Assembly: GCA_023382265.1 (NCBI GenBank)
Contig: JAMCPX010000015.1
Location: forward strand, 64,748 to 97,502
DNA length: 32,755 nucleotides
From: Deltaproteobacteria bacterium
GTDB taxonomy: Bacteria; JAMCPX01
Direction of reading: 5' to 3'
The position numbers and the translations under genes are program-made. Positions 1 to 32,755 of the stretch are shown one piece after another. The notes beneath the pieces were generated by a model that did not search any database, was not told the DNA's origin, and worked only from the letters and a program-made list of their open reading frames with translations. Numbering within the stretch: the stretch's first letter is position 1; each line of letters starts with the position of its first letter.

Positions 1-1031
1 AGTATATATAGAAATAGCTTTGCTATAGAATTTGCCCAGCCGAAATATAGAGTTTTACTCAGATTAAATCCTGCATTCCTTAATACATTGATATCTTTTG
101 GTCCAAGGAAAACAAGATATGTCCTTTCGCAAGTTTTATTTTGGGCGATTGTTACAGGATTATAAATATAGGTAAATAATAATGGAATCATATTATCCTG
201 TATTGTTCCTTTTGTTCTTGCCACATAAAGATGAGCTTTTTCATTATCGTTGTTTGTTATAATGACCTGTACAAAGTATCTGTTTTCAAGCCCAAACCAA
301 TCTATAGTATTGTAAAAAGATTTCGATAAATCCAAACTTTTTGCCTCTATGGTTTCCCTTGAATTGTTAAGCAAAAGTATGCCGTCGGAAATGTCGTATT
401 TTGAACCAAGTTCACCTGTTAGTCCGCTCCAGTTAATGCCAAGCCTTTCTGTGATAGGATTTTTAGAGAGATTTGTAATTTCTATTTCAACCGTAGCTGT
501 GTAAGAATTACCGTAGAATGATATTATCTTTTTTATATCGACATTGTTTCCTTTATATGAGCATGAGAGGCTTGCTCTGGCATTTTTAGAAACATTTATT
601 GCAGATGAAGAGCATCTGTAATAAATCGAAGATGGAATAGAAAAACTTGAGCCCTCAAAACTCTCCCACATTGGATAAACTATGCCGGGTATGCTGCCTA
701 TGAGATCAACTGATCCGCTATTCTTGTTCAACCCAGTGCTGTATTTTAACAGCTTCCAGTGCTTAACTGTTAGATTGTTGGTTGAAAACTCAGCCTGATA
801 GAGTGGGGTAGTTACAGTTATTATGTTACCTGTTATTGGGTTAGTATTATAAAATGATTTGATATTATTTTTTGAAATCTCTTCGCTTGCTAATGGTTTG
901 GACGATTGCTGAACCGATTGTGCTTTAGCAGGAGGTTGGACAGTCTTTTGCTGTTGTTGAGCAAGGAACCATTGATATAGAAAAATAATAAGAAACGATA
1001 CGGCTATAGCTAATAGGACTCTTTTTTCCAT
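1..1031 (-). CDS. yidC: YidC membrane protein insertase, N-terminal part (runs off the window)
   Basis: The reading frame opens at an ATG at 1031 and stays open to the window edge, giving about 343 residues of a protein normally about 520-560 long. It begins MEKRVLLAIAVSFLIIFLYQ, the single N-terminal membrane segment of Gram-negative YidC. A Gln-rich linker follows, then a long beta-rich stretch that fits the periplasmic domain (for example the WFGLENRYF motif). The catalytic five-helix insertase core lies beyond position 1. YidC inserts and folds inner-membrane proteins, alone or with SecYEG. It starts one base after the yidD stop and is the last visible gene of rpmH-rnpA-yidD-yidC, the usual order in bacteria. 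The N-terminal membrane segment plus periplasmic domain argues for a Gram-negative host. Confidence 0.93.
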   Translation of the reverse strand, partial: MEKRVLLAIAVSFLIIFLYQWFLAQQQQKTVQPPAKAQSVQQSSKPLASEEISKNNIKSFYNTNPITGNIITVTTPLYQAEFSTNNLTVKHWKLLKYSTGLNKNSGSVDLIGSIPGIVYPMWESFEGSSFSIPSSIYYRCSSSAINVSKNARASLSCSYKGNNVDIKKIISFYGNSYTATVEIEITNLSKNPITERLGINWSGLTGELGSKYDISDGILLLNNSRETIEAKSLDLSKSFYNTIDWFGLENRYFVQVIITNNDNEKAHLYVARTKGTIQDNMIPLLFTYIYNPVTIAQNKTCERTYLVFLGPKDINVLRNAGFNLSKTLYFGWANSIAKLFLYI

Positions 1032-1032
1032 A

Positions 1033-1281
1033 TTAAACTACCGGATCGTTCCCGCCGGGATGGAAAGGATGACATTTGAGTATTCTTTTTATAGACATAA
1101 AACCACCTTTTGCAATGCCGTATTTTTCTATCGCCTCAATTGAATATACAGAACATGTTGGATTAAATCTACAGGATGCGCCCGTCCATGGAGAAATTGT
1201 AATCCTGTATACTTTTATCAATTTAATAAATAAGAGACTCGTTAGCTTATTTAGCTTTTGTAAATAGTTTCGATAATTCAT
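1033..1281 (-). CDS. yidD: YidD membrane protein insertion efficiency factor
   Basis: This small protein of 82 residues carries the YidD/Haemolytic family signature: an amphipathic N-terminus, then [20 protein letters not shown], then [10 protein letters not shown] and a CHPFHPGG end. The conserved cysteines in CRFNPTCS and in CHPF are present. YidD assists membrane protein insertion alongside YidC at the inner face of the membrane. The start at 1281 overlaps the end of rnpA by 35 bases; a TTG around residue 23 is a possible alternative, but the longer form has the normal family length. It is followed by yidC after one base, which supports translational coupling. Confidence 0.93.
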
Positions 1282-1588
1282 TATTTATATCATTATAATT
1301 AATCTTATCAGAGCCTTTTTTCGCAATAAACACATAATCTCTAACCGCAATCTTATCTTTATTAGTCCTGAAAAATTCCCTTATCAGCCTTTTTAACCTG
1401 TTCCTCTTCACTGCATTGCCTACTTTTTTACTTATTATAATCCCGAATCTTGGAAGAGGAAGATCATTCTTTCTGTATAGAATAATAAAATTGTATGTGT
1501 AAAGCTTTTTACCATTCTTTTTTATTGTCTCAAAATCATTATGAGATGTTAGTTTTTCTGTTTTAGATAAACCAAGTTTCTTTAAAAT
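1247..1588 (-). CDS. rnpA: Ribonuclease P protein component, apparently with an AUU start
   Basis: The 113-residue product has the RnpA signatures: [20 protein letters not shown] at the N-terminus (tRNA leader binding cleft), [20 protein letters not shown] (the RNR box) and REFF. It is the protein cofactor of RNase P, which trims tRNA 5' ends. The frame contains no ATG, GTG or TTG before the RNR box, and an in-frame TAA lies two codons upstream of the first family residues. The only sensible start is ATT at 1588-1586. A Shine-Dalgarno AGGTGA sits at 1600-1595, six bases upstream. The start overlaps the rpmH stop codon (1584-1582). A sequencing error or a frameshift from rpmH are the alternatives. 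The identity of the gene is not in doubt; only its start is. Confidence 0.9.
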
Positions 1589-1737
1589 GGTTTATCACCT
1601 ATTTTTACGGTAAGTTGATGTCTTCCTTTTGCTCTCCTTCTGCTCAATACTTCTCTGCCTGAACGTGTAGCCATACGTTCAAGAAAGCCGTGAGTCCTTT
1701 TTCTTTTTTTGTTATGCGGTTGATATGTTCTTTTCAT
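1582..1737 (-). CDS. rpmH: Large ribosomal subunit protein bL34
   Basis: The 51-residue product [20 protein letters not shown] followed by [20 protein letters not shown] is unmistakable bL34, a very basic protein of the 50S subunit. Usual bacterial length is 44-50 residues. The C-terminus continues [11 protein letters not shown], slightly longer than normal, and this tail overlaps the 5' end of rnpA. It is the first gene of rpmH-rnpA-yidD-yidC. A promoter with TTGACA lies about 50 bases upstream. Confidence 0.96.
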
Positions 1738-1764
1738 ATTTATTCTCCATTAATGATCTTGCAT

Positions 1765-1793
1765 TAGTAAACATACACATTGTTTAATGTCAA
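1765..1793 (-). promoter_or_regulatory. Promoter of rpmH-rnpA-yidD-yidC
   Basis: On the minus strand a perfect -35 TTGACA (1793-1788) is separated by 17 bases from TTACTA (1770-1765). It lies just upstream of the rpmH start at 1737 and faces away from the ilv promoter, with which it shares a short divergent intergenic region. Confidence 0.6.
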
Positions 1794-1851
1794 GCAAGTT
1801 CCAATATCTTGGGAATATATTAACATGATTGAAGCCATTGTATTTTTATAA

Positions 1852-1880
1852 TTGACATAATTAAATAACTTTCATATACG
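1852..1880 (+). promoter_or_regulatory. Promoter of the DUF465-ilvDBNC operon
   Basis: A perfect -35 TTGACA (1852-1857), a 17-base spacer and a -10 TATACG (1875-1880) lie about 30 bases upstream of the first gene. A strong Shine-Dalgarno (AAAGGAGG near 1896-1903) precedes the GTG start. I see no leader peptide, T-box or attenuator in the short leader. Confidence 0.65.
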
Positions 1881-1911
1881 ATAGAAACAAAATAGAAAGG
1901 AGGTATAAATA

Positions 1912-2154
1912 GTGGAAGAAAAAGAACGTTTGATCATCTTAAAACTTGCTGAGACAAATCAGGAAATAAAAAAATTATGGGAACAACATTTAGAATATGA
2001 GAAACGGTTAAAAGAGTTTGATAAAAAACCCTATCTTTCTCCGGAAGATGATACGGAGAGAAAAGAAATTCAAAAACTAAAACTATCGGGAAAGGATAAG
2101 ATGTTTGAGATACTCTCAAAGAGTGGATTGAGGAGTAAATTGGATGAGAAGTGA
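1912..2154 (+). CDS. DUF465 (YdcH-like) small coiled-coil protein
   Basis: The 80-residue, highly charged product starts at GTG, about nine bases after AAAGGAGG. The pattern [19 protein letters not shown], then a variable turn, then [20 protein letters not shown] is the DUF465/YdcH helical hairpin: a conserved His near the first helix, and a Lys-Lys-Leu-x-x-KD motif in the second. The family has no established biochemical role. The gene overlaps ilvD by 11 bases, so the two are probably translationally coupled, and it shares the ilv promoter. That context may be simple operon hitch-hiking. Family assignment is fairly sure; function is unknown. Confidence 0.75.
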
Positions 2155-3805
2155 TGAATTCAAAGGTATAGAGAGGCTGCCTCATCGTGCACTCCTGCAC
2201 GCAGCTGGCGTTGCAAGATCAGAATTTGAGAAGCCATTTATAGGCATTGCAACAAGTTTTACCGATCTCATCCCCGGACATGTCGGTATGAGAACCCTTG
2301 AAAGGGCACTTGAGAATGGTGTTTATGCAGGAGGCGGCAGACCCTTTTTATTCGGCATTCCGGGTATATGCGATGGTATTGCAATGGGTCATATAGGCAT
2401 GCATTATTCGTTGCCGATTCGTGAGCTTATAGCCGATTCTATAGAGTCTGTGATAGAGGCGCACAGGCTGGATGGAATGATCCTGCTCACCAACTGTGAT
2501 AAGATCACGCCCGGTATGCTTATGGCTGCTGCAAGGCTTGATATCCCCGCGATTGTGCTGACAGCAGGACCAATGCTTTCAGGAAGATCGGGAAGATATA
2601 AGAATGAACGTCTGGATCTTGTTCATGATGCATTTGAGGCTGTAGGCAGGTACAACAGGGGCGAGCTTACGGATGACGATGTTGTGGCTATGGAGATTGG
2701 TGCATGCCCCGGGGAAGGCTCGTGCCAGGGTCTTTATACTGCAAACACGATGGCATGTATTACAGAAGCACTCGGTATGTCTCTTTACGGTGCAGGTACG
2801 GCACTTGCTGTATCATCAAAAAAAAGGCATATTGCTTATGAAACGGGTAAACGGATAGTGGAATTAATAAATAACAACGTAACAGCAAGGAAGATTTTAA
2901 CAAAAAATGCTTTCGAGAATGCCATTATGATTGATATGGCCCTCGGCGGATCAACTAATACCGTGCTTCATCTTACTGCCATTGCTTATGAGGCAGGGAT
3001 TGAACTTCCTCTTGAATTGTTTGATGAGATCAGCAGCATAACACCAAGCCTAACAAAGATAAGGCCGTCAGGAGATTATATGATGGAGGACCTTGAGTAT
3101 GCCGGCGGTATTCCCGGCGTACTTAACAGACTTAAGGATAAGTTAAAAGATAATCCTACAGTTTCAGGACAGTCAATTATTGAGATGGCCGGGAGAGGGA
3201 CTGTTTATGATGATGATGTTATAAGGCCGCTTAATAAGGCTTATTCAGAAACGGGCGGTATTGCCGTATTAAAAGGAAGCCTGGCACCGGATGGGGCTGT
3301 TATAAAGTTGTCCGGCGTAAATAAAGCTATACAGTATTTTGAAGGTAAGGCAAAGGTATTTGATTCTGAAGAACTCGCAATGAAGGCGATAATGAAACGG
3401 GAGATCAAGCAAGGAGATGCAATTATTATAAGGTATGAGGGCCCGAAGGGTGGACCAGGCATGCGAGAAATGTTATCCCCAACATCCGCTATTTCAGGTA
3501 TGGGCATGGGTGATAAGATTGCGCTTATTACGGACGGAAGGTTTTCCGGCGGAACAAGGGGGCTTTCCATAGGGCATGTATCCCCTGAGGCAGCTGCCGG
3601 CGGCATAATTGCGTTTGTAAAAGATGGGGATAGTATTATAATAGATTTAAAGAAAAAATCTATTGAACTTGACCTGAATAAAACGGAACTCGCAAAAAGG
3701 ATGTCAGGTTTTAAGCCGCCGGAACCCAGATTTAAAAGAGGCTGGCTTGCAAGATACACAAAGCTTGTAACATCTGCAAATACGGGTGCGGTGTTAAAAG
3801 CTTGA
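2144..3805 (+). CDS. ilvD: Dihydroxy-acid dehydratase
   Basis: The enzyme (553 residues, full length) dehydrates 2,3-dihydroxy-3-methylvalerate or 2,3-dihydroxyisovalerate to the 2-keto acids, the third step of isoleucine/valine synthesis, using an Fe-S cluster. Visible motifs are [12 protein letters not shown] (Cys76), [12 protein letters not shown] (Cys118) and [18 protein letters not shown] (Cys188, Cys194). The usual PC motif near residue 45 is replaced by PGH, while Cys replaces Ser in ICDG. This is the cysteine layout of the clostridial/archaeal branch of DHADs rather than the classic layout of the characterised [2Fe-2S] enzymes. The ATG at 2144 follows GAGGAG and overlaps the DUF465 gene. 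ilvB follows after 14 bases. Confidence 0.96.
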
Positions 3806-3819
3806 GAGGATAGATAAAA

Positions 3820-5508
3820 ATGAAGATGAATGGCGCAAAGATATTTGTGGAAAGTCTGAAAAAAGAAGGTGTAGACACAATCTTTGGATACCCCGGTGGA
3901 GTGGTGCTGTACATATATGATGAGCTTTACCACAGCGATATAAGGCACATTCTTGTCAGGCATGAACAGGGAGCGGCTCACATGGCTGACGGCTATGCCC
4001 GGGCCACGGGCAGGGTCGGTGTATGTCTTGTAACATCCGGTCCCGGTGCCACAAACACGGTAACAGGTCTGGCTACGGCATACATGGATTCTATTCCTAT
4101 CGTTGTATTTACAGGACAGGTACCTACAAATCTGGTTGGGAATGATGCATTTCAGGAGGCGGACATCGTCGGCATAACACGGTCATGCACAAAGCACAAT
4201 TTTCTTATTAAGAATGTTAAGGACATAGCAAAGACTGTAAAAGAGGCGTTCTATATAGCAAGGACAGGCAGGCCAGGACCCGTTGTTGTTGATATCCCGA
4301 AGGATGTTACGGTAGATTCAACTGAGTTTTTTTATCCCGATGATATTGAACTTCCAGGCTACAAGCCGACGTATGAAGGCCATACTGGTCAGATCAAACG
4401 TGCAATAGATATGATCCTTGATTCAAAAAAACCGGTCATATACACAGGCGGGGGTATTATAAGCTCAGGCGCATCAAAAGAGCTTTTTACATTCGCAGAG
4501 TTGTTAAATGCACCGGTCACAAATACTCTCATGGGGCTTGGAGGCTTTCCGGGCGAGCATCCTTTGTTTTTGGGTATGCTAGGCATGCACGGGACTTATG
4601 CGGCAAACATGGCTGTTACGCACACCGATATGCTAGTGGCAATAGGTGCAAGGTTTGATGACCGTGTAACTGGTGATATAAATGAATTTGCACCAGAGGC
4701 AAAGATTGTGCATATCGATATAGACCCGACATCCATCAGTAAAAACGTAGAGGTGGACATACCTATTGTAGGTAATGCAAAGAGCATCCTTTCTGAAATG
4801 AATAAGTTTTTAAAGCAGAATAAGAGGCTTAAAGGCTTTGTAAAAGAAATCAATAACTGGAAGACACTTATAAACCAGTGGAAGGAATCCCATCCGCTCA
4901 CATACAAGGAGAACGGCAAGCTGAAACCACAGTTTGTAATAGAAAAGATTTACGAATTGACAAAGGGCAATGCCATTATAACAACGGAGGTCGGTCAGAA
5001 CCAGATGTGGACAGCACAGTTTTATAAGTTCAGCAAACCAAGGACCTTTGTAACATCAGGCGGACTCGGGACCATGGGTTATGGTTTTCCCGCAGCCATC
5101 GGTGCAAAGGTTGCCATGCCAGATGCAGCGGTAATAGATATTGCAGGTGACGGGAGCATTCAAATGAACATTCAGGAGCTTGCAACAGCCGTGCAGTACA
5201 AGGTGAACGTTGTCGTAGCGATCCTTAATAATAACTATCTCGGAATGGTCAGACAGTGGCAGAGCCTTTTTTACGGCAAGAGATATTCATACACAGATAT
5301 GTCTCATAAGCCTGATTTTGTAAAACTCGCCGATGCTTATGGTGCCAAAGGCTATTCAGTGGACAGGAAAGGTGAGGTTCTAACGGTATTAAAGGAAGCA
5401 CTCAAGAGTAAACTCCCGGTACTGATTGATTTTCATGTTGAGGAGGAGGAAGACGTTTATCCTATGGTACCGTCAGGGGCTGCACTTAAAAAGATGTTAT
5501 TGGCTTAG
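3820..5508 (+). CDS. ilvB: Acetolactate synthase, catalytic (large) subunit
   Basis: This 562-residue ThDP enzyme condenses pyruvate with pyruvate or 2-ketobutyrate, the committed step to valine/leucine or isoleucine. The N-terminal PYR domain has [13 protein letters not shown] and the catalytic Glu49 in [16 protein letters not shown] central FAD/DHAP-like domain spans roughly residues 190-330. The C-terminal PP domain carries the ThDP motif, from [12 protein letters not shown] to [13 protein letters not shown]. The MVRQWQ stretch is typical of true anabolic acetolactate synthase as opposed to other ThDP decarboxylases. The regulatory subunit gene starts six bases after its stop. Confidence 0.97.
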
Positions 5509-5514
5509 AGGTGA

Positions 5515-6018
5515 ATGATGAGACATACAATATCGCTTACAGTGGAGAATAAATTCGGCGTACTTGCAAGAGTTGCAGGGTTGTTCAGCGGCAGAGGTTA
5601 TAACATAGAGAGTTTAAGTGTTGCAGAAACACTGGATCCCTCCATATCTAAGATGACGATAGTAACCAACGGTGAAGACAAAATTGTAGAACAGATTTTA
5701 AAACAGTTAAACAAACTCATAAATACTATAAAGGTTACCGACCTCACTATCACAGACCATGTGGAAAGAGAGATGGTTCTCGTAAAGGTTTCGGCATCCG
5801 GAGAAAACAGGACAGAGGTATTAAGGCTTGTTGATATATTCAGAGGTAAGATCGTTGATGTAAGCCCAGATACGTTTGTAATAGAGCTGACAGGTGACGA
5901 AGAAAAGATACATGCCGTATTGAATCTTTTGAACCCTCTTGGTGTAAAGGATATTGTAAGAACAGGCAAGGTTGCCATTCAAAGATCCATACAGCATAAT
6001 GACAAAGTCAACAGATAA
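5515..6018 (+). CDS. ilvN: Acetolactate synthase, regulatory (small) subunit
   Basis: The 167-residue product matches the usual small-subunit length. An N-terminal ACT domain (about residues 3-76) contains the motif [20 protein letters not shown] followed by IESLSV, which in the family forms the valine-binding interface. A C-terminal domain includes REMVLVKV and [19 protein letters not shown]. The subunit activates IlvB and confers valine feedback inhibition. Two adjacent ATGs (5515 and 5518) follow AGAGGTGA; either could start. It sits directly after ilvB and is followed by a 153-base gap before ilvC. Confidence 0.96.
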
Positions 6019-6069
6019 AGCTTAAAACGACAATAAACATGATCAACATATCTCTTATTAGCCTTTCTT

Positions 6070-6097
6070 GTAATCCCAATGAAAGCCGGAATGGCAG
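6070..6097 (+). repeat. Degenerate copy of a GAAAGC-centred palindromic repeat
   Basis: In the ilvN-ilvC gap the segment starts GTAATCCCAATGAAAGCCGG and ends GAATGGCAG. From memory it resembles the widespread intergenic repeat with CCC-TGAAAGC-GGG at its core. A related, better-preserved element sits at 32689-32715. The palindrome here is imperfect, so this is a decayed copy if it belongs to the family at all. Confidence 0.4.
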
Positions 6098-6171
6098 CTC
6101 AAGAGGAAGATGACCCATAGATGGGAACGAAATTTAACAAAATCAAAATTTAGAATATAAAAGGAGGTAGC

Positions 6172-7188
6172 ATGAAAGTTTATTACGATAAGGACATAGA
6201 TATAAAACCGCTTAAAAACAAAACGATAGCCATTATCGGCTATGGAAGTCAGGGATTCGGACATTCCAACAACCTGAAAGACAGCAAGATGAATGTTATT
6301 ATAGGCGGTAGAAAAGAAGGTAAATCATGGGCAAAGGCTGAAGCCGCGGGATTTAAGGTGTACAATGTTGCGGACGCCGTAAAGCAGGCTGATGTTATAA
6401 TGATCCTGCTGCCGGATGAACTGCAGGCTGATGTTTATAAAAATGAGATAGGTCCAAACCTCAAAAAGGGTGCATATCTTGCATTTGCCCATGGCTTTAA
6501 CATTCATTATGGTCAGATCGTTCCGTCATCCGATGTTAACGTGTTTATGGTCGCTCCTAAAGGGCCGGGTCATCTTGTAAGGGGTGAGTACACAAAGGAT
6601 AGGGGAGTGCCGTCATTGATAGCAGTACACCAGGACCCATCCGGTGATACAAAAGAGATCGGGCTTGCCTATGCATCGGGTATTGGTGCAGGCAGGGCAG
6701 GCATTATAGAAACAACATTTAAAGAAGAAACAGAGACAGATTTGTTTGGTGAGCAGGCTGTACTTTGCGGTGGTGTTACATCGCTCATGCTTGGTGGTTT
6801 TGAAACACTCGTTAATGCAGGTTACTCCCCTGAGATGGCTTATTTTGAATGCATACACGAGATGAAACTCATTGTTGACCTTATATACGAGGGAGGTATG
6901 TCCAATATGAGATACTCGGTGAGTAACACAGCCCAGTTTGGAGATCTTACAAGAGGTCCGAGGGTTATAAACGCCGATGTTAAATGTGAGATGAAAAAAA
7001 TACTTAAAGAGATTCAGGACGGCAGTTTTGCAAAGGAATGGATTCTTGAGAACAAGGCGAACAGACCAGTATTCAATGCACTTACAAGAAATGGTGAAGA
7101 GCATCTTGCAGAAAAGACCGGACAGAAATTGAGAGAAATGATGCCATGGCTTAAGAAAGAAAAGCTCGTGGATAAAAATAAAAATTAA
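6172..7188 (+). CDS. ilvC: Ketol-acid reductoisomerase (class I)
   Basis: The 338-residue length is that of short-chain class I KARI. The enzyme isomerises and reduces acetolactate or acetohydroxybutyrate with NAD(P)H and Mg2+. The N-terminal Rossmann domain has GYGSQG at residues 23-28; [10 protein letters not shown] carries the catalytic His. The knotted C-terminal domain has the metal-ligand region [16 protein letters not shown] and YECIHEMK-like [19 protein letters not shown]. The cofactor-specificity loop reads GGRKEGKSW (residues 45-53) instead of the common GLRxGSxSW, so one of the two phosphate-contacting serines is Gly and a Glu is introduced. A strong AAAGGAGG precedes the ATG. It ends the ilv operon and is followed by a hairpin. 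Confidence 0.96.
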
Positions 7189-7208
7189 TCCCCAATGCAA
7201 TGAAATTA

Positions 7209-7234
7209 CAGGGGCTTAAAAATTTAAGCCCCTG
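7209..7234. terminator. Strong hairpin between convergent ilvC and anti-sigma genes
   Basis: A perfect 12-bp inverted repeat, CAGGGGCTTAAA at 7209-7220 and its complement at 7223-7234, lies 20 bases after the ilvC stop. There is no clean T-run downstream, but its position between convergent genes suggests a bidirectional terminator. Confidence 0.6.
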
Positions 7235-7359
7235 TGCCTTGTTTAAAACAAAAAATCATCTAATTTAAGGTGGATCACAGGGTTGATCTTCTTTGGAGGA
7301 GAATCATACTCTTGATGAGAATGAACAGATTCTCTTATTGCATTTTTTGGGTTAAACAA

Positions 7360-7959
7360 TCATGAAACAGGGCTTGATGAAGCTTTTGCTCTTACGATAA
7401 GGATTGCATTTACCTGTCCAAAACCATCATCCGTAAACATCCTTGCATGAGGATCGGATATAATCTTTTGTCCATTAACCTGATACACATACTGATAAAT
7501 ACCGGGTTTCAGCTTCAAGGTTACAATGAATAACCCTTTACCCGCTTTTTTCAGCATTATGGGCTTTTCACCCCATTTATTGAATGTCCCAAGGACAGCA
7601 ACTGTTTTTGCTTTTGGTAGTACTACATTTAGTGTTACCCTGATCATATCGTTTCTTCCATGAACATAAGTGTAAATACCTGTACCGGCAAGTACCGTTA
7701 TTAAAATAATAGCCGCGATCTTTAATAATTGTCTTACAATACTGCTTGATGATCCCTGTTCTATTGCGGCCATAACTTTATCCGTAAGACCTTCAGGGGC
7801 TTTTAATGTTGAATTTTGATCACGCATAAGCTGCAGGATGCCGAGCATCTTTTCATAATTTTCGCGCAATACGCTGTCGGTGCTCAGTGCTTTTTCAAAA
7901 GCCTCTTTCTCTGTACCTTTTAGTTCACCGTCTATATAAAGGTGTATACGGTTATCCAT
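7360..7959 (-). CDS. Membrane anti-sigma factor with AMPK/CBM48-like sensor domain
   Basis: The 199-residue protein has three parts. Residues 1-70 are a soluble helical region beginning MDNRIHLYIDGELKGTEKEA, like anti-sigma N-termini but without the HxxxCxxC zinc motif. One membrane segment follows at about 76-98 (LLKIAAIILITVLAGTGIYT). The C-terminal domain, about 105-190, has the AMPK/CBM48 E-set pattern VAVLGTFNKWGE, GLFIVTLKLKPGIYQYVYQV, SDPHARMFTDDGFGQVN. It overlaps the upstream sigma-factor gene by eight bases, the usual arrangement for a sigma/anti-sigma pair. Inference: the N-terminus holds the sigma factor in the cytoplasm and the E-set domain sits in the periplasm, perhaps sensing a glycan. 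The ligand is unknown. Confidence 0.72.
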   Translation of the reverse strand: MDNRIHLYIDGELKGTEKEAFEKALSTDSVLRENYEKMLGILQLMRDQNSTLKAPEGLTDKVMAAIEQGSSSSIVRQLLKIAAIILITVLAGTGIYTYVHGRNDMIRVTLNVVLPKAKTVAVLGTFNKWGEKPIMLKKAGKGLFIVTLKLKPGIYQYVYQVNGQKIISDPHARMFTDDGFGQVNAILIVRAKASSSPVS

Positions 7960-8548
7960 CCTTTTCCTCTTTGTATAAAATCTTTTTTAGCATATCTCTT
8001 GCCCTGAATACCCTTACTTTAACAGTCTCTGAACTTGTATTAGTAATATCGGAAATCTCATCATAAGACAATAATTCAACATGTCTTAAAAGAAAAGCCT
8101 CTTTATAAATGCCGGGCAAGTTATTTATAGCACTTTTCAATTGTGCGCCGAGTTCATTATTCATAACCATCTCTTCAGGCCCTCTCATATCATTAGACGA
8201 TTCATAAGGATTATTATTACTTATACTGTCGAATTCTAAAGTGGTGAACCGTTTTTTATATTTAAGCTCATCTTTTACTCTATTTACAGCTATTGTTATT
8301 AGCCATGTAGAAAATTTAGATCGTCCCTCAAAACTGTTAATGGCCTTCCATGCCTTGACGAATGTCTCCTGTGTTATCTCATCTGCTATGTCCGGATTTT
8401 TTGTATAGCGGGATATAAGATTATAGATCATATCTTTGTATCTTTCCACTAACACATGGTAAAATTTTTTATCACCCGCCTTACAAAGGCTTATCAATTC
8501 TTCATCGGTCTTTGATGAATCCTGTTTAAGGGTTTTCTCAATGTTCAT
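7952..8548 (-). CDS. ECF-family RNA polymerase sigma factor (RpoE-like)
   Basis: The 198-residue product has the two ECF domains. Sigma-2 (about residues 20-90) includes YKDMIYNLISRYTKNPDIAD and EITQETFVKAWKAINSFEGR followed by SKFSTWLITIAVN. Sigma-4 (about 135-190) includes INNLPGIYKEAFLLRHVELL and SYDEISDITNTSSETVKVRV followed by FRARDMLKKIL, the -35-binding helix-turn-helix. There is no sigma-3, as expected. It overlaps the phosphatase gene upstream by four bases (ATGA) and the anti-sigma gene downstream by eight, so the three are translationally linked. The regulon is not deducible from the window. Confidence 0.93.
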   Translation of the reverse strand: MNIEKTLKQDSSKTDEELISLCKAGDKKFYHVLVERYKDMIYNLISRYTKNPDIADEITQETFVKAWKAINSFEGRSKFSTWLITIAVNRVKDELKYKKRFTTLEFDSISNNNPYESSNDMRGPEEMVMNNELGAQLKSAINNLPGIYKEAFLLRHVELLSYDEISDITNTSSETVKVRVFRARDMLKKILYKEEKDG

Positions 8549-9267
8549 ATTTTTATATTCCCCAGAAGTTTTGCCGGTGTCTCGAGTAAAAGCCTTATTT
8601 GTTCTTCTTCTGGAATAAATGTACTAAGCCTTTTGAATGCCTTCCTCAAAAGCTCTTTAATATGTATGGAATTATGCGTATCCGTTGCAATAATATCAAT
8701 CATATTTTTCTCTAATAAGTATCTTGCTGTTTTCATAACGTCCAATCCATATAATCCTATGAGGCTGCCAAGGTTCATTTGTATAATGAAGCCTGCATCC
8801 TTTAACATGGATACCTTTTCAGGCTCGTATATAATGCTCATGTATCTTTCTGCATGTGCAATTATACATTTTAATCCCGTTTCATGGAGTTTTGTTACGT
8901 GATTTATTATATCACCAACAAAAGGAAATTCAACAAGGTATACCCCAGATTTACCCAAGGGGATAAAGTAATCATCATAGTTTTCAATGTCCGCAGACAT
9001 GTCGAAATAGTTTTCAGCGCCTAAAAAAAGTTCATAGTTAATACCTTTATCTTGCAGACATTTTGAAAGCTCATTTAGCCTTGTTTGTGCCTTTAAGTGC
9101 AGATCGCTTTGATCCCTGCCGGGCATGTTGTGTGGCGTTGCATAAGATGTTGAAAAGCCCATACTTATAAGGGCATTGATCATTTCTAAGGATTCATCTG
9201 CCGATGATGCGCCGTCATCAATATCAGAAAGGATGTGTGAGTGAATATCGATGTACCCACTACTCAT
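8545..9267 (-). CDS. PHP-domain protein-tyrosine phosphatase (CpsB/YwqE-like)
   Basis: The 240-residue product has the metal-binding motifs of the PHP family in order: YIDIHSHIL (His9, His11), DIDDG (Asp17), TPHN (His46), GAEN (Glu85), IAHAERY (His138), TDTHN (Asp196, His198). The EFP and QMNLGS motifs are typical of the CpsB/CapC/YwqE group, manganese-dependent phosphatases that dephosphorylate bacterial tyrosine kinases controlling capsule and exopolysaccharide synthesis. No kinase or polysaccharide gene is adjacent. Instead it lies 64 bases after purD and overlaps a sigma-factor gene by four bases. Family is clear; the substrate is inferred. Confidence 0.88.
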   Translation of the reverse strand: MSSGYIDIHSHILSDIDDGASSADESLEMINALISMGFSTSYATPHNMPGRDQSDLHLKAQTRLNELSKCLQDKGINYELFLGAENYFDMSADIENYDDYFIPLGKSGVYLVEFPFVGDIINHVTKLHETGLKCIIAHAERYMSIIYEPEKVSMLKDAGFIIQMNLGSLIGLYGLDVMKTARYLLEKNMIDIIATDTHNSIHIKELLRKAFKRLSTFIPEEEQIRLLLETPAKLLGNIKI

Positions 9268-9331
9268 AAAAAATATTAGCCGGTAATGAAGACATTCACT
9301 TGATGATTACTAAATATCAAACCTGTGTATT

Positions 9332-10582
9332 TCATAAACCTATATCCTTTCTGTAATTCGCGCCTTCAAACACTATATTGCCAATGGATCTGTATGCCTT
9401 TTCCCTTGCTGATTCATAATCGGTACCTATACCCGTGATAGCAAGCACTCTTCCACCTGTTGTTATTATAGAACCTTTTTCTTTTTTTGTTCCGGCATGA
9501 AAAATAAAAGTATCCTTTTTTACTGCGTCTCTCAGCCCATTTATTATCTTACCTGTTTCCGGATGTTCAGGATAGTTTTTAGAAGCCATCACAACACACA
9601 CAGATACTTCTTCTTTTGTTTTTATTGTTTCAGTAAATGTTTTGCCTTTTGCACTATCAACGAGTATACTTGAAAGATCGCTGATTATTCTCGGTATGAT
9701 TGCCTGTGTTTCAGGATCTCCGAATCTTGCATTGAACTCAAGGACATACGGCTCGTTATCAACGATCATTAATCCGGTGTAGATTACGCCCTTATAAACT
9801 ATACTTTCTTGTTTAAACGCATCCATAAGAGGGGTAATGATTTTATCAATCACCTTTTTTTCCATTGCGGGTGTTATTTTGTCGGACGGTGAAATAGAGC
9901 CCATGCCGCCGGTATTCGGTCCTTTATCCATATCGTTTAATCTCTTATAATCTCTTGCACTACCTAATTTAACAAAACCTTTTCCGTTTGATATGACAAA
10001 ATAACTTGATTCAACCCCATTTAAAAACTCTTCTACAAGTATTTTTTTCCCGGCATCGCCGAAAATTCGCTGTTCCATCATCGCTTTTACTACAGCAATT
10101 GCTTCTTCTCTTGTATTAACAATAGAAACGCCTTTGCCCGCAGCAAGTCCGTCGGCTTTTATCACAGCAGGGTAAGATATCGTTTTTACATAATCTATAG
10201 CTTCATTGGAGTTATCAAACATTTCAAATCCTGGTTGCGGTATATGGTAATTGTGCATTATTTGTCTTGCAAAAAACTTGGAGGACTCTATCATGGCGGC
10301 CTGTTTTGTAGGTCCAAAAATCGTTAAATCGTTTTCATTGAATGCATCAACAATACCAAGAGATAAAGATATCTCAGGCCCGACGATTGTTAAGCTAATA
10401 TGCTGCTCCTTTGCAAAATTTATAAGTCCGTTGATATCATCATGATTTATCTGTACACAGGTGGCAAGTTCATCGATACCTGCGTTACCAGGTGCACAGT
10501 AAATATTTTTGATACCATCCTGCTTTAATTTGTGGACTATAGCGTGTTCTCTTGCCCCGGAACCTACAACGAGAATATTCAT
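9332..10582 (-). CDS. purD: Phosphoribosylamine-glycine ligase (GARS)
   Basis: This ATP-grasp enzyme (416 residues, usual about 420-430) joins glycine to 5-phosphoribosylamine, the second step of purine synthesis. It begins MNILVVGSGAREHAI, the conserved N-terminal nucleotide-fold motif. GPEISLSLGIVDAF and FGPTKQAAMIESSKFFAR follow. ATP-grasp elements include KADGLAAGKGVSI and VEEFLNGVESS, then the GARS signature NTGGMGSISPSDK, and FNARFGDPETQAI for metal binding. A GAGGTAATT Shine-Dalgarno precedes the ATG. It follows purH by 59 bases and is probably co-transcribed with it. Confidence 0.97.
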   Translation of the reverse strand: MNILVVGSGAREHAIVHKLKQDGIKNIYCAPGNAGIDELATCVQINHDDINGLINFAKEQHISLTIVGPEISLSLGIVDAFNENDLTIFGPTKQAAMIESSKFFARQIMHNYHIPQPGFEMFDNSNEAIDYVKTISYPAVIKADGLAAGKGVSIVNTREEAIAVVKAMMEQRIFGDAGKKILVEEFLNGVESSYFVISNGKGFVKLGSARDYKRLNDMDKGPNTGGMGSISPSDKITPAMEKKVIDKIITPLMDAFKQESIVYKGVIYTGLMIVDNEPYVLEFNARFGDPETQAIIPRIISDLSSILVDSAKGKTFTETIKTKEEVSVCVVMASKNYPEHPETGKIINGLRDAVKKDTFIFHAGTKKEKGSIITTGGRVLAITGIGTDYESAREKAYRSIGNIVFEGANYRKDIGL

Positions 10583-10641
10583 AATTACCTCATTCCATAT
10601 TATCCCAAAAGGTTGATTTAGTTTTTAACCGATTTTGTGAA

Positions 10642-12180
10642 TTAATGTTTAAAGTGCCTTATGCCTGTAAATATCATGGCAATACCCGCTTCATCAGCTG
10701 CCCTTATTACCTCTTCATCTCTTATAGAACCACCCGGCTGAATGATTGCTGTAATACCCCCATTCGCAAGTACATTTAAGCCGTCAGAAAATGGAAAATA
10801 CGCATCGGATGCCGCAACAGCACCTTTTGTACTGATATTTGATTTCATCAGGGCAATTTTTGCAGAGTCAACCCTGCTCATCTGTCCGGCTCCAACACCT
10901 ATAAGCTGTTCGGATTTTGCTATAATGATTGTATTGCTTTTTGTATGCTTGCATATCTTCATTGCAAAGTCCATGTCTCTTAATTCATCTTTTGTGGGTT
11001 CCCTTTTCGTAACAACCCTTGCATTTCTAGTATCGGAAGATATATCATCTTTTGTCTGTATGAGCGTGCCAAAGGCTGTTTGCCGAAGTTCCATCTTAGT
11101 CCTGTCTATCAGATTAGAGGAGTATACTTTTATAAGCCTGAGATTTTTCTTCTTTGACAGTATTTCTATCGACTGCTTTGAAAATGATGGGGCAACGATA
11201 ACCTCGTAAAATGTATCGGCTATGAGTTTAGCAGTATCTTCATCAAACTCCCTGTTTAACCCGATTATACCTCCATAACTTGATGCCGGATCTGTTTTGT
11301 ACGCAATCTCGTAAGCCTTTGAAACTGTAGAGCCGATAGCAGCACCGCAGGGATTTGTATGCTTTATAATTATGCATGCGGGTTTATCAAATTCATGAGA
11401 AAGTGCATAGGCGCCATCCATGTCCAGTATGTTATTGTAAGAAAGCTCTTTACCTCCCAGCTGCTCAAATTTCACAGGCTCAAGGCTGTCATAATCAACG
11501 ACCGTATAAAGTCCTGCTTTTTGATGTGGATTTTCACCATACCTCATGGATTGAACCCTTTGTAAAGTAAGATGCAAGTGTTCTATATTTTCCTTTTCCA
11601 TTTTTTGATTGAGCCAGTTTGCGATAAAACTATCGTATGATGCCGTGTGATTAAAAGCCTTTGTGGCAAGCCTGAGTCTATCCTGTTCTGTAATGTCATC
11701 CTTCCTGATACGTTCAATAAGCCATTGATAATCTTCTGGATCGACTATGACGATTACATCCTTAAAATTTTTTGCCGCTGCACGAATCATTGATGGCCCG
11801 CCTATATCTATCATCTCAATAACCTCATCAAAAGAAGCGTTTTCTTTTTTAGTTGTTTCTTTAAATGGATACAAATTTACGATCACCATATCTATAAGGC
11901 TGATAGAATGCTCTTTAATGGATTTCATATGTGCATCATTTTTTCTTATTGCAAGTATGCCGCCGTGTATCATAGGATGAAGTGTTTTAACCCTGCCATC
12001 AAGCATTTCAGGAAATCCCGTATATTCTGAAACATCCGTAACAGGTATATTTTTATCTTTTAGAAATTTTGAAGTTCCGCCCGTGGACAATATCTCTATA
12101 CCTTTTTCTTTTAATACCTTGCTAAGCTCCTCCAAACCTTTTTTGTTTGATACGCTTACAATAGCCTTTTTTGAAGACAT
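10642..12180 (-). CDS. purH: Bifunctional AICAR formyltransferase/IMP cyclohydrolase
   Basis: PurH (512 residues, normal length) catalyses the last two steps to IMP. The N-terminal MGS-like cyclohydrolase domain (about 1-140) has KAIVSVSNKKGLEELSKVL, STGGTSKFL, VKTLHPMIHGGIL and DIGGPSMIRAAAKN. The C-terminal formyltransferase domain has the catalytic Lys-His in IIKHTNPCGAAIG, SSYGGIIGLNREFD, and SDAYFPFSDGLNVLANGGIT followed by IIQPGGSIRDEEVI. The ATG follows AGGAAGGAG. It is the first gene of the minus-strand run purH-purD-phosphatase-sigma-anti-sigma. Confidence 0.97.
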   Translation of the reverse strand: MSSKKAIVSVSNKKGLEELSKVLKEKGIEILSTGGTSKFLKDKNIPVTDVSEYTGFPEMLDGRVKTLHPMIHGGILAIRKNDAHMKSIKEHSISLIDMVIVNLYPFKETTKKENASFDEVIEMIDIGGPSMIRAAAKNFKDVIVIVDPEDYQWLIERIRKDDITEQDRLRLATKAFNHTASYDSFIANWLNQKMEKENIEHLHLTLQRVQSMRYGENPHQKAGLYTVVDYDSLEPVKFEQLGGKELSYNNILDMDGAYALSHEFDKPACIIIKHTNPCGAAIGSTVSKAYEIAYKTDPASSYGGIIGLNREFDEDTAKLIADTFYEVIVAPSFSKQSIEILSKKKNLRLIKVYSSNLIDRTKMELRQTAFGTLIQTKDDISSDTRNARVVTKREPTKDELRDMDFAMKICKHTKSNTIIIAKSEQLIGVGAGQMSRVDSAKIALMKSNISTKGAVAASDAYFPFSDGLNVLANGGITAIIQPGGSIRDEEVIRAADEAGIAMIFTGIRHFKH

Positions 12181-12406
12181 ATAAGTAACTCCTTCCTGTG
12201 AAATTAAGATGTATATTTAGCCTATATTTAAAACGTTAATAAAAGCAAGTTTTATAGAAAATGGTGCATTCTGCCTCTTATCTGAAGCTATATTGATTAT
12301 AAAAATGGGACATACATAAATTAATTCTATTACAAAGATAAAAATGGGGGGTAAGATATCAAACGCCGTTGCATTTTTATGATTGATGGTATATTTCATC
12401 ATAATT

Positions 12407-12479
12407 GCGCCCGTAGCTCAGTGGATAGAGCGTCGGACTTCGAATCCGCAGGTCGTGGGTTCAAATCCCACCGGGCGCA
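12407..12479 (+). tRNA. tRNA-Arg (anticodon TCG)
   Basis: A complete 73-base cloverleaf is visible: acceptor GCGCCCG paired with CGGGCGC, D-arm GCTC...GAGC, anticodon loop CTTCGAA with TCG, a five-base variable loop AGGTC, and T-arm GTGGG-TTCAAAT-CCCAC. The discriminator base is A. The 3' CCA is not encoded. The outermost anticodon-stem pair (T-C) is a mismatch. A run of eight T follows directly, which probably ends transcription. The gene stands alone between divergent purH and the accessory region; tRNA genes are common integration points, and the island lies just downstream. Confidence 0.96.
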
Positions 12480-12699
12480 TTTTTTTTCAAACAGTTAGCT
12501 GATTCCTGCATTCGTAAACCCTATACTGCTACCGTTTTTGCTACAACCTCATTTTGATTATCCAAAACTGCTACACTGTCTTGTAAATTCTGTGGAAAGA
12601 GATGGACTGCACCCTATGATTGGACAAAAATCAGATCAAAAAGTGAGCAAATTTAAGGCACTAAAACCAGGCTTTAAGCTGCATTATTATAACCCCCCC

Positions 12700-12719
12700 A
12701 AAAAAAAGAGGGCTTCCTC
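12700..12719 (-). terminator. Short minus-strand terminator-like hairpin
   Basis: On the minus strand GAGG-AAGC-CCTC (12719-12708) is followed by a run of eight T. It could end transcripts leaving the propeller-gene cluster, although that cluster stops about 520 bases upstream. The stem is short. Confidence 0.4.
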
Positions 12720-12872
12720 CCCCATTATTACTGTCTGTCTGCAAAGCTTGTGTACTTCCCATGCCCTACGATGATATATGCAAAAAACGAATGTTGCTTT
12801 TAAGGGATGGGTTGAATATGCGTTTCAGTAAAATATGTTACTGACCGCTACATATATTTGACAACTCAATGA

Positions 12873-12893
12873 CCATCGGCTTTAAGCCGATGG
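12873..12893. repeat. 10-bp perfect palindrome (CCATCGGCTT core)
   Basis: CCATCGGCTT (12873-12882) and its exact complement (12884-12893) are separated by one base, followed by GTTCATAAG. A partly similar smaller hairpin follows at 12906-12922. The form resembles the subterminal hairpins of IS200/IS605 elements or REP units. Confidence 0.55.
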
Positions 12894-12905
12894 GTTCATA
12901 AGTCT

Positions 12906-12922
12906 GCCGATTTGAAGTCGGC
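12906..12922. repeat. Small hairpin related to the preceding palindrome
   Basis: GCCGA (12906-12910) pairs with TCGGC (12918-12922) around TTTGAAG. The shared GCCGA/TCGGC core suggests it is a second unit of the same repeat as at 12873. Confidence 0.4.
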
Positions 12923-12970
12923 TTTAAAACAAGAAACAAAGAATATTAGCTCATGGTCTTCGCCCATTTC

Positions 12971-13008
12971 GTTGAAAGTTGCTTCGCCTGAAGGCGAGGG
13001 GTTTCAAC
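12971..13008. repeat. Composite hairpin GTTGAAA...TTTCAAC
   Basis: An outer 7-bp stem, GTTGAAA (12971-12977) with TTTCAAC (13002-13008), encloses an inner stem (12982-12988 with 12993-12999, one G-T pair) capped by TGAA. Two stems separated by a small internal loop make a compact foldable unit, as in REP or IS-end sequences. Confidence 0.5.
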
Positions 13009-13121
13009 CATCCCCGAAAGGGACACTAAATAAAGACGATATTAAAATTAAATATAATGTTATTAGCTACAATGAAGGAAGGTCATTATTTTATTGTACT
13101 GATGTCAGACGACAGTGAATA

Positions 13122-13151
13122 CTGTACCAAAAACGGACGTTTTTGGTACAG
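13122..13151. repeat. 30-base palindrome, 14-bp arms
   Basis: CTGTACCAAAAACG (13122-13135) is followed after GA by its exact complement (13138-13151). It lies 90 bases beyond the end of the minus-strand propeller cluster. It could act as a terminator or a protein-binding site; no T-run follows on either strand outside the arms. Confidence 0.6.
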
Positions 13152-13240
13152 GAGAGCATTGTTTATAGTTGTCTATCAATTGCGCGATCTTAATCTCGGC
13201 CTGTGTCAAGAGCTTATAGTCAAGTTTCTTAGGGGCTATA

Positions 13241-14296
13241 TTACACCATAGGCCCAAAACACGCGACCGGCACATGAAAACTATTAATGATGTTCCCATT
13301 ATCAACAAGGATAAAAATGTTTTTATCAGTACTGTACGTATTGGTTTCATTGCCCACCCATACCGTATCATTCAATGGTGATATTGCTATATAGGTAATA
13401 CATCTCAGGTTCTTGAAAGTTAATTGCTTGATTAGACTACCGTAGGGATCAAGCACATCTATCTTGTTGTTGCTTCCGATCCATACATTCTCTGTTTTGG
13501 GAGATACAGCCATTGTGGATACATAGATATCAAGATTTTTATGAAATTTGACAGCATCATTCGGCGACAACGCAAGTACGGTTGTTGTAGCAGGGTTCCC
13601 CATCCATATATCATTTGTGATCGGATTTACGACTATCCATTTTTCGTTTGTACCACAACCTATAATATATGGACTAAAAGATTCTAAAATGTTTACAGGA
13701 TAAGGTTCGTATACAAGTCCTGTAAATGAGTATCCTGACAAATATCCGGGTGACCATGCGCATACAGTACCGTTGATAGGCGAGATTGCGATCTTCACTA
13801 CGTTAAAAATCCATCCGCTATACGATGTAGGATTTCCGGGCACCGTAAAGGACGTTAAAGTTTGGCCGCTTACATTTAAAGCCTCCAGCATGGTATTACT
13901 AGTGCTGCTTAATCCGCCGGCCCAACCTATATCCGCAGATGGTGAAACCTTTACAGAGGTTGACTCATAAAAATCTGTAGTTGTTTGTGTTACAAAATTA
14001 TTCTGTGAGTTAGATATCGTTAAAATAGAAAGGTACCCGTAAAAATCGGAAGTGACTTCCCATATATCGTTATTGTTCTTAGAAATGTCTATCATGTCTG
14101 AAAACGTCCCCTCTGGATTTAAAGCCCCCCCATTAAACTCATTAATAAATATTATATTGCCCTGCGGATCGATCGCTAATAATTGGTTGAAGCCTAATAA
14201 ATAAGCAGTACCGCCAGTGGAAAAAACGATTGAATGTGGTCCACAGTAACTAGGCCCTTCATCCAGATGGCCATAATGAAACATACAAATACCCAT
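13241..14296 (-). CDS. Exported beta-propeller-like protein, probably frameshifted near its N-terminus
   Basis: The 351-residue frame is a run of short beta-rich repeats with phrases such as VKISPSA-like VKVSPSADIGWAGG, VKIAISPINGTVCAWSPG, MAVSPKTENVWIGSNNKIDV and YIAISPLNDTVWVGNE, typical of NHL/YVTN-type propellers. I do not recognise a specific family. The frame's own first ATG (14296) has no ribosome site and no signal peptide. Twenty-nine bases upstream, in another frame, an ATG at 14325 with GGAGG nine bases before it encodes a signal-like start. The simplest reading is one secreted protein starting at 14325 with a frameshift (mutation or sequence error) between about 14296 and 14240. 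It ends the cluster of three propeller genes. Confidence 0.6.
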   Translation of the reverse strand: MGICMFHYGHLDEGPSYCGPHSIVFSTGGTAYLLGFNQLLAIDPQGNIIFINEFNGGALNPEGTFSDMIDISKNNNDIWEVTSDFYGYLSILTISNSQNNFVTQTTTDFYESTSVKVSPSADIGWAGGLSSTSNTMLEALNVSGQTLTSFTVPGNPTSYSGWIFNVVKIAISPINGTVCAWSPGYLSGYSFTGLVYEPYPVNILESFSPYIIGCGTNEKWIVVNPITNDIWMGNPATTTVLALSPNDAVKFHKNLDIYVSTMAVSPKTENVWIGSNNKIDVLDPYGSLIKQLTFKNLRCITYIAISPLNDTVWVGNETNTYSTDKNIFILVDNGNIINSFHVPVACFGPMV

Positions 14297-14325
14297 AGAA
14301 AACTGTGCTTAGTGCCGCTTTGCAT
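14194..14325 (-). pseudogene. Signal-peptide start of the propeller gene, in a shifted frame
   Basis: An ATG at 14325 with GGAGG at 14339-14335 opens a 43-codon frame that reads MQSGTKHSFLWVFVCFIMAI before losing sense and stopping at 14194. The hydrophobic stretch is what an exported propeller protein should begin with, while the downstream propeller frame lacks one. I read this as the detached 5' end of the gene at 13241-14296. Confidence 0.5.
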
Positions 14326-14393
14326 ATTTCGCTACCTCCAAGAAGATAGTAACTGCCAGCAATAGGACCCACGAGGCCTGCAGGATGTTGTAA

Positions 14394-15497
14394 TTACCAG
14401 TTTCCGCCGCCAATCCACTGCGGGCCCTTGTAAGGCCGATACTGGGAACCTTGTGCAATGCCAAGAAGCTCTGTCACGGTGTTGCTACCAGCGTTAATCA
14501 CCCAGCCGTTTCCGTGTGCATCTATGACCATGCCAACCGGGGCAAGCCCTACATCATATGTTCTGACGATGCCCTTGTCTGCGGTTAACGCGTTAACCTT
14601 GTCGTTGGTACTGTCGACCACCCATACGGTTCCCGAGAAGTCCACTGCCATATCGCACGGACATGTTCCCATGGTATAGGTTGCGATTGGCGTACCGCCA
14701 GGCGCCATCTCCATGACATCATGGTCCCCCTGTATCCAAAGGTTTCCCGACGGGTCTATAGCAACATGGTCAGGTTCCGCGTTCGTGCCGTACGTGCCTG
14801 AAGTGATCCCGCCTGAGCCTATCCCTGTAACCGTGTTGTCTCCATAGTCCACGACCCATGCATTGCCTTTGCTGTCGATTGCTATCTCAGTTGGAGTTAC
14901 ACCGACACCAAATGTGCCCAGGGATGTACCCGTAGGACTCAGGACACTCACGGTGTTATCTCCGGTGTTTGATACCCAGATATCGCCCCTTGCATCTATC
15001 ACAAGATCAACAGGATTGACGCCCATAGTATACGTACCGAGAAGGCCACCGTTCGAATTCAATTCGGTCACCGTGTCAGTTCCATTAGCTATCCACTCGT
15101 TACCAGCCGCATCTATGGCAATACCAAGAGGGTCAAAGCCAGCATTGTAGTCCCCTATGGTACTTCCCGAAAAGCTTAGCTCTTTGATAGAACTATTTTG
15201 AACGCTTGTTACCCACACATCGCCTTGTGCATCGATTGCAAGGTTAGAAGATGATGGATCAACAGGATAAGTGCCGATAACGCCCTGTGAATCGTTTAAT
15301 TTTGTAACAGTATTATCCTTGTAATTAAGGATCCACACATTGCCCGAAGAATCCGCTGCAATTTTAAAGGGGAAATTACCTACAGAAAAGGTCCTGACGT
15401 TTTGTGCATTACTGGACGTGTGGCTGGCCGGACAGCCTGTCAATATGAACAAGGCTATGATAAACAGGGGTAACAGCTTGAGCATGTAACTTTTCAT
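14394..15497 (-). CDS. Lipoprotein with Vgb/NHL-type beta-propeller repeats
   Basis: The 367-residue protein begins with a lipoprotein signal peptide ending FILTGC, with the lipidated Cys at residue 22. The rest is about seven tandem repeats of roughly 41 residues with the pattern P-x-x-(I/V)-A-I-D-x-x-G-N-x-W-V-x-N-x-x-x-N-T-V-T-E-L, the signature of streptogramin-lyase-like (Vgb) and NHL propellers. Such lipoproteins usually mediate binding; no catalytic residues of Vgb lyase can be assigned with confidence. Pro rather than Asp follows the Cys, compatible with outer-membrane sorting. AGGAGG lies seven bases before the ATG. It follows the other lipoprotein gene by 20 bases and is probably co-transcribed. 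Confidence 0.78.
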   Translation of the reverse strand: MKSYMLKLLPLFIIALFILTGCPASHTSSNAQNVRTFSVGNFPFKIAADSSGNVWILNYKDNTVTKLNDSQGVIGTYPVDPSSSNLAIDAQGDVWVTSVQNSSIKELSFSGSTIGDYNAGFDPLGIAIDAAGNEWIANGTDTVTELNSNGGLLGTYTMGVNPVDLVIDARGDIWVSNTGDNTVSVLSPTGTSLGTFGVGVTPTEIAIDSKGNAWVVDYGDNTVTGIGSGGITSGTYGTNAEPDHVAIDPSGNLWIQGDHDVMEMAPGGTPIATYTMGTCPCDMAVDFSGTVWVVDSTNDKVNALTADKGIVRTYDVGLAPVGMVIDAHGNGWVINAGSNTVTELLGIAQGSQYRPYKGPQWIGGGNW

Positions 15498-15517
15498 GAG
15501 TGCCTCCTATAAAAACT

Positions 15518-16522
15518 TTATGGGTATATCACCCGCGATGGTGTAACGTCGCCGTTAATTGTGCTTGCATTATCAAACACGAGAATACTCCCGGGTTCTT
15601 TGATACCTTGATGGGTTATATAGAGTTGATCGGATGTTGAATCAACCCAAAAAGGTCCCCCTAATCCCCCTAATACTTGAGTTGCAGTAATCTTACGAGT
15701 AGGAACTACGTTCCCATTTGCTATAGTCGCATCTGTAATTACAAAAACACCAGCGCTGACATAACCAGATGTCACATAAAGCTGATTAGATAGAGAATCT
15801 AACCAAATCCAGCATGGTAAACCGTAAAAATCTGTTGAGCTAATACTGCGTGCAGGAGCTACGTTTCCATTCGCCGTACTTGCTTGGGTAAATACAAGAA
15901 TACTGGTGTTGGAGTAACCAGACGCTACATAAAGCTGATCAGAATTAGAGTCTAACCATAAGCTTGTAGGATAATTTAATTCAGTTGCCGCCCCAGAAAT
16001 GACACGAGCTGGAGTTACATCACCACTCATTGTGCTTGCGCTGGTAAATACGAGAATACTATTATTAGATTCTCCAACATATAGTTGATCAGAGTTAGAA
16101 TCCAGCCATAAATCTTTAGGGCCATTTATTGATGTTCCAGAGATGACACGAGCTGGGATTATATTACCGTTTATTGTGCTTGCATTAGTGAATACATAGA
16201 TCTCATTAGTATATTGAGAAGCAATAAACAATTGATTCGATGCCTTATCCAGCCACAAATTCCAAAGCCCCCAGTAAGATGTCGATGGAGGTTTTATTTG
16301 TAAAGATATTATACGAGCTGGAGTTACATGACCATTTGCTGTGCTTGCATCATTAAACACAAGGATGTTATTTCCCTTGAGCACATAAAGTTCGTTTGCC
16401 CCCGCATCATACCATAGACTTATTATAAAAGGAGAAGGCTTGTATTCATACGTAGACGGACATCCATAAAATAAGCCCACAACAATAAATAGCAAAAGCA
16501 GGTATATTTTATTGTTTTTCAT
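15518..16522 (-). CDS. Lipoprotein with repeated LYV...ILVF propeller-like units
   Basis: The 334-residue protein begins MKNNKIYLLLLFIVVGLFYG followed by the lipobox Cys at residue 21. About six repeats of 45-55 residues follow: LWLDSNSDQLYV, then ILVFxxASTxNGNVTPARVI. The repeat is characteristic of hypothetical exported proteins and probably folds as a beta-propeller; its function is unknown to me. The start overlaps the preceding small gene by 14 bases, and the next lipoprotein follows after 20 bases. Repeat units are diverged at codon level rather than recent duplications. A structural or surface-binding role is inference. Confidence 0.72.
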   Translation of the reverse strand: MKNNKIYLLLLFIVVGLFYGCPSTYEYKPSPFIISLWYDAGANELYVLKGNNILVFNDASTANGHVTPARIISLQIKPPSTSYWGLWNLWLDKASNQLFIASQYTNEIYVFTNASTINGNIIPARVISGTSINGPKDLWLDSNSDQLYVGESNNSILVFTSASTMSGDVTPARVISGAATELNYPTSLWLDSNSDQLYVASGYSNTSILVFTQASTANGNVAPARSISSTDFYGLPCWIWLDSLSNQLYVTSGYVSAGVFVITDATIANGNVVPTRKITATQVLGGLGGPFWVDSTSDQLYITHQGIKEPGSILVFDNASTINGDVTPSRVIYP

Positions 16523-16715
16523 ATATCTTTCTCCGTAGTATAAATATCCCTATAAGAAAGATATAGACCAAGAAATCGTAAGGACCTGTAGAGGAGTCAG
16601 ATATATTACATGTCCAGCCCCCTGAGCCAGAACCTGTTTGTAATGGTGGAATAGCACGGCACTGATTACACGTTCCACTCGGATGTATCCATACATCTAT
16701 TGGTGCCCAATACAT
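16509..16715 (-). CDS. C-terminal part of a surface protein with a membrane anchor (split frame)
   Basis: The 68-residue frame begins MYWAPIDVWIHPSGTCNQCR, contains a Gly/Ser-rich linker and ends with YDFLVYIFLIGIFILRRKIY followed by EKQ: a membrane helix with a basic tail, like C-terminal protein-sorting tails. There is no ribosome site before its ATG. The frame overlaps the end of the 113-residue gene upstream (16697-17038), which has a signal peptide but no anchor. Joined through a one-base shift in the overlap, the two give a coherent exported protein of about 175-180 residues. The four cysteines could form disulfides. Whether the split is real, programmed or an error cannot be decided here. 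Confidence 0.5.
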   Translation of the reverse strand: MYWAPIDVWIHPSGTCNQCRAIPPLQTGSGSGGWTCNISDSSTGPYDFLVYIFLIGIFILRRKIYEKQ

Positions 16716-17038
16716 ACCGGGTATTGTGTGGGAAGAATAATATTGCCTGCTGTAACAACAGGATGCGTGCCACTGGCAGTGAACAATGAACCAACAATTT
16801 CTACATCTCCGCTTACGTTAAACAGACCATTGTTTTTAAGATTTCCATTTGTATGAAGATTTGCTCCTGCGCCGTAGGTAATGAAAGAATTGGTTGATTG
16901 AATACTTCCTCCTACCAGAACGCTGTAACTCGAAGCTTGTGCTATACCAGAAAAGAATAATAGACTAACAAACAACCCAAGAACAGCACACTTTACTGTA
17001 TGTGAGTGTGTGTGCCGCACACCTGCAAAGCTTTTCAT
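16697..17038 (-). CDS. Exported protein, N-terminal part with signal peptide (split frame)
   Basis: The 113-residue product starts at an ATG preceded by GGGAGG. It has a basic N-region and the hydrophobic core CAVLGLFVSLLFFSGIAQA, with a likely signal-peptidase site at ...AQA-S. The mature part, SYSVLVGGSIQSTNSFITYG and ANLHTNGNLKNNGLFNVSGDVE, is a Gly/Asn-rich beta-solenoid-like stretch that resembles pilus-associated or polymer-forming surface proteins. It ends in PVCIGHQ inside the start of the next frame, where reading one base off continues smoothly. It is the first gene of the minus-strand cluster of exported proteins. Confidence 0.55.
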   Translation of the reverse strand: MKSFAGVRHTHSHTVKCAVLGLFVSLLFFSGIAQASSYSVLVGGSIQSTNSFITYGAGANLHTNGNLKNNGLFNVSGDVEIVGSLFTASGTHPVVTAGNIILPTQYPVCIGHQ

Positions 17039-17418
17039 CAGGCCCTCCCAAATTTAATTATTATTTATATATTTAACTCATTGCCGGGTTTTAAAAACTT
17101 AAAAAATCTGTTTCCGGAGGTGAATGGAGTAGCTTTCACATTCGTAATTAACAATTACAAACAATCACAGCTCTTAATAATTGTCAAGAATCATTGGATT
17201 TTTCCGAGTACGGAGGATAATCGGCATCAAAAGCGGGACAATCTGCGGGCAGGGCAGCGCCTTGGATGGGATGTTTAAGAGGTGGTAATGAGGTCTTGGT
17301 GGAGCCCTCACTGATACCGTATAGTATATGGAAGCCATTTGATGACATAATCTTTCTTATGGGAGCCCCCAGGAAGCTTTCCGTTTCGTGAGCTGCCTCC
17401 TTATTCCCCGCTGCTTTA
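17039..17418. other. Intergenic stretch between the exported-protein cluster and the toxin gene
   Basis: About 380 bases with no supportable gene. The AT-rich part near 17050-17110 must hold the minus-strand promoter of the exported-protein cluster, but I see no convincing -35/-10 pair. An 88-codon minus-strand frame at 17184-17450 has no ribosome site, no recognisable motif and overlaps the toxin gene; I do not call it. Confidence 0.4.
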
Positions 17419-17754
17419 TCATCTTTTGTTTGAAAGCATACGTTTGGCACCGATTACTCTATTTTCGGCCTTTTGATAAGCAAGATCATGGACTCCCAGA
17501 GAAATAATAAAAACCGTATGTAGCTTCGCTTCGATAATATAGCACAACCTATAGGCAACATTACGACTCTTAAGATCATAAGCGTATACGTCTTTTAAAT
17601 ACCCTTTTTTGGGGCGGCCGGCGGTATACGGATTATTTTTGATAGCGTGGAACGCTTTATCAAGAATATCGGTACGGAGATCGGGATTGTCTCGTAGCAG
17701 TTGCTTGAAATCCTTTTCTGCAGGTCGGTATATAAGGAGATCGAAAGGCGTCAT
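17419..17754 (-). CDS. ParE/RelE-superfamily toxin of a type II toxin-antitoxin pair
   Basis: The 111-residue product has the RelE/ParE fold pattern: FDLLIYRPAEKDFKQLLRDN, an alpha-helical hairpin to AFHAIKNNP, then GRPKKGYLKDVYAYDLKSRN, VAYRLCYIIEA and HTVFIISLGVHDLAYQKAENR. Length is near the family norm of 85-110. Members either cleave mRNA on the ribosome or poison gyrase; the sequence alone does not tell which. Its start overlaps the antitoxin gene by four bases (ATGA), the standard antitoxin-first arrangement. Such pairs move horizontally, in keeping with the accessory surroundings. Confidence 0.82.
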   Translation of the reverse strand: MTPFDLLIYRPAEKDFKQLLRDNPDLRTDILDKAFHAIKNNPYTAGRPKKGYLKDVYAYDLKSRNVAYRLCYIIEAKLHTVFIISLGVHDLAYQKAENRVIGAKRMLSNKR

Positions 17755-18002
17755 TTTTTACGTGCGTACTTTTCCCGAAATTCTTCCTCGGAAAGAAACG
17801 AGCTTTTCTTCAGGCTGATTGCAGCCAGACGCTCATGGATAACTTCATCCTCCGGTCTGCCCTGAACAAGGAATTGCAATCCTCTTTCAAGAGAGCGCCG
17901 CAGCACCTCGGATTCACTTATATCGAGAAGACGCGCAAGCTTCCTCGCCTCTCCCATCTGAGAAACGTTCAAACGTACGGACACAGCCACTTTATTGGAC
18001 AT
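17751..18002 (-). CDS. Ribbon-helix-helix antitoxin of the ParE/RelE-type pair
   Basis: From the chosen ATG at 18002 the product has 83 residues. Its N-terminus, MSNKVAVSVRLNVSQMGEAR followed by KLARLLDISESEVLRRSLERG, fits a CopG/Arc-like ribbon-helix-helix: a beta strand with alternating residues, then two helices. The charged C-terminus ending FREKYARKK would bind the toxin. The longer frame from 18035 is rejected: it begins upstream of the predicted transcription start. AAAGGAG (18015-18009) lies six bases from the ATG at 18002 and touches the ATG at 18008. The protein probably represses its own promoter through the palindrome at 18013-18025. Confidence 0.75.
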   Translation of the reverse strand: MSNKVAVSVRLNVSQMGEARKLARLLDISESEVLRRSLERGLQFLVQGRPEDEVIHERLAAISLKKSSFLSEEEFREKYARKK

Positions 18003-18012
18003 AGACATCTCC

Positions 18013-18052
18013 TTTGTATTACAAATGTATGACAATATTGGGCTTTCGTCAA
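18013..18052 (-). promoter_or_regulatory. Toxin-antitoxin promoter with palindromic operator
   Basis: On the minus strand TTGACG (18052-18047), a 17-base spacer and TACATT (18029-18024) form a promoter. A perfect palindrome, TTTGTA-A-TACAAA on the coding strand (18025-18013), overlaps the end of the -10 and the predicted start point. That is where an antitoxin-toxin complex would bind for autoregulation. Confidence 0.6.
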
Positions 18053-18208
18053 GTAGATGAAGGCCGAAAATAAGAACTACCGGGATTCATACATCACTCA
18101 TACTCATTTTGGGTATTATATTTGCTAAGGAAGTTGGGTTAATGCCCTGCAGGATGCCTATTCTTTAGTATAGGGGGTGGGTTTTTTTGTACAGCTTTCA
18201 GATCACTT

Positions 18209-18409
18209 TTAAGGTGTACAGGCGATTGTGTTCAGATCGGAGTAATTAACCGCGCTGAGAGCCGAGGGGGTAAGAGTGATGTCAATGTCATCACTTGAAA
18301 AGGTCTCAGCTATATCCCATCCATTATCCAGATTCTGATACGGCAATTTTTTATCCGCATATCGGTGCTTCAGAAATCTCTTCTCATAGTAGCATATGCA
18401 ATAAAAGTA
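18209..18409 (-). pseudogene. Possible 3' remnant of a lost gene
   Basis: On the minus strand an open frame of 66 codons ends at a TAA at 18209 and is bounded upstream by a TAG at 18412-18410. It includes KHRYADKKLPYQNLDNGWDI and SSDDIDITLTPSALSAVNYS, which read like ordinary protein. It has no ATG, GTG or TTG start in frame. I do not recognise a family. It may be chance; low confidence. Confidence 0.25.
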
Positions 18410-18488
18410 CTATTGAATTGATTGTATAATTTGAGTCTGTCCAATACCACCATTATCAATATGGTTAAATATAAAATTTAAGATAAGC

Positions 18489-18517
18489 TTGACTTGTATA
18501 CAAATGCATGGTTATGA
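18489..18517 (+). promoter_or_regulatory. Promoter of the beta-oxidation genes
   Basis: TTGACT (18489-18494) and TTATGA (18512-18517), spaced by 17 bases, form a plausible promoter about 30 bases before the thiolase start. The -10 lies within the adjacent operator, so a bound repressor would block RNA polymerase. A small palindrome TTGTATACAA (18494-18503) sits in the spacer. Confidence 0.55.
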
Positions 18518-18533
18518 ATGAATAATCATTCAT
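18514..18533. promoter_or_regulatory. FadR-type (TetR-family) operator
   Basis: Perfect 8-bp inverted repeats ATGAATGA (18514-18521) and TCATTCAT (18526-18533) surround ATAA. As I recall it, the Bacillus FadR operator consensus is WTGAATGAMTANTMATTCAW, and this site matches it at every position. It overlaps the -10 of the promoter upstream of a thiolase/FadN-like pair, exactly the genes FadR controls. The repressor itself is not in the window. Confidence 0.8.
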
Positions 18534-18545
18534 TAAGGAGGCAAT

Positions 18546-19766
18546 ATGAAAGATAATGGTAGAGAGGCTGTGATTGTAGCAGCTGCAAGGTTGCCTATAG
18601 GCAGAGCTAAAAAAGGGGTTTTTGTTAAAACAAGGCCCGATGACTTATTTGCTACTGCAATTAAAGCTGTTTTAAAAAAATTACCAGCATTCGATTATAA
18701 GGGAATTGAAGATGTACTATGCGGCTCGGCATTTCCAGAGGCTGAAGAAGGGATGAATGTAGCAAGGGTAGCTTCAATCCTTGCCGGACTGCCGATAGAA
18801 GTGCCAGGGGCAACAATAAATAGATTTTGCGGTTCAGCCATGACTGCACTTCATAAAGCAGCGTATGAAATTATGGGCGGTGCCGGTGATATATTTATTG
18901 TCGGAGGAACAGAAAGTATGACAATGATACCAATGACGAGCAACAAACCAACACCAAATATAAGATTTGTTCAAGAAGGCACTACACTGCCGAATGTTTA
19001 CATATCAATGGGTGAAACGGCAGAGAAAGTTATAGATAGATATGGAAATAAATATAATATTACAAGAGAAAGTATGGATAAGTTTTCTTATAATTCTCAC
19101 GTAAAAGCGATAAATGCCCAGGAAACAGGAAGATTTAAAGATGAGATGGTTTCTGTAACAGTTAATCAGGAAACTGGTGATGTCGATATATATGACGGTA
19201 AAAATGTTCCCAAAGGATGTTTTTTAGTAAATAAAGACGATTGTCCCAGGGCAGACACAACCGTTGAAACACTCGCAAAATTAAAACCTGTTTTTAGGAT
19301 AAATGGCAGGGTTACTGCCGGTAATTCTTCGCCAACAAATGACGGGGCTGCTGTAATGGTGTTGATGTCCTCATCAAAAGCAAAAGAGCTTGGTATAAAA
19401 CCGCTTGCAAAAATCAGGGCAACAGCGGTTAGGGCATTGGAGCCGGAGGTTATGGGTCTTGGACCTATATACGCTACAAGACGAATACTTGAAAGGGCAA
19501 AGATGAATGTAAAAGACATTCAGCTAGCAGAAATAAACGAGGCTTTTGCTTCTCAATCGATAGCGTCGATAGAAGAACTCGGTTTTGATCCAAATATAGT
19601 AAATGTAAATGGCGGGGCTATAGCATTAGGGCATCCACTTGGGATCTCGGGTGTAAGGATACTTACAACACTGTTGTATGAGATGATCAAGAGAGACCTT
19701 AACATAGGTCTTGGCACAATGTGTATCGGTGGTGGTCAGGGTATAGCTACTATCTTAGAAAGATAA
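18546..19766 (+). CDS. fadA: Acetyl-CoA acyltransferase (3-ketoacyl-CoA thiolase)
   Basis: The 406-residue enzyme performs the last step of beta-oxidation, splitting 3-ketoacyl-CoA into acetyl-CoA and a shortened acyl-CoA. It has the thiolase fold duplicated. The nucleophile Cys95 lies in INRFCGSAMTALHKAA. GGTESMTMIPM is the substrate loop. The C-terminal half has NEAFASQS, the catalytic His in NGGAIALGHPLGISGVRI and the second Cys near residue 393 in CIGGGQG. TAAGGAGG precedes the ATG. It is the first gene of a two-gene operon with the FadN-like protein 17 bases downstream, behind a FadR-type operator. Confidence 0.94.
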   Translation: MKDNGREAVIVAAARLPIGRAKKGVFVKTRPDDLFATAIKAVLKKLPAFDYKGIEDVLCGSAFPEAEEGMNVARVASILAGLPIEVPGATINRFCGSAMTALHKAAYEIMGGAGDIFIVGGTESMTMIPMTSNKPTPNIRFVQEGTTLPNVYISMGETAEKVIDRYGNKYNITRESMDKFSYNSHVKAINAQETGRFKDEMVSVTVNQETGDVDIYDGKNVPKGCFLVNKDDCPRADTTVETLAKLKPVFRINGRVTAGNSSPTNDGAAVMVLMSSSKAKELGIKPLAKIRATAVRALEPEVMGLGPIYATRRILERAKMNVKDIQLAEINEAFASQSIASIEELGFDPNIVNVNGGAIALGHPLGISGVRILTTLLYEMIKRDLNIGLGTMCIGGGQGIATILER

Positions 19767-19783
19767 AAAACAGGAGGCATATA

Positions 19784-22195
19784 ATGACCTATCAAATAAA
19801 AAAAGTTACAATAATAGGTGCAGGTGTAATGGGCGCGGGTATTTCCGCACATCTTTCGAATGCTGGTATATATTCATATATGCTTGATATAGTACCAAGA
19901 GAGCTCACGGATGACGAAAAAAAAGCAGGATTAACATTAAAAGATCCAAAGGTAAGGAATAGACTTGCCCTTTCCGGTATTGAGCACATAAAAAAATCAA
20001 AGCCTGCTTTAATATATTCGCAGAAAGATATCTCATATATAACGCCAGGTAATATCGAGGATAACCCTGATTTTATAAATCAATCAGACTGGGTTATTGA
20101 GGTGGTAACAGAAAGACTTGATATAAAGAAAAAGGTTTTTGACCTTATTGAAGCAAAAAGAAAGCCGGGTTCAATAGTATCATCCAACACTTCCGGTATA
20201 AAACTAAAAGACATGTCAGAAGGCAGAAGTAAAGAGTTTAAAGAACACTTCATGATAACGCACTTTTTTAACCCTGTTAGGTATATGAAATTGCTTGAAT
20301 TTGTAGTTGGAGATGAAACAAAAAACGAAGTAGTGGCATTTATGCACGATTTTGCAGAAAATGTACTCGGTAAAGGGGTTGTTTTTGCAAAGGATACGCC
20401 CAATTTTATAGCAAACAGGGTTGGGGTTTATTCAATGCTTGATACCATGAAAACAATGGCAGATGAAGGCTATGGCATAGATGAAGTTGATGCAATAGTC
20501 GGAAAGCCGATGGGTAGACCTGGAAGCGCTGCGTTTGGGACAGGTGATCTGGTAGGTCTTGATACACTAGTTCACGTTGCTGATAATGTTTATGAAAACA
20601 CCCCAAATGATGAGAAAAGAGATGTGTTTAAGGTCCCGGAATTTATAAATAAAATGGTAGAGAAGGGCTGGATAGGAGATAAGGCAGGACAGGGATTTTA
20701 TAAAAAAATAAAAGATGAAAAGGGAAGAAAAAAACTTGTTCTTAATTATAACACAATGGAATATAAGGACTCTCAAAAATTCAAGTATGATTCTCTCGGT
20801 ATGGCAAAGAATGCAGAAACACCGGAAGAAAAGATCAAGATACTGTCTTATGCAGATGACCGGGCATCTAAATTTGCGTGGAAAGTAACAAAAGATACAT
20901 TGGTTTATTCTTTAAACAGAATACCAGAAATAGCCGATGATATCGTTAATATTGATAATGCAATGAAATGGGGTTTTAACTGGGCACTTGGTCCTTTTGA
21001 AACATGGGATGCAATCGGCGTGAGGGAATCTATTGAAAAGATGGAGAAAGAAGGAGTAAAGGTTCCGGATACCATAAAAAGGGTAATAGAAAGGGGTTAC
21101 GGAAGGTTCTATGTTGATGTTGGTGGTGAAAAATATTATTTTGATCTAAAAACAAATACATACAAACCAATTACAAGAAGAGATAATATCATATCTCTCG
21201 ATAGCTATAAAAAGAAGGGTTTGATTCTAAAAGAAAATGGTAGTGCCGGAATTATTGATATCGGGGATGGTGTTATATGTGTGGAATTTAATTCGAAGAT
21301 GAATGCCATAGATGATGATATCATAGCGATGATGAATAATGGATTAGATATGATTGAATCACGCAGAGATGTTGTGGGTATGGTTATTGCAAATGAAGGT
21401 GATACATTTAGCGCAGGTGCTAATATATTTTTAATATTAATGGCAGCACAGAATAAGGACTGGAAGTCATTAGAAGCTTCGATAGATGGATTACACAATG
21501 TTAATATGAGGATGAAATATGCGCCAAAACCAGTTGTTGCAGCGCCGTTTAATATGGTACTTGGCGGCGGCTGTGAGGTAAGTATGCATGCTCACAAAAT
21601 AAGGGCGTATGCAGAACTCTACATGGGACTTGTTGAATTGGGTGTTGGTGTAATACCGGCCGGCGGCGGTACAAAAGAGTTATACTTAAGGGCGCTTGGT
21701 GATAATGTTGTAAAACCGGATCCAATAAAAGCTGCTATTCACACATTTGAGACCATAGGTATGGCAAAGGTTTCAATGAGCGCAAAAGAAGCAATGGAAC
21801 TGTATGGATTTTTAAAACCAAGTGATTATATTACTCTTAACAAAGATAATTTGATATATGATGCAAAACAAATGGTACTTGCAATGGTAAGAGAAGGATT
21901 TAAACAGTCAAAGCCAAAGATCGATGTTCCCGTTTCAGGGAGGGAAGGTATTGCTACTCTAAAGTTGGGTGCAAGAAATCTTAAGGATGGCGGTTATATA
22001 TCGGAGTATGATGAATTTATTGCCAACAAACTTATAAATGTCATAAGCGGTGGAGATGTTCCGCCGGGAACAATTGTTACAGAAGATCGTTTAATAGATC
22101 TGGAAAAGGAAGCATTTTTAAGCTTGTGTGGTCAGCAAAAGACACAGGATAGATTACAGTACATGTTAATGAATAATAAACCCCTCCGCAACTAA
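19784..22195 (+). CDS. fadN: FadN-type 3-hydroxyacyl-CoA dehydrogenase/enoyl-CoA hydratase
   Basis: The start is set at ATG 19784, after CAGGAGG; the frame itself opens further upstream inside the thiolase gene. The 803-residue protein has the dehydrogenase first: Rossmann motif GAGVMGAG at residues 12-19, SSNTSGI, THFFNPVRYMKLLE with the catalytic His, and TPNFIANRVG near 205, followed by C-terminal dehydrogenase domains to about 470. An enoyl-CoA hydratase domain occupies about 485-720: FSAGANIF near 541, GGGCEVSMHAH near 593, and LVELGVGVIPAGGG, which keeps both catalytic glutamates. This order is that of Bacillus FadN and the reverse of E. coli FadB. It carries out the middle two steps of beta-oxidation. 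Confidence 0.92.
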   Translation: MTYQIKKVTIIGAGVMGAGISAHLSNAGIYSYMLDIVPRELTDDEKKAGLTLKDPKVRNRLALSGIEHIKKSKPALIYSQKDISYITPGNIEDNPDFINQSDWVIEVVTERLDIKKKVFDLIEAKRKPGSIVSSNTSGIKLKDMSEGRSKEFKEHFMITHFFNPVRYMKLLEFVVGDETKNEVVAFMHDFAENVLGKGVVFAKDTPNFIANRVGVYSMLDTMKTMADEGYGIDEVDAIVGKPMGRPGSAAFGTGDLVGLDTLVHVADNVYENTPNDEKRDVFKVPEFINKMVEKGWIGDKAGQGFYKKIKDEKGRKKLVLNYNTMEYKDSQKFKYDSLGMAKNAETPEEKIKILSYADDRASKFAWKVTKDTLVYSLNRIPEIADDIVNIDNAMKWGFNWALGPFETWDAIGVRESIEKMEKEGVKVPDTIKRVIERGYGRFYVDVGGEKYYFDLKTNTYKPITRRDNIISLDSYKKKGLILKENGSAGIIDIGDGVICVEFNSKMNAIDDDIIAMMNNGLDMIESRRDVVGMVIANEGDTFSAGANIFLILMAAQNKDWKSLEASIDGLHNVNMRMKYAPKPVVAAPFNMVLGGGCEVSMHAHKIRAYAELYMGLVELGVGVIPAGGGTKELYLRALGDNVVKPDPIKAAIHTFETIGMAKVSMSAKEAMELYGFLKPSDYITLNKDNLIYDAKQMVLAMVREGFKQSKPKIDVPVSGREGIATLKLGARNLKDGGYISEYDEFIANKLINVISGGDVPPGTIVTEDRLIDLEKEAFLSLCGQQKTQDRLQYMLMNNKPLRN

Positions 22196-22201
22196 AAAAA
22201 C

Positions 22202-22236
22202 GGTGCAGATCTCGGTCCCCTCCGCGGGTCTGCACC
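22202..22236. terminator. GC-rich hairpin after the beta-oxidation genes
   Basis: GGTGCAGA (22202-22209) and TCTGCACC (22229-22236) pair around a GC-rich loop that can pair further (CGG with CCG). It starts seven bases after the fadN stop. There is no T-run, so it may be a processing or Rho-linked hairpin or a repeat element rather than a classical terminator. Its GC content contrasts with its surroundings. Confidence 0.45.
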
Positions 22237-22402
22237 ACCCCTCTTCTGTTGGTTAACATTGAAAGATGGACTCTTTAAATCTTGAATTTTGATATTATGA
22301 ATACCAAGAAGTTTTCCTTATACCAGTTTCTTTATAAGCTAATTAATACCGTAAAACATTAGTCCATTTTTGAATTTTAAATGACAATTGAAATAATTTT
22401 AA

Positions 22403-22431
22403 TTGACATTGAATTAGGAAACCCTTATAAG
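22403..22431 (+). promoter_or_regulatory. Promoter of resB-ccsA
   Basis: A perfect TTGACA (22403-22408), 17 bases, then TATAAG (22426-22431), located 54 bases before the resB start. The preceding 160 bases are AT-rich and hold nothing else I can support. Confidence 0.7.
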
Positions 22432-22484
22432 AAAAAATTAAATAAAAAAAATGGTATGTATCATTAATCCAGAGGAAAAAGGTA

Positions 22485-23828
22485 ATGATTAATAAGATAT
22501 TAGATGAAATATGGAGATTTTTCAGTTCGGTTAAATTAGCTGTATTTATAATACTTGTGATAGTGGCAACGTCCATTATCGGCACTGTTATTCAACAGGG
22601 ACTGCCAACGCAAGCCTATATTCAGCAGTTTGGTGAAACAGGTTATAGAATACTGAATTTTTTTGATATCTTTGATATGTATCATTCATTATGGTTTGAG
22701 CTATTACTGATACTTTTAATTGTAAATGTAATTGTATGCAGCCTGGAAAGGCTCCCTTCTATTTTTAAAATGTTTTCCGATCCAAAGTTACAAATCCCTT
22801 TAAATGGGTTTGACTCATTTAAAGACAAACAAACTATTAAGTATGAAGGTCAGCCTGAACAGATTGTTGATTCTCTTAAGAATAAGCTTAAAATGATATA
22901 TAAAGAGCCAATCCATACTACCACGAAAGATGGTGATTTTTTATATCTTGAAAAGGGGCGATTTGTAAGGTTTGGCCCTTATGTAACACATCTTAGCCTG
23001 ATTCTTGTATTCATAGGAGTACTTGTCGGCGCATTTTATGGTTTTGACGGGTATGTTAATCTGAGTCCAGGGGATTCGACGAAAGTAGTCCAATCCTTAA
23101 GAGGCAGCAAGATGATCAACCTGCCGTTTACAATCACATGCAATAAGTTTAATGTTGAATTTTATAATTCGGGTGTCCCAAAAGCCTATAAGAGCGATCT
23201 CAGCCTTTTTATAAATTCAAATGTGGTTGCGCACAAGGTCATAGATGTAAATCAGCCGTTGACATACAAGGGTATTACGATTTATCAAGCCTCTTATGGC
23301 CAGACAGGCGCGAGTAATTTTGATCTTATAGTAGATGATAAACAAAATGATGAAAAAGATAATGTGCTTCTTAACCTCAATCAATCCTATCACGTAGGAA
23401 ATAACTCATACATAAGGGTACTTGATTATTCGGCTAATTACCAGGGGTTTGGACCAACTATACTTGTTGGAGTTTATAAAGGTAATAAGCTAAAGAACAC
23501 AACAATCTATCTGGCAAAATATCCTGATTTTCACGGGGCAGAAGCGATTGACGGGTATAAGATACAATTTGTAAAGGCTAATACAAGTTTCTATACGGGT
23601 TTACAGGTAGCAAAAGATCCGGGTTCATATTATGTGGCAACCGGGGCAATCTTACTTGTCATCGGTTTGATCATGTCTTTCTTTGGTTACAGACGAAGGA
23701 TCTGGATATTCGTATCTTCGGAAAAAACAGGAAACTTGTTAATTGCAGGGGTCTCGGATAGAAACAAGGTATCTTTTGAGTATGAATTCAGCAATCTTGT
23801 AAATGAAATTAAGAAAGGAGTAAAATAA
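22485..23828 (+). CDS. resB: ResB/Ccs1 cytochrome c biogenesis protein
   Basis: The 447-residue protein has the ResB layout: two N-terminal membrane segments (about residues 14-36, following IWRFFSSVKLAVFIILVIVA, and about 68-90, FELLLILLIVNVIVCSLERL), a third after RFGPYVTHLSLILVFIGVLV, a large periplasmic loop with QPLTYKGITIYQASYGQTGA, and a final segment near 385-405. With CcsA it forms the System II haem-handling and cytochrome c synthetase complex at the outer face of the inner membrane. ccsA begins two bases after its stop. Confidence 0.93.
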   Translation: MINKILDEIWRFFSSVKLAVFIILVIVATSIIGTVIQQGLPTQAYIQQFGETGYRILNFFDIFDMYHSLWFELLLILLIVNVIVCSLERLPSIFKMFSDPKLQIPLNGFDSFKDKQTIKYEGQPEQIVDSLKNKLKMIYKEPIHTTTKDGDFLYLEKGRFVRFGPYVTHLSLILVFIGVLVGAFYGFDGYVNLSPGDSTKVVQSLRGSKMINLPFTITCNKFNVEFYNSGVPKAYKSDLSLFINSNVVAHKVIDVNQPLTYKGITIYQASYGQTGASNFDLIVDDKQNDEKDNVLLNLNQSYHVGNNSYIRVLDYSANYQGFGPTILVGVYKGNKLKNTTIYLAKYPDFHGAEAIDGYKIQFVKANTSFYTGLQVAKDPGSYYVATGAILLVIGLIMSFFGYRRRIWIFVSSEKTGNLLIAGVSDRNKVSFEYEFSNLVNEIKKGVK

Positions 23829-23829
23829 A

Positions 23830-24693
23830 ATGATGCACGCACAGCCCCATTTAAATACTTTATTGTTAAGCATTGCAACTTTTGTATATATAGGAGCAAT
23901 GTTTTTATACCTTTTTGGTTTAGTGTTTAAAAAGAAATACCTTGATATAGCCGGGTTTGTTGTATTTATAAGTGCGTGGCTTATTGAAACGGCAGGACTT
24001 ATAGCACGATGGATTGAATCATATCACCTTCAGTATGGTCATATACCGATAACGAATCTTTATGAATCTCTTATATTCCTATCGTGGACAATTGCACTTA
24101 TGTATATCATTGTTGATTTAAAGTATAAGATCAGGAAGCTTGGTTTTCCTATATCTCTTACAGCGTTTGTATTTATGGCTTACGCATCATTATCCCCAAA
24201 TGTGAGTGACAGGATAGAGCCGCTTGTTCCTGCACTAAAAAGTAATTGGCTTTTTGCGCACGTTATAACAAGCTTTTTCAGTTATGCCGCATTTGCGGTT
24301 GCATTTGGTGCCTCAATATTTTACTTAATAAACGACTGGTACATTAAGCATACAAACGGCAGGAGCCTGTCTTATCTGCCTTCACCTCATATACTTGATG
24401 ACATGAGCTATAAACTTATCGGGATTGGTGAGGTGTTACTCGCCATTGGGATTATAACCGGTGCTGCATGGGCTGATTATGCATGGGGCAGATACTGGAG
24501 CTGGGATCCTAAAGAAACATGGTCTTTAATCACATTTCTCGTATATCTTGTTTATCTGCATCTTAGATACGGCTGGGGATGGCACGGGAAAGCAGCAGCA
24601 ATCTTTTCGATAATTGGATTTTTGTTTGTCATATTTACATATCTGGGAGTTAATCTTATTTTATCAGGGCTCCACAGTTATGGAGCAGCATGA
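23830..24693 (+). CDS. ccsA: CcsA/ResC haem-handling protein of System II
   Basis: The 287-residue, mostly membrane protein carries the haem-binding tryptophan-rich motif ADYAWGRYWSWDPKETWSLI near residue 220, the hallmark of the CcmC/CcmF/CcsA family, with flanking histidines in LFAHVITSFFSYAAFA and in RYGWGWHGKAAA. About eight membrane helices are visible, as expected for the family. It exports haem and presents it to apocytochrome c together with ResB. Two ATGs at the start (23830, 23833) follow AAAGGAG. The operon implies the organism makes c-type cytochromes, hence respiratory metabolism. Confidence 0.95.
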   Translation: MMHAQPHLNTLLLSIATFVYIGAMFLYLFGLVFKKKYLDIAGFVVFISAWLIETAGLIARWIESYHLQYGHIPITNLYESLIFLSWTIALMYIIVDLKYKIRKLGFPISLTAFVFMAYASLSPNVSDRIEPLVPALKSNWLFAHVITSFFSYAAFAVAFGASIFYLINDWYIKHTNGRSLSYLPSPHILDDMSYKLIGIGEVLLAIGIITGAAWADYAWGRYWSWDPKETWSLITFLVYLVYLHLRYGWGWHGKAAAIFSIIGFLFVIFTYLGVNLILSGLHSYGAA

Positions 24694-24793
24694 GTATAGA
24701 GGCTAAATGGCGTAGTTCGTATTTCATACAGTTATTATAACAAAAACTCAAATACATTAGCCATATAGGACACAAACATTGATATTTTATTAT

Positions 24794-24817
24794 AGGGACG
24801 ATTCGGTGAACCGCCCT
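24794..24817. repeat. Imperfect hairpin AGGG...CCCT in the ccsA-permease gap
   Basis: AGGGACGATTCGGTGAACCG followed by CCCT folds with AGGG/CCCT, CG/CG and TTC/GAA pairs and small bulges. It resembles the common GGG-CGATTC-GAATCG-CCC type of intergenic palindrome. The 222-base gap around it contains no gene. Confidence 0.4.
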
Positions 24818-24915
24818 GTTTTAGCCGGTCCATTGTGCTGGTGTTGCAGACGAATCACGGTGCTGAATGAACAAAAAAACTCGCCAATTGTATAGTCGTG
24901 GTTAACTGATTTTAT

Positions 24916-26169
24916 ATGCATCAAGCCCCCATCGTAGTCCTTTTCATTGTTTTTATACTCATATCAGTAAGGAATATTCTTAACATAAAGCTTGAGATAT
25001 GGCAAATAATGCTTGGCGGTGCAGTTGTTGTTATACTCACAGGCTCTATAAAGCCTTATGAGGCAGTCAGTGCAATTGACATGGATGTAATGTTTTTTTT
25101 GTTTGGTATGTTTGTTATTGCACAGGCTCTAGAGAAGAGCGGTTATATCAGCCACATCTCTTATGGATTGTTCAAAAGGACAAAGAATGAAGCTCAACTC
25201 TTACTCTACGTGTTATTCATCTCAGGTATTGCATCCGCATTTTTGATGAATGATACTATTGCCATAATAGGTACGCCCGTCGTGCTGCATCTGGCAAGAA
25301 AACATAAAATATCTTCAAAACCGCTCTTGTTTGCCCTTGCATTTGGAGTGACAACAGGCAGTATGCTTAGCCCTATCGGCAATCCTCAAAATCTGCTTAT
25401 TGCCGTAAAGGGCGATTTTAAAGAGCCGTTCACCGTATTCTTTGAATACCTCTTCATACCAACACTTGTAAGCCTTTTTACGGCATACCTCATAATAAGA
25501 TATTTTTATAATGAAGATTTTCACGAAAGGGTATTAAATCATTCTCAAGAGCCCATTAAAGATCACAATTTAAAGATACTCAGCAAGGTTTCATTATGCA
25601 TAGTTGCCGTGCTTATCATATCAAAGATCTTTATATCTTACACAATAAGAGGTATGGATTTCAGACTTACGTATATTGCAATTTTGGGAGCTTTACCAGT
25701 TTTAATGTTCAGCAAAAAACGATTAAAGATACTCAGAGATGTTGACTGGCATACGCTTATTTTTTTTGCAGCCATGTTCGTTTTAATGAAGAGTGTATGG
25801 AACACGGGATTTTTTCAAAAAATGATTTCAACCGAAGACTTGAATATAACCTCAATCGGCTCAATCCTCATCATAGGGATTGTTGTGAGCCAGTTGATAT
25901 CTAATGTTCCGCTCGTTGCCCTGTATTTGCCTATACTTATGCATACAGACCCATCGTTTAAGAATTATATAGCGCTTGCGGCGGGAAGCACACTCGCCGG
26001 TAATCTTATGATCCTTGGCGCTGCAAGCAACGTGATTATTATCCAGAATGCAGAAAAGAATCATGATAATGCAATCAGCTTTATTGAATTTATCAAGCTC
26101 GGAATACCTTTAACGTTTGCCAATATAGTGATCATTTATGTCTGGCTTAAATTATTGTGTCCTTTTTGA
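24916..26169 (+). CDS. ArsB/NhaD (ion transporter superfamily) permease
   Basis: The 417-residue protein is almost wholly hydrophobic, with about ten to eleven helices. It shows the internal repeat of the ion-transporter superfamily: FLMNDTIAIIGTPVVLHLAR followed by GSMLSPIGNPQNLL in the first half, and SNVPLVALYLPIL followed by AAGSTLAGNLMILGAASNV in the second. The paired re-entrant Asn/Gly/Thr motifs bind substrate in relatives (arsenite, Na+/H+, dicarboxylates). Substrate cannot be told here; no ars genes or regulator are adjacent. I see no clear Shine-Dalgarno before the ATG at 24916, but the N-terminal helix begins right there, so the start is reasonable. Confidence 0.8.
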   Translation: MHQAPIVVLFIVFILISVRNILNIKLEIWQIMLGGAVVVILTGSIKPYEAVSAIDMDVMFFLFGMFVIAQALEKSGYISHISYGLFKRTKNEAQLLLYVLFISGIASAFLMNDTIAIIGTPVVLHLARKHKISSKPLLFALAFGVTTGSMLSPIGNPQNLLIAVKGDFKEPFTVFFEYLFIPTLVSLFTAYLIIRYFYNEDFHERVLNHSQEPIKDHNLKILSKVSLCIVAVLIISKIFISYTIRGMDFRLTYIAILGALPVLMFSKKRLKILRDVDWHTLIFFAAMFVLMKSVWNTGFFQKMISTEDLNITSIGSILIIGIVVSQLISNVPLVALYLPILMHTDPSFKNYIALAAGSTLAGNLMILGAASNVIIIQNAEKNHDNAISFIEFIKLGIPLTFANIVIIYVWLKLLCPF

Positions 26170-26311
26170 TAAAATGAAATTTTAAAGAGTTATCCTGCAG
26201 GCATATAGCAGTATTGAAATAACAAGCAGATTTTTCTATTGCATTTTTGGGTTTATAGAGTATGACTTTTAACTCAATTTCTATTATGCTTTGTTTTCCG
26301 AAGGAGGGAAA

Positions 26312-27073
26312 ATGACACAATTCAGACTTGATGGTAAGGTGGCGCTTATTACGGGTGCAAGCCGCGGCATTGGAGAACACATTGCGAGAGCGTTTGTAAA
26401 AGCCGGCGCAAGGGCAGTGCTCTCAAGCAGAAAACAGGCTGATCTGGATAAAGTATCACAATCCATAAACAGAGCCGGCGGCGAGTCGTATGCAATTGCA
26501 GCACACGCCGGGAAGATGGACGATATAAAAGCACTCGTTAGAAAGGCAATAGAACATTATGGGACAATCGATATCCTTGTTAATAATGCGGGTACAAATC
26601 CGGTATTTGGTCCTATTATTAATGTAGATGAAAAGGCATGGGACAAAATATTTGAGGTCAATCTGAGAGGATTTTTCTTTCTGAGTGCAGAAGTAATGCC
26701 GGTCATGATGAACAGAGGCGGAGGCGTGATCATAAATATGGCATCGGTTGCAGGCATCAAGCCCGATATTGGACTCGGAGCATACAGTATAAGCAAGGCT
26801 GGCGTCATTATGCTAACCAGAGTACTCGCAAAGGAATGGGCACCTATCAATATCAGGGTGAACGCCATAGCTCCCGGTATAATCAAAACCAAATTTGCAG
26901 AGGCACTTTATAATGACCCGATCATTGCAGAAGAGGCACTGAGAGGACTTGCAATCAAAAGATTGGGCGAACCGGATGATATCGCCGGTACTGCAATATA
27001 TCTTGCATCGGATTCATCGGCTTATGTTACAGGCCAGACCATTGTGGTTGATGGCGGTGGAATCATGCGATAG
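26312..27073 (+). CDS. Short-chain dehydrogenase/reductase (SDR)
   Basis: The 253-residue protein is a classical SDR. Cofactor motif TGASRGIG is at 14-21, NNAG at 91-94, and the catalytic Ser145, Tyr158 and Lys162 (YSISK) are all present, with NVNLRG-like [10 protein letters not shown] and the usual C-terminal [20 protein letters not shown] and [11 protein letters not shown]. Arg18 and SSRK after strand two hint at NADP(H). Relatives act as 3-oxoacyl-ACP reductases (FabG) or general carbonyl reductases; the substrate is open. The ATG at 26312 follows AAGGAGGG; an in-frame TTG at 26291 is rejected because it lacks a ribosome site. Confidence 0.92.
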
Positions 27074-27204
27074 CTGTTACCCATGACGGGCAGAACGTCC
27101 GTAACACATTTATTGAATGTATGCGGCAGTGAATAATAATAAGGACAATAGAAATAATAAGGCTATGAAAGCGGCAGAGTTAAGCAGTATAAATAAAGAA
27201 TAAA

Positions 27205-28215
27205 ATGATTATACTTGGAATAGAAAGCTCATGCGATGAAACGGGTGTTGCGGTTCTTCGAGACGGAAAGATCGTTGTTGACATCATCTCAAGTCAGATA
27301 ACAGTACACGGCAGGTTTGGGGGTGTTGTTCCCGAGTACGCCTCAAGAATGCAGCTTGAGGCCATTGGTCATCTAACAGAACAGGCATGCAGGGAAGCAC
27401 ATATAAGATTGCAGGATGTGGATGGTATTGCTGTTACAATAGGACCCGGCTTGATTGGCTCGGTACTTGTAGGACTCAATTTTGCAAAAGGGATTGCATA
27501 CGCGATCGATAAACCTTTAATAGGCATTGATCATGTTCAAGCTCATCTATTCTCTCCAATGATAGAATTCCCGGACATACATTTCCCATACGTAGGGCTT
27601 GTTGTTTCAGGTGGGCATACAGAGCTTTATACCGTAAAAGATTTCCGTGAGGTAGAGCTGAAAGGGAAAACGGTTGATGATGCAGCAGGTGAGGCATATG
27701 ACAAGGTTTCAAAAAGCCTTGGGCTTGGTTATCCCGGCGGTCCTGTTATAGATAATATCTCAATGCAATCAAAGATACAAAAAAAAATAAAATTCCCGAT
27801 GGCTCTTATGATAAAAGATAATTATAACTTTTCATTCAGTGGTATAAAAACAGCAGTTATAAGGCATATAAAAAAGATTGAGCAACCTTTAAAGCAAGAA
27901 GATACGACACTGATAGCATCAAGTTTTCAGGAGGCAGTGCAGAATGTTCTTGTTAAGAAAACTATAGCTCTTGCGGAGCAAACAGGCATAAATAGTATTG
28001 CTGTTTCCGGCGGCGTGGCTGCCAATTCAAGATTAAGGCAGCTATTTGACGAGTACAAAAAATCCTTTAATGTGTACATACCCCGTACAGACTTATGCAC
28101 GGATAATGGCTCAATGATTGCATTTCTCGGGTATCAATTGTACAAGCTTGGTAAGGTAAGTAATATAAATATAGATGGCTATGCAAATAACACGCGCATT
28201 CCTGAAGGAACTTGA
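27205..28215 (+). CDS. tsaD: tRNA N6-threonylcarbamoyladenosine transferase TsaD
   Basis: The 336-residue protein has the Kae1/TsaD ASKHA fold motifs: GIESSCDETGVAVL at the N-terminus, PEYASRMQLE, TIGPGLIGSVLVGLNFAKG, the metal-binding pair His110 and His114 in GIDHVQAHLFSP (family usually HMEAH), SGGHTELY, DDAAGEAYDKVSKSLGLGYP and SGGVAANSRLR, then CTDNGSMIA. With TsaB/TsaE and TsaC it puts the t6A modification on tRNAs that read ANN codons. Length is normal. The C-terminus overlaps rsmA by 41 bases in another frame. It lies 131 bases after the SDR gene. Confidence 0.96.
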   Translation: MIILGIESSCDETGVAVLRDGKIVVDIISSQITVHGRFGGVVPEYASRMQLEAIGHLTEQACREAHIRLQDVDGIAVTIGPGLIGSVLVGLNFAKGIAYAIDKPLIGIDHVQAHLFSPMIEFPDIHFPYVGLVVSGGHTELYTVKDFREVELKGKTVDDAAGEAYDKVSKSLGLGYPGGPVIDNISMQSKIQKKIKFPMALMIKDNYNFSFSGIKTAVIRHIKKIEQPLKQEDTTLIASSFQEAVQNVLVKKTIALAEQTGINSIAVSGGVAANSRLRQLFDEYKKSFNVYIPRTDLCTDNGSMIAFLGYQLYKLGKVSNINIDGYANNTRIPEGT

Positions 28216-29047
28216 GCTTCAGCCCCACAGATCACTCGGGCAATACCTGCTCGTTGACGAGCAGGTGGTCAAAGATATCGTAAATGCATTAAATATATTA
28301 CGGGATGATGAAATCGTCGAAGTAGGTTCCGGAATCGGTGTGTTAACATCTGCTATAATAAATGAATTTAAAAAGTTTAAAGGAGGCAGACAAAATCTTA
28401 CAGCAGTTGAAATCGATAAAAGGTATAGTGAATATATGAAAAAATATTTTCATGATGAGAACGTATTAAAGGTCGTTAATAAGGATATGCTTAAATTCAG
28501 GTTTAACGAATATTTTAAGAAGCCTGTAAAAGTAGCCGGGAATATACCATATTACATATCAAGCCCTTTATTAAGAATGCTATTTGATAACCATAAACTG
28601 GTATCCGTGATAGTCATAATGCTTCAGAAAGAGGTTGGATTAAGGGTTTTCGCAGATCCTGAAAATAAAAAATATAATGAATATTATGGTTTGCTCTCAA
28701 TTATGCGTAAATTGCATTACGATGCGGAGATAATAAGAACGGTCGATAGAAATTCATTTCTCCCTGTTCCCGATGTTGATTCTATCGTAATAAGGCTTAA
28801 AGTGCATAAGCCGTTACTTGAATGTGATGAAGAAAAAATATTGCTCCGCATACTTAAGCCTGCATTCAATGCAAGGAGAAAGATGCTCAAAAATGCTTTA
28901 AAATCTACAGGTACGCAGGAAGAAATTAAAAAATGGAGTGATGCTGCTAATATAGATCTTAATGACAGAATAGAAAATATTGATCTCGGAAGGTTAAAGT
29001 TATTTTTAAAAGCCTATGTAGGAGACAAGGGTAAAGGATCTTTATAA
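28175..29047 (+). CDS. rsmA: 16S rRNA dimethyladenosine transferase RsmA (KsgA)
   Basis: The 290-residue methyltransferase dimethylates two adjacent adenosines in the 3' hairpin of 16S rRNA, a late 30S assembly step. The family opening R-x-SLGQ-x-x-L appears as HRSLGQYLLVD (residues 18-28). The SAM-binding EVGSGIGVLT is at 49-58, and the catalytic motif GNIPYYISSPLL is at 122-133. KEVGLRVFADP, SFLPVPDVDS and AFNARRKMLKNAL follow. The start at 28175 (or 28181) lies inside tsaD, which ends 41 bases later; no good Shine-Dalgarno is visible, suggesting coupling to tsaD translation. A start after the tsaD stop would delete the conserved LGQ motif. Confidence 0.94.
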   Translation: MAMQITRAFLKELELQPHRSLGQYLLVDEQVVKDIVNALNILRDDEIVEVGSGIGVLTSAIINEFKKFKGGRQNLTAVEIDKRYSEYMKKYFHDENVLKVVNKDMLKFRFNEYFKKPVKVAGNIPYYISSPLLRMLFDNHKLVSVIVIMLQKEVGLRVFADPENKKYNEYYGLLSIMRKLHYDAEIIRTVDRNSFLPVPDVDSIVIRLKVHKPLLECDEEKILLRILKPAFNARRKMLKNALKSTGTQEEIKKWSDAANIDLNDRIENIDLGRLKLFLKAYVGDKGKGSL

Positions 29048-29180
29048 ATATTATGACCGGGCTCTTATCACGTTTTTGATTTTTTCAGATATTTTTTATA
29101 TTTGTAATACCGGGTATTCTACCAGCAAGAATATTATTCAACAGACTGATAGAAGTATTAAAAACCTAAACTCTATTTAC

Positions 29181-29209
29181 TTGACCAGTTCTCTTTAAAG
29201 ATATATAAT
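29181..29209 (+). promoter_or_regulatory. Near-consensus promoter of the REC-PATAN gene
   Basis: TTGACC (29181-29186), a 17-base spacer and a perfect TATAAT (29204-29209), 45 bases upstream of the start codon. This is one of the best sigma-70 promoters in the window. Confidence 0.75.
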
Positions 29210-29254
29210 TTTTCTCTAAAACGGGGGATTTATTTTAAAAAAGGGATATAGGTT

Positions 29255-30934
29255 ATGATGAGATCACACCAGCTTTTAGTTGTTGTGTGGCAAAAAGATA
29301 TTAGGGAACAATTAGGAAAACTATTAAGCAACAATAGCTATATTTACGATATCGCCGATTCTCCAACTAAAGCTTTAGATGCTATACATAAATATACATA
29401 CAAGCTTGTTATCGTGGATAGCTTACTAACCGGTTTGAACGGTTATCAGCTCGTTAAACGTATGAAGAATACCCCTCATGGCGGAGACGCTAAATTTATA
29501 GTTTTAATGAACGATATTCCTGAAACAAAGTATGATGATGTTAAGAAGCGATGGGGTGTATTCGGGCTTATTAAGAAGTCAGTAAGTGAAAATGATTTTA
29601 TATCGCTTATTAAAATAGCAGAAACTTATGAACTGCCAAGCGAGAAGCTTGAAAAGCAGCAAGTTACATCGGTGGAAGAAGTTTTATCGGAACTTGCACA
29701 CATATTATGGACAGGAAAAACTTCTTTTTACAAAGAAGGCGGAATTATCAAAGAGATTTACTGGGATGCAGGTAATCCTGTCTTTGCCATAAGTAATAAT
29801 GATGACGATAGATTTGATAAATGGCTGGTCAATCAGGGCATTGCCTCTGCAAGCACAATAGATGCGGCAACGGATATTATGAATAAAACCGGTAAGAAAA
29901 TAGATGAAGCCTTAATAATGCTTGGTGCGATAAATGATGATACACGCGAACAAATTGTATCGGATTATATGAAGGGATTGATAGTTGATATGTTTTCATG
30001 GGAAAAGGCGGAGTATACAAAAGAAGAAAAACATAGCGGAATAAAAGAACTCACATCAATAAAAGAACAATTCCCAATTATACTCTTTGAAGGAATAAAC
30101 GCTAAAAACGATATCGGCGGTATAAAAGAAGGTATAGAGAAAGCAGGAGGAATTGCAATTTTTACTGTTGACAATATATTTAATGTTGAAAATTTTAAAT
30201 TTCCATCATCGTTTAACAGGATTATGAACCTTATAAATGGAAAAAGGACGGTATATGAACTGATTGCCAAAAGTGGAATAATTCCTGAAGATGGATATAA
30301 GTTTATTCGTACTCTTTTCTTACTTAAGATAATAGATTTAAAACCCAGTACTGCTGATACTACAAGCGGTTTGGTCAATTTGCACAGGATACAGGCTAAC
30401 GGAGATAGGAAGACAAAGTTCATTGGTAATCTTCACGATATCTCCATATCAGAACTTATCCAGATGCTGGAATTGAATAGAAAATCGGGTGCAATGCAGA
30501 TAAACGACGGGCATGAAATCGGTTGGTTACTTTTCGATAAGGGTAAGATCATCGATGCTTATTATGGTGACATTACCCACGAATCCGCAGCATACAGGAT
30601 ATTATGTCTGACGGACGGGGAATTTGATATAAAATTCAAGGATGTCGTAGGGGAACCAAGAATCAATACCGATACGCAAACCATTTTAATGGAGGGATTA
30701 AGGTTGCTTGATGAGATCAGGAGGTTGGAACCAATGGTGGGGGATTTAAAAAAGCGGTTTAAAATTAATCAAGAATATAACTTTAATACAGAGGAAGAAA
30801 AAGAAGAAATATCAAGGATATTTAACGGCAAAAATGATATACTTACTTCGGCTTTTTTGCTGAACCCAAATCCGCAGCAGGGTTTTGACATTATCAGCAC
30901 ATTGCAGAAGAGTGGTGTAATAAAAGAACTTTGA
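29255..30934 (+). CDS. Response-regulator-like protein with DUF4388/PATAN domains
   Basis: The 559-residue soluble protein starts with a REC domain (about 5-125): phosphoacceptor Asp55 in KLVIVDSLLTGLNGYQLVKR, and Lys in GLIKKS. Only one of the two upstream acidic residues is evident (Asp15 after VVVWQK), so phosphorylation may be weak. A middle region (about 140-375) contains EIYWDAGNPVFAISNNDDDR and winged-helix-like helices such as GKRTVYELIAKSG. A DUF4388/PATAN-type domain (about 385-475) has FIGNLHDISISELIQMLELN and SGAMQINDG...GWLLFDKGKIIDAYYGD. In known cases such proteins act in motility, development or small-GTPase signalling, mostly in deltaproteobacteria and cyanobacteria. No DNA-binding output domain is evident, and the gene stands alone. 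Confidence 0.75.
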   Translation: MMRSHQLLVVVWQKDIREQLGKLLSNNSYIYDIADSPTKALDAIHKYTYKLVIVDSLLTGLNGYQLVKRMKNTPHGGDAKFIVLMNDIPETKYDDVKKRWGVFGLIKKSVSENDFISLIKIAETYELPSEKLEKQQVTSVEEVLSELAHILWTGKTSFYKEGGIIKEIYWDAGNPVFAISNNDDDRFDKWLVNQGIASASTIDAATDIMNKTGKKIDEALIMLGAINDDTREQIVSDYMKGLIVDMFSWEKAEYTKEEKHSGIKELTSIKEQFPIILFEGINAKNDIGGIKEGIEKAGGIAIFTVDNIFNVENFKFPSSFNRIMNLINGKRTVYELIAKSGIIPEDGYKFIRTLFLLKIIDLKPSTADTTSGLVNLHRIQANGDRKTKFIGNLHDISISELIQMLELNRKSGAMQINDGHEIGWLLFDKGKIIDAYYGDITHESAAYRILCLTDGEFDIKFKDVVGEPRINTDTQTILMEGLRLLDEIRRLEPMVGDLKKRFKINQEYNFNTEEEKEEISRIFNGKNDILTSAFLLNPNPQQGFDIISTLQKSGVIKEL

Positions 30935-31080
30935 TGGCATAAAAAAGTGAAGCAAAAGGAGTGCAAAAGACTCCGTGTTTCATTCATGTGCTGTTTTTTT
31001 TATATTTTTCGATTCATTAATTCAGGTTAAACAGAATAAATATGCAAAAATCTTGACAATCCGATTTGCATTCTGTAACA

Positions 31081-31115
31081 AAAGTAGGGGCGTCCCGCTG
31101 GGTCGCCCCTACTTT
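31081..31115. repeat. Near-perfect palindrome in the atp leader (GGGGCG...CGCCCC)
   Basis: AAAGTAGGGGCG (31081-31092) pairs perfectly with CGCCCCTACTTT (31104-31115); after one T-T mismatch CCC pairs with GGG around GCT. The GTAGGGGCG...CGCCCCTAC form is a familiar mobile palindromic repeat type. It sits 30 bases before atpF', so it could also act as terminator for the upstream gene or as an mRNA 5' structure. A possible -35 TTGACA at 31053-31058 lies just upstream. Confidence 0.65.
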
Positions 31116-31145
31116 ATAAATATAATTGCTGGAGATAAATATAAA

Positions 31146-31574
31146 ATGCATATAACGTTAAAAGATGTTATTCTAAGCGGCATACAGGGCATCATTTTTT
31201 TGATCGTATGGATTTCTTTGTATTTATTATTCTTCAAACCGTTTTCAATAGTTTATAAAAAACGCAGTTCTAAGACTGTAGAAGCTATAGAAGAAGCGAA
31301 AGAGCTGAATAAAAAATCAGAAGAGCTTGAATTTATGTTTAGGGAAAAGCTGGATGAGGCTTTAAAAGAAGCTGCAAAAATAAAGAATGAACAGCTGACA
31401 TTTGCAAATAATCAAATGGATGAAATAATAAAACAAACACATCAAACGGTTCAGGGAAAACTTGAAAAAGTGATCTCTTCTATAGATATAGAGAAAAATG
31501 ATATAATAAAAAAAATCGGTGCAGATTTAAAAACATTGATCCCGGCGATATCAAACAGGATACTTTTGAAATGA
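31146..31574 (+). CDS. atpF': ATP synthase F0 subunit b'
   Basis: The chosen ATG at 31146 gives 142 residues: one N-terminal membrane helix (about 8-32, GIQGIIFLIVWISLYLLFFK) followed by a long charged coiled coil (AIEEAKELNKKSEELEFMFR and on). This is the peripheral-stalk b/b' architecture, and its place directly before atpF and atpH identifies it as b'. The frame extends upstream to 30975 but that would read through the palindrome at 31081 and add an unrelated hydrophobic piece. GGAG at 31131-31134 is somewhat distant as a ribosome site. It overlaps atpF by four bases. Confidence 0.82.
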   Translation: MHITLKDVILSGIQGIIFLIVWISLYLLFFKPFSIVYKKRSSKTVEAIEEAKELNKKSEELEFMFREKLDEALKEAAKIKNEQLTFANNQMDEIIKQTHQTVQGKLEKVISSIDIEKNDIIKKIGADLKTLIPAISNRILLK

Positions 31575-32116
31575 GCATACTCTGGTTTATAGCTTCATCG
31601 GTTTTGCTTATACCCTCGATCGCATACGGGGCAGAGGGTAACTTTTTTACCATGAATCTGTTATGGTCTGCCATAAATTTTATTATAATGGTCGCGGGAT
31701 TTGTTTATCTTTATAAGAGGTTTCATGGTACGGAAATGTTTAAGAAACGAAAAAATGGTATAGAAAAACTTATTAATGATGCACAGGATCTTAAACAGAG
31801 GGCTACAGAAAGGTATAACGATGCGGCAGAACAGTTGAATCGTTTTGATCAAACCCGAAAAGAGATTATGGATGATATGCGTAAAAACGCGGAGAAAGAA
31901 AAACAAACAATATCAGCGGAGGGCAATGCAATGATAGAGCGTTTAAAAAAGGAATCGGAACAATTGGTGGAAGGCGAAGTCGAGAAGGCAAAGGAGATGA
32001 TTGCAGAAGAAGTAAGAAAGCAGATTTATGATTTGACAAAAGAACACATTGAGAGATCAATTGATAAAAATTCACAAGAAAAAATCACGGATACCTTTAT
32101 AAGGAATTTAAAATGA
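31571..32116 (+). CDS. atpF: ATP synthase F0 subunit b
   Basis: The 181-residue product has a cleavable-looking N-terminal segment (SILWFIASSVLLIPSIAYGA), a second hydrophobic helix (NLLWSAINFIIMVAGFVYLY, about 30-48), and a long hydrophilic coiled coil (residues 60-160) ending with AEEVRKQIYDLTKEHIERSI, the delta-binding region. A b subunit with an extra N-terminal signal-like segment is common in deltaproteobacteria. With b' it forms the stator that holds F1. It overlaps atpF' upstream and atpH downstream by four bases each (ATGA). Confidence 0.92.
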   Translation: MSILWFIASSVLLIPSIAYGAEGNFFTMNLLWSAINFIIMVAGFVYLYKRFHGTEMFKKRKNGIEKLINDAQDLKQRATERYNDAAEQLNRFDQTRKEIMDDMRKNAEKEKQTISAEGNAMIERLKKESEQLVEGEVEKAKEMIAEEVRKQIYDLTKEHIERSIDKNSQEKITDTFIRNLK

Positions 32117-32643
32117 ATTTAGGTAAAAGATATGCAAAGGCCCTCTTTCAAATAGGCATGGGAAACGGCAATTTAGATCTATACGTGCAGCAGTTGCGTG
32201 CGCTGGAGGATATTTTCAAACATAATGATGATTTGAGAAGATTTTTCCTGGATGAGTTTGTGGATAAAACAAAAAAAACAGCGGTCTTAACTAACGTCTG
32301 TAAACGGATTGATTTTACACCCGAGATCATAAGACTTATAAATCTCATTATTAATAATGATCGGGCAAATATCTATGATGACATGGTATCGATATTTGAG
32401 TATATGTATAATGATTTTAAAGGACTCATAAAGGTAGACATTTATACGGCTTACGATATTGATAATAATGAAACCGGTAATGTGAAATCAAGAATCAAAG
32501 AGTTGTTTAATAAAGATCCGATACTAAACATCAAACATGATAAAACCATAATTAGCGGAATGAAATTACAAATTGGCTGGACAGTTTACGATGGTACTAT
32601 CAAATCAAATTTAAAAGATTTTACGGACTCCATAAAGATATGA
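32113..32643 (+). CDS. atpH: ATP synthase F1 subunit delta
   Basis: The 176-residue product begins NLGKRYAKALFQIG, the conserved OSCP/delta opening (xRYAxALFxxA), followed by an N-terminal helical bundle with LRRFFLDEFVDKTKK. It ends with the C-terminal domain including GMKLQIGWTVYDGTIKSNLK, equivalent to the family's GxxxxxGxxxxDxSxxxxL. It caps the alpha3-beta3 head and joins it to the b/b' stalk. Length is normal. atpA would be expected next, but only repeat-bearing non-coding DNA is visible in the remaining 112 bases. Confidence 0.95.
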   Translation: MNLGKRYAKALFQIGMGNGNLDLYVQQLRALEDIFKHNDDLRRFFLDEFVDKTKKTAVLTNVCKRIDFTPEIIRLINLIINNDRANIYDDMVSIFEYMYNDFKGLIKVDIYTAYDIDNNETGNVKSRIKELFNKDPILNIKHDKTIISGMKLQIGWTVYDGTIKSNLKDFTDSIKI

Positions 32644-32688
32644 ATGGAAGTAAGTAATGAGAAGTAAAACAAATGCAATAATTAAATT

Positions 32689-32715
32689 GTCATCCTGCGA
32701 AAGCAGCAATCCAGT
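32689..32715. repeat. Palindromic repeat with CTGC-GAAA-GCAG core
   Basis: GTCATCCTGCGAAAGCAGCA followed by ATCCAGT contains CTGC (32695-32698), GAAA and GCAG (32703-32706). It closely resembles the very common bacterial intergenic repeat in which CCTGC-GAAA-GCAGG is flanked by GTCATT and AATCCAG. The window ends before its full extent can be seen. Confidence 0.6.
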
Positions 32716-32755
32716 TCTTTTGTTCCGCTTTTCATGTTTGATGTTTAGTATCGGA

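Follow-up and report, generated by a model that had tools for sequence, protein, structure and literature searches.

A phosphatase, ECF sigma factor and anti-sigma factor gene trio as the probable end of a polysaccharide-export operon, and the wider module of its regulator pair

Why should the gene of a protein tyrosine phosphatase overlap that of an ECF sigma factor and, through it, that of a membrane anti-sigma factor with a carbohydrate-binding-like domain? We addressed this question in a 32,755-nucleotide stretch of a deltaproteobacterial genome (G000:C15:64748-97502, hereafter the window). The three open reading frames were confirmed, all on the minus strand. They code for a PHP-type protein tyrosine phosphatase of the CpsB/CapC (YwqE) family (9267..8545, 240 aa, PF19567), an ECF sigma factor with sigma2 and sigma4 domains (8548..7952, 198 aa; PF04542 and PF08281) and a membrane anti-sigma factor (7959..7360, 199 aa). 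The last consists of a helical N-terminal domain (residues 1-70), a transmembrane (TM) helix (residues 78-96) and an AMPK/CBM48-like E-set domain (residues ~108-192). An earlier note on this DNA had described the genes, without naming a strand, as overlapping by 4 and 8 bases and lying behind purH-purD, and the sequence bears this out. The phosphatase stop and sigma start codons overlap by 4 bases (8545..8548, minus strand, ATGA), and the sigma and anti-sigma genes by 8 (7952..7959, minus strand, ATGGATAA). Upstream on the same strand are the conserved neighbors purD (9332..10582) and purH (10642..12180), with a gap of 64 bp between purD and the phosphatase gene (9268..9331) at the site where wza and wzc are found in relatives. 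At the other end, a 13-bp perfect inverted repeat (7207..7236) lies between ilvC and the anti-sigma gene, which converge on it, and is probably a bidirectional terminator closing the operon. Co-transcription of the trio is likely.

The phosphatase matches the CpsB_CapC profile PF19567 with an E value of 2.7e-45 (155 bits vs a cut-off of 27), and phmmer aligned it with YwqE (3qy6, 9e-19) and CpsB (2wjd, 6e-18), which identifies it as a member of the CpsB/CapC PHP family with predicted tyrosine phosphatase activity. The residues of its metal site (D7, H9, H11, H46, E85, E113, H138, R141, D196 and H198) are invariant among 8 orthologs, and their trinuclear pattern (DxHxH, H, E, E, HxxR, DxH) aligns with those of YwqE and CpsB. 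Proximity of a kinase gene is usual in this family, yet it is no requirement for membership. A cognate BY-kinase gene adjoins the phosphatase gene in relatives of two genera (g2 and g3) and is absent from its side in the window's genome, so that a functional Wzc-Wzb pair is less likely there. In that genome, the one BY-kinase found to carry a tyrosine tail is a paralog on contig C53 (RGSYYYRNYYTKGYYGK).

The family of the window's genome, f1, comprises nine genomes in four genera (g1 to g4), and the next nearest genomes compared share only the domain rank with it. The order phosphatase-sigma-anti-sigma is kept in all five g3 genomes at 48-58% protein identity to the window (sigma 52-58%, anti-sigma 51-54%, phosphatase 48-53%), so it is not due to chance. 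In three of them (G002, G004 and G008) a 12-bp gap separates the phosphatase and sigma genes. Wherever g3 contigs are long enough (L035, L036 and L037), the trio closes a longer series, purH-purD-wza-wzc-phosphatase-sigma-anti-sigma; conservation of the neighbors, which had been proposed as a check, is thus found behind purH-purD as well. The wza product is an outer-membrane protein with Poly_export (4e-19) and SLBB domains, and that of wzc combines Wzz, GNVR and a BY-kinase with Walker motifs and a tyrosine-rich tail (GHYYYYYHYDKYYH). The same two genes come after purD in G001 (g2), whose contig ends at the phosphatase gene, and in G005, of genus g4.

Whole-genome searches showed that wza and wzc orthologs are absent from the window's genome and from G003, where only paralogs of ~33% identity were found. 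In the window's genome these belong to a second polysaccharide export locus (G000:C53:5082-7900; L115), which has its own Wza-like and Wzc-like proteins, the latter with a BY-kinase and a tyrosine tail, and is present in nearly all relatives too. A displaced wza-wzc copy elsewhere in the window's genome was thereby ruled out, within its 96% completeness, and no coding remnant of either gene was recognized in the 64-bp gap. In the window an ATGA overlaps the purD stop, and relatives show the same overlap where wza starts. Its reading as a trace of a former wza is suggestive only, the purD C terminus (Leu TTA, stop TGA) being sufficient to produce it. In G003 the phosphatase gene lies directly beside MerR and metallo-hydrolase genes, which flank the operon in g3, and lacks the sigma/anti-sigma pair; genus g4 has the phosphatase without the pair. 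The branching order of the four genera was not resolved in a purD tree, which therefore does not decide between loss of wza-wzc and their later gain; we infer loss in place in g1 as the simpler reading. The link of the trio to polysaccharide is thus supported by the gene orders of relatives, not by the window itself. Of the proposed tie to a polysaccharide kinase, the part that stands is the BY-kinase gene wzc in the relatives' operon, but the cognate kinase is gone from the window's genome.

The sigma factor was readily assigned (Sigma70_r2 PF04542, 2.2e-21; Sigma70_r4_2 PF08281, 3.9e-14; sigma70-ECF TIGR02937, 109.6 bits vs a cut-off of 42.9) and has no further sigma domains. Its orthologs lie directly upstream of the anti-sigma gene in the five g3 relatives. 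We searched for an ECF-like promoter motif, as suggested earlier, upstream of the phosphatase, purH and E-set genes and of 26 sigma genes, and nothing shared rose above shuffled sequences. Nor was an ECF-type autoregulatory promoter found in the wzc-phosphatase gaps of relatives.

The identity of the anti-sigma factor derives mainly from its constant position directly after the sigma gene and from homologs of the same plan, some of which carry zinc-motif (HxxxCxxC-like) N-terminal domains. Its own N-terminal domain scores below cut-off with zf-HC2 (18.1 bits vs 22.2) and RseA_N (15.3 vs 24), and an NCBIfam anti-sigma model matched the protein with an E value of 1.4e-7 but at 31.8 bits, under the cut-off of 100. 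The protein has no Cys, and the zinc-binding HxxxCxxC motif was not found in it; this motif is missing in ~44% of class I anti-sigma domains (PMC7406223). The placement of the sensor domain outside the membrane agrees with our predictions: a single TM segment lies between the N-terminal domain and the E-set domain, consistently in the six orthologs. The E-set domain is predicted to be periplasmic, an orientation deduced from the N-terminal domain having to be cytoplasmic, as the charges flanking the TM segment are not decisive alone. A single-sequence AlphaFold model, of too low confidence to be relied on (pLDDT 37), gave helices followed by strands.

To follow the regulator pair beyond f1, we searched 389 genomes with a profile (A2) of six f1 anti-sigmas. 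E-set matches were obtained in 118 genomes, many of them within other kinds of proteins. We inspected the neighborhoods of 19 loci outside f1, nearly all with a match that covered the N-terminal part as well as the E-set domain. An ECF sigma gene lay directly upstream in 18 of the 19, and no locus had a phosphatase gene of the PHP type. The genes downstream code for mutually related signal-peptide proteins of ~200-330 aa with the motif KxxEGxxKxV, and in several loci a short E-set lipoprotein gene is inserted between the anti-sigma and secreted-protein genes. No Pfam or NCBIfam model matched this secreted family above cut-off. The matches of its profile in the PDB (a focal adhesion kinase linker and de novo designs) were judged to be chance helical matches.

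A second profile (A5), made from 11 of the secreted proteins, all from other phyla, was run on the same 389 genomes. It recovered held-out members at E-set anti-sigma loci (L155, 2e-31; L150, 5e-21; L161, 8e-21) and identified 24 places in 20 genomes, or 23 places in 19 genomes and 15 families when the window's genome is left out. At these 23 places an E-set anti-sigma gene always adjoins and a recognized sigma gene is present in 22, indicating that the secreted family is nearly confined to the module. Both regulator genes were found at each of the 12 places outside the profile-building set. The regulator pair thus appears to be part of a widespread sigma/E-set anti-sigma/secreted-protein module, which occurs in other phyla in 15 families or more and is apparently undescribed. 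We found no paper in the open literature that joins E-set domains of the isoamylase/glycogen-binding type with ECF anti-sigmas, and the large ECF classification may list the architecture. With no PHP gene at the loci of other phyla and one f1 genus having the phosphatase without the pair, phosphatase and regulator are, as judged from gene content, separable. The proposal that the trio forms one circuit is thereby weakened: in the loci of other phyla the pair occurs without the phosphatase and nearly always with the secreted protein.

The window resembles the module in that its sigma gene is directly upstream of the E-set anti-sigma gene. No secreted-protein gene follows the latter; the genome's one homolog is on a different contig (C33:27200-27964), where A5 has its one match in this genome (C33:27356-27964, E 6.5e-19). 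This gene adjoins that of a 122-aa E-set lipoprotein, and upstream is a gene for a Wzy_C O-antigen polymerase/ligase with TPRs. In G004, G005 and G006, the lipoprotein and secreted-protein genes are divergent from those of two glycosyltransferases and a Bac_transf priming transferase. Within f1, both halves of the split module are found beside polysaccharide genes. A strongly conserved sigma70-like promoter, TTGCAA-17-TATA(A/C)A, precedes the E-set lipoprotein genes in three genomes of two genera (L178, L179 and L180). Not every g3 genome that retains the sigma/anti-sigma pair has the partner genes: G002 (99% complete) has the pair but no secreted partner, so the pair can work without these partners or uses others. 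We also observed that in G000:C33:27200-28264 (L002; L040 7198-8379) the lipoprotein and secreted-protein genes are followed by those of a conserved 414-aa secreted protein of no assigned family and an M6-type peptidase.

We favor, with a probability of roughly 60%, the view that the trio makes up the 3' portion of an operon for polysaccharide export whose wza and wzc are lacking here, with a phosphatase that would act on a Wzc-type tail and an anti-sigma E-set domain that would report the state of the envelope or polymer. Gene order, protein families, topology, conservation, the wza-wzc genes of relatives and the cross-phylum association of pair and secreted protein were read from the sequences; from them we infer a phosphatase substrate, a signal, a release mechanism, a regulon and a partner still working with this pair. 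The phosphatase would remove phosphate from the tyrosine tail of a Wzc-type BY-kinase; in the window's genome this target, if there is one at all, could only be the kinase encoded at the second export locus, on a different contig. The anti-sigma factor would hold the sigma factor inactive at the membrane, and its periplasmic E-set domain, probably with the secreted helical partner and the E-set lipoprotein encoded elsewhere in the genome beside polysaccharide genes, would monitor the condition of the envelope or of a surface polymer. Upon the signal the sigma factor would be released and its target genes transcribed. The absence of the partner genes from some g3 genomes, the sigma70-like lipoprotein promoter, the failure to find an ECF-like motif and the below-cut-off scores of the anti-sigma domain count against this explanation.

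The earlier note had gone further, to a glycan-sensing circuit in which the E-set domain binds polysaccharide and signals to the sigma factor while the phosphatase relays the same status to a kinase. The domain (residues 108-192) does exceed the cut-offs of AMPK1_CBM (PF16561, 1.3e-11, 45 bits vs 26.8) and CBM_48 (PF02922, 4.2e-5, 24.2 bits vs 22.4), its best solved relative is the pullulanase domain 5ot1, and polysaccharide genes are adjacent in relatives. We aligned it with AMPK at the sugar contacts W100, K126, W133, L146 and T148, and at N150, which we take to be a sixth. All six f1 anti-sigmas have W, V, I, F, Q and N there, so that one Trp and one Asn are retained. The first five AMPK residues touch sugar, and mutations there markedly lower glycogen binding (PMC2642990); two of them, the Lys and the second Trp, are Val and Ile in the six orthologs. 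Outside f1, the second stacking Trp is kept in 11 of the 19 anti-sigmas. With most contact residues replaced, glycan binding through the classical site is unlikely for the f1 domain, which could bind another sugar on another surface, or a protein. It is best described as a relative of the CBM48/AMPK domain whose status as a glycan binder is doubtful, and we regard the glycan-sensing circuit as improbable.

The same cross-phylum loci, where the pair never adjoins a PHP gene and nearly always a secreted-protein gene, together with the g4 genomes that have the phosphatase without the pair, are what one would expect of a general envelope-stress pair whose E-set domain contacts a secreted partner or a protease and whose proximity to the phosphatase is incidental. 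An incidental neighbor would hardly remain so close over ~50% divergence, coupled by 4 bases in the window and 12 bp away in G002, G004 and G008, and this reading is rather unlikely. Still less credible is that the phosphatase is a remnant, kept after the departure of wzc only through its translational coupling to sigma: wza-wzc orthologs are indeed missing from the genome, but the reading frame and all active-site motifs are intact, and the genome does encode another, tyrosine-tailed BY-kinase. Our preferred reading, the end of an export operon, may be extended tentatively, at somewhat less than even odds. The widespread module of ECF sigma factor, E-set anti-sigma, secreted KxxEGxxKxV protein and often an E-set lipoprotein would have been split here, the pair being captured by the Wza-Wzc-phosphatase operon and the other parts residing beside polymerase or glycosyltransferase genes, to form a transcriptional checkpoint on polysaccharide export.

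Parts of this arrangement recall known systems. The phosphatase shares its Pfam family and metal-site motifs with the CpsB/Wzb-type PHP proteins that work with BY-kinases (Streptococcus CpsB-CpsCD and Bacillus YwqE-YwqCD), and the window's relatives share the wza-wzc-phosphatase order of such systems, whereas the window's phosphatase is devoid of a cognate kinase and coupled to a sigma factor. We know of no described CpsB locus with such a coupling. As in RpoE-RseA and SigW-RsiW, an ECF sigma gene adjoins that of a single-pass membrane anti-sigma, whose N-terminal domain in the window is weakly similar to RseA_N, RsiW and zf-HC2; however, the periplasmic part of the window type is an E-set, and the usual gene partner is the KxxEGxxKxV protein rather than RseB. 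SigI-RsgI of Clostridium thermocellum embodies the shared idea of an anti-sigma with an external domain of carbohydrate-binding type, but SigI is not an ECF factor, the CBMs of RsgI are from other families and its signal is plant polysaccharide, whereas the window's E-set lacks conserved sugar residues. The glycogen-binding domain of the AMPK beta subunit belongs to the same Pfam domain, with FNxW and the C-terminal Asn kept in the anti-sigma; the window's domain differs in being periplasmic, fused to an anti-sigma and replaced at its other ligand residues.

ECF sigma factors are a main route of bacterial envelope sensing. The three-part module with its unnamed secreted family, in at least 15 families, offers a concrete gene set for testing a new envelope signal. 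As to what that signal may be, the window's lineage gives a hint: there or in relatives, each half of the split module neighbors genes for the export or assembly of polysaccharide.

Two other observations were made. In G001 (C73; L181 7136-8741), another ECF sigma/zinc-motif anti-sigma pair is followed by the gene of a periplasmic protein resembling CnrX/ZraP and by an efflux operon of the TolC/MacAB-like type. In the window itself, three adjacent genes on the minus strand (13241-16522) code for NHL/YVTN-like repeat proteins, two of them lipoprotein-like, and the first has a copy, 68% identical to it, on contig C53 of the same genome, near the export locus.
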